DNA of 64,000 bases, from the NCBI GenBank assembly GCA_938036875.1, contig CALHVX010000067.1, positions 1 to 64,000 of the forward strand, given 5' to 3'. Under the pieces are notes generated by a model. That model was not told the DNA's origin, made no database searches, and saw only the letters and a program-made list of their open reading frames with translations. The stretch comes from an uncultured Pseudomonadales bacterium. Lineage in GTDB: Bacteria; Pseudomonadota; Gammaproteobacteria; Pseudomonadales; Azotimanducaceae. The first letter of the stretch is position 1; each line of letters starts with the position of its first letter. Shown here piece after piece: positions 1 to 64,000 of the stretch. The position numbers and the translations under genes are program-made.

Positions 1-306
1 GGAATATTCGCGTTTAGACAGTGCGTTGTAGGCGATTTTTTCTGCTTGCTGGAGGGCTTTTTGATCTTCGTGCTGCTGCAGCAGCCGTTGTTGCTCCGCT
101 ACTTGGGCCTCTTGACGTTGTAACTCACTTGAAATGGACTGGGATGAAGAGCGCTGTTCCAGACCTAGGTCGATTGGTTGTTCAGGAGAGAGGGTCGTAG
201 ATTCCGGACTGAACAACCCTTGAGATTCCGCCGATTTAGGGTTTTGAGGTTTCAACACTGCCCTCGATATCACTGAAGCACCCGGAGGTTGGGTACTTCG
301 CTTCAT
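1..306 (-). CDS. recX: RecX regulatory protein, N-terminal part (cut by window edge)
   Basis: RecX binds RecA filaments and modulates recombination and the SOS response. A minus-strand reading frame starts at ATG 306 and stays open for 102 codons to the window edge. An in-frame stop lies just upstream at 330-328. Its last residues, KIAYNALSKREYS, resemble the conserved beginning of RecX (A..AL..L.RREHS), and it lies directly downstream of recA, the usual place for recX. The roughly 88 residues before that are not part of the normal RecX fold: they are Ser/Pro-rich, then strongly Gln-rich (about residues 57-87, coil-like). Only the start of the conserved domain is inside the window, so the assignment rests on position plus this short match. 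Confidence 0.68.
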   Translation of the reverse strand, partial: MKRSTQPPGASVISRAVLKPQNPKSAESQGLFSPESTTLSPEQPIDLGLEQRSSSQSISSELQRQEAQVAEQQRLLQQHEDQKALQQAEKIAYNALSKREYS

Positions 307-327
307 TGTTGACGTTCTTTTTTTGTA

Positions 328-366
328 CTATTGATTCGTTCTATTGATTCACTCTATTGATTCGCA
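328..366. repeat. 13-bp tandem repeat, three copies
   Basis: The core CTATTGATTC occurs at 328-337, 341-350 and 354-363, an exact 13-bp period with variable spacer bases GTT, ACT and GCA. It lies between recA and recX, just upstream of the recX start codon. Function is unknown. It could be a slippage product or a binding site array. Confidence 0.85.
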
Positions 367-404
367 CGAATCTGTTAATCACGTCTCTGAGGAGAAAACT
401 GCTC

Positions 405-427
405 GCCAGGCTGTTACTCGGCCTGGC
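405..427 (-). terminator. Possible weak terminator/attenuator after recA
   Basis: GCCAGGC (405-411) and GCCTGGC (421-427) form a perfect 7-bp stem with a 9-nt loop. On the minus strand a short TTTT follows about 6 nt after the stem. It lies between recA and recX, where partial termination is known in other bacteria. The U-tract is short and displaced, so the call is tentative. Confidence 0.4.
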
Positions 428-457
428 TATAGACCCGAAAACATAGGCGCTGAAAGC

Positions 458-487
458 CTAGTCCCTAAGCTACTAGCCCCTAAGCTA
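458..487. repeat. 15-bp direct duplication at the recA stop
   Basis: CTAGTCCCTAAGCTA (458-472) is followed directly by CTAGCCCCTAAGCTA (473-487), with one mismatch. The second copy includes the recA stop codon, so the duplication spans the end of the gene. Confidence 0.75.
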
Positions 488-1613
488 AAGGGTCTTCCGC
501 ACCTTCAGGGATAACAATTGGCGCATCTGCGGTGTTATCCGTGGGCAGCAGCTCTGCTCGCAACCGCGCCTCAATCTCTTCCCGCATTTCTGGGTTTGCT
601 TCCAGGAAGTCCGCGGCGTTCTTACGGCCTTGGCCAATACGATCTTCTTTGTAGGAATACCATGCGCCTGACTTTTCAACGATGCCCTGCTGGACGCCAA
701 GCTCAATGACCTCACCTAGCCGGTTAATGCCTTGCCCATAAAGAATCTGGAATTCAGTTTGGCGAAACGGTGGTGCCACTTTGTTCTTTACGACTTTAAC
801 GCGGGTTTCGTTGCCAACCACTTCATCGCCATCTTTCACTGCACCAATGCGACGGATATCTAGACGCACAGATGAGTAAAACTTAAGCGCGTTACCACCG
901 GTTGTGGTTTCAGGCGAACCAAACATAACGCCGATCTTCATGCGAATCTGGTTGATGAAGATGACCAGCGTATTGGCTTGCTTAATGTTACCCGTCATTT
1001 TTCGCAGAGCCTGACTCATCAGACGCGCCTGAAGGCCAACGTGAGTATCACCCATATCTCCTTCGATCTCGGCCTTTGGCGTCAAGGCGGCAACCGAGTC
1101 GATAACCACAACATCCACTGCGCCAGAGCGCACGATCATGTCGCAGATCTCTAGAGCTTGCTCACCGGTATCTGGTTGGGAGACCAGCATTTCGTCTGTG
1201 TTAACGCCCAGTGCCTGTGCGTATCCTGGATCTAGCGCGTGCTCTGCATCGATGAAGGCGCAAGTGCCACCCGCTTTTTGAGCTTCGGCAATAATTTGCA
1301 GTGTTAAGGTCGTTTTACCTGAAGATTCTGGACCGTAGATCTCAACAATACGCCCGCGTGGCAAGCCGCCAATACCAAGCGCAACATCTAGCCCTAATGA
1401 GCCGGTAGAAATCGAGGGAATGGCCACCAATTCACGGTCGCCTAAACGCATCATGGAGCCTTTACCAAACTGACGTTCAATTTGAGCTAAAGCAGCGTCG
1501 AGCGCGCGATCTTGGTTACCGTCACGCTTGTTAGATTCTGGAGTGGACTTGGGCGCGTTTTTTGATGCGGACCTGGAGTTGCCGAGAGCCATGTGATTTG
1601 GGCCTGTGTTCAT
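480..1613 (-). CDS. recA: Recombinase RecA
   Basis: RecA is the ATP-dependent DNA strand-exchange protein and the co-protease that triggers LexA cleavage. The P-loop GPESSGKT lies at residues 94-101 and the DNA-binding L2 region [14 protein letters not shown] is intact. At 377 aa the protein is longer than usual because about 32 residues rich in Ser, Asn and Lys precede the normal start of the fold ([17 protein letters not shown]). The first ATG (1613) lies only about 14 bp from the LexA box and has no Shine-Dalgarno sequence. The second in-frame ATG (1592, residue 8) is an alternative. No ATG, GTG or TTG closer to the core is in frame. recX follows downstream and mutS is divergent. Confidence 0.97.
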
Positions 1614-1625
1614 GAGTTCGCAAGC

Positions 1626-1654
1626 ACTGTATATCCAAACAGTAACCCTGACAA
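1626..1654 (-). promoter_or_regulatory. recA promoter with LexA (SOS) box
   Basis: CTGTATATCCAAACAG (1627-1642) fits the gammaproteobacterial LexA operator CTG-N10-CAG, and flanking bases extend the match. On the minus strand a -35-like TTGTCA (1654-1649) is separated by 17 bp from a -10-like TACAGT (1631-1626) that overlaps the box, as in the E. coli recA promoter. This predicts LexA repression and DNA-damage induction of recA. The predicted transcript would start near 1619, which leaves almost no leader before the first ATG of recA. Confidence 0.8.
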
Positions 1655-1766
1655 CCCCGAGATTTAAAAATTACGAAATTCGAGTGTATTTCCCACAACC
1701 GGACAGGCAAAAAGATACAGGCCACAACCGCTTCACAGGGCCTAGAGACTAAGCCAAACTAGGCTT

Positions 1767-4556
1767 ATGACATCGACAATTAGCAGCTCAGACATCACCC
1801 CCATTGACCCCGACCAAGACCCTAAGCGCGATAAGGCTAAGCTAGAGTTGCCTGTGGTTGCCGAGACGAAAACGCCAGCCAGCCCAACCAAAAAAGACAC
1901 CCCAAAGCTCACGCCAATGATTCAGCAGTATCTAGCTATTAAAGCTAACCACCTGCAAGAATTAATGTTTTATCGCATGGGAGATTTTTACGAACTGTTC
2001 TTTGAAGATGCCGAGCGCGCAGCCGAACTACTGGATATCACCCTCACCGCTCGTGGTCAGGCGAACGGCAAACCCATTCCCATGTGTGGGATTCCGTACC
2101 ACGCTGCAGAAAACTATCTGAAGAAGCTGTTAGATGCCGGAGAATCCGTGGCCATCTGCGAGCAAGTGGGTGATCCGGCCACCAGCAAAGGTCCGGTTGA
2201 ACGCGCTGTGCAACGGGTTCTTAGTCCGGGCACCCTGACGGACGACGCTCTGCTGGAGCCGGGTCGCGAAAGTTTGCTGGCCGCCATCTGCCCACAACCC
2301 AAACAGCGCCGCCGCAAAGCCAGCGGCGACGCCAACACTTTGGGCACCGATCATGCAGATCACCAATACGGCTTGGCCTGGCTAAATCTAGCCCGCGGCG
2401 AGCTGCACGTGATGGCGCTGACCGATAGCGGCAGCCTGCTCAGCGAGCTTGCACGCTTGGCCCCCCAGGAAATTTTGGCCCCTGCCGGGGTTGAGCTACC
2501 TGAAGGCGTGCCCGAGAGCAGGGTGCGCGAGCAAGACCGGCTGAGTTTTGATCCTCAGCTTGCGCGCCAGGCCCTGTGTTCGCACTATCAAGTCCAAAAT
2601 CTGGAAGGTTATGGGGTAGATGAGAGTGCCCCCGTCATCGGCGCAGCCGGCGCGGTGTTGAGTTACGCCAAGCTCACCCAATGCCAAGAACTCAGTTTCA
2701 TCCGCTCACTAGAGCAGCGTCGCAATCACGAGCTGCTAGCTCTGGATGCCAACACCAGGCGTAACCTTGAAATCGATCAACGCAGTGACGGAAGCACCGA
2801 CCTCACACTCTTTGCGCTGCTTGATCGCACCCAAACGGCCATGGGTTCACGTCAGCTTCGACGCTGGCTCCATGCACCCCTAGCGCAACAGGACCAAGTG
2901 CAGAGTCGACAGCAAGCGGTCAGCATCCTGCTAGCGGGCCATTACGATAGCCAATTGGCCCCTACCTTAAAAAGTATCGGCGATATTGAGCGCGTGGTGA
3001 CCCGTTTGTCCTTGGGTAGCGCAAGCCCCCGAGATGTTGGTCGGATCGCCAATGCCCTGGCGCATTTCCCCACTATTGTTGCGGCGCTAACAAAGGTTGA
3101 GCAGCCCACCCTAAACAACATCAGCGGCCGGCTACCGGAATTTTCTGATTTACAGGCCAGGTTGCAGGCGGCGTTGGTGGAATCGCCACCTGCCTTGCTA
3201 CGCGATGGCGGCGTCATTCGCCCCGGGTTCTCGACCGAGCTTGATCGGTTGCGCAACCTCACAACTAACGCCAGCCAATGGCTCAGCGAGCTAGAGCAAC
3301 GGGAACGCGCACGCACCGGCATCAACACATTGAAGGTGGGCTACAACCGCGTGCACGGCTATTACATCGAAACTTCGCGTGCGGCTGGTAATGGTGAGGT
3401 TCCGGCCGAGTACGTACGCCGGCAGACGCTGAAAAATGCGGAACGCTATATCACGCCAGAACTCAAAGCCTTTGAAGACGAAGCGCTCAGCGCGCAAAGC
3501 GCTGCGCTCGCGTTAGAAAAGAAGCTCTTTGCCCAGCTGTTAGAAGATCTGCAACAACCGCTACCGCAGCTGCGCGCAGCAGCAGCCGCTTGCGCGGAGC
3601 TAGATGTCCTAGCCACGCTCAGCGAACGGGCGCGGAGCCTGAACTTTACTGCACCTACCTTTAGCCCAGAACCTGGCCTGCACATTGAGCAAGGTTGGCA
3701 CCCGGTGGTGCAGCAAGCCTCCGCAACCCCCTTTGTGCCCAACGACGTGCAACTTAACCTTGAGCGCAGCATGCTCATCATCACCGGCCCGAACATGGGT
3801 GGTAAGTCCACCTACATGCGCCAAACCGCTCTCATTGCATTGCTGGCTTATATCGGCTCTTACGTTCCCGCCGCCAGTGCCCGGCTAGGTCCGGTTGACC
3901 GAATCTTCACGCGTATCGGTGCAGCTGACGACCTCACCTCAGGCCAATCCACCTTTATGGTAGAAATGACCGAGACCGCCAACATCTTGCACAACGCAAC
4001 CGCTCACTCGCTGGTTCTGCTGGATGAAATTGGTCGCGGCACCAGCACCTTTGATGGCCTAGCCCTGGCTTGGTCCACGGCGCAGTACATCGCCCAAAAG
4101 ATTGGTGCACCCACCTTGTTTGCCACCCACTATTTTGAGCTGACCTCCATGCCCGACATAGCCCCCAACGTGGCGAACGTGCACTTAGCGGCAGCGGAAC
4201 ATCGCGGGGGCATCGTGTTCTTACACAGCGTCAGAGACGGCGCCGCTAGCCAGAGCTACGGTATCGAAGTTGCCAAGCTTGCCGGGGTGCCCAAACCTGT
4301 GCTGGCGCTGGCCCGAGAACGTCTACGGCAGCTTGAGCAGTCGGCCATTATCAGCGACGCCAGCCAACCCGACCTATTTGCCAATCCAGACTTCACCAGC
4401 CCAGCGTTTAACCCGGTTGAACCCGAGCCGATCCTGCCGGAGCCCAGCCCTACCCTAAAGGCGCTGGCCGCACTAGATCCGGACGCCTTGACCCCTCGAG
4501 AAGCCCTGCAGCACCTATATCACCTGCAGGACCTGCTGGATGAAGAGCCCAACTAG
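1767..4556 (+). CDS. mutS: DNA mismatch repair ATPase MutS
   Basis: MutS recognises base mismatches and starts methyl-directed repair with MutL. The mismatch-binding Phe-x-Glu motif is present (MGDFYELF, F74 and E76). The C-terminal ABC-type ATPase has Walker [10 protein letters not shown] (about 674-682) and Walker [11 protein letters not shown] (about 750-759). The C-terminus ends with the usual LTPREAL-type helix. At 929 aa it is longer than the roughly 855 aa norm. The excess is a 45-residue acidic and Lys-rich N-terminal lead before the conserved [11 protein letters not shown], plus a small basic insertion near residues 180-200. It is divergent from recA, as in Pseudomonas where mutS and fdxA also sit beside rpoS. 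Confidence 0.97.
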
Positions 4557-4784
4557 CGAGCGGGCCGGTTTTTGGTGCTAGTAGTGGGGATTTTGGTTCT
4601 ATGCTTAAGCCCCCCACCCAGCAGCCAATAAGGGCAACGGCGAGGGGGGAATTGAGCACTGGGTCAACATTGCCGGCGAGCACCTGGTTGTAACGGTTTG
4701 TATCTGTGGACTCGATAACTACACCAAACCGCATAAACAGGCTAGAATTGCGGATTGACGTACAAGAAACAATAAGGGCTCCAC

Positions 4785-5108
4785 ATGACGTTCGTCGTCG
4801 GCGAAAACTGCATTAAATGTAAACACACAGACTGCGTTGAGGTCTGCCCCGTAGATTGCTTCTACGAAGGCCCCAACATGTTAGTCATCCATCCAGACGA
4901 GTGCATCGACTGCGCATTGTGCGAGCCAGAGTGCCCGGTGGACGCTATCTTCTCTGAAGATGAGCTTCCTGATGGACAGCAGAATTACCTCGAGCTAAAC
5001 ACTGAGCTTGCGGAGCTGTGGCCTAACATTACCGAAAAGAAGGACCCATTGCCCGATGCTGAGGAATGGGACGGCAAGCCAAATAAAACGGACATGCTCG
5101 AACGCTAG
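4785..5108 (+). CDS. fdxA: 7Fe ferredoxin ([3Fe-4S][4Fe-4S])
   Basis: This is a small electron carrier of the Azotobacter ferredoxin I type. Nine cysteines lie in the first 50 residues (C9, C12, C17, C21, C25, C40, C43, C46, C50). By comparison with FdI, C9, C17 and C50 would hold the [3Fe-4S] cluster and C21, C40, C43 and C46 the [4Fe-4S] cluster. The length (107 aa) and the acidic tail are normal for FdxA. It follows mutS after a 228-bp gap that probably holds its own promoter. It converges on rpoS, the same mutS-fdxA-rpoS order as in Pseudomonas. Its physiological redox partner cannot be told from here. Confidence 0.95.
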
Positions 5109-5127
5109 CTAAAGCGCCGAAGCTTGC

Positions 5128-5148
5128 AACCCGCGCTGGGCGCGGGTT
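5128..5148. terminator. Hairpin between convergent fdxA and rpoS
   Basis: AACCCGCGC (5128-5136) and GCGCGGGTT (5140-5148) form a perfect 9-bp stem with a 3-nt loop between two converging genes, the expected place for a two-way terminator. Neither side has a strong U-tract, so the mechanism is uncertain. Confidence 0.55.
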
Positions 5149-5181
5149 ATGTCGTTACAGCCTTCTTTCTTTAAATCGCCT

Positions 5182-6156
5182 CTAGAGACGAAAGACTTGC
5201 TGCATGTCTAGGCCTTCTTCTTCTAGGCCACGACGCAGTCGCGCCAAACCATCTATTTGAATCTGACGAACCCGCTCTCGCGTCAAACCGATATCAGCAC
5301 CAACCGCTTGCAACGAGCTTTTCTCATGACCGCGTAGACCAAAGCGTCGGATCAATACCTGCTGATGTTTCTCAGATAGTGTGGACAGCAATTGCTCGAG
5401 CTTGTTGCTGAGCTCTTGTTGCTGGACATCGCCCGCAGGATCTCGAGAATTTTCATCCGTTAACATCTCTATGGGCAATCGATCATCGGTGCCTCGCAAG
5501 CTATCCAGCGAGGTTACCCGTTCGTTCAAGCGCAGCATTCGCTGAACATTGGCCGCCGGTTTGTCCACCAACGCCGCAATGTCCTCAGCGCTGGGTTCAT
5601 GGTCTAACTTCTGCGCCAATTCGCGCGATGCTCGCAGATAGAGGTTTAATTCTTTCACTATGTGTACCGGCAATCGAATCGTCCGGGTTTGGCTCATGAG
5701 CGCGCGTTCAATGTTCTGCCTAATCCACCAAGTGGCGTAGGTAGAAAACCGAAACCCGCGGTCCGGGTCAAATTTTTCTACCGCATGTATCAAGCCAAGG
5801 TTGCCCTCTTCTATGAGATCTAGCAGAGACAAACCTCGATTCAGATAGCGGCGAGAAATTTTAACAACCAATCTGAGGTTGCTCTCGATCATACGTTCCC
5901 GAGCAGCCGTATCACCGGCCAAGGCTTGACGACCAATGCTTTGCTCTTCTGCAGCGGTCAACAATGGGGCACGACCAATTTCTTTGAGATACAAGGCCGT
6001 GGCATCCGCAATCGGTGCGGATGATCGGTCTGCTAGCGTGGTTTGTTTGGGTTTAGGTTTAGCATTCGGTTGCAGTGCAACTGAGGCAGGCATAGGGTCT
6101 TGGACCCGCTGATCAAATTTTTGAGATTCAACGATGGGCATACTCGACTTAATCAT
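5182..6156 (-). CDS. rpoS: RNA polymerase sigma factor RpoS (sigma-38)
   Basis: RpoS directs stationary-phase and general-stress transcription. Sigma region 1.2 begins near residue 51 ([16 protein letters not shown]). Regions 2.1-2.4 run about 85-165 and include the core-binding and -10 recognition segment [19 protein letters not shown]. Region 4 with the helix-turn-helix for the -35 element is at about 286-310. The length of 324 aa and the absence of a long region 1.1 distinguish it from RpoD. Position after nlpD is the classic rpoS context, where a promoter inside nlpD usually drives it. The 119-bp nlpD-rpoS gap shows no clear hairpin. Confidence 0.97.
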
Positions 6157-6275
6157 GGCGCTGTAACTTCCTGTTCACTAGCGAGACTCAGCTTGAATGC
6201 ATGCTCCTTGCAGCATCCTCATTCGCAGTGACGGAAATCTCTGACGCCCTAGGTCAGCCCAAATTGTGGCTGCCT

Positions 6276-7034
6276 CTATCGCAAGACTAGGCGCCGAGGA
6301 TCTAAGGGCTGCCCGTGCTTACGAACCTCGAAATGGAAACGAGAAAAATCCGTACTGCTCCCCGAGGTATCGGCCAGCGCGCTGCCAACTTTAACGATTT
6401 GTTTCTCTTGCACACGAGTTTGGCCATGAAATCCATAAGCGCTAAGCAACGCTTGGCCGTGGTCGACAATGATCAATCTGGCATAACCGCCCAGACCGGG
6501 CCCTGAGTACACAACGGTGCCGGCCGCCGCTGCGCGCACCGTTGTGCGGTTAGGCAACTCATAGTCCATACCGCGACTAATACCCGCAGTACCCGACTCA
6601 CCATATCCCAATATCGGCGTTAGCTTGACGGGCCATGACCAATGGGACGACTTTGTTTTGACGACGGCAGAACTAACCGAGCTATCAGGTTTCTTTGGGG
6701 TTGCCGGCTTGCTGTTGGTTCGGGGATGAATGGCAACCTTGGTTGGCGGTGGCCGGCGCAACCTGAGTTGTTGCCTAGGATAAATAGTGAAGGGTTGCGC
6801 AATTTTGTTGATGCCGGCTAGATCAACAACATCTAAACCGTAACGCCAAGCAATGGAATACAACGTGTCGCCAGGTCGAACTTGGTAAGTAGCCGGCATA
6901 GCGCCAAACACCGGCGAGTGATCAGCCACCACAGGCGTGCCACGGCTCGCGCAGCTCCCCAACAGCAGCGCCAAGCCGACAACGACCAACCACCCCAGCA
7001 ACGGGAGAGGGTTCAATTTAAGCACGTCAACCAT
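6276..7034 (-). CDS. nlpD: NlpD-like lipoprotein (LysM + degenerate LytM), amidase activator
   Basis: NlpD is an envelope lipoprotein that activates the AmiC amidase during septum splitting. The start was set at ATG 7034: it overlaps the stop of the upstream DUF368 gene by one base (TGATG) and gives a lipoprotein signal with lipobox LLGSC (C28). A longer frame upstream is only open sequence. A LysM peptidoglycan-binding domain lies at about 49-93 (YQVRPGDTLYSIAWRYGL), then a Pro/Lys/Ser linker, then an M23/LytM domain at about 140-250. The usual zinc ligands of active M23 enzymes are not complete (GMDYELP and YGFHG in place of the His-rich motifs), which fits an activator without hydrolase activity. 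It is followed by rpoS. Confidence 0.9.
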   Translation of the reverse strand: MVDVLKLNPLPLLGWLVVVGLALLLGSCASRGTPVVADHSPVFGAMPATYQVRPGDTLYSIAWRYGLDVVDLAGINKIAQPFTIYPRQQLRLRRPPPTKVAIHPRTNSKPATPKKPDSSVSSAVVKTKSSHWSWPVKLTPILGYGESGTAGISRGMDYELPNRTTVRAAAAGTVVYSGPGLGGYARLIIVDHGQALLSAYGFHGQTRVQEKQIVKVGSALADTSGSSTDFSRFHFEVRKHGQPLDPRRLVLR

Positions 7035-7888
7035 CAGGTTTTGATACGTGCTAAACCCCAAATAATCAAGACCCCGAGCACCATGCTCACCAAACTCGGG
7101 ATCAACCAAGCTGGCTCTCCCAGTTGCGCTGCGTAGGCCGAAGGCAACATTGGAGTACCCGCAACCGACCAGGGCCATAACTTGACCAAAGAGCCCAGCA
7201 TAAAACCCACCAACAAGCTGATGGCTGGGGGTCGATAGTTCGACATCAACCAATGCAAAAACCGCGAGAACAACAGCATGCCCACCGCACAGCCGCCGAC
7301 CAACGCCAGCAACACATCAAACTGTAACTGCGAGATGGCCAGCAACACGGTGTCGTAAAGCCCAAGAACCAACAGCAAGAAACTGCCAGACACCGCAGGC
7401 AACAGCCAAGCGGATACCGCCAAAGCGCCACCGCCAGCGATCAGCCACAGGCTGGGTTCAAGCGGTGTTGGCACTAAGTTGGCAACCAACAAGCCAAGTA
7501 CGGTACCCAGCAAACCAAAAGGCAGCAGCAACCGTAGCGGCAACGCACGGGCCATATCAATAATCGAAAAGACAATCAGGCCAAAGAACAGCGCCCAAAC
7601 CACAGGTGGGGCTGTATCCAACGCAAAGTGCATAAGCTTTGCGAACAAAAGCACACCGACCACCATGCCGCAGCCGAGCACGACCAAAAACTGCAGATTG
7701 TAGTCTTGCCACATGCGTGCAAAGCCTTGCTGCCGCCAAACCCTGAGCAACCCGAAATCTAAGCCCGCAAGCGTTCGTAGCAACTCATCGTAAATGCCGG
7801 TGACAAATGCGATGGTACCTCCAGAGACGCCCGGTACCACTTCCGCAATTCCCATGGCCAACCCGCGCAACATCAATCCAAACTTCAT
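7034..7888 (-). CDS. DUF368 (PopT-type) polyprenyl-phosphate transporter
   Basis: This integral membrane protein of 284 aa has many hydrophobic segments. The N-terminal signature GIAEVVPGVSGGTIAFVTGIY is typical of DUF368. Members of this family have been reported as transporters that return undecaprenyl phosphate to the inner leaflet (PopT), so it probably recycles the lipid carrier for wall and O-antigen synthesis. That role is inferred from the family. It sits between pcm and nlpD, its stop overlapping the nlpD start, which suggests co-translation with an envelope gene. uppS, which makes the same carrier lipid, is about 20 kb away in this window. Confidence 0.88.
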   Translation of the reverse strand: MKFGLMLRGLAMGIAEVVPGVSGGTIAFVTGIYDELLRTLAGLDFGLLRVWRQQGFARMWQDYNLQFLVVLGCGMVVGVLLFAKLMHFALDTAPPVVWALFFGLIVFSIIDMARALPLRLLLPFGLLGTVLGLLVANLVPTPLEPSLWLIAGGGALAVSAWLLPAVSGSFLLLVLGLYDTVLLAISQLQFDVLLALVGGCAVGMLLFSRFLHWLMSNYRPPAISLLVGFMLGSLVKLWPWSVAGTPMLPSAYAAQLGEPAWLIPSLVSMVLGVLIIWGLARIKT

Positions 7889-7918
7889 TTTTTCCTCGCC
7901 TAACCCGGGCCAATAACC

Positions 7919-8584
7919 TTAGCTCCGACGCAATCCCTTGAGTAAAGGTACAAATCGTACATATTCAACCGTTTGCACCTCGAGGCCCTCAGCCGTTCGA
8001 TCAAACACCTTAAGCTCTTGCACGTTGCTCTCACCCACCGGTACCACCAAGCGTCCACCAACCGCCAACTGGTCAAGCAACGCTTGGGGCACCTCCCGTG
8101 GCGCTGCGGTTACTAGCACCGCATCAAAGGGTGCTTGCTCTGCCCAGCCTAAATATCCGTCACCGTAGTGCAAACGCACGTTGTTTAAACGCAGCGCTCG
8201 GAGGCGTTCAGCCGCACGTTGCTGCAAAGATTCTATACGTTCTACCGAGTAGACCCGCTCCACCAGACCAGCCAAGACCGCGGTTTGATAGCCCGACCCG
8301 GTACCCACCTCAAGTACCCGCTGACGCGGCACGTTGAGTAAGGTTTGAGTCATCAAGCCAACCACAAAGGGTTGGGACAAGGTTTGGCCCTCACCAATGG
8401 GCAACGCCGAGTCTTCGTAGGCGCGATGCGCCAGTGCTTCATCAACAAAAATATGCCGTGGCACCGAGCCAAGCGTAGCAAGCACATCCGTGTTCTCGAT
8501 GCCCTGCTTCGCCAACCGTTGCACCAACCGATCACGGGTACGCTGAGAGGTCATGCCAATGCCATTGAGGTCGTAGGTACTCAA
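7919..8584 (-). CDS. pcm: Protein-L-isoaspartate O-methyltransferase
   Basis: Pcm repairs aged proteins by methylating L-isoaspartyl residues with S-adenosylmethionine. The SAM-binding motif I is [13 protein letters not shown] (about 90-102), and the family segment [16 protein letters not shown] is intact. Two starts are possible. TTG 8584 overlaps the truD stop (TTGA) and has GGAG eight bases upstream. ATG 8554 gives [14 protein letters not shown], the start annotated in Pseudomonas homologues. I list the longer form because of the ribosome-binding site. In relatives surE lies between truD and pcm. Here it is absent and the two genes overlap. Confidence 0.95.
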
Positions 8585-9573
8585 CTGGCGAGCTCCAGGT
8601 TATCTGCGTCTAGGCTACCAAGCCGCGCTCTGCCGAGCTCTGCTAGCAGGCTGGTTGCATAACTACCGCTGGGAAGATCAAAGCACAGCGTTATCACATC
8701 TGCGTTTCTTAGCCAACGCAGACGCTGAGGCCGCAGGACCAACGCCCGACGCGCCTGCTTTACCCCGGCGTGCTCCAACCCCTGGCACAATGCCTGGTGT
8801 GCTTGCAACGCTGCGCTTTCGATTTGTGCTGCTAAACCCGCTGTGGTTGACCGACCACGCCCCCACAAGGGGGCGGTCGCATTGGCACCAACACACAGGT
8901 CGCCCTCAATTATCCGATTCCAGCAATCCTCACGGACCCGTGCGGCAAGCACCTCGTTGAATAAAAAAGAGCGGAGAACCGACAAGTGCAAACCTTTGGT
9001 GAAGGACTTAATTTGCCGCCCACGTCCGCGCGCGGTTTGGCGCTGCTCTAACCAACGCTCCGCACGCTCTAAGTTCTGGTGGTTGTGCCCAAAGCGCTGG
9101 CTACCAAAATAATTGGGCGCGCCTGTGTGCGCCAGCCGTGCCAAGGTTGTATCAGTAACACCGCTGGCATCATGGAGCACTATGCCAAAGCGATTACCCT
9201 GAAGCTCTCCACGTCGTAACTTGCGACCGTGCGCAGCGGTAGCTAACAACTTGAGGCTCGCATCCTGCTCAATCTCAGCCTGCACCGCTGCTCGCGCATC
9301 GCTAGGAATGCTCAACCACTGCTGGGTCAACGCAAAGCGGTCTTTCATGCCGGCATAACCAATGCTGGATTCTGGTTGCGCAGCCGCTTGGGCCAACTGA
9401 CGGACAACATCAATGGTTGTGCGATCCCGCTTCTGTAACCACAGGTAAACGTGGAGCGGGCGATGATCAAAGGATGAGCTTCGAAGCTCGGTGACCCGAA
9501 AGTCTTCGGGTTGCCGTTTAAAAGCAAACTCAACATCACTTTCAGTGCTGTTGGGCCACATAGAGGAACTCAA
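8581..9573 (-). CDS. truD: tRNA pseudouridine(13) synthase TruD
   Basis: TruD makes pseudouridine at position 13 of tRNA-Glu. The catalytic aspartate motif GYAGMKDR is present (D78, matching E. coli D80), as is the TruD signature [14 protein letters not shown]. Length 330 aa is normal. The listed start is TTG 9573. An ATG at 9561 (residue 5) is equally possible. It lies 38 bp after ftsB, whereas ispD and ispF normally stand between these genes. Its stop overlaps the pcm start. Confidence 0.95.
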
Positions 9574-9611
9574 CGCGTTAGTTTCAAGTGGCTGTACTCA
9601 ACTGACACAGC

Positions 9612-9938
9612 TCAAGGCCGTTGAGTTGGGCTAGCAACCGGTGCACCGGTCACAGGATCCAAACCCGGCATAGCGACCACGTAATACTCTTCCCCTTGCT
9701 TGATCATACCCAGGTCGGTGCGGGCGCTGGCTTCAATGGCAGCGGTGCCACTGCGCAACGCCAGCACTTGAGCAACCAATTGTTCATTGGCTGCGGCCAC
9801 GCGCTGCGCCCGAGCTGCTTGCTGTTGCACTTCGGCCTTGAGGTCCATCGCAGCAAAATGCCCAACGTCGCTAAACCAAACCTTGGCTTGCAACGCCAGC
9901 AACATGACCACAAGCAACGCGATGGTAAGCTTCATCAT
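9612..9938 (-). CDS. ftsB: Cell division protein FtsB
   Basis: FtsB is a small bitopic divisome protein that forms a coiled-coil complex with FtsL and FtsQ. One transmembrane helix lies at about residues 4-21 after a short cytoplasmic start. Then comes an Ala/Gln-rich heptad stretch (about 33-65) and the conserved end of the domain (AIEASARTDLGMIKQGEEYYVV). Length 108 aa fits. It follows eno with a 2-bp gap, the standard eno-ftsB pairing in gammaproteobacteria. Confidence 0.93.
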   Translation of the reverse strand: MMKLTIALLVVMLLALQAKVWFSDVGHFAAMDLKAEVQQQAARAQRVAAANEQLVAQVLALRSGTAAIEASARTDLGMIKQGEEYYVVAMPGLDPVTGAPVASPTQRP

Positions 9939-9940
9939 CG

Positions 9941-11326
<1,386 letters not shown>

Positions 11327-11347
11327 TCAAAGACTACTATTGCGCGA

Positions 11348-12997
<1,650 letters not shown>

Positions 12998-13084
12998 CTA
13001 CACCACTATAAGACCACCGCCTGGGTGGCTAGGAATTGCTTGGATACCTACTCGCATAGGTCTGTTTTTGTTCTGTCTGTCGGG

Positions 13085-13106
13085 CTTTAAGCGTCGGCGC
13101 TTAAGG
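13085..13106. other. Stem-loop in the tilS-pyrG gap
   Basis: CTTTAAGCG (13085-13093) and CGCTTAAGG (13098-13106) pair with one mismatch around a 4-nt loop. It lies in the 216-bp gap upstream of pyrG. No U-tract follows on either strand. It could be a pyrG leader structure or a remnant terminator. I see nothing else definite in the gap. Confidence 0.45.
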
Positions 13107-13213
13107 CACAGCTTGGCGGGTTCGTACGCCCCCCAGGATGGGCAGGCAAGATAGCAAAAGGGCCTGCGAAGCTCAATTGATTCCGCCGATTTTCCCCGTC
13201 TATGCGAGACTTA

Positions 13214-14593
13214 TCATGGCTGCCTTTGACCTAGAAAGGGCTCCCATCGAACCTGCCAGCGACGCTTGGGCTGACTGACACCAAGTGTATGCGGCAGGCT
13301 TGTGGGCTCTTGCTTATGCGGCAACCCATAGGCAGGCACCCCCAAGCGATCCGCGCCATCAAAAAGCTGAGGAAAGCTAGGCCTAAGCCATGGTGGCACG
13401 CCTGCTCGATGCCAATGTCGGCCCTTCAACGCTGGCGCAAACAGGGAGTTTTTGAGCGTTTGAGCAAAATGCACTTGGAGGCGGGCCGCAGGTCCACTGA
13501 GAGTTAGTCGACCATGAGGCAGCAGCAACTCACCTGGACTGTGGATCTCGTAGCAGGCAGCTAGCGGTACCTCAGCCAGCTCTCGATCGGTGACGTAGTG
13601 CACCGCGTCGGCATAGCGCCTGAGCTCACCCTGAGCCAAACGCAAACTAGGGCTGCGGTCAGGACCCGCCCCCAGCTGAGCACAAAATTCGTCCAAGCCA
13701 AGCTGGGTCACGCTGGTTTCACCCCGACTGAGCAGCCAGGCACGTAACAAGCTAGCACCGGTGGGCAAGCGGGCCTGCGCCACGGGCACCTGCTCCCAAC
13801 CGCCCACAAGCTCTACCAATAGCTCCAACTGTTGCCGCTGACGTTCAGCCAGCCCGCTTAGGCTGGGCACTAAGTCGGGCCAGCGTGCCGCAGCAGCAGG
13901 CAACCATTGATGGCGTACAAAATTTCGGTCTGCCGTCAGCAACGCATTGGTTGGATCTTCTACCCAAGCCAATTGGTGTTGCTGAGCGTAAGCTTCAATG
14001 GCTTCACGGCGCTGGTTCAGCAAAGGGCGCACCAGCAGACCTAAGCCTAAAGGGCGAGACTCAGGCATCCCAAGCACCGCCCGGCCCTGGGCTACGCGGA
14101 GCAACAAGGTCTCCGCTTGATCATCGCTATGGTGGGCCAACAACAAACAGTCCGTGGATTGGCGTAGCTGACGACGAAAAAAATCGTAGCGTGCGGCGCG
14201 TGCGGCCGCCTCGGATCGCTGCTTCGACCCTAAGGCTAAACGCGCGCTGACCAACTCAATGCCCAGCCCCGCGCAACGCTCCACACAAGCTTGCAGCCAA
14301 GCATCTGCCGGTGCTTGCAGACCGTGATGTGCATGCAAGGCAACCACCCGAAGGGGTTGCGCCGCCGCAGCTTGCCAAGCAACGGCCAGATCTAGCAAGA
14401 CCACCGAGTCAACACCCCCGCTTAGCCCCACATAGAGGGTAGACGGTAAGATACCTGGGGCAGTAGCCGTTGGCGCTGTCGACGCTGACGCTAGAGCCCT
14501 AATCCAAGCACTAGGTAGCAACGACCAATCCAAGGGCGCTATCGACATCGAGACCGCCGAATCACCCGGCTTAGGCTCTGCACAGCGGCGCAA
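13214..14593 (-). CDS. tilS: tRNA(Ile)-lysidine synthetase TilS
   Basis: TilS puts lysine on C34 of the tRNA-Ile that reads AUA codons. It is an essential N-type ATP pyrophosphatase. The PP-loop SGGVDS lies at residues 58-63, followed by the conserved LLAHHSDDQAETLLLR segment. The C-terminal substrate-binding part is Arg/Leu-rich and divergent, as is usual. The 459 aa protein carries about 50 residues before the core, so a later start (ATG at residue 16, 14548) is possible. It follows dnaE by 9 bp. accA, commonly found between dnaE and tilS, is absent. Confidence 0.93.
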   Translation of the reverse strand: MRRCAEPKPGDSAVSMSIAPLDWSLLPSAWIRALASASTAPTATAPGILPSTLYVGLSGGVDSVVLLDLAVAWQAAAAQPLRVVALHAHHGLQAPADAWLQACVERCAGLGIELVSARLALGSKQRSEAAARAARYDFFRRQLRQSTDCLLLAHHSDDQAETLLLRVAQGRAVLGMPESRPLGLGLLVRPLLNQRREAIEAYAQQHQLAWVEDPTNALLTADRNFVRHQWLPAAAARWPDLVPSLSGLAERQRQQLELLVELVGGWEQVPVAQARLPTGASLLRAWLLSRGETSVTQLGLDEFCAQLGAGPDRSPSLRLAQGELRRYADAVHYVTDRELAEVPLAACYEIHSPGELLLPHGRLTLSGPAARLQVHFAQTLKNSLFAPALKGRHWHRAGVPPWLRPSFPQLFDGADRLGVPAYGLPHKQEPTSLPHTLGVSQPKRRWQVRWEPFLGQRQP

Positions 14594-14602
14594 CCCACCG
14601 GG

Positions 14603-17600
14603 CTAGCCTTGGGCTTTGCCGTAGCTGAGTGACACTTGCGAACCATCAAATTCGTTGCGCAGATTGCGCAACAAATCGTCGGATGCGCTAACGTGCCACT
14701 GGTTGCCCAGGGCAATTTGTGCGCGCGCTTGGTCTCCTCGATACCACACGGCCACCGGGCAGCCGATATCGCGCAACCGATGTGGCTCCAGGCAACGCTT
14801 TAGGCGTGCGGGCAAATCCGATGGCGAAGGCTGGTCCAAGAAATCAATCACCACCGCACCGCTGAAGCGTCGACGCGACTCCTCCATGGTGTAGACCTTG
14901 TTCACCTTAAACTTCATGGCGCCGCTAAAGTCATCCTGCTGCACATCGCCTTCTAACACCACAATGGCATCTTCGCAGAGCTTGTGCTGTTCCTTCTCAA
15001 ACACATCAGAAAACAAGGAGGCCTCGATGCGGCCACTACGATCATCCAAGACGGCAAACCCCATCATGCCACCACGCTTGTTGCGCATGGTGCGCATAGA
15101 GACCACCAAGCCCGCTAAGATTTGGTTACGCTTGCCGGCTCTTAGGTTAGCAATGTTGCCCTTCGCAAAGTTACGCAACTCAGGCAAATATTCTTGGATA
15201 GGATGCCCAGTAAGATACAAGCCCAGCGTATCTTTCTCACCGCTAAGACGCTCACGCTGAGTCAAAGGGGCCACCGTGCATAGCTCAACCCGCGATGATT
15301 CTGGGCCATCGGCACCAACGCCACCAAACAGATCGGTGATACCTAGCTGAGAATCACGAGCCGCTTGATCAGCGCCTTTAACCGCCGCCGGAACGTCTGC
15401 CAGCAATTGCGCTCGCACTTGATCCAAATCCACTTCCGCGCCACTCACTGGGAGCAACTCATCCATCGCGCCTGAACGAATCAGCGCTTCAAGCACACGC
15501 TTGTTCGCCTTACGCGCATCCACTCGCTTGCAAAAATCCGCCAAAGAAACAAAGGGTCCCTGCTCGCGCGCTTCAACAATGGCCTCAACCGGCCCCTCGC
15601 CGACGCCGCGCACGGCGCCTAAGCCATACAACACAACCAAGCCTGCAGCATTGGGGTGTTTACCCGCCAACTCTGGTGTGGCAGCCGGCGCGGCCGAAAA
15701 ACGGAACTCGCTGGCGTTGACGCTGGGCGGTTGTAAGGTCAAACCCATACGCCGGGTTTCATCAACCAAGGTCACCACCTTGTCTGTGTTTTGCATATCG
15801 GCAGACAGCGTTGCCGCCATGAAGTGCGCGGGATGGTGACACTTAAGCCACGCAGTTTGGAAAGACACCAACGCGTAAGTTGCCGAGTGCGATTTGTTGA
15901 ACGCATAGCCGGCAAACTTTTCCATCAGGTCAAAAATTTCGTTGGTTAGGGTCTCATCCACCCCACGTTCAACCGCTCCAGAAACGAACTGCTTGCGCAC
16001 CTTCGCCATCTCTTCTGGCTTCTTTTTACCCATGGCTCGGCGCAGCAAATCAGCCTGTCCTAAGGTAAAGCCGGCAAGCACCTGAGCAACCTGCATCACC
16101 TGCTCTTGGTACAACACCACACCATAAGTATCACCTAACACTTCGTCTAAGGTGGGGTGCGGGAAGGTGACCGCAGCACGACCATGCTTGCGGTCTATGT
16201 AATCGTCTACGGCACCAGACTGCAGTGGTCCCGGTCGAAACAAAGCAACCAACGCAATAATGTCATTGATGCCGTCCGGCAGCAGGCGCCGAATCAGATC
16301 TTTCATACCCCGGCTTTCTAGCTGGAAAACACCGGTGGTTTCGGCCGCCCGCAGCAACTGGAAGGTGGCCGCATCTTCCAGCGGAATATTTTCTATGTTG
16401 AGCGGCTCAAACTCTGTGTCTAGCGCTTCACCCTGCGCTGCCTGCTCAGCACGCAGCAGCTCGCTACGCGCATTGATCGAGGCCACAGCCCAGTCAATAA
16501 CGGTGAGCGTCTTCAACCCTAGGAAATCAAATTTGACCAAGCCAGCGCTTTCAACATCGTCTTTGTCAAACTGCGAAACCAGCCCAGAGCTACCTTCGTC
16601 CACATACAAAGGCACAAAATCCGTTAGACGCGACGGCGCAATGACCACCCCGCCCGCATGACGACCGACGTTACGAACAATGCCCTCTAACTTGTAGGCC
16701 ATCTCCATAATTTCAGCAACTTCTTCGTTCTCATTGATGAATTGAACCAGCTCTGCGGTTTCGTCTACCGCTTTGGTTAGCGTCATGCCAACTTCAAAGG
16801 GGATCAACTTGGAAAGCTTGTCGGCTAGACCATAAGGCTTACCCTGAACGCGGGCCACATCTCGAACAACCGCCTTGGCCGCCATGGTGCCGAAGGTTAT
16901 GATTTGGCTTACGGCATCTGACCCGTACAAGTCGCTGACGTGCGCAATCACTTTGTCCCGACCTTCCATGCAGAAGTCCACGTCAAAGTCCGGCATAGAG
17001 ACCCGTTCAGGATTCAAGAAACGCTCAAATAGCAACTCGTAGGCCAGCGGATCCAGGTCGGTGATACCCAACACATAGGCCACCAAGGATCCGGCACCAG
17101 AACCACGACCCGGTCCTACCGGGATGTTGTTATCTCGGGACCAAGCGATGAACTCCATCACGATTAAGAAGTAACCAGCGAAACCCATTTGATTGATAAC
17201 ACCAAGCTCGTAGTCCAGCCGTTCGCGGTAGACCTCTTTGCTCACCGCTAGTGGGCGCGCCTCAAACCGTTGCTCAAGCCCTTCGATGGAAGTGGCCAAC
17301 AAAAATTCTTCAAGGGTTTGGCCTTCGGGTACGGGATAATTCGGTAGGTAGTAAGTGCCCAGCGACAGGGTTGCGCTACACCGTTGCGCAATAGCAACGG
17401 TGTTTTCTAACGCCGCCGGTAGATCAGCAAATCGCTCGGCCATTTCTTGGCCGCTGCATAGATACTGGGTTGGCGCGTAGCGGCGTTCACGCCTAGGGTC
17501 ATCCAGCACGCGCCCCTCGTGAATACAAACCCGAGTCTCATGAGCCTCGTAGTCGTCTTCGGCTAAAAAACACACTTCGTTGGTGGCAACCACCGCGATA

Positions 17601-18169
17601 TCACTGGCTGCCGCCAACGTGACCGCGGCACGCACGTAGGACTCTTCGCCAGCACGACCGGTGCGACACAACTCAAGGTAGTAACGATCGCCAAACTGTT
17701 GCTGCCATTGTGACGCCAGGCTCTGCGCCAGGGCCATGTCGCCGCGCGCAATTGCTCGACCTACATCCCCATGCCGGCCACCGGACAAAATGATCAAACC
17801 CGCGTGGCGTTCGAACACCACCTCACGAGTCACCAAGCCGTGTCGCTCGCCTAGGTAGGCACCCGAGACAATTTGAATGAGGTTGGCATACCCCTCGTCG
17901 TTCTGAGCCAGCAAGGTGACACCACAGAGCTCACCCTCGGCATTCTCAAACTGAACATCGGAACCGATGATGGGTTTCACCCCCTGCTTCAGGCAGGCGG
18001 TATAGAACTTAACCAGGGCAAACAGGTTGGTTCGATCGGTCAGTGCTACTGCAGGCATCTGGTGGTCGGCAACCGCCTTAGCCAATTCCTTCACCCGCAA
18101 TACGCCATCGGCTAACGAGTACTCGCTGTGTGTTCGTAGGTGGACAAAATTGGTTTCTCTGGCATTCAC
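14603..18169 (-). CDS. dnaE: DNA polymerase III alpha subunit
   Basis: DnaE is the catalytic subunit of the replicative polymerase. The PHP domain is N-terminal ([16 protein letters not shown]). Polymerase active-site aspartates are in [13 protein letters not shown] and the third in [10 protein letters not shown]. The helix-hairpin-helix, OB-fold and tail follow to residue 1188. The start is GTG 18169, overlapping the rnhB stop as GTGA, so translation is likely coupled. The gene order lpxB-rnhB-dnaE is conserved in gammaproteobacteria. Confidence 0.98.
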
Positions 18170-18996
18170 GGAGACGCAGACTCCTGCGCTTTACGTACCG
18201 GAGCAAAGCTCGGGCGATGGGCGGGACAAGGCCCTAGCGCTGTCAATGCTTGGAGGTGTGCTTTGGTGCCATAGCCGCTGTGGCGCTCAAAACCGTAACC
18301 GGGGTATCGATGGGCTAGGATGCTCATGAGCCGGTCGCGAGATACTTTGGCGATAATTGAGGCTGCGCTGATCGCATCCACCTTTGAATCCCCTTTAACA
18401 ATGGCCAGAGCTGGCACTGCCAGCTTGGGCAAGCGATTGCCATCCACCAAGGCACAGCTGGGCATCACGGATAACCCAGCACAAGCTCGGGACATGGCTA
18501 ACAGTGTGGCACCTAAAATATTCAGCGTTTCTATCTCCGCAATGCTCGCCGAAGCAATGGCATAACAAGTGGCGTGACGTTTGATCTCTCGAGCCAAGGC
18601 AACCCGCTTGGCGGCACTGAGCTTCTTGGAATCTGCTAAGCCAGGTATCGGATGCGCGGGATTTAAAATGACGGCCGCTGCCACCACCGGACCCGCCAGC
18701 GGACCGCGACCCACCTCGTCGATTCCGGCCATTTGCCCTTGCAACTCGCTGACCTGCAACCCGGATTCTGCGCTTAGCTGTCGCAGCAAAGGGGCAACCT
18801 GCCTGTGGCCTTGCAGCGGACCCTCTGTTAACTCCACAGCGCTCTCATGTGATTGCTCATTCGATAGTGGACAACTATCCCAGTTCGACTGGGCACAGAT
18901 GGCTAAACTCAATCTAAAACCAAGGTTGATGTCGGCTTCAAGACCGACCTTAAGACCGTCCTTAAGACCATCTTTAAGACCAACCCAAATACTCAC
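18166..18996 (-). CDS. rnhB: Ribonuclease HII with a repeat-derived N-terminal extension
   Basis: RNase HII cuts RNA in RNA-DNA hybrids, including single misincorporated ribonucleotides. The catalytic DEVGRG (93-98), DSKKL, VDGN and [14 protein letters not shown] motifs are all present. The catalytic domain begins near residue 89, whereas family members usually have only about 10-15 residues before it. The extra 80 residues start inside the 3' end of lpxB and encode [16 protein letters not shown] from a 12-bp DNA repeat. The true start may be further in. The extension could also be real. The stop overlaps the dnaE GTG. Confidence 0.92.
18936..18983. repeat. 12-bp tandem repeat, four copies, at the lpxB-rnhB junction
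   Basis: Units start at 18936, 18948, 18960 and 18972 with consensus CCTTAAGACCGT and one to three differences each. The array supplies the lpxB stop codon (18976-18974) and encodes a Gly-Leu-Lys-Asp-like periodic peptide in the rnhB frame. Confidence 0.85.
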
Positions 18997-20173
18997 TCAC
19001 CGCTCGCGCGGCGGACCGGTTTGCATCGCGACGTAGAGACAAATGTTGGCGTTCAAACTCCTGCAAATCATCTGCGTTCGCCGCCAGTTTGTCTAGCGCC
19101 TTCCCCTGGATTTGATGCCTATGGAGCTGCGCCAACACCGCCTCGGCCAAAGCTTGCGGGGTGGCGTCGTCTTGCATCAACTCAGGCACCACCGCACGCC
19201 CCGCGAGAATGTTTGGCAAGGCCACATATTCGGTGCGCAATAACTGTCGCACCAGCCGGTAGGTCAGCTTGCCAAGCCGGTAGCTCACCACCATAGGACG
19301 GCGTAGAAGCATGGCTTCCAGCGTGCTGGTGCCAGACTTTACCAAGGCCACCTGGCAGGCAGTCAGTGCGGTCCGAGCGCTACTGGATACCAATGTGATG
19401 GCAATACCCGGCGCCTGCTCTGCAATCGCTTGTGCCACCATCGGCTCCAGCTCAGGGCGCGGGCAAGGTAACAAAAAGTGAATATCCGGCTCTTTGTGCG
19501 CAATGCGTTTAGCCGCACCCAAGAAGGCTGGCAACATAAGTGCTAGCTCAGAGCGCCGACTACCCGGGAGCAAAGCCACCGCCGTCACCTCGGCGGCCAA
19601 GCCAAAGCTAGATAACGCCTGCTGCTGCCTCTCAAGGGCCGCAACCGGCGATAGCGGTTCTATAGCATCCGCCATCGGGTGCCCCACACAAACCGCGGTC
19701 ACACTGGTGCCCTGATACAGGGGCGGTTCAAACGGAAACAAGGTGAGCAGCAGATCTACCGCCCGGCCCAACCGGGCAATACGACCGCGTCGCCAAGCGT
19801 AAACCGAAGGACTGACGTAGTGGACAGTGGGGAACCCGGCACGCTTGAGCCCTCGGGCTAGCAGCAGGTTGAACACGTTAAAATCAACGCCCACAAAAGC
19901 GTGAATAGAGTTTTCTTTAAATTTACTTACTAACTCTTTGTATATTCTTAATAATTCTGGCGCTCGCCTGATGGGCTCAGAGAAACCATTAACGTTAAGA
20001 TCGGTCATGGGCCGAACACTGACCAGCCCCGCAGCCAGCATCGCGTCGCCACCGATACCAACAAACCGAATATTGGGATGGCGCGCTTGTAACGCCAGCA
20101 TTAACCCAGCCCCAAGCGCATCTCCGGAGCTCTCACCGGCTACAATACCCACCACCAAGGCTGTGTCGCTCAA
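18974..20173 (-). CDS. lpxB: Lipid-A-disaccharide synthase
   Basis: LpxB joins lipid X and UDP-2,3-diacylglucosamine to form the lipid A disaccharide at the inner membrane. The N-terminus has the family signature [17 protein letters not shown], then [11 protein letters not shown]. The C-terminal part carries [21 protein letters not shown], the glycosyltransferase nucleotide-sugar site. Length 399 aa is normal for LpxB. It follows lpxA by 57 bp, and its last codons lie inside the 12-bp repeat that also begins the annotated rnhB frame. Confidence 0.96.
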
Positions 20174-20230
20174 ACCTGCAATCCTCGCCGCTGGCTGGTT
20201 TGTCGCATATGGCCGCCGGCCCAGCTTGGC

Positions 20231-21016
20231 CTAACCGCTCCGCGGCCGAACAATACCCAGGTCTGAAGCCTTAATGGAGGCCACAAATTCAGCCACCTCA
20301 GCATGTTCCTGCGCTAGAGGCTCTAGCTCCAACAACGCGTCTTTGACCGTACGTTGCTCGCGATACACAACCTTGTGGGCCAGCTTTAACGCATCAATCT
20401 GCGCCTTGTCATAACCGCGCCGCTTCATACCTTCAAGGTTCAAGCCAACAGCAACCGCTGGGTTACCACTAACCGTCATGTACGCAGGCACGTCTTTGGT
20501 TACCAAAGCGGCCCCCGCAATGTGGGTATAGGCACCAATGTTTCGATACTGGGGCACCGCAGCGTAACCGCCAAAGTTGGCGTGATCACCCACCTTCACG
20601 TGGCCGGCAACCCCAGCAAAGTTCGCCATCACAATATGATCGCCAAGCTCACAGTCATGGCCTATATGCACGTAAGGCATGAGCAAGCAGTTGTTGCCAA
20701 TCACCGTGGTGCCAATGCCGCTGACCATGCCCCGATGGATGGTGACACCTTCGCGAATTACGTTGCCATCGCCGATGACCAAAGTGGTTGGCTCACCCTG
20801 ATAGGCAAAGGCCGGGGTATCTTCACCCACAGAAGAAAACGGATAAATCTTGTTGTTCTTGCCGATGGTGGTTGGCCCTTTGAGAACCACATGCGACGCA
20901 ACCTCAGTGTTGTCGCCCAACTCCACGTCAGCACCCACAATAGTCCAAGGACCAACAGTAACGTTTGCGCCTAGCTTCGCGGAGGGATCAACAATTGCCC
21001 GAGGATCGATAGTCAT
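20231..21016 (-). CDS. lpxA: UDP-N-acetylglucosamine acyltransferase LpxA (divergent active site)
   Basis: LpxA performs the first step of lipid A synthesis, moving an acyl chain from acyl-ACP to UDP-GlcNAc. The left-handed beta-helix of hexapeptide repeats (about 1-180) and C-terminal helices (EGMKRRGYD) fit, length 261 aa. The catalytic base is kept (H120, E. coli H125), as are H117 and H139. In gap-free comparison with E. coli, four other active-site positions differ: Q73, D74 and K76 become P68, A69 and A71 (EDTPAFAYQGEP), and H160 becomes P155 (AAVPQYRNIG). The chain-length ruler position is Gly (G168). Operon position between fabZ and lpxB supports the LpxA identity. Its acyl donor may be unusual. 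Confidence 0.9.
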   Translation of the reverse strand: MTIDPRAIVDPSAKLGANVTVGPWTIVGADVELGDNTEVASHVVLKGPTTIGKNNKIYPFSSVGEDTPAFAYQGEPTTLVIGDGNVIREGVTIHRGMVSGIGTTVIGNNCLLMPYVHIGHDCELGDHIVMANFAGVAGHVKVGDHANFGGYAAVPQYRNIGAYTHIAGAALVTKDVPAYMTVSGNPAVAVGLNLEGMKRRGYDKAQIDALKLAHKVVYREQRTVKDALLELEPLAQEHAEVAEFVASIKASDLGIVRPRSG

Positions 21017-21029
21017 ACTCGCCCTCCCG

Positions 21030-21491
21030 TCACAAGCTACGCTCCATCACGATGATCTCACTGACACACGCGGGCTCACCATCAACCGCCGCTTCACAGA
21101 CAAACTTCATCACGCCACGTTTATCCGCCTTCAAACGGCTATACATGGTGAGCTGGTCACCGGGCACAACCGGTCGTTTAAACCGCGTCTTGTCGGTGCC
21201 AGCCAAATAGTAAATAAAACCATCCGATGGGCGCCGCTCTTTGGTTTCAAAGGCCAAAATACCCGACAGCTGCGCCATGGCCTCGACGATCAATACACCC
21301 GGCATAACCGGATGGTTGGGAAAATGCCCATTAAAGAAAGGCTCGTTGATGGTGACGTTTTTATAGCCACGCACGTCCTCACCTGCCGTCAACTCGGTGA
21401 CACGGTCTAGCAACAAGAATGGATAGCGATGCGGCAAATACTCAAGTATCTCCGCTAAATATTTGATATTACTAGACTTGTCTTCACTCAT
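21030..21491 (-). CDS. fabZ: 3-hydroxyacyl-ACP dehydratase FabZ
   Basis: FabZ dehydrates beta-hydroxyacyl-ACP in fatty-acid elongation and competes with LpxA/LpxD for hydroxyacyl chains. The hotdog-fold motifs are clear: [11 protein letters not shown] (21-31), and the catalytic His56 and Glu70 in [21 protein letters not shown], one residue different from the common GHFPGHP. Length 153 aa. It lies 13 bp before lpxA, the usual lpxD-fabZ-lpxA-lpxB order. Confidence 0.97.
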
Positions 21492-21571
21492 AAGCTTCTT
21501 TCTGTATTCCTAATAACGGTAGAACTAGCAGCGACAGGCTCCAAGGCGCGCCGTTTCACTGTTGGGCCATC

Positions 21572-22639
21572 TTACGGGGTGCGCTTTTCTAGCTTGGAGA
21601 CGCGGCGTGCTAATGCATCCAAATTCTGAAACCGAATCGCATTGCGCTTCCACTTGGATGCCGGCGCATGCAGAACGCCACCGGAGTATACCCCCGGCTG
21701 GGTGATGGATTGAGTCACAAGGGTGGTTGCCGTCAGTATCACACCATCACAGATTTCTACCGGCCCATCACCGCCAACGCCAACGCCGCCAGCCAGTACA
21801 CAATGTTTGCCGATACGACTACTACCTACGATTCCCACGCAACCACAGATCAGACTGTGGGCACCTATATAACTGTTATGCCCAATTTGCACCTGATTGT
21901 CGATCTTTACACCCTCGGATATCTCGGTGTTGTCCAACGCACCACGGTCTATGGTAGTTGCTGCACCGATGCTGACATCGTCACCAATTCGAACCCCACC
22001 TAGCTGGGCAATCTCAACCATATGGCCAAGCTCGTTTGGCGTGTAGCCAAAACCATCCGCACCTAAAATGGCACCGCTATGGACTACACAACGAGCGCCA
22101 ATGTGGACATCGGCATAAAGCACCGCGCTGGGCATGATCCGACTGGCCTCACCAACCCGGCAGTCGTCCCCCAGGCTGGCATTGGCATAGATCGCGGCAT
22201 CAGCAGCAACCACACAATTAGCTCCCAGCACAACACCAGGACCGATACGCGCTGTTGGGTGAACCTCACAACTCGGATCGATCACAGCGCTGGGATGCTG
22301 CCCAGGAGCCAAGCTAGGAATGCGAGAAAAGAGCTGGGTGACTTGGGCATAAGCCAGGTAGGGGTTGCTACACACTAGCGCAGGGCCAGGCCAGCGGTGT
22401 CTATCTTCAGCACGGATCAACAACGCAGACGCATTGCACCCGTCCAGCAGATCTAGATAACGATGGCTGGACAGGTGACTTATCTGACCAGCCTGGGCAT
22501 GGGCTAAGCTGCCCACCCCTTGAATAGCAATACTTCCATCTGCGCTGCTTGGGCTAGCGGCATCTTTTGCCTGCGTGCCAGCCCCCGCAAGCGTCAAATT
22601 GAACCGCTGCGCCAGATCGTTGAGAGTAAATTCAGGCAT
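21572..22639 (-). CDS. lpxD: UDP-3-O-acylglucosamine N-acyltransferase LpxD
   Basis: LpxD adds the second acyl chain in lipid A synthesis. An N-terminal uridine-binding domain (about 1-105) is followed by a hexapeptide-repeat beta-helix (about 115-330) with the catalytic His in KIDNQVQIGHNSYIG (H254, E. coli H239). The C-terminal helix KLEKRTP-type end is normal. Length 355 aa. About 15 Ala/Ser/Asp-rich residues near 22-37 look like a small insertion in the uridine-binding domain. It lies between skp and fabZ. Confidence 0.96.
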   Translation of the reverse strand: MPEFTLNDLAQRFNLTLAGAGTQAKDAASPSSADGSIAIQGVGSLAHAQAGQISHLSSHRYLDLLDGCNASALLIRAEDRHRWPGPALVCSNPYLAYAQVTQLFSRIPSLAPGQHPSAVIDPSCEVHPTARIGPGVVLGANCVVAADAAIYANASLGDDCRVGEASRIMPSAVLYADVHIGARCVVHSGAILGADGFGYTPNELGHMVEIAQLGGVRIGDDVSIGAATTIDRGALDNTEISEGVKIDNQVQIGHNSYIGAHSLICGCVGIVGSSRIGKHCVLAGGVGVGGDGPVEICDGVILTATTLVTQSITQPGVYSGGVLHAPASKWKRNAIRFQNLDALARRVSKLEKRTP

Positions 22640-22674
22640 TAGCGGTCCAACTTAGCGGTCCAGGCAGTGCAGCA

Positions 22675-23196
22675 TTACTTCTTGCTGTTGAGCTTCTCGG
22701 TAACCTTACGCGTAATGTCGTGCTTGGGGTTAGCGTAACGCAAGCTGCCACGCTCTAAAATGAAATCGTAGCCTTCTAGCTCAATTAGATCTTTAAGCAC
22801 CGCATCTACCTTAGGCACCATTTGCTGCAACAGCTCCTGACGGCGGTCGTTGAGCTCTTTTTGCAGCTTGTTGACCATGAACTGAAGGTCAATTTGCTTA
22901 TCTTCAATGCTCTTGGAGACTCTGCGCTTTTCTGACGCGCTCATCACCTCACCGTCTTTGTTCAGCTTTTCTTGCAGAGCCCGAACCTCATCATTGAGCT
23001 TCTTTGCATCCGCCTCTTCTTGCTTGAGCTCACGATTGATCTTGTCGACCAGCGTCTTTGCCTCTTCACTCTCAACCAATGCACGCTGGGTATCCAGCAC
23101 AGCAATGTTTAGGTCCGCGGCAACACTTGCAGTGCTGAACAACAAGCCACAAAGGGATACGGCCACCATAGGACCTCGAAAAAACTTAGCTACCAC
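22675..23196 (-). CDS. skp: Periplasmic chaperone Skp/OmpH
   Basis: Skp holds unfolded outer-membrane proteins in the periplasm and passes them to the BAM complex. A signal peptide ends near residues 26-27 (STASVAA). The mature part is rich in Lys, Glu and Gln with long coiled-coil tentacles, and ends with the family segment EGYDFILERGSLRYANPKHDIT. The start is GTG 23196, supported by GAGGAG eight bases upstream. It lies between bamA and lpxD as in most gammaproteobacteria. Confidence 0.95.
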   Translation of the reverse strand: MVAKFFRGPMVAVSLCGLLFSTASVAADLNIAVLDTQRALVESEEAKTLVDKINRELKQEEADAKKLNDEVRALQEKLNKDGEVMSASEKRRVSKSIEDKQIDLQFMVNKLQKELNDRRQELLQQMVPKVDAVLKDLIELEGYDFILERGSLRYANPKHDITRKVTEKLNSKK

Positions 23197-23287
23197 TGTT
23201 ATATCTCCTCAATAGGGGTTGCTCTGTGCAAAGTTAACCCTTTGGTGGGACACAAGATCCACCAGGGTGCCGTAGGACGGCATCTAA

Positions 23288-25666
23288 TCAAAAAGTCTGG
23301 CCTAACTCAAACTGGAAACTCTCTTCTTCATCAAACCCTTGAGTATTAAAAGGCTTTGAGTAGCCGAAAGTCATAGGTCCAAGGCCGGTCAGCCAAGTCA
23401 CACCTACGCCCACCGAGTAGCGGAAATTGTCTTTATTCACACCAAAGCAGTTCACCGCAAAATCCGGGCAATCCGTGTTGAAAACGTTACCGGCGTCTAC
23501 AAACAACACGGGACGGAACTGGCGGTTGTCTTCAACAAAAGGCAAAGGGAAGATAATTTCTGCACTCAGCTCAATCAGCGCGTTGCCGCCAAAGGGGTCA
23601 CCCTCCAGGTCACGGAAAAATCCTGGCGGGATATCTGTGCCGTTACTGAACTGGGTTGGGTTGGTACTACGAGGCCCTAGCGTGCTGCGCTCAAAGCCGC
23701 GAATCGAGCCGAAGCCACCACCAAAGAAGTTTTCATAAAACGGCAGTACGTCCGTACTCCCGTAGCCGTCGCCATAGCCTAACTCTGCACGCAAACGCAA
23801 TGTAAAGGCATTAGTTAAAGGGATATACATTTGCGCGTCGTAGTTCACCTTGTAGAACTGCAGGTCACTACCCGGCACGGCTAGCTCCATCGACACCGCC
23901 TGTGAGCGCCCACGGGTTGGAAACAAACCTCGGTTCAAAGTGGAGCTGTTCCACGACAAGCTGGCTTTGAAGTTCAGCGAATCTTCGCCGTTGTTATCCA
24001 AAAAATCACTGATTTCGCGCGCCGGTGCAATACCTTCGGTAATCTCGGTGTATTCAGCCAGCAAGCCGAAGTTCACCCGACGGGTTTCACCAATGGGAAA
24101 GCCAAAGGTCACACCCGCGCCGATGGCATCGGTGGTGAATCGAGCGATGTTGCGCTCATCAAAATCTAACCGGCGAAAGTACAAGTTAAAACCCCGGCTG
24201 ATGCCGTCCATGGTGTAGTACGGGTCAAAGAAGCTGAAGTTTGCAGACTCCTGGAACTTGGAGAAAGACAAACCTAGACCTAGAGAGTTGCCCGTACCCA
24301 TCACGTTGTTTTGTTGGTAATTGGCGCCAAGGATCAAACCTGTACCCTGGGCATAGCCCAAGGTGGCCGAGATGCTACCAGACGGTTGCTCTTCAACCGA
24401 AAACTCAACGTCAATCTGATCATCGGTGCCAGGCACTTCTGGGGTTTCAACGTTTACACCTTTGAAAAAGCCTAACCGCTCCATGCGCACCTTGGACAAG
24501 TCGATCAGCGCAGTGGACGCCCAACCACCTTCCATTTGGCGCAGCTCGCGGCGCATCACCTCGTCTTGGGTCAAGCGATTACCCGCAAAACTCACTCGAC
24601 GGACGTATGCACGCTTACCGGCGTCAACAAAAAACTCAACGTCAACGGTGCCATCGGCATTCACTTTAGGGATACCGCTAGCACTGGCGAAGGTATAGCC
24701 CGCATTACCTAAGGCTTGGGTCATGCGCTCTTCGGTTGCCGTGATACGCGCCTGGTTAAACACCTGATCTTTGCTCACCAACATCAACGCACGCAAATCT
24801 TCCGGGCGAACGTCGTTTAGCTCACCAATCAGGTTCACATCACGTACGCTGTACTTGGCGCCCTCGTCTACGTGCATGGTGAGATACACCTGCTGACGGT
24901 CTGGGGTGATGCTGACCTGAGTTGAGGTGACGTCAAACTCAACATAACCTTGGTCTTTGTAGAAAGACTCCAGCTTTTCTAGGTCGCCCTGCAACTTCTC
25001 TCGCGAGTACTTATCATCGTTACGATAGAACGACAGCAAGCTGGGATGCTTGAGCTCCATCTCATCGAGCAGCTCTTCTTGGCTAAACACATCCGCACCC
25101 ACGACGTTTATGTGACGAATGCCGGAGGTTTTGCCCTCTTCAATATTAATTTCAATCGCCACTCGGTTGCGCGGCAACTCATTAACCTGAGTATCGATGC
25201 CAGCGCCGTAACGTCCTTGGGATACGTATTGGCGCTCAAGCTCCAAGCCGACCCGTTCTAAGGTGGCCTGTTTGAAAATCTCACCCTCACGCAACCCCTG
25301 GTCACCCAACCCTTCAAGCAGCGCTTCGGTCTTGATCGCTTTGTTGCCATCAATCTTAATGCTCTCGATCGCCGGACGCTCAACCACAGTGATAATCAAC
25401 ACACCGTTGTCTTCAGCCATGCGGATGTCTTTAAAGTAGCCGGCCTTGAACAGGGTACGCATCAGTTGGCGGACACCCACCTCATCCACTGTGTCACCGA
25501 CTTTCACCGGCAGGATATTGAACACGGTGCCGGCCGATACGCGCTGCAGACCTTGCAGGCGAATATCGGTCACGGTAAACGCAAATCCTGGCAGGCTTAC
25601 GCTCAACAACAATGCAACCATTAGCATTCTTGCGAGGTAACCTACGCGTCTAAACCCATTGCTCAA
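23288..25666 (-). CDS. bamA: Outer membrane protein assembly factor BamA
   Basis: BamA is the Omp85 insertase of the outer membrane. After a signal peptide (about 1-29, SLPGFA) come five POTRA domains (about 30-430) and a C-terminal 16-strand beta-barrel with the conserved loop-6 motif IRGFE and the terminal aromatic-ending strand FQFELGQTF. Length 792 aa is normal. The start is TTG 25666 with GAGGG seven bases upstream. ATG 25627 would leave a shorter signal. It lies between rseP and skp. Confidence 0.97.
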   Translation of the reverse strand: MSNGFRRVGYLARMLMVALLLSVSLPGFAFTVTDIRLQGLQRVSAGTVFNILPVKVGDTVDEVGVRQLMRTLFKAGYFKDIRMAEDNGVLIITVVERPAIESIKIDGNKAIKTEALLEGLGDQGLREGEIFKQATLERVGLELERQYVSQGRYGAGIDTQVNELPRNRVAIEINIEEGKTSGIRHINVVGADVFSQEELLDEMELKHPSLLSFYRNDDKYSREKLQGDLEKLESFYKDQGYVEFDVTSTQVSITPDRQQVYLTMHVDEGAKYSVRDVNLIGELNDVRPEDLRALMLVSKDQVFNQARITATEERMTQALGNAGYTFASASGIPKVNADGTVDVEFFVDAGKRAYVRRVSFAGNRLTQDEVMRRELRQMEGGWASTALIDLSKVRMERLGFFKGVNVETPEVPGTDDQIDVEFSVEEQPSGSISATLGYAQGTGLILGANYQQNNVMGTGNSLGLGLSFSKFQESANFSFFDPYYTMDGISRGFNLYFRRLDFDERNIARFTTDAIGAGVTFGFPIGETRRVNFGLLAEYTEITEGIAPAREISDFLDNNGEDSLNFKASLSWNSSTLNRGLFPTRGRSQAVSMELAVPGSDLQFYKVNYDAQMYIPLTNAFTLRLRAELGYGDGYGSTDVLPFYENFFGGGFGSIRGFERSTLGPRSTNPTQFSNGTDIPPGFFRDLEGDPFGGNALIELSAEIIFPLPFVEDNRQFRPVLFVDAGNVFNTDCPDFAVNCFGVNKDNFRYSVGVGVTWLTGLGPMTFGYSKPFNTQGFDEEESFQFELGQTF

Positions 25667-25769
25667 GACTCGACCCTCTGCAGCAAGGTTACGCGTGGTA
25701 AACCCTGCATCAAATTAATAATTTATAAGATAACGATTTTTACGAATGACTGACGCTACGGTGTAAAAG

Positions 25770-27101
25770 CTACAAAAGTCTCGCAATATCGTTGTAAATA
25801 GCCATAAACATCAGACCACCCACCAGCACTAGGCCTACCTGCAACCCCAGCGTTTGAACCCGCTCAGAGACGGGTCGCCCGGTCAGCAACTCGGCCACAC
25901 AAAACAGGATGTGGCCACCATCTAAAATCGGTATCGGCAGCAAATTTAAAACCCCTAAGGATACGCTAAGCAGCCCCAAGACACCGATAAAAGTTCGCCA
26001 ACCCACCTTGGCTGAATCCCCTGCAACCTGAGCAATGGTAATTGGTCCACTCAAGTTTTTTACCGACACTTGACCGACCACCATCTTACGCAGCAGGTTT
26101 AACGTCATGCCGGTCACTTCTTTCGTTTTGCTCAGTGCAGCAGGAAACGCCTGCACAAATGAATACTGCACTAAGGTTGGTGCCGGAGGCCCAATGCCTA
26201 AAAATCCTCGTTGTGCGTCGCCCTCACCCCGAGCATCTGGGGTCACCTTGATCTGACGCTGCTCAGCCTTACGCTCAACAAGCAGGCTCAACTCTTGGTT
26301 CGGGCTCTTCTCTATCAATCCAACCAGTTGCCGCCAGGAGGATATGGATTCACCACCCACCGCAACCACGCGATCATCCTTCAGCAAGCCACCGCGCTGC
26401 GCAGCCGAGTCGGCAACCACTTGCCCAACGATAGGCAAGGTCACGGGCGCCAACCCTAAAGACCCAAACAGATCTGGCTCAGCTGATCCTTGATGCCAAT
26501 TGCTCACCGGTAGTTGGTAGCGCATCACCCGATCTTGGTTAACGTTGGTCACACCCAGCTCGATGCTACCGGTATCACCCAGACGAGAGGCGAGCGCCAT
26601 GCCAATTTGCTGCCAGCTCTGTACGGGCTCACCGTCCACTTCAACCAGCTTTACATGCGCAGGCAAACCCACTTGCTCAGCCACACTTTCTGCCGCTGGC
26701 ACACCCAACATCGGCACAGCGGTTAAGGTACCGGCAACAAAAAGACACCAATACACCACTATCGCCAGCAGGAAATTCGCCACCGGCCCGCCCAGGGCAA
26801 TGGCAATACGCCACCAAGGGGTGAGCTGGTTGTAGGTGAGCTCTCCTGGCGCAAGCGTTTGCCCGGGCTGCAGGTCTTGCTCGTCGCACATACGCACGTA
26901 GCCGCCAAGCGGGATCGCGGCAATCGCAAATTCGGTACCCCGGCGGTCTGTTCGCGACCAGATGGGGGTGCCAAAACCTACAGCAAAACGCAGGACCTTA
27001 ACGCCAGACGCACGGGCAATCACAAAGTGGCCCAGTTCATGGATGGTCACCAGGACCCCAAGGGTCACAATCAACGCTAAGGCGTACTGCAGCAGTTCCA
27101 T
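25770..27101 (-). CDS. rseP: RseP site-2 zinc metalloprotease
   Basis: RseP cuts the RseA/MucA anti-sigma factor within the membrane and so releases sigma-E. It also clears leftover signal peptides. The zinc motif HELGH lies at residues 21-25 in the first transmembrane helix. Two PDZ domains occupy roughly 115-300. The third conserved site LLPIPILDGGH is in the C-terminal membrane region. Length 443 aa is usual. Its target rseA and the sigma factor rpoE are at 62.6-64 kb in this window. Next to it dxr is expected but absent. Confidence 0.97.
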   Translation of the reverse strand: MELLQYALALIVTLGVLVTIHELGHFVIARASGVKVLRFAVGFGTPIWSRTDRRGTEFAIAAIPLGGYVRMCDEQDLQPGQTLAPGELTYNQLTPWWRIAIALGGPVANFLLAIVVYWCLFVAGTLTAVPMLGVPAAESVAEQVGLPAHVKLVEVDGEPVQSWQQIGMALASRLGDTGSIELGVTNVNQDRVMRYQLPVSNWHQGSAEPDLFGSLGLAPVTLPIVGQVVADSAAQRGGLLKDDRVVAVGGESISSWRQLVGLIEKSPNQELSLLVERKAEQRQIKVTPDARGEGDAQRGFLGIGPPAPTLVQYSFVQAFPAALSKTKEVTGMTLNLLRKMVVGQVSVKNLSGPITIAQVAGDSAKVGWRTFIGVLGLLSVSLGVLNLLPIPILDGGHILFCVAELLTGRPVSERVQTLGLQVGLVLVGGLMFMAIYNDIARLL

Positions 27102-27136
27102 TCGGTCCTGTTATCTCGCTTGTTTTTTGGTCATTA

Positions 27137-27165
27137 AAACGGTCATGAAACGGTCATGAAACGGT
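27137..27165. repeat. 11-bp tandem repeat in the rseP-cdsA gap
   Basis: AAACGGTCATG is repeated exactly at 27137-27147 and 27148-27158, followed by a partial third copy AAACGGT (27159-27165). It lies in the 140-bp interval where relatives carry dxr. Confidence 0.8.
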
Positions 27166-27241
27166 GTTTTTGCGGCATTAGGTGACCCATTGTTGGGACA
27201 ATTCTACCGAATCCTGCCTGTTTAGAGTGTTGCAATTGGTT

Positions 27242-28090
27242 TCAGTTCACTACAACCGGTAAACCCAGCGCCAATAGGGCTAGAGCGTAAAATGGCAATA
27301 CCGCTATGATTGAGTCGATGCGGTCGAGGACCCCGCCGTGGCCGGGCAACAAGGTGCCCGAGTCTTTCATGCCCGCACTGCGTTTGAGCACACTCTCAAA
27401 CAGGTCGCCAAACACAGAAACGACAACCAAACCCAGCAGTACGGGTACCCAACGAAGGTCAAACCAGCCAACCACCAGCAAGCCTAAACAGACCGCTATA
27501 ACGCTAGCCAAACCACCACCCAAGGCACCTTCCCAGGTTTTGCCGGGGCTAACATGAGGCGCCAAGGCCTTGCTGCCAAAGGCTCTGCCGGAAAAATACG
27601 CGCCAGCATCCGCAAACCAAACGATGGCAAAGAGCATCAAGAGCAAATGGGACCCGTTTGCCATTGGACGAATGACCAGCAGTGCACACCAAGCGCAAGC
27701 TAGAATCAGCAAGCCAAACCCCAACCCCAACCAACCCTGCCACCAAGCGGACGGTTGCGCCGGCGGAGCCTCACTGGGCACATCTGGACGCCGGTAACGC
27801 AGGACCTGAAAAATCGCTAGTAACCACAGTGGTACACCCAGCCAAAGCATGGGCACCCACCAAGCAGGCTGGGTCCACAACAGGCCACACAGAAGCAGTA
27901 TCAACGCCATTGCAACCCACCGAGCGCTAGGTAAGTTCAACTCCAACAAGGCTAGTCGCGCCCACTCACCGGCACCAAGCGTGATCACCAGCGCAAAAGT
28001 CAGGGCAAAAGCCCATAGGGGCAAAAGGTAGATGGCGGCAATGAATAACGGGGCTAAGATCGCCGCCGTTAGCAGCCGTTGGCCTAGCAC
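27242..28090 (-). CDS. cdsA: Phosphatidate cytidylyltransferase
   Basis: CdsA makes CDP-diacylglycerol from phosphatidate and CTP, the branch point for bacterial phospholipids. It has about eight hydrophobic segments. The signature is in the C-terminal third: SPGKTWEGALGG and FGDLFESVLKRSAGMKDSG, followed by LPGHGGVLDRIDS. Length 282 aa. The start is GTG 28090. It lies 3 bp after uppS, as is standard. Confidence 0.96.
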   Translation of the reverse strand: MLGQRLLTAAILAPLFIAAIYLLPLWAFALTFALVITLGAGEWARLALLELNLPSARWVAMALILLLCGLLWTQPAWWVPMLWLGVPLWLLAIFQVLRYRRPDVPSEAPPAQPSAWWQGWLGLGFGLLILACAWCALLVIRPMANGSHLLLMLFAIVWFADAGAYFSGRAFGSKALAPHVSPGKTWEGALGGGLASVIAVCLGLLVVGWFDLRWVPVLLGLVVVSVFGDLFESVLKRSAGMKDSGTLLPGHGGVLDRIDSIIAVLPFYALALLALGLPVVVN

Positions 28091-28093
28091 TTG

Positions 28094-28846
28094 TTAGACG
28101 CGACGACCGAAGCGTCGTTGACGCTCCAGATAGGTGAGCAACGCTTCGTCTAACGATGCTTTATCGAAGTCGGGCCAAAACGCATCCGTAAAATAAAACT
28201 CGGTATAGGCAAAATCCCAAAGCAGGAAGTTGCTGATGCGGTGATCGCCTCCTGTGCGAATGCAAAGATCTGGTGGCGGCAACTCACCTAGGGATAAATA
28301 GCGGGCGAAGAGGTCTTCATCGATATCCGCCGCATCTAACTGACCCGCCGCTACATCTTCAGCCAAGCGCTTGGCGGCTTCGGTGATGTCCCAACGCCCA
28401 CCAAAATTGGCCGCGATATTTAAGGTCATACGCTCATTGTGTTTGGTGAGGTCTTCAGCTTGGGTCATTTGCAGCTGCAAATCCGGGGCAAATCGCTCCC
28501 GGTCACCGATGACACGCAAGCGCACACCGCGCTCGTTTAGCTGATTCAAATCGTTGCGTAAGACGTTACGCATCAAATCCATCAACAGCGACACCTCGCG
28601 CTTCGGACGCTTCCAGTTTTCCGTGCTAAAGGCAAACAGGGTCAGACATTGGACACCGTGGTCTGCACAAGCTTCTGCCAAGGGGCGAACGTTTTTTGCG
28701 CCAGCACGATGCCCTGCAGGGCCCGGAATGCTACGTGCTTTGGCCCAACGGTTGTTACCATCCATGATGATGGCAATGTGTTCTGGGACCACACTGGGGT
28801 CTATGGTCCCAGCCTCCTTGTCCCTATCGATGTGCGATTGAGCCAT
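28094..28846 (-). CDS. uppS: Undecaprenyl diphosphate synthase
   Basis: UppS extends farnesyl diphosphate with eight isopentenyl units to the C55 carrier used for peptidoglycan and O-antigen. The catalytic aspartate is D29 in IIMDGNNRWAK, followed by FAFSTENWKRP and the IPP-binding IRTGGDHRISNFLLW. Length 250 aa. Gaps to frr and cdsA are 6 and 3 bp. The enzyme needs IPP and FPP, so the cell must have an isoprenoid supply although dxr, ispD and ispF are missing from their usual places here. Confidence 0.97.
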   Translation of the reverse strand: MAQSHIDRDKEAGTIDPSVVPEHIAIIMDGNNRWAKARSIPGPAGHRAGAKNVRPLAEACADHGVQCLTLFAFSTENWKRPKREVSLLMDLMRNVLRNDLNQLNERGVRLRVIGDRERFAPDLQLQMTQAEDLTKHNERMTLNIAANFGGRWDITEAAKRLAEDVAAGQLDAADIDEDLFARYLSLGELPPPDLCIRTGGDHRISNFLLWDFAYTEFYFTDAFWPDFDKASLDEALLTYLERQRRFGRRV

Positions 28847-28852
28847 GTCGGC

Positions 28853-29410
28853 CTAAATTTCCATCAACTCGGCTTCTTTGGCCGCAACCGTTTTATCAAC
28901 CTCTGCAACCCGCGCATCGGTTACCTTTTGAATACGATCTTCGCCGCGACGGGCATCGTCTTCGGAGGCCTCTTTCTCTTTAACAAGCTCGCGCACGTCG
29001 CTAATGGCGTCGCGCCGGATGTTCCGAATGGCGACCCGGCTGCCCTCTGCCTCATTGCGAGCCTGCTTGGCCAGGTCCTTCCGATTTTGTTCGGTCAGTG
29101 GCGGTAGCGGCACTCGAATCACATCACCGGCACTTTGTGGGGTGATACCCAAGTCGCTTTTTAAAATGGCCTTCTCGATATCGGGTACCAAAGGCTTTTC
29201 CCAAGGCGAGATCAACAAGGTACGGGCGTCTTCTACTGTAATAGACGCCACTTGTTGCAGCGGTGTTGGACTCCCGTAGTAATCCACGCTAATCCCTTCG
29301 AGCAACCCTGGATTGGCCCGCCCGGTTCGAATTTTTGACAGTACCAGCCCCAACGACTCTAGGGTCTTCCCCATGCGTTCGTCTGCATCTGCGCATATCT
29401 CATCAATCAT
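28853..29410 (-). CDS. frr: Ribosome recycling factor
   Basis: RRF splits post-termination ribosomes together with EF-G. The protein is 185 aa, starting [18 protein letters not shown] and carrying the family segments [17 protein letters not shown] and [21 protein letters not shown]. The C-terminal half is the charged helical bundle. It sits between pyrH (3 bp) and uppS (6 bp) in the conserved rpsB-tsf-pyrH-frr order. Confidence 0.98.
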
Positions 29411-29413
29411 GCT

Positions 29414-30139
29414 TTACCCGTCCGTTGATCGGATTGTTGTACCAACCTTGTCACCCTTGAGTATACGGGTCAACGCGCCTTGCTGGTTCATATCGAATAC
29501 CACCAAAGGCATCTCATGATCGCGGCAAAGACAGATGGCTGTAAGGTCCATAACCTGCAAATTCTGCTGAATTACCGCGTCATAGGTCAGATCATCGTAG
29601 CGAGTGGCGGTTGGATCCTTCTGCGGATCCGCAGAGTAGACCCCGTCAACCTTGGTCGCTTTGAGAACCATATCCGCCTTGATTTCTATCCCACGCAATA
29701 CCGCTGCGGTATCCGTAGTGAAAAGCGGGTTGCCCAAACCACCGGCAAACAAACAAATTTTGCCTGCATCCAAGCTGGCCTGTGCTAGCTCCGTGCGGTA
29801 TTGCTCCGCGATGCCGGGCACACCAAAGGCACTATACACCTGAGTTTTAAGGCCTTGCTGCTGGAGAGCTCCAGCCATAGCCAATGCGTTCATTACGGTG
29901 CCCAACATACCAATGTGGTCGCCGCTGACCCGGTCCATACCTGCTGCTTCTAATGCGGCACCGCGAACCAAATTGCCCGCGCCGAGCACCAAGCCGACTT
30001 CGGCACCAGCGGCATGCACCGCCGCCACTTCTTTACACAATGCCGTTACGGTCTGGGGATCGATCCCGGTCCCACTGCCCCCGCCGAGGGCTTCTCCCGA
30101 AAGTTTTAGCAACACCCGCGTCATGCTGGGCTCCTTCAC
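29414..30139 (-). CDS. pyrH: UMP kinase
   Basis: PyrH phosphorylates UMP to UDP and is usually feedback-regulated by UTP and GTP. The family segments VLLKLSGEALGG, GDHIGMLGTVMNALAM and KATKVDGVYSADP are clear, length 241 aa. Two glycine-rich loops differ from the common form: GAGNLVRG (usually GGGNIFRG) and FAGGLGNPLFTTD (usually AGTGNPFFTTD), which puts Leu135 at the position of E. coli Thr138. The gene has standard neighbours, so it is presumably the working enzyme. A start at residue 6 (MTRVLL) is also possible. Confidence 0.96.
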   Translation of the reverse strand: MKEPSMTRVLLKLSGEALGGGSGTGIDPQTVTALCKEVAAVHAAGAEVGLVLGAGNLVRGAALEAAGMDRVSGDHIGMLGTVMNALAMAGALQQQGLKTQVYSAFGVPGIAEQYRTELAQASLDAGKICLFAGGLGNPLFTTDTAAVLRGIEIKADMVLKATKVDGVYSADPQKDPTATRYDDLTYDAVIQQNLQVMDLTAICLCRDHEMPLVVFDMNQQGALTRILKGDKVGTTIRSTDG

Positions 30140-30170
30140 TTGCTGGCTGAATCAATGGCTGTGGCAAGGG

Positions 30171-30192
30171 AGTACGGGCTTAACCCCGTACT
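30171..30192. other. Stem-loop between tsf and pyrH
   Basis: AGTACGGG (30171-30178) and CCCGTACT (30185-30192) form a perfect 8-bp stem with a 6-nt loop in the 80-bp tsf-pyrH gap. No U-run follows on the minus strand, so processing or attenuation is more likely than full termination. Confidence 0.5.
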
Positions 30193-30219
30193 GCGCTTAA
30201 CCTGCTGGCCGGATAGGCT

Positions 30220-31095
30220 CTAGCTGGCGCCTTTCACTTGAGCAGCCACTTCACTGGCAAAGTCGGTGGTATCCACTTCGATACCATCACCAACAACAAA
30301 GCGAACAAAGCCAAGGCACTCCAGGCCCTTATCCTTCAACAGTGCACCCACCTTGCTGTTGCTGTCCTTAACAAAAGGCTGATCCAGCAAGCTAACTTCT
30401 GCTAGATATTTTCTCACGCGGCCTTCGATCATCTTTTCAACAATCTCCGGTGGCTTGCCACTGTCAGCCGCTTGCGAGGTGAAGATTTCACGCTCTTTTG
30501 CGACCAATGCTGGATCTAGCTCTTCGCCTTTGACCACCAAAGGTGCGGGGTCACTACCCGTGATGTGCATAGCGATGTCTCGACCTAGCTCACCGCCATC
30601 ACCAGACAACTCAACCAACGCACCCTTGCGCTTGTCTGAGTGCAGATAGCTTTGGATCTGACCGCTCGCGCTGGCCACAAAGGCCGCACGACGTACGGTA
30701 ATGTTTTCACCGATCTCTTGCACCAAGGTTTCCCGCTTAGCGCCAAGGCCCTGAGCGAGTATCGCGTCTACGTCGTCTGATTCAGCTGCCAAGGTGGCGG
30801 CTAACACTTCAGCAACAAAAGCGATGAACTTTTCGTTTTTGGCGGCAAAGTCCGTCTCGATATTGACCTCAACCATGGCGCCTTTGCGACCATCGTCGCT
30901 CACCTGCACACCCAACAGCCCTTCAGCCGTTGTGCGGCCAGCTTTCTTAGCCGCCTTGAGTGCGCTGGATTTACGCAATGTATCAATTGCTAGATCTAAA
31001 TCACCATCGGCTTCTTGCAAGGCTTTCTTGCAATCCATCATGCCTAAACCAGTGCGTTCGCGAAGCTCTTTAACTTGCGCAGCAGTAATGGCCAT
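30220..31095 (-). CDS. tsf: Elongation factor Ts
   Basis: EF-Ts exchanges GDP for GTP on EF-Tu. The N-terminal domain has the family signatures LRERTGLGMMDCKKAL and the TDFAAKNEKFIAFV segment. The core has two EF-Tu-binding subdomains, total 291 aa. Its ATG shares one base with the rpsB stop (TAATG), and a perfect GGAGGTG ribosome-binding site lies inside the last codons of rpsB. That arrangement is tighter than the usual spaced rpsB-tsf junction. Confidence 0.98.
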   Translation of the reverse strand: MAITAAQVKELRERTGLGMMDCKKALQEADGDLDLAIDTLRKSSALKAAKKAGRTTAEGLLGVQVSDDGRKGAMVEVNIETDFAAKNEKFIAFVAEVLAATLAAESDDVDAILAQGLGAKRETLVQEIGENITVRRAAFVASASGQIQSYLHSDKRKGALVELSGDGGELGRDIAMHITGSDPAPLVVKGEELDPALVAKEREIFTSQAADSGKPPEIVEKMIEGRVRKYLAEVSLLDQPFVKDSNSKVGALLKDKGLECLGFVRFVVGDGIEVDTTDFASEVAAQVKGAS

Positions 31096-31898
31096 TACGC
31101 AGCACCTCCGTCCGTTGCAGCGGGTGTAGCAGCAGGCGCTGCTGGGGCTGCTTCGGCTGCTGGTTCAGCAGCGGCAGCATCAACCTCAACAAACTCGTCC
31201 AGGTCTACCGCACCACTGGCCTTTTGCTTGCCGCTAGCAATGGCATCAGCCACCGCGCTGACATACAGGCGAATAGCACGAATGGCATCGTCGTTGCCTG
31301 GAATAACATAGTCCACACCATCTGGGTCGCTGTTGCTATCCACAACGCCAAACACAGGAATGCCTAACTTGTTCGCTTCGCTGATCGCAATGTGCTCGTG
31401 CTGCACGTCAACCACAAACAACGCATCGGGCAGGCCGCCCATATCTTTGATGCCACCAAGGCTACTTTCTAGCTTGGTCTGCATACGCGTACGCTGCAAC
31501 GCTTCGCGCTTGGTCAACTTTTCGAAGGTGCCGTCTTCAGACTGAACTTCAAGCTCTTGCAAACGCTTGATCGACTGACGAATAGTCTTGTAGTTGGTGA
31601 GCATGCCGCCCAACCAACGTTGGTCAACAAAAGGCATGCCAACGCGCTGGGCTTGCTCTTTAATCACCTTAGACGCCGCTCGCTTGGTGCCAACAAATAA
31701 GATTTTGTTGCCTTTGCTCGACAACTTGCGCATCTCGTTCAACGCTAGGTCAAAAGCCGGAACCGTTTGCTCAAGGTTAATAATATGAATTTTGTTGCGG
31801 GCGCCAAAAATATAAGGCGCCATTTTGGGATTCCAAAAACGGGTTTGATGGCCAAAGTGAACCCCTGCGGCCAGCATATCGCGCATGCTAATAGACAT
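31095..31898 (-). CDS. rpsB: 30S ribosomal protein S2 with Ala-rich tail
   Basis: S2 is needed for binding of S1 to the small subunit. The start [22 protein letters not shown] and the [31 protein letters not shown] and [17 protein letters not shown] segments are typical. Length 267 aa exceeds the usual 240-250. The last roughly 47 residues form an Ala/Pro/Glu-rich low-complexity tail ending TDGGAA. The final codons GGA GGT double as the Shine-Dalgarno of tsf. GGAG precedes its own ATG. It is divergent from map. Confidence 0.98.
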
Positions 31899-32247
31899 GT
31901 ATTTCTCCGGGTAATTTATCCACGCAACCCCACGCTCCCAACCCGATTATGACGCTGTTAAACCTTTTGCTCGCTGGTCGATCATTTCTATCAAACCAGT
32001 ATCGAAATTGAGCAAAACAGGCACAGAATCCGGGCACCCAGGCGCATGTGACGGTGCACGTGCAAAATTTAGTTTAGTATTCCTCTGCGAGCACCTGCCC
32101 ACAGCGGCGCGCTTTATACCATAATCATGTGCGGGACGCATCTTGAACCTTTGACCCAGGCCCGGCCCAGGACCAACCCGGAGCCGCCTGCAGGTCATAG
32201 ATTCCTTAGTTTGCCCCCACTAACAGGCAGCAAAAGAGAGTTTATCC
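31899..32247. other. Divergent rpsB/map intergenic region (349 bp)
   Basis: No gene is visible. It must hold the rpsB leader and promoter (minus) and the map promoter (plus). Around 32113-32125 the sequence TTTATACCATAAT gives a TATAAA-like -10 on the minus strand and CATAAT on the plus strand, but neither has a convincing -35 at 17 bp. A TTGCTC, 17 bp, GATAGA pair lies closer to rpsB on the minus strand. These are candidates only. Confidence 0.4.
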
Positions 32248-33036
32248 ATGGTGGCAAAAGCCATTTCAGAGCAAGATATCGCCGGCATGCGGGAAGCAGG
32301 ACGGCTGGCCGCCAGCGTTTTAGAGATGATCGGTGAACATGTGGTCCCAGGCGTCACAACCGAAACCCTGGACCAGATTTGCCACGACTTTATTGTCAAC
32401 GAAATAGACTGTATTCCAGCGCCCCTGAACTACGGTGGCGGTCCGGGCCAAGCCCCCTTCCCCAAATCCATTTGCACGTCGGTGAATCACGTGATCTGCC
32501 ACGGCATCCCCACAGACAAGAAAAGCCTCAAAAACGGGGACAGCATCAATATAGATGTCACGGTCATCAAAAACGGCTATCACGGTGATACCAGCAAAAT
32601 GTTCCTGCTGGGCAAACCCAGCGTTTTGGTCGAACGACTGGCTCGAGTCACCCAAGAGTGCCTATACCTGGGTATTGAGGCGGTGAAGCCTGGGGCGACC
32701 CTTGGAGATATCGGCCACGCCATCCAAAAGCACGCTGAGGCGCAAAACTTCTCGGTGGTCCGAGAGTTCTGTGGCCACGGCATTGGCAAGGTCTTTCATG
32801 ATGACCCACAGATTGTCCACTACGGCAAAGCGGGCAAAGGTGATGTCATCGAGTTAGGGCAAACCTTTACCATCGAGCCCATGATCAACGCCGGCAAGCG
32901 CGACCTCAGAATCCTGCCAGACGGCTGGACGGCGGTTACCAAAGACCACAAACCTTCAGCACAATGGGAGCACACCTTGCTGGTGACCGCTGACGGCGTG
33001 GAGGTGCTGACCAAGCGCACCGAAGAATCCTTCTAA
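32248..33036 (+). CDS. map: Methionine aminopeptidase type I
   Basis: Map removes the initiator methionine from new proteins. The five metal ligands can be seen in INIDVTVIKNGYHGDTSKMF, the catalytic-site GHGIGKVFHDDP, FTIEPMIN and AQWEHTLLVT. Length 262 aa. It begins the plus-strand group and its stop shares one base with the glnD start (TAATG). Divergent position opposite rpsB is conserved in gammaproteobacteria. Confidence 0.98.
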   Translation: MVAKAISEQDIAGMREAGRLAASVLEMIGEHVVPGVTTETLDQICHDFIVNEIDCIPAPLNYGGGPGQAPFPKSICTSVNHVICHGIPTDKKSLKNGDSINIDVTVIKNGYHGDTSKMFLLGKPSVLVERLARVTQECLYLGIEAVKPGATLGDIGHAIQKHAEAQNFSVVREFCGHGIGKVFHDDPQIVHYGKAGKGDVIELGQTFTIEPMINAGKRDLRILPDGWTAVTKDHKPSAQWEHTLLVTADGVEVLTKRTEESF

Positions 33037-35711
33037 TGAGCGACCCTTCAACCGCCGAATCTGACCTCACCTTCAAAATCCCAAACGCTCGGCCAGAGGC
33101 TAAGCTAGCCTCTGGCGTTGCCGCTCGCGAGGCGCTCAACAAATTTGACGCTGCCCTCGCCGAAGCCTACTGGCAACGCGCACCGGTGGAACAACTCATG
33201 AGCGCAAGAACCGAGTTTGTTGACGCCATCCTGCGCGACCTGTGGGCGCTGCATTGCGATACCACGGACCTAGCGTTGTATGCGGTAGGTGGCTACGGGC
33301 GTCGGGAGTTGCTGCCGCACTCGGATCTTGATCTGCTCATTATTGGCCCTAAGCCAAGCAAACATTCCGCCGCTATCGAGCACTTTTTGCACGATATTTT
33401 TGACCTGCACATCGATGTAGGACATGCAGTGCGTGCGCTTAACCAAATCAAAAAAGAAGCCAAAGCCGACCTAACCGTTGCCACCAGCATGTTTGAGCAA
33501 CGCCCTTTGGTCACCAACCAAAGCATCGACGAGAAGCTCAACAAAATTCTGGACCACAAGCGTTTGTGGCCAGCCAACGACTTCTTCAGAGCCAAACTGC
33601 GCGAACAAGAAAAGCGCCATCAACAATTCGACAACGTGGACTACGGGCTGGAACCCAACGTCAAAGAATCGCCCGGCGGCTTACGCGATGTGCACGTTGC
33701 TATGTGGGTTGTTGAACGACAATTTCGCACCCGAGAGCTGTCTGCCTTGCAAGACCTTGGTGTGCTCACCGAGCAAGAGAGCACCTGGCTGGCGGATGGT
33801 CGCCGCTATCTCAACTGGGTGCGCTTTGGCCTGCACCTAGTGGCCGGGCGCAAAGATGATCGCTTCCAATTTGAACACCAACGCACCCTTGCACAGCGGT
33901 TGGGTTACGCCGACACCGAAACCCGACGCGGCGTAGAACACTTCATGCACGAGTACTACCGTCAGGTACTACTGCTGCGCGAGGTGAACGACATCATGCT
34001 GCAGTACTTTGATGAAAACATCTTGCGCAAAAAAGAGCGTACCCACGTTGAACCCATCAACGAGCGCTTTGAGCTGTGTAATGGTTACATTCAAACGACC
34101 CAGGCAGAGGTGTTTACTGAAACACCCAGCGCGTTGCTTGAACTTTTTGTCATCATGGCCAACCGCCGCGATATTTCTGGGGTGCGTGCTGACACCATCC
34201 GTTTGATTCGCCAACACGCAGATTTGATTGACGATGCCTTTCGCCAAGACCCCGTCAACACCGACCTATTTATGCAGCTGCTACGCGCACCTTACACCTT
34301 GGTCAGCCAACTCACACGCATGCGTCGCTACGGCTTGCTGGGACGCTACCTGCCAGAATTTGGACAAATTGTTGGGCAGATGCAGCACGACTTGTTTCAT
34401 GTTTACACCGTGGATGCCCACACCATGCAGGTGGTTGGCAATATGCGACGCTTCCGCTATCGCTCGGCAGAGCAAAACTTCCCAGTAGCCGCACACTGCG
34501 TTCGGCACCTGCCTAAAGTGGAGTTGCTCTACATTGCAGGCTTGTTTCACGACATCGGTAAAGGCCGCGGCGGCGATCACTCAAGCTTAGGCGCCATTGA
34601 TGTCATCAAGTTTTGCAAACTGCATCAGATCAACGAAGACGACACCGAGCTAGTGGCTTGGCTAGTGGCCAAACACCTAATGATGTCCGATACCGCCCAA
34701 CGCCAAGATATCTACGATCCGGATGTTATCCACGCATTCGCTAGCGAGGTAAAATCGGAGCGGCGCTTAAACTATTTGTACGCGCTCACCGTTGCTGACA
34801 TCAACGCCACCAACCCAACACTGTGGAACAACTGGCGCGCTACCTTAATGCGCCAGCTCTATAGCGAAACCCGTCGTGCCTTACGCCGCGGCCTTGAAAG
34901 CCCCTTGGACAGAGCCACATCCATTCGGGCCTGTCAGGAAGCAGCACGCAGTCGCCTTGAGAATCTCAATCTCGATGAGCACGCAATGCAGCGAACCTGG
35001 TCCGCATTAGAAGACGATTTCTTTTTGCGTCACACCCCGCGTGAAGTGGCCGAGCTTATTAGCCAGATGGTGCGCCACGACATTGATACGGGACCGCTGG
35101 TTTTAGTTCGAGATGGCTCAAAGCAACTGCATGAAGAAGGCACCACCAGTGTCTACGTTTACTCTCACGACACCCCAAACTTGTTTGCAGCCTGTGTGGT
35201 GACTTTCCAAAAACTCCGCCTCAACGTGTTCGCCGCTGATATCTACACTGGACCCACAACCTTGTGTTTCAACCACTTCAGCGTGCTTGAAGATTCAGGG
35301 GAGCAAGTGTCCGATCGGCAAAAGCGACGCACTGAAATTGGCACCGCGCTTGAGAAAGCATTGTTAGACCCTCAACTGCTGGTGGTCGATCCGCCAACTC
35401 GCCTGACCCGCCGCCAGCGACAGCTTTCGCGCCCCAGCGAGGCGGAGATAATGAACGAAAACGGTGCGGCGACCAGCGTGCTCAGGGTTGTTGCAACAGA
35501 CCGTCCTGGGTTACTTGCCCAACTCGCCGTACTCTTTGCTCAGTATAAGATCAGCGTGGTCGGGGCCCGTATTGCAACCCTAGGCGATCGGGTGGAAGAC
35601 AACTTTGAGCTGCAAACCGAGCATGGTTTGCCCTTTTCGGATCCAGAGCAAATCTACGAGCTAGAAAACGCCATCCGCCAAAATCTCGACAACAGCATCG
35701 AACGAACATGA
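33036..35711 (+). CDS. glnD: [Protein-PII] uridylyltransferase/uridylyl-removing enzyme GlnD
   Basis: GlnD senses glutamine and adds or removes UMP on PII proteins, which controls nitrogen metabolism. The nucleotidyltransferase motif GGYGRRELLPHSDLDLL begins at residue 85. The HD domain for uridylyl removal contains FHDIGKGRGGDHS (about 504-516). Two C-terminal ACT domains (about 700-780 and 810-885) bind glutamine. Length 891 aa is normal. It overlaps map by one base and dapC by four (ATGA). Confidence 0.97.
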   Translation: MSDPSTAESDLTFKIPNARPEAKLASGVAAREALNKFDAALAEAYWQRAPVEQLMSARTEFVDAILRDLWALHCDTTDLALYAVGGYGRRELLPHSDLDLLIIGPKPSKHSAAIEHFLHDIFDLHIDVGHAVRALNQIKKEAKADLTVATSMFEQRPLVTNQSIDEKLNKILDHKRLWPANDFFRAKLREQEKRHQQFDNVDYGLEPNVKESPGGLRDVHVAMWVVERQFRTRELSALQDLGVLTEQESTWLADGRRYLNWVRFGLHLVAGRKDDRFQFEHQRTLAQRLGYADTETRRGVEHFMHEYYRQVLLLREVNDIMLQYFDENILRKKERTHVEPINERFELCNGYIQTTQAEVFTETPSALLELFVIMANRRDISGVRADTIRLIRQHADLIDDAFRQDPVNTDLFMQLLRAPYTLVSQLTRMRRYGLLGRYLPEFGQIVGQMQHDLFHVYTVDAHTMQVVGNMRRFRYRSAEQNFPVAAHCVRHLPKVELLYIAGLFHDIGKGRGGDHSSLGAIDVIKFCKLHQINEDDTELVAWLVAKHLMMSDTAQRQDIYDPDVIHAFASEVKSERRLNYLYALTVADINATNPTLWNNWRATLMRQLYSETRRALRRGLESPLDRATSIRACQEAARSRLENLNLDEHAMQRTWSALEDDFFLRHTPREVAELISQMVRHDIDTGPLVLVRDGSKQLHEEGTTSVYVYSHDTPNLFAACVVTFQKLRLNVFAADIYTGPTTLCFNHFSVLEDSGEQVSDRQKRRTEIGTALEKALLDPQLLVVDPPTRLTRRQRQLSRPSEAEIMNENGAATSVLRVVATDRPGLLAQLAVLFAQYKISVVGARIATLGDRVEDNFELQTEHGLPFSDPEQIYELENAIRQNLDNSIERT

Positions 35712-36922
35712 ATCCAAACCTAGCATCCTTGCAGCTTTACCCATTCCAGCGCTTAGCCCAGCTAAAACAAGGCCTGGTTGGCAACCCAAAGCATGAGCAC
35801 GTTGCTCTGTCTATCGGCGAGCCTAAGCACCCCGCACCTGACTTTATTGTGAACGCGCTGGCAAGCGAAGCCGCCATCAAGGCATCTTTGGGTACCTACC
35901 CAACAACGCTTGGCAGTCCCGCACTTCGATCTAGCATCGCCAATTGGTTAGCACGACGCTTCCGCACCAAGGTTGACCCAGCAACACAAGTACTCCCAGT
36001 TGCAGGAACACGCGAAGCGCTATTTTCGTTTGGCCAAGCGGTGCTCAGCGGCAAGCCGGATGCACTGGCGGTAGTACCCAACCCCTTCTACCAAATATAC
36101 GAAGGTGCGGCTTTGCTACGCGGCGCTCAATTGTGCTTTGCAAACTGCACCGCAGCCACCGGTTACCAACCGGATTTCGACAGCATTACCGACAAGCAAT
36201 GGCAACACACCGAGTTGGTCTACCTGTGTTCACCAGGCAACCCTACCGGTCGAACTCTGCCCATGGACCAACTTCAAGCGCTCATTGCGCTAGCCGATCG
36301 TTGGGACTTCATCATTGCGGCAGATGAATGCTACTCAGAGATCTATCCAGATGAAGCCAACCCACCAGTTGGCTTGCTCGAAGCTTGTACCGCCATGGGT
36401 AACCCAACCTTTGAACGCTGTGTCGTTTTCCATAGCTTGAGCAAACGCTCTAACCTACCCGGTTTAAGATCTGGGTTTGTCGCTGGTGATGCCCAGATAC
36501 TGGCGGAATATTTTGCCTACCGTACTTACGAAGGTTGCGCGCTACCGGCGCTCACTCAACAGGTCAGCAGCTTGGCCTGGGATGATGAAGTTCATGTGGT
36601 TGCCAACCGCGCCGCTTACCGAGAAAAATTCGCCGCGGTACTACCGATTCTCCAGCGGGGCTTTGATATTCCAGCCAGCGATGGTGGGTTCTATTGTTGG
36701 CTACCGCTTGAGGGTGATGACCAGATTTTTGCCGCTAAGCTATTCGAGCGAGAGCACATCACGGTGCTGCCCGGCTCGTTTTTAGGTCGCAACAGCACAA
36801 ACCCAGCTTCCACCTTAAACTCAGATCAAGGCAACCCTGGCACCAATCACGTGCGCGTGGCTTGGGTTGCACCGCTGGATCAATGCATTGATGCCGCAGA
36901 ACGGCTGCTGGATAGCGTTTGA
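35708..36922 (+). CDS. dapC: Succinyldiaminopimelate transaminase
   Basis: DapC is a PLP enzyme that makes N-succinyl-LL-diaminopimelate in the succinylase branch of lysine and peptidoglycan synthesis. It is a fold-type I aminotransferase with the cofactor lysine K246 in HSLSKRSNLPGLRSGFV and the LCSPGNPTGRTLP and ADECYSEIY segments. Length 404 aa. Location between glnD and dapD matches Pseudomonas-type clusters and supports DapC over other aminotransferases. Confidence 0.92.
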   Translation: MNPNLASLQLYPFQRLAQLKQGLVGNPKHEHVALSIGEPKHPAPDFIVNALASEAAIKASLGTYPTTLGSPALRSSIANWLARRFRTKVDPATQVLPVAGTREALFSFGQAVLSGKPDALAVVPNPFYQIYEGAALLRGAQLCFANCTAATGYQPDFDSITDKQWQHTELVYLCSPGNPTGRTLPMDQLQALIALADRWDFIIAADECYSEIYPDEANPPVGLLEACTAMGNPTFERCVVFHSLSKRSNLPGLRSGFVAGDAQILAEYFAYRTYEGCALPALTQQVSSLAWDDEVHVVANRAAYREKFAAVLPILQRGFDIPASDGGFYCWLPLEGDDQIFAAKLFEREHITVLPGSFLGRNSTNPASTLNSDQGNPGTNHVRVAWVAPLDQCIDAAERLLDSV

Positions 36923-36966
36923 ATGTGGTAGTTTAAGCGCCCTTTTTTTTGCCCGGAGATCGACCC

Positions 36967-37983
36967 ATGTCCAGCCTATTTGCCTTTGCCTTCGGATTGG
37001 GTTCACGCAACACCAACGGCGACCTGTTGGACTGCTATTTTCCAGCGCCTAAGCTGGCCGGCCCAGATCAAGATCAACTAGCCGAGCTGTTAACCAGTGC
37101 ACTACCAGCGCCTGAGCAGTCCATCGAACCCAGCGCCGCAGCCGCCATCATCGAGCGCAGCCCTGAGGGTGCCTTCGATGGCCAAACCCTCGCGTTGCTG
37201 GAATCGGACAGACCTTTAGTAGCGGTAAATTTGGCACAGGATGGCCCCATTGAAGGAACTGCAGCCGCCTACCTCAAGCTGCACTTGCTATCCCACCGAC
37301 TAGCCCTGCCAAACACGCTCAACCTAGATGGTATTTTTGGTCATCTGCCGAATGTGGTTTGGACCACGGATGGCCCCTTAGATCCAGCGGACTTTTCAGC
37401 AGCCGTCACCCAAGCACGGCTGCAAGGTCGGCACCTGGAAGTCAGCGGTGTGGATAAATTCACAAAGATGACTAACTACGTTATGCCCAGCGGTGTGCGT
37501 ATTGCCGACAGCTCGAGAGTGCGTCTTGGTGCCTATCTAGGTGAAGGCACTACCGTCATGCACGAAGGCTTTCTCAATTTTAACGCCGGTGCTATCGGCC
37601 CGAACATGGTTGAGGGTCGCATCTCGCAGGGCGTTATTCTGGGTGCCAACTCAGACCTAGGCGGCAGCTCAAGCACCATGGGCACGCTATCCGGTGGTGG
37701 TGAAATAAAAATTACTGTGGGTGAGAACTGTTTGATCGGTGCCAATGCCGGCACTGGCATTCCACTGGGTGACCGCTGCACCATCGAAGCGGGTTTGTAC
37801 ATCACTGCCGGCACTCCCATCACGTTGCTGGACGAAACAGGCACCGAGGTTAAACGCACCAAAGCCCGCGAGCTGGCGGGCGGCAATGACTTGCTGTTCA
37901 TCCGTAACAGCATGAATGGTCGTATCGAGTGCCGTAGCAACAGCCGTGCCATTGAACTAAACGCCATGTTGCACGCGAACTAA
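36967..37983 (+). CDS. dapD: Tetrahydrodipicolinate N-succinyltransferase (long Pseudomonas type)
   Basis: DapD succinylates tetrahydrodipicolinate in DAP/lysine synthesis. The start ATG 36967 was chosen because GGAG lies eight bases upstream. A TTG at 36949 in a T-run has no such site. The protein (338 aa) is the long form seen in Pseudomonas, not the 274 aa E. coli type. The N-terminal domain runs about 1-165, then a left-handed beta-helix with VRLGAYLGEGTTVMHEGF and STMGTLSGGGEIKITVGE, then an ADLLFIRNS-like end (NDLLFIRNSMNG). It lies between dapC and dapE. Confidence 0.95.
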   Translation: MSSLFAFAFGLGSRNTNGDLLDCYFPAPKLAGPDQDQLAELLTSALPAPEQSIEPSAAAAIIERSPEGAFDGQTLALLESDRPLVAVNLAQDGPIEGTAAAYLKLHLLSHRLALPNTLNLDGIFGHLPNVVWTTDGPLDPADFSAAVTQARLQGRHLEVSGVDKFTKMTNYVMPSGVRIADSSRVRLGAYLGEGTTVMHEGFLNFNAGAIGPNMVEGRISQGVILGANSDLGGSSSTMGTLSGGGEIKITVGENCLIGANAGTGIPLGDRCTIEAGLYITAGTPITLLDETGTEVKRTKARELAGGNDLLFIRNSMNGRIECRSNSRAIELNAMLHAN

Positions 37984-38031
37984 TCGCTGCATGCTAATCA
38001 GACAAGCTAACCCCAGCAGGAACATCACAGC

Positions 38032-39246
38032 ATGAGTGCCAACGCAGCAACGACAAACCCCGTATTGGAGCTTGCCCAAGCGCTCATTGCGCGGCAGAGC
38101 AACACGCCGGAAGACGCAGGCTGCCAAGAACTCATGGCCCAACGGTTAGCGCCGCTGGGTTTTAGCTTGGAGCAAATGCCGTTCAGCGATGTGCAAAATC
38201 TTTGGGCCGTTTGGGGATCCGGACCCAAACTCTGCGTGCTAGCCGGTCATACCGATGTAGTGCCAACCGGACCGCTAGAGGAGTGGGAGCATCCACCCTT
38301 CAGCGCGCACACCGATGAGCAGTGGTTGCACGGTCGCGGCAGCGCAGACATGAAAGTTAGCCTCGCCGCTATGGTGGTGGCCTGTGAAAACCTATTTGGA
38401 CCAAAGGCGGTAAATCCATTGGACCCTAGTGCGGGACGCATCGCTTTTCTGATCACTTCCGACGAGGAAGGTCCTGCCCAACATGGCACCAAAGCGGTGA
38501 TGGCGGAATTGCAAAGCCGCAAGCTTATACCCGACTATTGCATCGTTGGTGAGCCGTCTTCTAGCGAGAAGCTAGGCGACGTGGTGCGCAACGGTCGTCG
38601 TGGCTCGCTGAACGGTGAGTTGGTGATCCGCGGCGTACAAGGACACGTGGCTTACCCAGAATCCGTCATCAACCCCATTACTAGCGCTATGGCTGCGCTT
38701 GCTGAATTATCAGCAACCCGTTGGGACGAAGGCAACCAATACTACCCGCCGACCTCTTTCCAGATTTCGAACATCAACGCCGGCACCGGTGCAACCAACG
38801 TGGTACCCGGCGAGCTATCGGTTGTGTTCAACTTTCGTTACTGCACCGAACAAACCGCGGAATCCATCCAACAAAAAGTACAACAAATTCTGGCGACACA
38901 TTTTGATCAGCAGCGCAGCTTGCACAGCACCAAGGGTGCAGATGCGCTGAGCTATGAAGTGCATTGGGCGCTTTCTGGCGAACCCTTCTTAACCCCAATT
39001 GGGCCCCTAACCGACGCAGTGACTGCAGCCATCACCCAGGTAACGGGGAACCCGCCACAGCTTTCTACATCCGGTGGCACATCCGATGGTCGCTTCATCG
39101 GCCCGTTAGGAACCCAGGTGGTAGAAGTTGGCCCCATCAATGCAACCATACATAAGCTCAACGAACGTGTGGCCCTCCAAGATTTGGAGCCACTTGCCGC
39201 CATTTATGAGCACACGCTTCGACATCTATTCAGCGAGCCACAGTAG
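38032..39246 (+). CDS. dapE: Succinyl-diaminopimelate desuccinylase
   Basis: DapE is a di-zinc M20 peptidase-like hydrolase that releases LL-DAP. Metal and catalytic motifs are present: [38 protein letters not shown] and a C-terminal [10 protein letters not shown] with later IHKLNE. Length 404 aa is slightly above the usual 375-380. AGGA precedes the ATG. It completes a dapC-dapD-dapE run, so three consecutive DAP enzymes are encoded together. Confidence 0.95.
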
Positions 39247-39310
39247 ACTACAATAGGTTTCTACCCAACTGGCGGGCTTTCCCATCAAACGTTACTTCAT
39301 TATCGGCACA

Positions 39311-40057
39311 TTGCTGTTCATCGGTTTTGCGATCGCTTTCGCACCAGCTTCCATAGTCCCCAAACTGATGCAGCAGGCAAGCCCCGAGCAACCCTCCCTA
39401 GTCACTTTGGTTAACCCCGCAGGCACGCTCTGGCGTGGTGCCGGCCAAGTCCTCAACAACGGCCAGACATTAGGTCAACTAACCTGGCGACTGACCCCCA
39501 GCAGCTTGCTGCAAGGTAAAGCTGGCGCTGATATCGATCTGATGCTCAACAACCCGCGCAGCAACGCCAGTGGGGGGGATCTAACGGGCCATGTTGCCGC
39601 CAACCAAACTCAAGCCCAGCTAGCGCTGGCGGGTGCATTTACCGGCAGCTGGGTTAGCCAGTGGCTCAAGGAGTACGAGGTCACCATCGATGGCGAGTTC
39701 ACTACCGACAACCTAGAAGCACAGCTGAATCCAAACCAAGCGTTGCAAACTTTATCCGCAAAAGGTGATCTAACCTGGAGCGGCGGTCTGGTGAGCTATC
39801 GCTTAGGCAATACAATGGCGCGCCAAAGGCTCGGCTCAATGAACGCTGTTATAAAAGGCAACATGGAGACAGACGAGGGTTTGTCAGCCGAAGTGTTTGG
39901 GCAAGAAACCTACCCGCTACTGGTTCTCGCCATGCTGCCAAACGGTCATGTGAAAGTGAGCATCACTCAACGACTCACGGAAATAGTTGGTTCACCTTGG
40001 CCGGGCAGTGAACCAGATCACGAGTTTGTTCTGGTGGTAGAACAGGCAGTCTTTTAA
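39311..40057 (+). CDS. gspN: Type II secretion system protein N
   Basis: GspN is an inner-membrane accessory of type II secretion with a single N-terminal anchor and a periplasmic domain. The motif VNPAGTLWRGAGQVL and the overall pattern fit the family. The only standard start codon is TTG 39311, which cuts into the membrane helix. The frame is open upstream to a stop at 39254-39256 and encodes PIKRYFIIGTLLFIGFAIAF, a proper positively charged anchor whose expected Met codon is ATC at 39284. The real start may therefore be non-standard. It heads a gspN-gspC-gspD group. Confidence 0.82.
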   Translation: MLFIGFAIAFAPASIVPKLMQQASPEQPSLVTLVNPAGTLWRGAGQVLNNGQTLGQLTWRLTPSSLLQGKAGADIDLMLNNPRSNASGGDLTGHVAANQTQAQLALAGAFTGSWVSQWLKEYEVTIDGEFTTDNLEAQLNPNQALQTLSAKGDLTWSGGLVSYRLGNTMARQRLGSMNAVIKGNMETDEGLSAEVFGQETYPLLVLAMLPNGHVKVSITQRLTEIVGSPWPGSEPDHEFVLVVEQAVF

Positions 40058-40081
40058 GATCATCCCCCGGGACCAAATTAA

Positions 40082-40993
40082 ATGACAACTTTGTTAACAC
40101 CTAAAACGAGCACTGGATGGCTTAACACCTTGGCCGAATGCATTCGCTGGCTACTGGTTGGGCTAATGGCCTATATCTTAGCGACAACCGTGCTCTATTT
40201 TGCAGCGGATCGTGCAAGCGCCAGCGTGCCTGCGCCTGCCTCACAGCAACAAGCTGAGCCCGCCCTGCAAGATTCCAATTTTGATCTCAGCGCCGTACAA
40301 AGTCGTAACCTGTTTGGCAAAGCAAACCCCAATGCCGTTGTCACTGCCGAAGACGAGCCTTTAGTCGAAACCCGCTTACCACTTGAGCTCCAAGGTGTGT
40401 TTGTTGCCGACCTAGATGAGGATTCAGCCGCTATCGTGGCGCCCAAAAACAAAGCGGGCAAGCTGTACACCATTGGCGAGGTGGTACCCGGCAACGCCAC
40501 CCTTATCGAAGTGTACGCCGACCACGTCATACTACGACGCGCTGGCATACGTGAAACCCTAAGGTTTTTCAGTAACAACGGCGGCTTTGTCGCGGAGCGC
40601 AACGATCCTCCACCAAGGCCAGCACGAACCAACAATCGTGCCCAGGCAGCCAAAAATCCAGTCAAAGCCGGTCCGAAGACACCAAAAGAGTTTTTAGACA
40701 CCTATCGTGAGCAACTCACCACAAATCCTGGGGAATTGCTCAAAGAATTGGATGTCTCACCAGTATCTAGTGACGGCAGTAACGGTTATCGCCTAGGAAA
40801 TCTGGCAAATTCCCCTTATCTGAACAGAACCGGCTTACAACCCGGGGACGTCGTGCTTTCGGTCAACGGACGACCCGTTGGCGATGTTAAGCAAGATAGT
40901 TTGGAACTTGGCAACTTAGTGTCACAAGGTTCAGCACGGCTCGAAGTCCAGCGCGGCTCACGCCGATTTTATGTAACAGCATCGTTGAAGTGA
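40082..40993 (+). CDS. gspC: Type II secretion system protein C
   Basis: GspC links the inner-membrane platform to the secretin GspD. A single transmembrane helix lies at about 24-42. The homology region follows (about 70-160: ELQGVFVADLDEDSAAIVAP and EVYADHVILRRAGIRETLRF) and a C-terminal PDZ-like domain (YLNRTGLQPGDVVLSVNGRPVGD). A Pro/Arg/Lys-rich linker of about 25 residues separates them. Length 303 aa. It follows gspN by 24 bp and overlaps the gspD start as GTGA. Confidence 0.92.
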   Translation: MTTLLTPKTSTGWLNTLAECIRWLLVGLMAYILATTVLYFAADRASASVPAPASQQQAEPALQDSNFDLSAVQSRNLFGKANPNAVVTAEDEPLVETRLPLELQGVFVADLDEDSAAIVAPKNKAGKLYTIGEVVPGNATLIEVYADHVILRRAGIRETLRFFSNNGGFVAERNDPPPRPARTNNRAQAAKNPVKAGPKTPKEFLDTYREQLTTNPGELLKELDVSPVSSDGSNGYRLGNLANSPYLNRTGLQPGDVVLSVNGRPVGDVKQDSLELGNLVSQGSARLEVQRGSRRFYVTASLK

Positions 40994-42933
40994 ATATGAA
41001 ACGACTACAGCACATCCTCCTAACCGCCCTAATTTGTTGCGCCACTACTAGCGCTTGGGCCCAGGAGCAGTCCTGGAAGATCAACATTAAGAACGGCGAC
41101 ATCCACGAGTTCGTCTCCCAGGTTGCCGAGATAACGGGTAAGACCTTCATCATTGACCCTCGGCTCAAGGGTAACGTGACAGTCATGTCCAACACACGCA
41201 TGGACAAAGATGCTATCTACGCTTTGTTCTTGTCCGTCTTGCGCGTACACAACTTTACCGCAACCAGCAGTGGCAACGTCATCAGAATCCAGCAGAACGC
41301 CATGGGGAAACAAACACCAGGCGCGCAAGGCTCGCTAAGCGATGTTGCCGCTGAAGAATTAGTAACCCGGGTGATTGCCGCGCAAAACGTGGATTCCTCC
41401 GAGTTGATGAAAATTCTTCGCCCGCTCATTCCCCAGTACGGGCACATTGCAGCGGTTGCACAACCGAACATTGTCATCATTAGTGACCATGCCGATAACA
41501 TTCTGCGATTAACCCGCATTATTCGGCAAATTGATGTTGCTGATGAAGACGAGATGCATGTACTACCAATGAAAGAAGCCTGGGTGGGTAGCGTGGTAGC
41601 TCTGCTTGAAAAAGTAGCGCCAGACCAAATTGGTCGCAACGCCAAAGGTCCGCAACGCATTCAACTTATTGCTAACGAACGCAACAACACGCTTATCGTT
41701 AAAGGGAAGTCACGCCCTGTTGCGGAGGTTTTGAAGTTGGTTTCTAAGTTAGATCAACCGGCAACCGCAACCGGCTCGACCCAAGTCATTTACTTACGTC
41801 ACGGCGAAGCAACCAAGATCGCTGAAATCTTAAACGGTTTGGTCGAAAAGAGCAGCGGCGGCAAGAGCGAGGCGTCAAATGGCGGCACCCAACTCAGCAT
41901 TCAAGCAGATGAGTCACTAAACGCCTTAGTTGTGAAAGCCGACCCAAGTCGTATTGCTGAAATCAAAGAAATTGTTGCCTCTCTCGACGTAAGGCGCTCA
42001 CAAGTTTTGATCGAAGCAGCTATTGTTGAGGTATCACTCGATGATCGCCGCAACTTGGGCGTCGAGATGGCAGCGGTAGACGGCGCGGGTGAAACCGTGC
42101 CACTGGTTAGCACCAGCCTCAACGGCACCATCAGTAGCCTGCTCGGTAATATTATTGGCGAAGACGGCGAGATCAGCCCGCTAAACGGCCTAAGCAGCGC
42201 GAGCTCCCCCACCCTGGCCGCGGCCAAAATCGATGCCAACGCCATCTCTTTTGGCGCGGTGATCACCGCCTTGGAAACCAACTCGGATGCAAACCTGCTG
42301 TCCACGCCAAGCATCATGACCCTAGACAACCAAGAAGCCAAAATAGTGGTGGGTAGCGAAGTGCCCTTTCGAACGGGGTCATTCACAACCAACAACGATG
42401 GTGCCAGCAACCCGTTCACCACGATTCAACGCCAGGATGTGGGTCTTCAGCTAGCGGTGACCCCACATGTCCACGATGGCACATCGGTACGTATGGAGGT
42501 CTCTCAAGAAGTGACTAACGTCGTCGACTCTGCGGTCAGTGACGCCGGGTTCTCAGACGTCGTCACCTCCAAGCGCACCATCGACACCACAGTATTGGCG
42601 GAAAATAAGCAAACCATCGTCTTGGGCGGTCTCATCCAAGACGACATCAGCGACACCGTGCGCAAAGTGCCGCTACTTGGCGATGTGCCCGTACTTGGCC
42701 ACTTATTCCGCTCAACCACTAAATCCCGAAAGAAGCTCAACTTGTTGGTATTCTTGCGCCCTACCGTCATTCGATCCAAAGAAGATGCCAGTGCTGTTAC
42801 TGACCGCAAATATCAAAACATCTATGAGGTGGAGATCCAGTCCAGCGGCACCGGCTTCGAAAACATCGATGCCCTGCTGGATGGCGAGCGCCTGGACACA
42901 GAAGAACGCAAAAACAAGCGCCGCGGCTTCTAA
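40990..42933 (+). CDS. gspD: Type II secretion system secretin GspD
   Basis: GspD forms the outer-membrane channel of type II secretion. A signal peptide (about 1-23, ending SAWA) precedes the N0 domain (NIKNGDIHEFVSQVAEITGKTFIIDP), N1-N3 repeats, and the secretin core with VLIEAAIVEVSLDDRRNLGVE and VGSEVPFRTG. The conserved VPLLGDVPVLGHLFR segment and a C-terminal S-domain-like tail follow. Length 647 aa. Starts are GTG 40990 or ATG 40996. The rest of the secretion genes (gspE-M) are not in the window. Confidence 0.96.
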   Translation: MNMKRLQHILLTALICCATTSAWAQEQSWKINIKNGDIHEFVSQVAEITGKTFIIDPRLKGNVTVMSNTRMDKDAIYALFLSVLRVHNFTATSSGNVIRIQQNAMGKQTPGAQGSLSDVAAEELVTRVIAAQNVDSSELMKILRPLIPQYGHIAAVAQPNIVIISDHADNILRLTRIIRQIDVADEDEMHVLPMKEAWVGSVVALLEKVAPDQIGRNAKGPQRIQLIANERNNTLIVKGKSRPVAEVLKLVSKLDQPATATGSTQVIYLRHGEATKIAEILNGLVEKSSGGKSEASNGGTQLSIQADESLNALVVKADPSRIAEIKEIVASLDVRRSQVLIEAAIVEVSLDDRRNLGVEMAAVDGAGETVPLVSTSLNGTISSLLGNIIGEDGEISPLNGLSSASSPTLAAAKIDANAISFGAVITALETNSDANLLSTPSIMTLDNQEAKIVVGSEVPFRTGSFTTNNDGASNPFTTIQRQDVGLQLAVTPHVHDGTSVRMEVSQEVTNVVDSAVSDAGFSDVVTSKRTIDTTVLAENKQTIVLGGLIQDDISDTVRKVPLLGDVPVLGHLFRSTTKSRKKLNLLVFLRPTVIRSKEDASAVTDRKYQNIYEVEIQSSGTGFENIDALLDGERLDTEERKNKRRGF

Positions 42934-42965
42934 AAACAGGGCGGCTTCTACACGCGCCTCGAAAA

Positions 42966-42994
42966 CGAAAGCGGCCCTTGCGGGCACGCTTTCG
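42966..42994 (+). terminator. Stem-loop 1 after gspD
   Basis: CGAAAGCGGCCC (42966-42977) pairs with GGGC-A-CGCTTTCG (42982-42994): 12 base pairs with one bulged A and a 4-nt loop. It lies 33 bp after the gspD stop. No U-tract follows, so it may act as a 3'-end stabiliser rather than an intrinsic terminator. Confidence 0.5.
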
Positions 42995-43018
42995 CCACAG
43001 CAACAACGCTACTATCCC

Positions 43019-43039
43019 AAGCGCTGCCCCGCAGCGCTT
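43019..43039 (+). terminator. Stem-loop 2 after gspD
   Basis: AAGCGCTGC (43019-43027) and GCAGCGCTT (43031-43039) form a perfect 9-bp stem with a CCC loop. With stem-loop 1 it gives two structures in tandem between the secretion genes and plsB. Only CTCCCTATT follows. Confidence 0.5.
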
Positions 43040-43095
43040 CTCCCTATTGATCCACACCGCCCCTGTTACCCATTCGCTCTAGTGGCGATAGCAAA

Positions 43096-45666
43096 TTGAA
43101 CGCACCAAGCCCAACTCGCCCCCCTAACGCTGGACTGCGCTACCGTTTTAGCCGTTGGATCATCGGCTCGATTGCTCAGCCTAGGCTCGCCGGCTTACCA
43201 CCAGATCAACAGCTCCTCGACTCGGTGTATGTGCTCGAAAACCGCGCTTTAAGCGATATCGTCATTTTGGATTTAGTGTGCGAGCAACAAGGATTGCCGA
43301 GTCCATTAGAAGCCCTGCAACTTAGCCCCAGCAAACAGGCTGAGCCACATGGGGACACACAAGCAGACTACCGAGAGAAGCGTCGTTTCTTCTCTTTGTT
43401 TCGACCGGGCACGGGCTTGTGGCGGCGGCGCAACTTATCTGGGCACAGCCCACGGTTGGTCCGTTTGCTAACCCAGCTACCTGATGCCGCTGTTGCGGAT
43501 GTCAACCTACAACCCGTGGCCGTGTACTGGGGGCGCGCTCCAGATCGCGAGGGCAGCATTTGGCGGCAACTGATTTCTGAAAACTGGGCCATGACCTCAC
43601 GCTTGCGGCGCCTGGTCAATTTGTTCGCAAACCGTCGGGACATTGTGGTGCATTTTGGTCAACCCCTAGCGTTGCGCGAACTGCGCACACCACACTCGCC
43701 TAAGGTGGATAAGAACACAGACAACCGCTTAGTACGACGTGCGGCGCGCTTGCTGCGCGTCGGCTTGCGCAATCAGCGCGTCGCCTCCATGGGACCTGAC
43801 TTTTCGCACCGCCGAACCTTGTTGCGACAACTTTTACTTTCTAGCGCAGTACGCTCAAGCATCGATACCGAAGCGGTGGCGTTGGCAGAATCGGCTGCTG
43901 CCGATGAAACGGACACCGAAAAGGCGCACAAAGCCTTTGCCAAAACCTATGAGAAGGTCCAAAGCAAACTAAAGCGCGGCGCTTATCGGAGCGCGCTGGA
44001 AATCATGTCTAACTTCTCTTATCCCACCATTCGCATTTTAGAGCGTGTGCTGCGTTGGTTTTGGAACCAAGTCTACGATGGCATTGAGCTCAACGGTCTG
44101 GAGAGGATGCAACAGCAAACCGCAGGGCACACCCTGGTGTACGTTCCATCACATAGATCCCACGTGGACTACTTGCTGATGTCTTACCTGCTCTTTCAGC
44201 GCGGCATGATGATTCCGCACGTTGCTGCGGGCGACAACCTCAACGTCCCCATTTTGGGTTCCGTACTACGCAAAGGTGGCGCGTTCTTCATGCGTCGTAC
44301 CTTCAAAGACGATGCGGTTTACGGTGCGGTATTTAACGAGTACTTGTACCAAGTGTATCGGCGTGGGCATTGTGTCGAGTTTTTTCCTGAAGGCGGACGC
44401 AGTCGAACCGGTCGCTTACTGCCGGTGAAACTAGGTTTGCTGAAGATGACATTAGCGCATCAACAACGGGGCATACCAAGACCATTGGCGTTGGTACCAG
44501 TATTCTTCGGCTATGAGAAGCTCATAGAGGCGAGTTCGTACCTTAACGAGCTAGAGGGATCAAAGAAGCGCAAAGAGTCCTTCACGGACTTGCTACGCAG
44601 TCTGAGGCTTATTCGCCAGAACTTTGGCAAGGTGACAGTCAACATCGGCGAACCTATTGCGTTAGACCACTGGTTAGCAGAGCAAAATAGCAACGCGGAA
44701 GATCCAACCACCGTTTTGCGCCTCGGCCGCGACATCATGCAAGGCATTAACGCCAACGCGGCGTTAAATCCCGTGAGCTTGGTAGCACTGGTCACACTAG
44801 CTACGCCACGTGCGGCAATCGACAAAACCGTCCTAGCGACGCAAATCGACCGTTATCTCGAATTGCTGCAAGCAGATTCAGCGCACCACAACTTCACGCT
44901 ACCAACAACCGACGGCGCCGCCTGCATTGACTACGTCGAGCAACTCCAACTCCTGAGCGTCGACACCCAAGATTATGGGGACGTGGTGAGCCACCAAGGT
45001 TCAAACGCGATATTGATGACTTGGTACCGCAACAACGTCGCGCACACCCTGGCGCTACCATCGCTGATCGCTTGCCTGCTAGTAAAGCGACGACGCGCGC
45101 TTAGCGAAGCCAATTTGCAACGCATGCTGGGGATCATCTATCCCTTGCTCGCCCTGGAACTCAGCGTGGTGATTGATCCCAGCGCTTACCAACGCTGGCT
45201 GCAACATCTAGCCCAAGCGGGGCTGATTCTTGCCAGCGCAGACGGCTACCGTGCGCCACCGCCTAGCAGTGTCGCTTACCAGCAGCTTGAATTGCTTAGC
45301 AAGGTTGTCATACAAACCTTGGAGCGCATGTTTATTGTGACCGCCCTTCTGGGTCAAAAAGTGGGTCAAAAAGTGGGCCAAAAAGAGGAACCAGCAACCA
45401 ACGCAGAATACTGGGACCGGGGTGATCTGCGGAGCAGCAGCGTCTTGCTAGCCAAAAAGTTAAATCGGCTGTTGGGGATCAATGCACCCGAATTTTTCGA
45501 TCAACGCCTATTTGATGGTTTCATTGAAGCACTGGTGGATCTCGGCCACCTAACACAAACCGAGAACAACCAATTGCTGCCAACCCCAATAATCAGCGAG
45601 GTGCTAAGCGTCTCGCACTGGGTTATCGGTTCAGACTTTCAGCGTGCGGTACAACGCAGCAGCTAA
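43096..45666 (+). CDS. plsB: Glycerol-3-phosphate 1-O-acyltransferase PlsB
   Basis: PlsB adds the first acyl chain to glycerol-3-phosphate in phospholipid synthesis. The acyltransferase HX4D motif is HRSHVD (353-358), with the later VEFFPEGGRSRTGRLLP. Length 856 aa is in the PlsB range and far longer than PlsC. The listed start is TTG 43096 without a clear Shine-Dalgarno, so it could differ. A 12-bp repeat inside the gene gives GQKV/GQKV/GQKE near residues 752-763. The 3' end overlaps rsmJ on the other strand by 36 bp. Confidence 0.93.
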   Translation: MNAPSPTRPPNAGLRYRFSRWIIGSIAQPRLAGLPPDQQLLDSVYVLENRALSDIVILDLVCEQQGLPSPLEALQLSPSKQAEPHGDTQADYREKRRFFSLFRPGTGLWRRRNLSGHSPRLVRLLTQLPDAAVADVNLQPVAVYWGRAPDREGSIWRQLISENWAMTSRLRRLVNLFANRRDIVVHFGQPLALRELRTPHSPKVDKNTDNRLVRRAARLLRVGLRNQRVASMGPDFSHRRTLLRQLLLSSAVRSSIDTEAVALAESAAADETDTEKAHKAFAKTYEKVQSKLKRGAYRSALEIMSNFSYPTIRILERVLRWFWNQVYDGIELNGLERMQQQTAGHTLVYVPSHRSHVDYLLMSYLLFQRGMMIPHVAAGDNLNVPILGSVLRKGGAFFMRRTFKDDAVYGAVFNEYLYQVYRRGHCVEFFPEGGRSRTGRLLPVKLGLLKMTLAHQQRGIPRPLALVPVFFGYEKLIEASSYLNELEGSKKRKESFTDLLRSLRLIRQNFGKVTVNIGEPIALDHWLAEQNSNAEDPTTVLRLGRDIMQGINANAALNPVSLVALVTLATPRAAIDKTVLATQIDRYLELLQADSAHHNFTLPTTDGAACIDYVEQLQLLSVDTQDYGDVVSHQGSNAILMTWYRNNVAHTLALPSLIACLLVKRRRALSEANLQRMLGIIYPLLALELSVVIDPSAYQRWLQHLAQAGLILASADGYRAPPPSSVAYQQLELLSKVVIQTLERMFIVTALLGQKVGQKVGQKEEPATNAEYWDRGDLRSSSVLLAKKLNRLLGINAPEFFDQRLFDGFIEALVDLGHLTQTENNQLLPTPIISEVLSVSHWVIGSDFQRAVQRSS
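45351..45386. repeat. 12-bp in-frame tandem repeat inside plsB, three copies
   Basis: GGGTCAAAAAGT (45351-45362), an identical copy (45363-45374) and GGGCCAAAAAGA (45375-45386) encode Gly-Gln-Lys-Val type units. The period is in frame, so the gene stays open whatever the copy number. Confidence 0.9.
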
Positions 45667-46491
45667 GCCGGGATAACAATCGTAGCGCACGGTTTTGCCT
45701 TTGAGCTGCCAAGCCGGGCTTGGCTGCATAGGCGGGTCCTTCAAACGTCGCTTGACCACCACCCTGGTGCTGGCCACTTGCTGCGCTGCCGCAATCCACT
45801 CACCAAGTGTTGGCTCAACTACCACCGCTCCTTCATCTGGCCCCGCTTGAGCTACCTGAAGAGATGCAGATGGGTTCTCTGGGTGAACATTGGTCACCTG
45901 AGCCAATAGCTGCAAGCGCTTGTTCGGGAGTGCCGTCTTTTTGCGCGGGGCAAACATGGGATCCAGATAGACAACCTCCACCGCTGCAGCCGGGCTGTCC
46001 TGAAGAACCTGCCAAGCATCTGCACAGCGCAGGTCAGTGGGCTGTGTGGAGTAGCCAAACCGACGCCGCAGGTCATGCAGCAATGCCCAAGCGCCAGGAT
46101 TTCGCTCAACCTGCACAACCTTTGCTCCACGCATTTGTAAAGCCAGCCCATCCACCCCCCAACCTGCCATCGCATCCAACAATCGAATCGGTTGACGCGG
46201 CGCTAGATTGCACGCGCGCGCAAGCAACGAAACACCCGCAGCACGCTTGGTTACTTCTTGTGTTGCCACACAGGCTTGCATCACACCCCCGGCAGCAACC
46301 AACTGGAGTTGCTCACCATCAAACCAAAGGCACGGCTGGGATAGGTTCGTAGGCACTTCAGGAGCAGCCTGCAACGGTAAACGATCTTGGTAAGCCACCA
46401 CCGCAGCTTCAAGGTGCGCAGGAAAATACAAGGTTGGCACCAGTCCAGCGGCAGGGTTTGGCAACCGTTCGGCTAGCGGGGAATCGCTCAA
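45631..46491 (-). CDS. rsmJ: 16S rRNA (guanine(1516)-N(2))-methyltransferase RsmJ
   Basis: RsmJ methylates G1516 of 16S rRNA with SAM. The SAM motif LLDAMAGWGVDGLALQMRG and the catalytic segment VYLDPMFAPRKKTALPNKR are close to the E. coli enzyme (LDPMFPHKQKSAL). Length 286 aa, including about 60 residues before the core. The start is TTG 46491, overlapping the tsaB stop as TTGA. Its 3' end overlaps plsB by 36 bp in the convergent orientation. Confidence 0.9.
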   Translation of the reverse strand: MSDSPLAERLPNPAAGLVPTLYFPAHLEAAVVAYQDRLPLQAAPEVPTNLSQPCLWFDGEQLQLVAAGGVMQACVATQEVTKRAAGVSLLARACNLAPRQPIRLLDAMAGWGVDGLALQMRGAKVVQVERNPGAWALLHDLRRRFGYSTQPTDLRCADAWQVLQDSPAAAVEVVYLDPMFAPRKKTALPNKRLQLLAQVTNVHPENPSASLQVAQAGPDEGAVVVEPTLGEWIAAAQQVASTRVVVKRRLKDPPMQPSPAWQLKGKTVRYDCYPGLAAALYRTLKV

Positions 46492-47279
46492 GCGGACGGT
46501 TGCCAGGGTGAATCGGCGCTTAAGTACTCAGGCAAACCTAACTCAGGCGCAACAGCCCCCTGTTGCATAAACGCTGCAAGGCTAACCCGCAACACCGCCC
46601 CAGCGGTTACCGCAACCTCTGGCATAAACGCCTTAGCCAAAGGATCCTGCAACAGCCAATCCGGTTGTTGCCCCAACAGTGTAGGCGCAGCTTGTGCATC
46701 TAACTTCAAACCTGCAACCCAGCCAGACCAATCTTCGAGATCGCAAACCAATTCAGGCGTCCCAAGACTTTGCCATGGGCTGGGCACCAAAGTGTCACTT
46801 AAAGTCGGCGCTGTTGCAGCCCTAAAGGCTTGTACGTAGTACATCTGCTGACGAGACTTTACGAATACCATACAGGTCTGCGATGGCTCACTTTGCGCTG
46901 GCTCCAAGCGACTAGCGCCCGAGTTTCCAGCTTCTAGCAAGGCATCTGCCTGCACTTGAAGCGACGCGAGCGGCAAAATCTGTGCGCCGTGAGCAAAGGC
47001 AATGCCCTGTGCCAAAGCCGCACCGATTCGCACACCGGTGAAGGAGCCTGGTCCCCGACCAAAGGCGACCAAGCCAAAACCAGCAAATTTGCTTCCAAAT
47101 CGCTCTTGAACCGAGGCTGTAATCGCATCGATCATGCCTAACGCCTGCTGGTTATGCAGACGTTCTAGGTAGCGTGTATCCTCAAATTTTTCACCGTTGA
47201 CATAGGCTCCAACCGCACATACGGCGGTTGAGGTTTCTATGGCTAACAGCGGCGGTAGCTCAATAGGGTATGAATTCAT
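46488..47279 (-). CDS. tsaB: tRNA t6A synthesis protein TsaB
   Basis: TsaB pairs with TsaD to make N6-threonylcarbamoyladenosine at position 37 of tRNAs that read ANN codons. The fold is ASKHA-like. The start LLAIETSTAVCAVGAY and the family signature GRGPGSFTGVRIG are clear. I chose ATG 47279, which puts the core at the usual distance from the start. In-frame ATG 47288 and TTG 47297 overlap moeA. The chosen start codon touches the moeA start codon on the other strand, so no space is left for separate promoters outside the genes. Confidence 0.92.
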   Translation of the reverse strand: MNSYPIELPPLLAIETSTAVCAVGAYVNGEKFEDTRYLERLHNQQALGMIDAITASVQERFGSKFAGFGLVAFGRGPGSFTGVRIGAALAQGIAFAHGAQILPLASLQVQADALLEAGNSGASRLEPAQSEPSQTCMVFVKSRQQMYYVQAFRAATAPTLSDTLVPSPWQSLGTPELVCDLEDWSGWVAGLKLDAQAAPTLLGQQPDWLLQDPLAKAFMPEVAVTAGAVLRVSLAAFMQQGAVAPELGLPEYLSADSPWQPSA

Positions 47280-48569
47280 ATGACACATGGTATACAACGA
47301 CTGGACCTGAGCGAAGCACTAGCATTGCTGAACGAACTTTTGCCACCACTTGCTGAGCAAGAGATACGACCACTGGCACAGGCGCGTTACGCGGTAAACG
47401 CCTCCAACATCGTCGCGCCGGTGTCTCTGCCACCTTTTCGCAGCTCCGCAATGGATGGATACGCGGCACGGGCTGCCGACCTAAGCTTGGGCAATCGTTT
47501 GCCGGTAGTCGGCGTAAGCGCAGCAGGCCACCCCTTTGTTGGATCCATTCCCAACGGCAGCTGCATACGCATTTTAACCGGTGCGGTTGTTCCGGACATT
47601 ACCGACAGCGTTATCATCCAAGAAGACGTTAGCCGCCATGGCAAGCACGCAACCTTGCCAAACCTACCCGAAGCAATTCAAATCGATGATCCACCAACCC
47701 CGGGCGCCAATGTTCGAGCCGTTGGGCATGATGTTGATCAAGGTAGTCCATTGGTACTCGCCGGCCAGCAGCTCAACGCCTTTGAATTGGCTTGGCTTGC
47801 TGCTTGTGGAGTGCCTGAAGTGGCTGTCTTACGCCCGCTTCGCGTCGGTATCTTGGCAACCGGCGACGAGTTGCAGCCTCCAGGCACTACTCTAGCCCCA
47901 GGCCAAATATTCGATTCCAACCGGTTGCTGGTCACCGAGCTGCTACAGCAGTTGCCGATCGAGATTATTGATCTGGGTTTGATCAAAGACGATGCCGAGG
48001 CCATCCAACAAACCATCGCAGAGGCGGCCCCTACATTGGATGCCATCATTTCCACCGGTGGCGTCTCGGTTGGTGACGCAGACTTTGTTACCGAAGTGGT
48101 TCAACGCTTGGGCGAGCTAGATTTTTGGCGCTTGAACTTAAAGCCCGGCAAACCCATGGCTGTTGGCCGCATCTACTCAAGCGACAACCAATCTAGCAAC
48201 ACAACCTGGTTTTTTGGATTGCCCGGCAACCCGGTCTCTTGTGCAGTAACTTGCTTGCTAGTCGCCGTGCCAGCACTCAAGCGACTTGCCGGTCAAACAA
48301 ACACTCCATCCACCACCATTGCTGCGCAACTGACGCAAGACATCAAGCATCGAGCAGGTCGTCAAGAATATTTACGCGGTGAACTAGTATCCGAGCGGCG
48401 TGCAACCCAAACCCAAGCCGGTAACTGGGTAACCCCTACTGGGGATCAAAGTTCAAATCGGCTAGGCAGCTTTCAGCAAGCCAACTGCTTAATATCAATT
48501 CCAAAAGATGCCGGCAATCTAGGCGCGGGTACCTGGGTTGAGGTGATGCCTTTGCCAGCCATGATCTAA
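47280..48569 (+). CDS. moeA: Molybdopterin molybdotransferase MoeA
   Basis: MoeA inserts molybdate into adenylated molybdopterin to give Moco. Motifs in order are PPFRSSAMDGYA, GAVVPDITDSVIIQED, ILATGDEL, STGGVSVGDADFV and FGLPGNPVSC. Length 429 aa. It is divergent from tsaB with abutting start codons. AGGG about 11 bases upstream may serve as ribosome-binding site. It ends at a strong terminator. No other molybdenum cofactor genes are nearby. Confidence 0.95.
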   Translation: MTHGIQRLDLSEALALLNELLPPLAEQEIRPLAQARYAVNASNIVAPVSLPPFRSSAMDGYAARAADLSLGNRLPVVGVSAAGHPFVGSIPNGSCIRILTGAVVPDITDSVIIQEDVSRHGKHATLPNLPEAIQIDDPPTPGANVRAVGHDVDQGSPLVLAGQQLNAFELAWLAACGVPEVAVLRPLRVGILATGDELQPPGTTLAPGQIFDSNRLLVTELLQQLPIEIIDLGLIKDDAEAIQQTIAEAAPTLDAIISTGGVSVGDADFVTEVVQRLGELDFWRLNLKPGKPMAVGRIYSSDNQSSNTTWFFGLPGNPVSCAVTCLLVAVPALKRLAGQTNTPSTTIAAQLTQDIKHRAGRQEYLRGELVSERRATQTQAGNWVTPTGDQSSNRLGSFQQANCLISIPKDAGNLGAGTWVEVMPLPAMI

Positions 48570-48681
48570 CGTTAGGCTCTAAACTCAAGAGATGAGCATC
48601 CAACAAGGGTGCGGCCGCAAGATGAGCAGCTTTATTGCCATACCAGGCTCAAAAGAGGCAAATTAGCCAAATTCGAGGCAA

Positions 48682-48714
48682 AAAAAACGCCCCCAAGAAG
48701 CAGGGGCGTTTTTT
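48682..48714. terminator. Bidirectional rho-independent terminator
   Basis: AAAAAACGCCCC (48682-48693) and GGGGCGTTTTTT (48703-48714) form a perfect 12-bp stem with a 9-nt loop. The A-run on one side and T-run on the other give a U-tract on both strands. It serves moeA (+) and the H1-like gene (-) that converge here. Confidence 0.93.
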
Positions 48715-48729
48715 ATCGCACTAACTTAC

Positions 48730-49383
48730 CTAACGGCGAGTTTTGCGCTTGGCAGCTTTACGCTTGGTTGCCTTCTTTTTAGCAGGCTTCCTTTTAGCGG
48801 TTTTACGCTTGGCCGTCTTTTTCTTGGCCGTTTTGCGTTTTGCTACCTTCTTCTTGGCTGTTTTGCGCTTGGCTGTCTTTTTCTTAGCCGTTTTACGCTT
48901 AGCCGTCTTCTTCTTAGCCGTCTTCTTTTTAGAAGTCTTGCGCTTGGCTACCTTTTTCTTGGCAGTTTTACGCTTGGCTGTCTTCTTCTTAGCTGTTTTA
49001 CGCTTAGCCGTCTTTTTCTTGGCTGTTTTGCGCTTAGCTACCTTTTTCTTGGCTGTTTTACGCTTGGCTGTCTTTTTCTTAGCCGTTTTGCGTTTAGCCG
49101 TCTTCTTTTTGGCTGTCTTACGCTTAGCAGTCTTACGCTTAGCTGTCTTCTTTTTAGCCGTCTTACGCTTAGCTGTCTTCTTCTTAGCTGTCTTACGCTT
49201 AGCTACCTTTTTCTTGGCAGTTTTACGCTTGGCAACTTTCTTCTTGGCTACTTTGCGCTTAGCTGTCTTCTTTTTCGCAGCCTTTCGCTTAGGAGCGGCT
49301 TTACGCTTTACGACTTTACGTTTAGCGGTCTTCCGCTTAGCTGCTGACTTTTTCTTTGCAGCAGTGCTTTTTGCTCTCGGCAT
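48730..49383 (-). CDS. Histone H1-like lysine-rich repeat protein
   Basis: The 217 aa protein is almost entirely pentad repeats of TAKRK, TAKKK, VAKRK and VAKKK, alternating KKT and KRT, with short variants at both ends (MPRAKSTAAKKKSAAK and KAAKRKTRR). Lys and Arg make up over half of the residues. No globular domain, signal or membrane segment is seen. It resembles the C-terminal domain of histone H1, chlamydial Hc2, Bordetella BpH-type proteins and the repeat tail of Pseudomonas AlgP, all of which bind DNA or are thought to. Codon choice varies between copies, so this is not a fresh expansion. A GAGGAG lies seven bases before the ATG. Role as a nucleoid protein is inferred from composition. 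Confidence 0.88.
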   Translation of the reverse strand: MPRAKSTAAKKKSAAKRKTAKRKVVKRKAAPKRKAAKKKTAKRKVAKKKVAKRKTAKKKVAKRKTAKKKTAKRKTAKKKTAKRKTAKRKTAKKKTAKRKTAKKKTAKRKTAKKKVAKRKTAKKKTAKRKTAKKKTAKRKTAKKKVAKRKTSKKKTAKKKTAKRKTAKKKTAKRKTAKKKVAKRKTAKKKTAKRKTAKRKPAKKKATKRKAAKRKTRR

Positions 49384-49696
49384 GCAGTATCTCCTCAGAT
49401 TCCTACGGTTAGCGATGTGATTTTCGCGTACAACTCACAGTGACTCAATTCACCAGCTCATCTACATGAACAAACTGCGACCTATCTCGCCCAAGTTCGG
49501 ATTTCGCTAACCAAGTTTTCGAAAACATCGTGTTTTCTATCTTTCGATTCAACACGCCACTTTCGACCTAACTTGCTAGCTCCACTCGGCTTGTTTGAGG
49601 AGCCTTAATTCATCAATTCAAGATTGACTTAGAAATTTAGTCATGCAACCCAAAAATCGGATCGAATAATAGTTAAATCAAAAAAAAAAATCACTA
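49384..49696. other. AT-rich region between adk and the H1-like gene (313 bp)
   Basis: No gene is seen. It must hold the promoter and 5' leader of the H1-like gene. It contains a perfect 12-bp palindrome GTTTTCGAAAAC at 49515-49526. Next to the adk stop there is a run of A (T on the minus strand) at 49681-49690 that may help end adk transcription, though no good stem precedes it. Confidence 0.5.
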
Positions 49697-50344
49697 TTAG
49701 TTTTGCAACAATTTTCTTATCTGATTCTGGATATTTTTCACTTCATCGGTTCCATTTACAGAGACATAGCGCACAGACCCGGAAGTTGCGGCCGCTTGAT
49801 AGAACTCTACAAGCGGATGTGTCTGCGCGTGATACACCGATAACCGCTCGCGCACAGTGGCCTCTTTGTCGTCTTCTCGTTGCACCAACGGTTCACCCGT
49901 TTCGTCGTCAAACCCTGCTTTTTTAGGGGGATTAAACGTTTCATGGTAAGTGCGACCCGACTCAAGATGCACTCGACGACCACTCATACGAGCAACGATA
50001 TCGTCGTCTGGAACGTCTAGTTCTACGATAAAATCTAGTTCAATATTTGCGTTGCGCAAGGCTTCCGCTTGAACAATCGTGCGCGGAAATCCGTCAAATA
50101 AGAACCCAGATGCACAATCTGGCTGCAAAATTCTTTCTTCAACTAATGCAATTATTATTTCATCTGACACCAATCCGCCCGAATCCATGACCTGTTTGAC
50201 GCGTAAACCCAATTCACTTTGCGCTGCAACCGCCGCTCGCAACATGTCGCCGGTGGAGATTTGGGGAATATTGAAGGTCTCACAAATGAACCGGGCTTGC
50301 GTACCTTTGCCTGCACCAGGCGGCCCCAATAGTATAATTTTCAT
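49697..50344 (-). CDS. adk: Adenylate kinase
   Basis: Adk interconverts ATP + AMP and 2 ADP. The P-loop [10 protein letters not shown] begins at residue 7. The AMP-binding segment [11 protein letters not shown] and [14 protein letters not shown] are intact. The LID (about 122-160, [16 protein letters not shown]) lacks zinc cysteines, as in enteric and Pseudomonas enzymes. Length 215 aa. The coding sequence ends in three different in-frame stops in a row (TAA TAG TGA). Confidence 0.98.
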
Positions 50345-50388
50345 GCAACTCTCCTTTGCTTAAGTGTTTTACGAGCCAAAACGCCAAT

Positions 50389-52527
50389 TTAAGCGCATTT
50401 GGTGTCCGTAACATCTGGAATTTCAGCTAATAAGTCTAAAACTTGTGCCAATACCAACAAATTGGCCTCACGAACTTCGACTTCTATCAATGCACCCCGA
50501 CTAATCGCGGTGCTGTTTGGGTTTTTTTGCTCACTATCCGCACGCGCATTGCTAGAAATGATGCCAACTTCGTAGCGACTTAACAGCATTGCAACATCTC
50601 GTAACAAGCCGTCACGGTTTGCCGCGAATATTTGTAGGCGGCTGCCTTCACTTTCGCCCTGTAACTCAGGTAACAACGATAATTGTTGCTCCTGCAGCCC
50701 TAATATTGCCTCCACAACCAACAAGCATTGTACTTCTGCACGACCTACCGAACGCCAAAGTTCAGCCGGCTCGGTGTAACCGAAAGTTACACAAATGCGG
50801 GTAAGCACCTTTGGCGTTAACTCAATGGTGACCAAACTACCCAAACGCTGCAGCAAACGCCGCACTAAGATCTCACCTTCCTCGGCGATCTGCGCATCGC
50901 CAAGCGCACGTAAGGCTTCTCGAATTTTGCCTTGAGCTCGCGCAGTTGTTGCCATCTTCAGATGCGGCTCAAGCCATCGACGGGGAACCTGGGTGCGGCT
51001 GGAATCTGTTAGCACCTCAACACGCTGCCCGCTAACCAAGGGTTCGTTGAGTGCCACTTGACGCCCATCTACCTTAGCGCCATAACACTGATGCCCAATG
51101 TTGGTGTGCAACCGATAGGCAAAATCGACTGGGGTGGCACCGGCCGCAAGATCGATAACATGCCCTTGTGGAGTGTAGACAAACAAACGCTGCTCGCTTA
51201 TTTGAGCAGACAACAGCTGGGTGAGATCCTGAGTCCAACTGGAGGCTTCGTGCATTTCTAGTGCCTGGCGCATCCAGTCCATCTTCTGTGCATAGCGTTG
51301 ATCGTCCAGCGCATCAGGCGCGGCATCACCCTCTTGTGCTTTGTAGGCCCAATGCGCACAAACGCCTAACTCCGCCTCTCGATGCATTTCGTGGGTGCGA
51401 ATTTGTACCTCTAAAGTACGCCCCTGATCATCGCTCACCGCGGTATGGATCGACTGGTAGCCATTGTCCTTAGCCATGGCGATGTAGTCATCAAACTCGC
51501 TTGGAATGTGTGCCCAGTGATTGTGGATCATGCCCAGTGCGGTGTAGCACTGCGCAATATCCGGAACCAAAATACGCACCGCAGAAACATCGTAAACCTG
51601 TTCGAAGCTAAGCTTTTTGGAGCGCATCTTGCGCCAGATGCTATAGATGTGTTTCGCTCGGCCTTGAACTTCCGCATCTAAACCCACCGCCTGCAAGCGA
51701 CTTTGAATGTCACGAGCCAACTCTTCAACACGCACCTCTCGCTCGGAGCGCCGACCACCTAACTGACCGGCGATATCATGATAGGCCTGTGGATCTAGGT
51801 AGCGTAGCGCTAAGTCTTCCAACTCCCACTTTAGCTGTCGTATCCCAAGTCGGGAAGCCAAAGGGGCAAACACCAACTCTGTTTCTTTGGCGATTCGTTG
51901 CTGGCGCGCAGGCGCAGCCTCTTTAGCCCAACGCAGTGCCACCACCCGCTCAGCAAGCTTCAGCACCGCCACGCGCACATCATTGATCATGGCTATCAGC
52001 ATGGCACGCACGTTAGCGATCTGGTCCCGCTCTTCATTGGTTTGCAGTGCTGTGCTGTGCGTCTCTAGCAGGCTGGTGGTGGCGAGCTGGAGCACGTCGC
52101 TCAATAGCGCGGTCGCCGCTGGCCCAATCAGTTCGGTCGCCTGATCGATGCTTAGTCGCTCGGCCCTTACCGCGTGGTAGACCAGGGCTGCTAAGATAGA
52201 ATCTGTATCGAGATTTAGCTGTGCGGCAATCTCCGCGATATCACTACCAATGGCTAGATCATCGGTTTGCGCATTGGCATCAAATGCACCACTGCTAATG
52301 GGCAACTTAGGCTTGGTGCTGTTGGTTGATACTAATGTTGGTGCCATTTGTGCAAGTCGCGCGGCCACGGCGTCTATACGCTGTGTATCTAACCCAGGGT
52401 ATTGGGTTGCGCTCAACCAACGCAACCTCCGGCTAGCAGGAGTTGCCAACGGCGCTTTTGGGCGTCGGCTAACCACGACGAAACATCCCGAAGGTTTCAA
52501 CATGTGCAGTCTGTGGAAACATATCAA
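50389..52527 (-). CDS. relA: RelA-type (p)ppGpp synthetase lacking the zinc-finger domain
   Basis: RelA makes (p)ppGpp on stalled ribosomes. The pseudo-hydrolase domain (about 95-250) lacks the HD metal site. The synthetase (about 280-395) has GRAKHIYSIWRKM, YDVSAVRIL, the EFDD motif of monofunctional RelA and YQSIHTAV. TGS (about 446-508) has TPQGHVIDLAAGATPVDFAYRLHT. The alpha-helical region runs about 520-612 and a C-terminal ACT domain about 628-712. The zinc-finger/CC domain (usual CCQP...HR.DC) that should lie between the last two is absent: helices pass straight to ACT. The first 59 nt overlap rlmD. ATG 52503 is an alternative start. Confidence 0.93.
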   Translation of the reverse strand: MICFHRLHMLKPSGCFVVVSRRPKAPLATPASRRLRWLSATQYPGLDTQRIDAVAARLAQMAPTLVSTNSTKPKLPISSGAFDANAQTDDLAIGSDIAEIAAQLNLDTDSILAALVYHAVRAERLSIDQATELIGPAATALLSDVLQLATTSLLETHSTALQTNEERDQIANVRAMLIAMINDVRVAVLKLAERVVALRWAKEAAPARQQRIAKETELVFAPLASRLGIRQLKWELEDLALRYLDPQAYHDIAGQLGGRRSEREVRVEELARDIQSRLQAVGLDAEVQGRAKHIYSIWRKMRSKKLSFEQVYDVSAVRILVPDIAQCYTALGMIHNHWAHIPSEFDDYIAMAKDNGYQSIHTAVSDDQGRTLEVQIRTHEMHREAELGVCAHWAYKAQEGDAAPDALDDQRYAQKMDWMRQALEMHEASSWTQDLTQLLSAQISEQRLFVYTPQGHVIDLAAGATPVDFAYRLHTNIGHQCYGAKVDGRQVALNEPLVSGQRVEVLTDSSRTQVPRRWLEPHLKMATTARAQGKIREALRALGDAQIAEEGEILVRRLLQRLGSLVTIELTPKVLTRICVTFGYTEPAELWRSVGRAEVQCLLVVEAILGLQEQQLSLLPELQGESEGSRLQIFAANRDGLLRDVAMLLSRYEVGIISSNARADSEQKNPNSTAISRGALIEVEVREANLLVLAQVLDLLAEIPDVTDTKCA

Positions 52528-53860
52528 ATATCCCTACTTGCTCTAGTGTAAAGCCAGCTCCCTGCAACACTTTAGCATCATCCGCAAAACTCACCGGGTT
52601 GCAGGACACATAGGCAACATCCGACAGCTGGGCTAACGCGCGTGAGGCCAACCAACTCGACAGTGCAGGTCCAGCCCCGCTTCGGGGTGGGTCCAGCAAC
52701 ATCGCCTTTGGTTGTTTGGTTGGGTTAGCATCCATAAGCCAGCCAAGGTTCTGCGCCCCGGCGGCTTTTGGTTCAAACAGCGCGCTGGCCTCTTTGCTAT
52801 ATAAATCCATCGCTACAAATTGGCTGTTGCGAGCAAGGCCGTTACGCTGCGCATTTGCCTGGGCGCGAGCTACCGATGACTCCGACCCTTCTATGCCCAG
52901 CACCTGGGCACCGCGCTGAGCCAAGGGCAGCGAAAAATTGCCAATGCCACAAAACATATCCAACACGCGCGCCCCAGCTAGAGGCGCAAGCTGCGCCACC
53001 ACACAAGCAACCAACTGTTGATTCAGCGCGAGGTTTACTTGGGTAAAATCTAAGGCACCGAAACATAGATCAAGACCAAACTCGGGCAAACCGTAACTCA
53101 GCAGTCCTGCTTGCCAGCCATCCAGGCTGTGCAGCGTTGTTGGACCACCCGGCTGCAACAACACCGTTGCACCCGTGGTTAGCTCTAACGACTTGAGCTG
53201 CTGCAGATCCCCTATGCTCAGCGGCTCGAGATGGCGCACCACCACTTGCGGAGGGCCTTCACCGCTAGCCAACTCGATCTGTGGAATCGCATGCGCTATA
53301 GACAAACCCAGCAGGGTATTGCGCAGAGGCTCAACCAAGCGTGCTAAGTCAGCCGTTAGCGTTAAACACTGCTCCATACGCAACACACGCGACCCAAAGC
53401 TCTCACGAAACCCTAGCAACAGGTCGTCACCAAGTTTACGCACACCCAAACGCGCCTTGCTGCGATAGTGCAAACGCGGTCCGCTAATGGGCGCTCGGAG
53501 CTGTTGATAATCAACCCCGGCCCGAATCAGTTCATCCAGCAACAGCTGCTGCTTGTGCCGCAATTGCTGCGCGTAATCCATGTGCTGCAGAGCACAACCA
53601 CCACAACGCGGGAAATGCGCGCAAGCTGGCGTTACCCGTTCCGGGCTAAGCTCCTCAAACGCTTGGGCTTCGGCCCAAAATTGTCCGCGCCGACGCTTAT
53701 GAATTCGCGCGGTCACCTTCTCGCCGGGCAAACTACCTTTGATCAGCACCTCGCGCACCTTAGCCTGCTCGTTGGCTTGAAAATTTGCCAGGCCGAACCC
53801 GTCTGCAGATAGCGCCGTAATCTCAAACAAGGTGTCTTGTGGAATACGTGTACGACTCAA
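52469..53860 (-). CDS. rlmD: 23S rRNA (uracil(1939)-C(5))-methyltransferase RlmD
   Basis: RlmD methylates U1939 of 23S rRNA and carries a [4Fe-4S] cluster. Cluster cysteines are visible at C80, C86 and C89 (CAHFPRCGGC), with a fourth in RMEQCLTL. A TRAM domain lies N-terminally, and the methyltransferase has LDMFCGIGNFSLPLA, LLDPPRSGAGP and the catalytic YVSCNPVSFADD. Length 463 aa. The start is TTG 53860, overlapping the recO stop as TTGA. Its 3' end overlaps relA. rlmD-relA adjacency is also known in Pseudomonas. Confidence 0.95.
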   Translation of the reverse strand: MSRTRIPQDTLFEITALSADGFGLANFQANEQAKVREVLIKGSLPGEKVTARIHKRRRGQFWAEAQAFEELSPERVTPACAHFPRCGGCALQHMDYAQQLRHKQQLLLDELIRAGVDYQQLRAPISGPRLHYRSKARLGVRKLGDDLLLGFRESFGSRVLRMEQCLTLTADLARLVEPLRNTLLGLSIAHAIPQIELASGEGPPQVVVRHLEPLSIGDLQQLKSLELTTGATVLLQPGGPTTLHSLDGWQAGLLSYGLPEFGLDLCFGALDFTQVNLALNQQLVACVVAQLAPLAGARVLDMFCGIGNFSLPLAQRGAQVLGIEGSESSVARAQANAQRNGLARNSQFVAMDLYSKEASALFEPKAAGAQNLGWLMDANPTKQPKAMLLDPPRSGAGPALSSWLASRALAQLSDVAYVSCNPVSFADDAKVLQGAGFTLEQVGIFDMFPQTAHVETFGMFRRG

Positions 53861-54579
53861 GGCTGCATCTCCTTACCCTGGGAAGCTCGAGGTGGAAGCA
53901 GCTCACGGCTGCGCAACGGCGCATACCCCAAATGCGGCTCCAGCGCTCGCTGAAATATACGTTGAGCAACCGCCCTGGTCCGGCCAGAGCCGTAGTCTGC
54001 GTTGGCAATCGCCAACAAATGGGCGCCAGCATAGCGCTCCAGCGGCGCCCCCTCTTCCAAGGACAGCTCAAAGCCAATACTCGGCTCAAAGCCATACCAT
54101 TGATCTTTTTGAATTCGAGCGCCACTAACCGCATCTTGCGAAAAATCGATGCCAAATCCGAGCTCGGTGAGCAACGTGTGTTCAAACGGGCGCAATACTG
54201 AGCTTGTCGGCTGTCCATCACCTAGTAGCGCAATGCTCTCGCAAGCGCTAGCAAAGATCAGGGGTACCGGTTCGCGCTCTCGCACCAAACGCACAACCAG
54301 TTCAACTATGTAGTAGGCGGCTGCCGCCGCCTCACCATTGAGCCAGTGAGCACGAACATCGTTGAGACGGGTCAAGGTCATCACCTCGCCGCGGCCGAAC
54401 CAGCTCGCCTTGAGCAGGCTAAACACTTGTAGATTGTTACCCTGCTTGCTGCCCCGCGCATCCTTGCGGACCGCACTGATACGGCCTTCATTTAGGGTCA
54501 GCATATCGACCATCAGAGCATTATCTTCGTAGGGCCGGGTATGCAGAACCAAGGTTGGTTCGTCAGTGACCCTTGTCAT
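53857..54579 (-). CDS. recO: DNA repair protein RecO
   Basis: RecO loads RecA on SSB-coated single-stranded DNA with RecR. The start was set at ATG 54579 (MTRVTDEPTLVLHTRPYEDN), which gives a normal 240 aa protein. The frame extends further upstream but only within era. The OB-fold start and helical C-terminal half fit RecO. No zinc-finger cysteines are seen, as in E. coli. It overlaps the end of era by 17 bp and the rlmD start by 4. The rnc-era-recO order is conserved. pdxJ and acpS, which usually follow recO, are replaced here by rlmD-relA. Confidence 0.93.
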   Translation of the reverse strand: MTRVTDEPTLVLHTRPYEDNALMVDMLTLNEGRISAVRKDARGSKQGNNLQVFSLLKASWFGRGEVMTLTRLNDVRAHWLNGEAAAAAYYIVELVVRLVREREPVPLIFASACESIALLGDGQPTSSVLRPFEHTLLTELGFGIDFSQDAVSGARIQKDQWYGFEPSIGFELSLEEGAPLERYAGAHLLAIANADYGSGRTRAVAQRIFQRALEPHLGYAPLRSRELLPPRASQGKEMQP

Positions 54580-55531
54580 AACCAAACTGCAGCAAGGCCC
54601 GAGTATCATTGGTCCAATTGGGCTTAATTTTGACCCACAGGCGCAGCATGACTTTACGCTGTAGGAGCGTTTCAATATCTTCGCGCGCCGCCTGTCCAAT
54701 CTGCTTTAGGCGTTCACCCTGCTTACCAATAACAATGCGTTTCTGCCCTTGTCGTTCAACAAAGATGTTGGCTGCAATATCTACTATGTGCGGCTGCTCT
54801 TGATACATCTCAATGACCACCGTGGCCCGGTGCGGCAGTTCGTCACCCAACTGACGCATCAGCTTTTCACGGACTATTTCAGAAACCAAAAACCGCTCAG
54901 ACTGATCGGTAATCTGGTCTGCATCAAACATATGTGGAGCTACAGGCAGACGTTCAAAAACCGCTTCACGCAACACATCCAGACCGGACCCGTGCAAAGC
55001 GGAAATAGGAAAAAATTCACTGAACACTTCTCGGGCTTGCAGCTTAGCAAGTGCAGGCAGCAACGCTTGCTTGTCTTCAAGACGATCAATCTTATTTAGG
55101 GCAACCACTTTATGCGCGCCGCAGCTAGCAACCTGACGCAGAACAAATTCATCCTCTTGCGTGAACTTATCTTGCTCTAACAACATGACCACAATATCGA
55201 CGTCTTGCAGTGCGCTGGTGGCACTCTTAACCATATGCCGATTGATACCTCGACCTTCGTGCGCATGAATTCCCGGGGTATCAACGTAGATCGCCTGAAA
55301 ATCTCCGCGGGTATCGATGCCTAGCAAATTGTGGCGAGTGGTCTGTGGCTTGCGCGAGGTGATGCTGAGCTTTTGGCCAAGCAAGTGATTCAGCAAGGTT
55401 GATTTGCCCACATTCGGCCGCCCAACCAAGGCAACCAATCCGCACCGCTTGGAGCCCACAATCGGATTGCCTTGCTGCGGCTTATCTGGAGACTCGTTCA
55501 ACCTGCTGCCCTCACGCTTGCGTTCGTTCAA
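54563..55531 (-). CDS. era: GTPase Era
   Basis: Era is an essential GTPase that binds the 3' end of 16S rRNA during 30S assembly. G motifs are VGRPNVGKSTLL (G1 at 37-44), the effector region SRKPQTTRHNLLG, DTPGIHAHEGRG, and LNKID. A KH domain lies at about 230-320 (VERQGQKRIVIGKQGERLKQIG). The listed TTG start lies within rnc and gives about 25 extra charged residues. GTG at residue 25 would match other Era starts better. Confidence 0.96.
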   Translation of the reverse strand: MNERKREGSRLNESPDKPQQGNPIVGSKRCGLVALVGRPNVGKSTLLNHLLGQKLSITSRKPQTTRHNLLGIDTRGDFQAIYVDTPGIHAHEGRGINRHMVKSATSALQDVDIVVMLLEQDKFTQEDEFVLRQVASCGAHKVVALNKIDRLEDKQALLPALAKLQAREVFSEFFPISALHGSGLDVLREAVFERLPVAPHMFDADQITDQSERFLVSEIVREKLMRQLGDELPHRATVVIEMYQEQPHIVDIAANIFVERQGQKRIVIGKQGERLKQIGQAAREDIETLLQRKVMLRLWVKIKPNWTNDTRALLQFGYDKGH

Positions 55532-56210
55532 TCAAAATCGCTGCTGCCGCCTGCTCTGCCGCTCGACGACTTGAACCTGATCCTTCGCTCGACCAATCCA
55601 GCTCGTCCACTGTGCAACGCACCGTAAATTCTTGGGCGTGTGCCGCGCCGCCAACCTGCTCAATACTATACTTGGGCAAACCGAGACCACGCCCCTGCAG
55701 ATACTCCTGCAAACGTGTCTTGCTATCTTTTGCCATCGTGGGGTCTAAGGTTAAGTACAACTGTGCAAACAAACGGTTGATCACCTGGCTTGTTGGCTCC
55801 GCGCCAGTATCTTGGTAGATGGCCCCTAACACCGCTTCAAACCCATCCGCCAACACCGAGTCTCGCTGGTGCCCGCCAGTGTTTCGCTCGCCAACTCCTA
55901 ACAATATTGCCTCACCTAAGTTGAGTTCACGAGCGAGTTGGGCCAGCGTTTCTTTGCGCACTAACTGCGCACGTAACAAGGTAAGTACCGCTTCGGTTTG
56001 ACCCTCAAACTGCTGGTAAAGTTGTGCAGCAACCGTAAAACCCAACACCGCATCGCCCAAAAATTCAAGGCGTTCATTGTGCAACGAGTCAAAACTCTTG
56101 TGGGTCAACGCCTGCCGCAACAGGGCGGGCGTTTGAAACTCGTAACCTAGCTGACGCTGCAGTCGCAGCTCTGCCTGGGCTTGGCCCTGGGGGAGTTTGT
56201 TGGTTGCCAA
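55512..56210 (-). CDS. rnc: Ribonuclease III
   Basis: RNase III cuts double-stranded RNA, including rRNA precursors. The catalytic signature HNERLEFLGDAVLGFTV lies at about 44-60, with the later DGFEAVLGAIYQDTG acidic residues. A double-stranded RNA-binding domain is C-terminal (about 155-230: TRLQEYLQGRGLGLPKYSI). Length 232 aa. It lies 6 bp after the DUF4845 gene and its 3' end overlaps era by 20 bp. Confidence 0.97.
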   Translation of the reverse strand: MATNKLPQGQAQAELRLQRQLGYEFQTPALLRQALTHKSFDSLHNERLEFLGDAVLGFTVAAQLYQQFEGQTEAVLTLLRAQLVRKETLAQLARELNLGEAILLGVGERNTGGHQRDSVLADGFEAVLGAIYQDTGAEPTSQVINRLFAQLYLTLDPTMAKDSKTRLQEYLQGRGLGLPKYSIEQVGGAAHAQEFTVRCTVDELDWSSEGSGSSRRAAEQAAAAILIERTQA

Positions 56211-56216
56211 GATGGG

Positions 56217-56687
56217 CTAGCGAAACTCGAATTCGTCGTTGAACACAAGTATGGCATCTACGTTGTAAAGCATAGGCTCTCGAACCTCGTAGTTCACCTT
56301 CAACTTGGTATGCCCTTTGGTGCGTTCGATTTCGATTATCTCTGATGCATCTAAATCGTAGAGCGTATTAATCTTGAATCGCTTCTTAAGCAGCTCACGA
56401 ATCTGGCGCTTCTCCATTTGATGCACGGTATTGGTTCCAAGGCCAGATATGATGGTAGAAACGGTGCGATGATTCATATAGTGGGGCCCTAAGCGCAAAG
56501 CTAAAGTGATAACCACAGAAACCAGCACCAACACCGTGATGTAGCCCCAAAAGCCCATACCCAATTGCTTGCTCGGCAAGCCGGCTAGCGGCGCCTTAGC
56601 GAATACCCGCGATGTTTGGCCTGAGAGCGTTGCAGAGCTCAATGTTGAAGTGGTCAATAAAGGGGCAGATGACAAATGATTTTGCAT
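56217..56687 (-). CDS. DUF4845 single-pass membrane protein
   Basis: This small protein of unknown function is encoded between lepB and rnc, where Pseudomonas also has a DUF4845 gene. One transmembrane helix lies at about residues 47-65 (WGYITVLVLVSVVITLALR), followed by a predicted extracytoplasmic domain ending VDAILVFNDEFEFR. The first 43 residues, Ser/Thr/Leu-rich, may not be translated because ATG at residue 44 (56558) fits the family start better. Conserved linkage suggests a role tied to LepB or membrane protein processing, but this is only context. Confidence 0.87.
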   Translation of the reverse strand: MQNHLSSAPLLTTSTLSSATLSGQTSRVFAKAPLAGLPSKQLGMGFWGYITVLVLVSVVITLALRLGPHYMNHRTVSTIISGLGTNTVHQMEKRQIRELLKKRFKINTLYDLDASEIIEIERTKGHTKLKVNYEVREPMLYNVDAILVFNDEFEFR

Positions 56688-56708
56688 CGTTAGTATCCTC
56701 GCTATCCG

Positions 56709-57470
56709 TTAAAACCAGGTGTTACGACTGAAGGTCGGCAGATGCCAACCCGGTTCTTTGTGCATCCAAACAGCAACGGCTTTGCCCACGATATTTTTCT
56801 CTTCGGCAAAACCCCAACCTCGACTGTCGTCGCTCAAACCGCGATTATCACCCATCATAAAATAGGAATCCGCTGGCACCGTCCACTCCCCTGCTTCATC
56901 AAGCTTGTGGGGGTATCGATAGAGACGATGACCACCATCACCTAAGTCTTCAGAATACTCATGCACTGGCCAACGCCGACCGGAAGGCGATAGCGACTCG
57001 TGCTCGGCAACCAGCTCGTACTCCATACGCTCGCCATTAACATACAGCGCTTTGTTGACGTAGCGGATGTGATCACCAGGCAGGCCCACCACTCGCTTGA
57101 TGAAATAGCGTTCATCATGCGGTGGCACAAACACCATGACATCACCGCGCGCAGGCTTGCCTACGTCTAACACCTTTGTCTTAAAGACCGGCAGTCTCAG
57201 TCCATAGGCATATTTATTGACAAGTATGAAGTCCCCAACTTCAAGCGTTGGCACCATCGAAGCGGAAGGGATTTGATAAGGTTCGGCAAGAAAACTTCTT
57301 AAAATAAGGACAAGCAGCAACACGGGGAAAAAAGACCGGGCGTACTCAACCAATACCGGGTCTTCTGCGTCAGGGTCCCGCTTGGCTCGAAACGCTAGCG
57401 AATCAACAAGCCAAATCATCCCACTGATCAGCACAGCCCAGCTTAGCCAAAGGGGAAAATCGATATCCAT
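56709..57470 (-). CDS. lepB: Signal peptidase I
   Basis: LepB removes signal peptides from exported proteins. The Ser/Lys dyad is visible: S71 in IPSASMVPTLEVGD and K125 in ERYFIKRVVGLPGD. Two N-terminal membrane helices (about 8-25 and 47-62) flank a cytoplasmic loop. Box E is YFMMGDNRGLSDDSRGWGF. Length 253 aa. It follows lepA after 43 bp, the standard lepA-lepB pairing. Confidence 0.97.
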   Translation of the reverse strand: MDIDFPLWLSWAVLISGMIWLVDSLAFRAKRDPDAEDPVLVEYARSFFPVLLLVLILRSFLAEPYQIPSASMVPTLEVGDFILVNKYAYGLRLPVFKTKVLDVGKPARGDVMVFVPPHDERYFIKRVVGLPGDHIRYVNKALYVNGERMEYELVAEHESLSPSGRRWPVHEYSEDLGDGGHRLYRYPHKLDEAGEWTVPADSYFMMGDNRGLSDDSRGWGFAEEKNIVGKAVAVWMHKEPGWHLPTFSRNTWF

Positions 57471-57513
57471 GAACCCAAACCTTTACGAGTTAGCGGCCAA
57501 CGCACTGCTGTCG

Positions 57514-59307
57514 CTAGCGATCTACTTTTAGTGCCGCTAAGAATGCTTCTTGCGGAATTTCAACGTTACCTACCTGCTTCATGCGTCGCTTGCCCGCTTT
57601 CTGCTTCTCTAAGAGCTTTTTCTTGCGCGTAATATCGCCACCATAACATTTAGCGGTCACATTTTTGCGCAGCGCCTTCACGGTTTGACGAGCAACAATC
57701 TGCCCACCAATCGCCGCCTGGATCGCCACATCAAACATTTGCCGCGGAATCAGCTCTTTCATTTTTTCGGCCAATGAGCGGCCCCTGGATTGTGCATGAT
57801 CTCGATGCACAATCATCGCCAGCGCATCCACTCGATCACCGTTGATCAAGATATCTAAGCGCACTAAGTTGGCCGGTTCAAAACGCAAGAAGCTGTAGTC
57901 CAATGAGGCAAAGCCCCGACTCACTGACTTCAAGCGATCAAAAAAGTCCATGACCACTTCGCTCATGGGTACTTCGTAACGCAATGACACCTGACCAGAT
58001 GAAAACTGCATGTTGATCTGCTTGCCACGACGCTCAACACACAAGCTGATCGCATTACCCACGTACTCTTGAGGAACCAAGATATTCACCTCAGCGATAG
58101 GTTCCCGCATCTCACTTGGGTTGTCGGGCAGTCTCGATGGGTTGTCTACGCTTAGCACCTCCCCATTTTGGGTTACCACTTCGTAGATCACCGTGGGCGC
58201 AGAAGTAATCAGGTCTAAATCGTACTCCCGCTCAAGTCGCTCTTGGATAATCTCCATGTGCAACATGCCGAGAAAGCCACATCGAAAACCAAATCCCAAT
58301 GCATCTGACGACTCTGGCTCGTAAAACAACGAGGCATCGTTTAGCGTTAGCTTCTCCAGGGCATCCCGAAAGTTTTCGAAGTCTTCCGAGCTGACCGGGA
58401 ACAAACCGGCAAAGACCTGAGGTTTAACCTGGGTAAAACCAGGTAATTGCTCAACTTCTGCATGCTTTGCGTTAACCAAGGTATCACCTACAGGCGCACC
58501 CAGTAGCTCTTTGATGCTAGCCACCACATAGCCGACTTCACCGGTGAACAACTCTTTGCGCGGCGAACGCTTAGGGGTAAAACGACCGAGCTCATCAATG
58601 ACGTGGGTTTTGCCCGTGGACTTGACCACAATACGATCGCCCTTCTTGATGCTGCCCTGCATCACCCTAACCAAAGACACAACGCCCAGATAATTATCAA
58701 ACCAACTATCAACGATTAGCGCCTGCAGAGGTTTATCCACCTCACCAACAGGTGGCGGTACATCGCGCACCAAACGCTCTAACAGGGCAGGCACTCCAAC
58801 ACCCGTCTTTGCACTGACACTAATCACGTCCGTGCAATCAATACCGATAATGTCTTCGATCTCAGCGGCGACACGCTCTGGCTCAGCCTGGGGTAGATCA
58901 ATCTTGTTGAGTACCGGCAGGACTTCTAGGCCCTGCTCTATTGCGGTATAACAATTGGCAACGGATTGAGCCTCAACGCCTTGAGCGGCATCAACCACCA
59001 ACAACGCGCCTTCACAAGCCGCCAGCGAGCGGCTCACCTCGTAACTAAAATCTACGTGTCCAGGGGTATCAATGAAGTTAAGTTGGTAGGTTTCACCGTC
59101 TTCGGCTTTGTAATTTAAGGTCACACACTGGGCTTTAATGGTGATCCCACGCTCGCGCTCGATATCCATGGAATCCAGCACTTGGTTCGCCATCTCGCGC
59201 TCGCTCAGGCCACCACAGAGCTGGATCAAGCGATCGGACAGCGTCGACTTGCCATGGTCTATATGGGCAATAATCGAGAAGTTTCGAATGTTATCTATGT
59301 CAGCCAA
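57514..59307 (-). CDS. lepA: Elongation factor 4 (LepA)
   Basis: LepA is a ribosomal GTPase related to EF-G and involved in translation fidelity and initiation or assembly. GTPase motifs are AHIDHGKST (14-22), the switch [22 protein letters not shown] and [12 protein letters not shown]. The unique C-terminal domain has [20 protein letters not shown] and the Lys-rich KRMKQVG-like end ([14 protein letters not shown]). Length 597 aa. Confidence 0.98.
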
Positions 59308-59355
59308 CGGGTTGTATCCACATGCGGAGCGCGCGCGAGTTTAGCCCAAGGCAGA

Positions 59356-59386
59356 ACAAAGGGCGAATGCTACATCCGCCCTTTGT
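59356..59386 (-). terminator. Stem-loop after mucD (nearer lepA)
   Basis: ACAAAGGGCG (59356-59365) and CGCCCTTTGT (59377-59386) form a perfect 10-bp stem with an 11-nt loop. On the minus strand it is followed by TCTGCC rather than a U-tract. It lies in the mucD-lepA gap and may lower readthrough or separate the sigma-E genes from lepA-lepB. Confidence 0.5.
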
Positions 59387-59392
59387 GAGGGG

Positions 59393-59421
59393 ATTGTCCT
59401 AAGCGGCGAGCAAAGGACAAT
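59393..59421 (-). other. Second stem-loop in the mucD-lepA gap
   Basis: ATTGTCCT (59393-59400) and AGGACAAT (59414-59421) form a perfect 8-bp stem with a 13-nt loop, 6 bp from the first stem-loop. The two together occupy most of the 154-bp gap. Confidence 0.5.
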
Positions 59422-59461
59422 TTAGAGCCCGATTCGCCCCTTATCGAGGCTTTGACAGGGC

Positions 59462-61024
59462 TTAGTCAGGAACCCGCAGTGCCAAGAAGGTGGGCACATC
59501 ACCGCGGACGATAAGCACGGGTACAGACCGACCGGCGGGTAGATCTGCGCTAATCTCAGCAAAGCTTTTGGCTCCTTTAACCTGCTTGTTGTTCAGCCGT
59601 GTGATGACGTCACCAGGCCGCAACCCTGCTTCAGCCGCTGGTCCATCAACTTTGGTGACTACCACACCGCCGTTCAGGCTCAGTTGCTCTTGTCGCTTAG
59701 TGGGTAAATCTTCGACCGCTAAGCCTAAACGCGTTGCTTTAAGTTCAGATCCTGGATCCTTGCGACCTGCCGTTTGCGACCCTATATCTGCCAACTCACC
59801 AATCTTCACGGTTAACGTCTTGGACGAGCCATTGCGCATGACCTTCAACTTAGCTTTACCGCCAGCGCGTACCCGGCCGACCAAATGTGGCAGCTCTGAG
59901 GACAAGTCGATGGCTGAGCCATTAAAGCTGGTGATCACATCACCCTCTTTGACCCCAGCTCGCTCAGCAGGGCTATCTTCCATAACGCGCGCCACCAAGG
60001 CACCTTGGGGCCTGGACAGACCGAAACTTTCCGCCAAATCTCGGCTTACCTCCTGGATCACCACCCCAAGCCAACCGCGGGATACGCGACCGTCGGCCTT
60101 GAGTTGCTCAACCACATCCATGGCAACATCGATAGGAATCGCAAAGGACACACCCATGAAGCCACCCGAGTTAGAGTATATTTGCGAGTTAATGCCAATC
60201 ACCCTGCCGTCTAGGTCAAATAGCGGTCCACCGGAGTTGCCAGGGTTTATGGCAACGTCGGTCTGAATGAAGGGTACGTAGTTTTCATTTTGCGCCGTGG
60301 GCAAGCTGCGGCCTTTAGCACTGACAATGCCGGCCGTTACCGAGTAGTCGAAGCCAAAGGGCGAGCCAATGGCCAACACCCACTCGCCAACTTCAAGGTC
60401 GCGAGATTTACCGAGACGAACCATTGGCAAATTTTTCGCCTCAACCTTCAGCAGCGCCAAGTCCGAACGTGGGTCCGAACCAATCAGTTCTGCCGTTAGC
60501 TCCCGGCGATCGCTAAAGCGCACCAAAATTTCTTCTGCGCCTTCTATCACGTGATTGTTGGTTAACAGATAACCATCTTCGCTAATGACAAAGCCGGAAC
60601 CTAGCGAGCGGGCCGGAGTGTTCGGCTGACCGCCAAAAGGTGATTGACCCCTGGGGTCTTGGGGGCTTTGAGGACCTTGACCGCTCCCGGGTGGAAAGAA
60701 CCGTCGAAAGAACTCCTCTAGCTCCCGGGAGTTCCCCCTTGGGTTGGCGGAGCCATTTTTGCTGCGCTGCACGGTTGAAATGTTAACCACAGCTCCAGCG
60801 TTGTCCTTCACCAGTTGAGTAAAGTCGGGTAACTCCTTGGCTTGCACTTGCTGTGCTGGCAACATCGCGACCAACAGCGCCAATAGCATGGCCCCGAGCA
60901 TGGCCAACCTTAGGGTCGGCAGTGACGCGGCTCCTGACTTGGGTAATGACATCGGCAAGGCGCGAGCCTGCAGCACCGGTTTATCTTTTGGGGTTAGTTC
61001 CGTCACAGACAGTTTCCTCATCAT
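59462..61024 (-). CDS. mucD: Periplasmic serine protease MucD (DegP/DegQ family)
   Basis: MucD degrades misfolded envelope proteins and restrains sigma-E/AlgU. The catalytic triad is H158 (LLTNNHVIEG), D188 (DPRSDLALLKV) and S264 (NPGNSGGPLFD). Two PDZ domains follow (about 310-400 and 420-510). The signal sequence ends around LPAQQVQA (residue 62), but about 30 residues precede its hydrophobic core, so ATG at residue 25 (60952) may be the true start. A Gly/Pro/Gln-rich linker (112-140) lies before the protease core. It is the last gene of the rpoE-rseA-rseB-rseC-mucD set. Confidence 0.95.
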   Translation of the reverse strand: MMRKLSVTELTPKDKPVLQARALPMSLPKSGAASLPTLRLAMLGAMLLALLVAMLPAQQVQAKELPDFTQLVKDNAGAVVNISTVQRSKNGSANPRGNSRELEEFFRRFFPPGSGQGPQSPQDPRGQSPFGGQPNTPARSLGSGFVISEDGYLLTNNHVIEGAEEILVRFSDRRELTAELIGSDPRSDLALLKVEAKNLPMVRLGKSRDLEVGEWVLAIGSPFGFDYSVTAGIVSAKGRSLPTAQNENYVPFIQTDVAINPGNSGGPLFDLDGRVIGINSQIYSNSGGFMGVSFAIPIDVAMDVVEQLKADGRVSRGWLGVVIQEVSRDLAESFGLSRPQGALVARVMEDSPAERAGVKEGDVITSFNGSAIDLSSELPHLVGRVRAGGKAKLKVMRNGSSKTLTVKIGELADIGSQTAGRKDPGSELKATRLGLAVEDLPTKRQEQLSLNGGVVVTKVDGPAAEAGLRPGDVITRLNNKQVKGAKSFAEISADLPAGRSVPVLIVRGDVPTFLALRVPD

Positions 61025-61156
61025 AGTTCGAGCAGTTGTACTAGATTTTGGTTGCCGCTTAACCTTCGTTGGATCTTCGATTACGCGCTAAACAGCCTAT
61101 ACAATAGACCCCAAGCAACGCATTTGGTTCGACAACTAACGGAGTTTATGCGGTTT

Positions 61157-61552
61157 TTAGCGGCGAATTTCAAGGCGCAATTGGGATTCAAACCGCCGCG
61201 CAACACTCCGACACAAAGCGGTGACACTTAGCAGCAAAGCCGCAACGATAAGCAAAACTATCGGTACTTGTGACGGCGTGGAGATGGACAGGGACCCAGC
61301 TAACCAAGCCAGGGCAAACAAGGCAACCAACGGCAAACCGAAAACCAACGCGGCATAGCGATTGAGCGCTGTGGACTCCAAAGCCACGGTCACCGCCAAC
61401 GGCTGGGCGATGTCTGGAGACCTTAGGTCAGAATCCAAACTGGCTATAGGAAGAGGGGACGATGCCAAGGGCGCCAAACCTGCGCCAGCAGAACACGGGG
61501 CTGCACAAGTACTGCAGCTAGAGGTTGGCAACAACTGCGCTTGTTGTCCCAC
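61157..61552 (-). CDS. RseC/MucC-family membrane protein (short N-terminus)
   Basis: RseC/MucC proteins are inner-membrane modulators of the sigma-E and Sox pathways. This 131 aa protein has the family's N-terminal cysteines (C13, C16, C20 in SSCSTCAAPC) and two transmembrane helices (about 66-88 and 95-113). Gene position between rseB and mucD matches mucC. The only usable start is GTG 61552. The frame is open upstream into rseB and encodes FSIRLQRPAQLLWVG, similar to the usual start of the family, but has no ATG, GTG or TTG there. The N-terminus is thus short or begins at an unusual codon. Confidence 0.78.
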   Translation of the reverse strand: MGQQAQLLPTSSCSTCAAPCSAGAGLAPLASSPLPIASLDSDLRSPDIAQPLAVTVALESTALNRYAALVFGLPLVALFALAWLAGSLSISTPSQVPIVLLIVAALLLSVTALCRSVARRFESQLRLEIRR

Positions 61553-61598
61553 CCATAGGAGCTGCGCTGGTCGTTGAAGGCGGATGCTAAATGGCCGC

Positions 61599-62687
61599 CT
61601 AGCGAGCGGCGGTAGTGCTTGAGTTAATCGACTTAGCGATGCGTCGCGCGGTTGCTGTTGGCAGCTCGCCGACCACTGTGACTAAATGTTTGGCATCCCC
61701 TTTGCCTAGCAAATAGGTTACCGCAACAGTCCCCCCCTTGCGTGAGACCATGGTGGATGCGCCATCCGCCGGCATCGTTTCGACAAAGACCGAAAACGCT
61801 GCTACACCGTCGCTGTACACCGAGGTGCTAACCGGCGTTAGATTGCTATTCTTGCGACGCTCTTCGGATGCTGCCATCACAAAACCGGGTGGCAACCAAC
61901 CCGCATGCCACCGGACCTCAGGAGCCGCTTTGGATACAGGTTGATTTGTGGCTAAGGTCAAATGGCTAACCATGCCGGTTGCATCCGTTTGTGGCTCCAG
62001 GGCTTCTGCTTGCACAGCCTCGCCCACCGTAATGTTGGTGAACTGAAAAATCTCTAGGCGCTTACCCTTGGCATCAATGAGCTCAGAGCGTAGCAACAAC
62101 GCCGTGTCTTCATCCAACCACAACCGATAGCCAAAGCGGTGTTCATCTTTTGGGGTAACCGCAAGCCGAATGGCACTGCGACCAGCAACACGGTCTGTAC
62201 CAAAAAAGGACAAGCTATAACTATCGGCAATGTTGTCAAACTGGCGAACGTAAGCGCGGGCAAAGGGTCCCGCAGGCATGCTCACCTCCATATCCAGCAA
62301 GTCGTCCCCAGGCATGACGATGCAAGACACATCCTCTCCGTGGCGCACAATTTCGCGCGGCGCACCGTTAAGGTGAACCAGACGCTCACGCTGAACACCA
62401 TCGATAACCATATGGACAACGCGCAGGCTGGCTAGATCCGCTCCGGTGAAATAGCTGAAGCTGCCATCGTAGTTGTGACGCTCAAAGGCTTGGTCCATGC
62501 GTTGCAGCCATTGCTGCGGGTTAGCCAGATCGCGACTCGCCACATTTGCAGCAAACGCTGGTGCGCTTGACCATAACCCAGTGACCGTTGCTGTGAGGCA
62601 GGCTGCTAAACTGAGCGCTCGCACTAGCGGCGAGCTTGGATTACTCCGGCTTCTCAAAAGTAACAACCTTAACAAAAGAGGCAACAC
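61599..62687 (-). CDS. rseB: Sigma-E regulatory protein RseB/MucB
   Basis: RseB is a periplasmic lipoprotein-like-fold sensor that shields RseA from DegS cleavage. The N-terminal domain has WLQRMDQAFERHNYDGSF and GEDVSCIVMPGDD segments. The C-terminal domain contains WHAGWLPPGFV. A signal peptide ends near SSAPAFA. The listed start (GTG 62687) overlaps rseA by 47 bp. GTG 62624 would give a more normal signal peptide. Length up to 362 aa. Located between rseA and rseC. Confidence 0.93.
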   Translation of the reverse strand: MLPLLLRLLLLRSRSNPSSPLVRALSLAACLTATVTGLWSSAPAFAANVASRDLANPQQWLQRMDQAFERHNYDGSFSYFTGADLASLRVVHMVIDGVQRERLVHLNGAPREIVRHGEDVSCIVMPGDDLLDMEVSMPAGPFARAYVRQFDNIADSYSLSFFGTDRVAGRSAIRLAVTPKDEHRFGYRLWLDEDTALLLRSELIDAKGKRLEIFQFTNITVGEAVQAEALEPQTDATGMVSHLTLATNQPVSKAAPEVRWHAGWLPPGFVMAASEERRKNSNLTPVSTSVYSDGVAAFSVFVETMPADGASTMVSRKGGTVAVTYLLGKGDAKHLVTVVGELPTATARRIAKSINSSTTAAR

Positions 62688-63267
62688 CCGCTTTGTTTAG
62701 CGCCGTCTGTTGCACGTGGTGCAGCATGTAAGCATTGGCTCGCTGTAGATCTGTTGGCGAAGCCTGGGTAGTCACTTGGAACACAGGACCTTCAATATTT
62801 AGCGACTGTTCTGCCACCTGGGGTTGTGATTCTTGCTGCTGCTCCAAGGCAAAGAAACCGACGGTCACCATCAACGCAACGCTTGCGGCAACTGCCAGCC
62901 CAGTCAATGCACTTAACCCACTTTTTGCCGGCTTGGACTCAGCTTCGGTTGCCGTGACTAAGGTTGGTCCTGGTGCGATCAAGCCTTGGGCTGTCGCTTG
63001 CCACTCACCATCGGGATCATCTGCCTGGGCCGCTTCCGTACCTAGGGCTTCCCAAACAGCGTCAGCCATATGCTGCATAGATCCGGCCGGCAACAAGGCA
63101 TCACCCGCTTGCTCCGCTTTAAGGTGCGCGCCTATCACATGAAAGCGCTGCCAAGCTTGGAGTAGCTGGGGGTTATGACCAACCTCGTCTAACACTCGAC
63201 GTAGCTCAAACTCATCCGCCTCACCGTCAATCACGGCTGACATGGATTCTTTCAAACGCTCAGACAC
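62641..63267 (-). CDS. rseA: Anti-sigma-E factor RseA/MucA
   Basis: This membrane-bound anti-sigma factor holds sigma-E at the inner membrane until DegS and RseP cut it. I set the start at GTG 63267, which has AGGAG six bases upstream and begins MSERLKESMSAVIDGEADEF, aligned with Pseudomonas MucA. The N-terminal sigma-binding domain is about 1-85. One transmembrane helix is at about 115-137 (TGLAVAASVALMVTVGFFAL), followed by a periplasmic domain with Gln-rich start. Length 208 aa. It is 132 bp from rpoE. Confidence 0.94.
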   Translation of the reverse strand: MSERLKESMSAVIDGEADEFELRRVLDEVGHNPQLLQAWQRFHVIGAHLKAEQAGDALLPAGSMQHMADAVWEALGTEAAQADDPDGEWQATAQGLIAPGPTLVTATEAESKPAKSGLSALTGLAVAASVALMVTVGFFALEQQQESQPQVAEQSLNIEGPVFQVTTQASPTDLQRANAYMLHHVQQTALNKAGVASFVKVVTFEKPE

Positions 63268-63307
63268 ACACCACTCCTGCACCAACCCGGCACTTACTAC
63301 AGTTCAT

Positions 63308-63343
63308 TTGTTTGCACTTTTGTTTGCACTTTTGTTCGTACTT
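63308..63343. repeat. 12-bp tandem repeat between rpoE and rseA, three copies
   Basis: TTGTTTGCACTT occurs exactly at 63308-63319 and 63320-63331, and as TTGTTCGTACTT at 63332-63343. It is intergenic, in the leader between the sigma factor and its anti-sigma factor. Confidence 0.88.
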
Positions 63344-63399
63344 CAGTCTTAAGTTGCTTCTTGCGTTCATTCTTCAAGCTCTTGTCGATAGCAAAAGCG

Positions 63400-63981
63400 C
63401 TACCGTCGCCCCGTTAGCAGCGGCTCTATATGCCGCTCTATGGACTCACGAGCCCGAAAAATTCGAGATCGCACGGTCCCCACCGGGCAATCCATAATTT
63501 CTGCTATCTGCTCATAACTCAGACCATCAAACTCACGCAAAGTTACCGCGCTGCGAAGGTCTTCTGGCAATTCTGCGATGGCTGCATCAATCCCACTGGA
63601 AAGTTGATCTCGCGCTAGGGCGGCTTCCGGACTCTCCGCCTCTTGCAAGACCGTAGAAGTGGGGTTTAGTTCCGCATCATCGATGTCAACATCCGTATTT
63701 GGAGGTCTTCGGCCCCGCGAAACTAGGTGATTCTTGGCGGTGTTAATGGCGATGCGGTAGAGCCAGGTGTAAAACGCACTTTCGCCTCTGAATCTAGGCA
63801 GTGCGCGAAAAGCCTTAATAAAGGCCTCTTGGGCAACATCTTGGACTTCAGAGTTGTCTTTGACGTAGCGACTGATCAAATTGATGATCTTCTGCTGATA
63901 CCGGCTGAATAGCAGATCAAAGGCACTCTTATCCCCTGATTGCACTCGGCGGACCAGCTCTTGGTCAGTGTCTTTGCTCAA
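63400..63981 (-). CDS. rpoE: RNA polymerase sigma-E factor (RpoE/AlgU)
   Basis: Sigma-E (AlgU) is the ECF sigma factor for envelope stress. Region 2 is DVAQEAFIKAFRALPRFRGESAFYTWLYRIAINTAKNHL (about 48-86), which is nearly the Pseudomonas AlgU sequence in these motifs. Region 4 with helix-turn-helix is LREFDGLSYEQIAEIMDCPVGTVRSRIFRARE (about 148-180). Length 193 aa. The start is TTG 63981. An ATG just upstream is out of frame. The promoter lies beyond the window edge. Confidence 0.96.
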   Translation of the reverse strand: MSKDTDQELVRRVQSGDKSAFDLLFSRYQQKIINLISRYVKDNSEVQDVAQEAFIKAFRALPRFRGESAFYTWLYRIAINTAKNHLVSRGRRPPNTDVDIDDAELNPTSTVLQEAESPEAALARDQLSSGIDAAIAELPEDLRSAVTLREFDGLSYEQIAEIMDCPVGTVRSRIFRARESIERHIEPLLTGRR

Positions 63982-64000
63982 CGCTTCGTCATGCCCTGTA

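Follow-up and report, generated by a model that had tools for sequence, protein, structure and literature searches.

Predicted replacement of the MEP pathway by a mevalonate pathway with a fused HMG-CoA reductase and mevalonate kinase in an uncultured Pseudomonadales bacterium

The organism that carries the analyzed stretch of DNA (the window, 64,000 nucleotides) appears to have replaced the MEP pathway with a mevalonate pathway in which HMG-CoA reductase (HMGR) and mevalonate kinase (MVK) are fused (HMGR::MVK), a reading to which we give a probability of about 0.93. Gammaproteobacteria usually make isoprenoid precursors by the MEP pathway, which fosmidomycin targets. In the proposed scheme, the MEP genes would have been lost and two slots in the window closed, leaving the neighboring genes undisturbed. 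A divergent HMG-CoA synthase of 494 amino acids would make HMG-CoA, the N-terminal class II HMG-CoA reductase of a 749-amino-acid fusion would yield mevalonate, and its C-terminal GHMP-kinase domain would phosphorylate the mevalonate. A phosphomevalonate kinase-like (PMK-like) enzyme and then diphosphomevalonate decarboxylase (MvaD) would lead to IPP, a type I isomerase (Idi-1) would form DMAPP, and UppS, encoded in the window, would use the product. We infer these activities from sequence comparison. An earlier note on this DNA had proposed MEP loss and mevalonate use. The draft genome of the organism (G000) bears this out, with no MEP gene found and with HMGR, MVK, PMK-like, MvaD, MvaS-like, and Idi-1 genes present; the fusion and the split of the family between two routes were unforeseen.

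Within the window, the genes frr, uppS, cdsA, rseP, and bamA, as named by NCBIfam, lie in this order on the minus strand across positions 29410-23288. The rseP gene (25770..27101, minus strand) matched TIGR00054 above the cut-off, and cdsA, for phosphatidate cytidylyltransferase (27242..28090, minus strand), was assigned from the gene order conserved in relatives and an NF008635 match of 156 bits, below the cut-off of 385. The ends of these two genes and the loci of relatives delimit a 140-bp spacer without strand (27102..27241) at the position where MEP-using relatives have dxr. One tandem repeat was found in this interval (27137..27165, no strand; period 11 bp, 2.6 copies, 100% matches), for which no role was seen, and the interval looks like an ordinary spacer. 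A Dxr query from the relative G025 found nothing at E ≤ 1e-4 in L082, the rseP locus of the window. The uppS gene, whose product consumes pathway-made IPP and FPP, is kept (28094..28846, minus strand; TIGR00055 above the cut-off). The absence of dxr from between rseP and cdsA, the 11-bp repeat, and the retention of uppS, all described in the earlier note, were confirmed.

The same note had reported ispD and ispF missing from their own slot, and this also held. The ftsB gene (9612..9938, minus strand; NF002058 73.5 bits, below the cut-off of 101) and truD (8581..9573, minus strand; TruD models at most 274 bits, below their cut-offs) are separated by a 38-bp spacer (9574..9611, no strand), which the flanking genes and comparison with E. 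coli K-12 place at the ispD and ispF position of that strain. Nearby, pcm (7919-8584) overlaps truD (8581-9573) by 4 bp, with surE/umpG missing between them; umpG is there in E. coli K-12. Between pcm and an NlpD-like gene there is a polyprenyl-phosphate transporter gene (7034-7888; NF052564 248 bits, below the cut-off of 400).

The locus was compared in sister genomes using a set of 38 genomes, consisting of G000, 24 others of its family (f1; one per genus, all of different genera), and 13 of the same order. All 20 full-length dxr loci of relatives (L001-L020) had dxr between cdsA and rseP; in G026, dxr was split across two contigs. Sixteen rseP loci from dxr-less genomes were compared, the set not including G012, which also has no dxr. 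In 15 of these, the cdsA and rseP matches were only 20-302 bp apart, which is too short for dxr, and the sixteenth (G017) is truncated by a contig end that lies 126 bp ahead of rseP. The slot is therefore closed wherever dxr is absent and the locus is visible, with the rest of the locus retained, and the 20/20 and 15/16 counts make the gap more than chance.

Three mevalonate genes form one operon on contig C83 of G000 (L063): mvaD (550-1533), a PMK-like gene (1530-2579), and HMGR::MVK (2536-4785). The reductase matched PF00368 and TIGR00532 above their cut-offs, and the kinase domain matched TIGR00549 above its cut-off at residues 448-724 of the fusion. MvaD scored 236 bits against TIGR01240 (cut-off 171) and far below the cut-off of the phosphomevalonate decarboxylase model NF040704. 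The best model for the PMK-like protein was TIGR01220, at 83.9 bits below its cut-off of 165.7, and its assignment as a phosphomevalonate kinase candidate follows from its operon position. The open reading frame upstream of mvaD (1-546) was considered as MvaS and rejected, being the end of an amidase gene. Members of this amidase family occurred in 12 of the 23 operon loci examined, and the family is not known to be linked to the pathway. The operon neighbors in G007, namely exonuclease III, sulfurtransferase-like, and histidinol-phosphatase genes, had no bearing on the pathway.

Within f1, HMGR (PF00368) was detected in 14 of 25 genomes including G000, none of which had dxr or ispH, and MvaD (TIGR01240) was above the cut-off in the same 14. 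The family is thus divided into 8 genomes with dxr and ispH, 14 with HMGR, none with both, and 3 with neither, and so offers a natural series for the exchange of an essential pathway. The order relatives G025, G027, and G036 had HMGR alongside MEP genes; the reductases of G027 and G036 were only 23-27% identical to that of the window organism, and for that of G025 there was no match at E 1e-5.

In G000, the reductase and mevalonate kinase are a single protein of 749 amino acids, one frame of which passed both cut-offs (TIGR00532, 408 bits; TIGR00549, 231 bits). All 13 f1 genomes with an uncut copy carried the fusion as one frame, and in the fourteenth (G017) it was split between two contigs. 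Residues E89/E90, K275, D291, and H393 of the reductase, and GLGGS 541-545, D588, and the glycine run 714-720 of the kinase, all of which we take to be catalytic positions, were invariant in 13/13 f1 sequences. Residues 9-436 matched the class II HMG-CoA reductases 9v7y, 6dio, and 1qax with at least 400 bits over nearly the whole chain, and these chains end where the MVK domain starts. Of the 28 PDB sequences that matched the protein, none spanned both domains, nor did any of its NCBIfam matches. MvaE of enterococci is a fusion of acetoacetyl-CoA thiolase and HMG-CoA reductase, and is likewise a class II reductase joined to a neighboring pathway step. However, the thiolase stands in front in MvaE, whereas here HMGR comes first and mevalonate kinase after. 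No thiolase model was among the family matches of the 749-amino-acid protein and its HMGR match begins at residue 10, so it is not of the MvaE type.

A genome collection was scanned with the alignment of the f1 fusions, and the best 80 loci were kept. MVK followed HMGR in frame in 37 of these, including L203 (open at a contig end) and L169 (the contig of G016), and 43 were unfused. The titles of the fused loci among the best 80 named Pseudomonadota, Calditrichota, Acidobacteriota, Planctomycetota, and Actinomycetota; most were metagenome bins, whose names are possibly wrong, and the Cryobacterium records L198, L199, and L202 were named strains. The fusion is probably bifunctional. Cleavage of the protein into two enzymes after translation, or activity of only one domain, would leave the fusion mechanistically meaningless. 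The variation of the linker in length and sequence among the 13 f1 sequences would suit this reading, but it is improbable, since the invariance of the presumed catalytic positions and the preservation of the frame in 48/48 fused rows over several phyla argue against it. A single chain that makes and phosphorylates mevalonate would, if true, be of interest to enzymologists and metabolic engineers.

A tree of 68 HMGR sequences (48 fused and 20 of the 43 unfused) was built by a quick method with a small, similarity-picked unfused sample. All unfused rows lay on one side of a branch (SH-aLRT 100), and the fused reductases formed one clade in this sample. The MVK tree (48 fused, 8 unfused) gave the same split with a support of 89, with a long-branch warning among the unfused sequences. 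The trees are consistent with a single fusion event followed by lateral spread, and the operon of the window organism was presumably acquired by lateral transfer. The HMGR of Ca. Azophilus lithoversatilis (L171; Ca. Azotimanducaceae, Pseudomonadales at NCBI) grouped among the f1 copies, which suggests that f1 is that family or one close to it.

For the preceding step, G000 has a gene for a 494-amino-acid MvaS-like protein on contig C151, immediately after idi. It passed PF01154 and PF08540, and scored 170 bits against TIGR01835, below the cut-off of 360. Its best PDB match was the HMG-CoA synthase 5hwp/5hwo (108.8 bits), presumably MvaS of Myxococcus. It is about 75-110 residues longer than the listed bacterial HMG-CoA synthase chains (383-420 residues). 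C132 aligned with the cysteine of HACYGG, and E91, C132, and H274 (numbering shifted by 4 to the first Met), which we assume to be the functional residues of HMG-CoA synthase, were invariant in 19/19 aligned MvaS-like proteins. The 18 aligned relatives were 46-62% identical to the G000 protein. Relatives at 46-53% identity were found near the fusion operon in 12 of the best 80 scanned loci, all of them fused, so that mvaD, the PMK-like gene, and the fusion form a cluster with an MvaS-like protein alongside. An idi-like open reading frame, recognized by eye, follows the fusion in L178, L195, and L204.

This MvaS-like protein was present in 6 of the 14 HMGR-bearing f1 genomes and in G010. The other eight (G006, G007, G012, G016, G017, G018, G020, and G023) had no MvaS-like protein and no PF08540 or TIGR00748 match above the cut-off, and five of them are rated 96-100% complete. 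This missing synthase is a directly testable gap. The archaeal-type HMG-CoA synthase (TIGR00748) was considered as the missing enzyme and rejected, with 0/38 genomes above the cut-off. A hidden Markov model of the 19 MvaS-like proteins found no match among the open reading frames of 14 loci taken from genomes lacking MvaS. In G020 (L258:664-1431) and G017 (L262:674-1459), a gene of the enoyl-CoA hydratase family stands next to idi, at the mvaS position of G000 and G010. These hydratases are candidate suppliers of HMG-CoA; their best model was EchA19 (110-120 bits, cut-off 400). An alpha/beta-hydrolase-like open reading frame, recognized by eye, adjoins idi in L249 (2095-3048), L257, L258, L260, and L262.

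For the last step, Idi-1 of G000 scored 163 bits against TIGR02150 (cut-off 105.8). Idi-1 was above the cut-off in 13 of the 14 HMGR-bearing f1 genomes; others with such a match were G010, G015, G009 (a MEP genome), and G031 (an order relative). The exception among the 14 was G006, a mevalonate user rated 100% complete that had neither Idi-1 nor Idi-2 above the cut-off and no MvaS. The type II isomerase was above the cut-off only in G024 and G034 among the 38 genomes, with weak matches in G000.

In the three f1 genomes with neither route (G003, G010, and G015), no dxr, ispH, HMGR, or MvaD was found. MvaS and Idi-1 were found in G010, which is rated 100% complete, and Idi-1 in G015. The operon amidase had no close copy in G003, G010, or G015, where the best matches (53, 42, and 51%, respectively) were at the level of second copies elsewhere. 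Short contigs or contig ends carry the operon in G000, G014, G016, and G017. The likeliest explanation is that the operon block lies on a contig absent from each of the three draft assemblies. These genomes, and the 8 of 14 HMGR-bearing genomes without a recognized HMG-CoA synthase, would also fit the import of isoprenoids or their precursors, with neither route complete and the mevalonate operon serving another purpose. For the window organism we consider this highly improbable, because candidates for all steps from HMG-CoA synthase through IPP and DMAPP are present in G000, and its genome of 4.7 Mb is not reduced.

Replacement of the MEP pathway by the mevalonate pathway further agrees with the MEP gene content of the assembly. 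The draft assembly of G000 comprises 190 contigs and has a completeness rating of 96%. None of the seven MEP genes sought (dxr, ispD, ispE, ispF, ispG, ispH, and dxs) was found in it, and the same queries succeeded in MEP-using relatives; the intact dxr, ispD, and ispF elsewhere in the genome that would have spoken against the earlier proposal were therefore not found. Among the 38 genomes, dxr (TIGR00243) was present in 21 and ispH (TIGR00216) in 21, 20 of these above the cut-off. Within f1, both occurred together in the same eight genomes (G001, G002, G008, G009, G013, G019, G021, and G024) and were jointly missing in 17 of 25. IspD, IspF, IspG, IspE, and Dxs were sought with a joined E. coli query, with matches listed to about E 4e-5. 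The MEP-using genomes gave strong matches among those listed. G000 gave six matches; the best 4 of the 6 covered only the C-terminal region of Dxs and were 23-27% identical to it, a pattern expected of paralogues such as pyruvate dehydrogenase or transketolase. Among the matches listed, G023 was the only dxr-less f1 genome with a real Dxs (51% identical to that of E. coli; contig C28, 59425-61239). The MEP genes of G025 are spread over five contigs (dxr, ispD, and ispF on C20; ispG on C5; ispE on C15; ispH on C18; dxs on C4), so a single gap could not delete them all and their absence from G000 would need several gaps. That the MEP genes are present in unassembled gaps of this incomplete draft, or relocated in the genome, is scarcely credible given this dispersal, the closure of both window slots without a contig break, the sensitive whole-assembly searches without an orthologue, and the joint absence of dxr and ispH in 17 of 25 f1 genomes.

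The number of exchanges was examined in a single-gene RseP tree of 37 genomes, with G012 left out and the tested group set by the trait. Fifteen of the 16 dxr-less genomes fell in a group of 17 with two MEP genomes (support 86/91), and G023, the mevalonate user with Dxs, lay inside a group of MEP genomes (98/95). A single clade of all 16 dxr-less genomes was rejected (p-AU 8e-5), indicating that the exchange probably occurred at least twice. In the HMGR tree, a common source of all f1 copies was not rejected (p-AU 0.48), and transfer within f1 or an early two-route stage is therefore possible. The HMGR of G023 grouped with Woeseiaceae loci (SH-aLRT 92). A foreign source of its operon was not upheld, since its placement with the other f1 copies was not rejected (p-AU 0.48). 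A broader and rather doubtful reading is that the fusion arose once, moves between phyla in a compact operon, and displaced the MEP pathway in f1 more than once; on the same reading, the 8 of 14 genomes without a synthase of known type might obtain their HMG-CoA elsewhere, for instance by leucine breakdown or through an unrecognized synthase.

Mevalonate use in gammaproteobacteria is already known. The earlier note had named Legionella and Coxiella as examples, in agreement with passages of PMC9997736 and PMC9803151. Coxiella burnetii and Legionella pneumophila likewise use mevalonate instead of the MEP pathway, according to those passages; unlike theirs, the locus of the window organism is not that of an intracellular pathogen. 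In the window organism, HMGR and MVK are fused. The HMGR::MVK fusion is apparently new, as no report of it was found in the open-licence literature searched, judged by titles and abstract starts with partial coverage. In the portion examined of a 2026 review of pathway diversity (PMC13001223), IspDF fusions are mentioned, and the terms fusion, fused, and bifunctional led to no mevalonate-enzyme fusion.

The MEP status of other fusion carriers was examined with a joined query over 34 genomes, 20 of which were reached through fused loci (20 of the 37), with at most nine candidates scored per genome and matches listed to about E 3e-35. IspG, IspH, Dxr, and Dxs were present in all four Cryobacterium genomes (L198, L199, L202, and L206) and in the Acidobacteriota bin of L194, indicating that the fusion and MEP genes can coexist outside f1. 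The other 15 of the 20 had no IspG, IspH, or Dxr among the matches listed, and one of them (the genome of L176) had Dxs. PdxJ uses DXP, the product of Dxs. A signature of DXP loss in cofactor synthesis was dropped because the picture was mixed. Among the matches listed, ThiG was found in none of 12 dxr-less f1 genomes and PdxJ in G014, G016, and G023, with G014 and G016 having no Dxs, and some fused-locus genomes, for example G047 and G049, had ThiG or PdxJ without Dxs.
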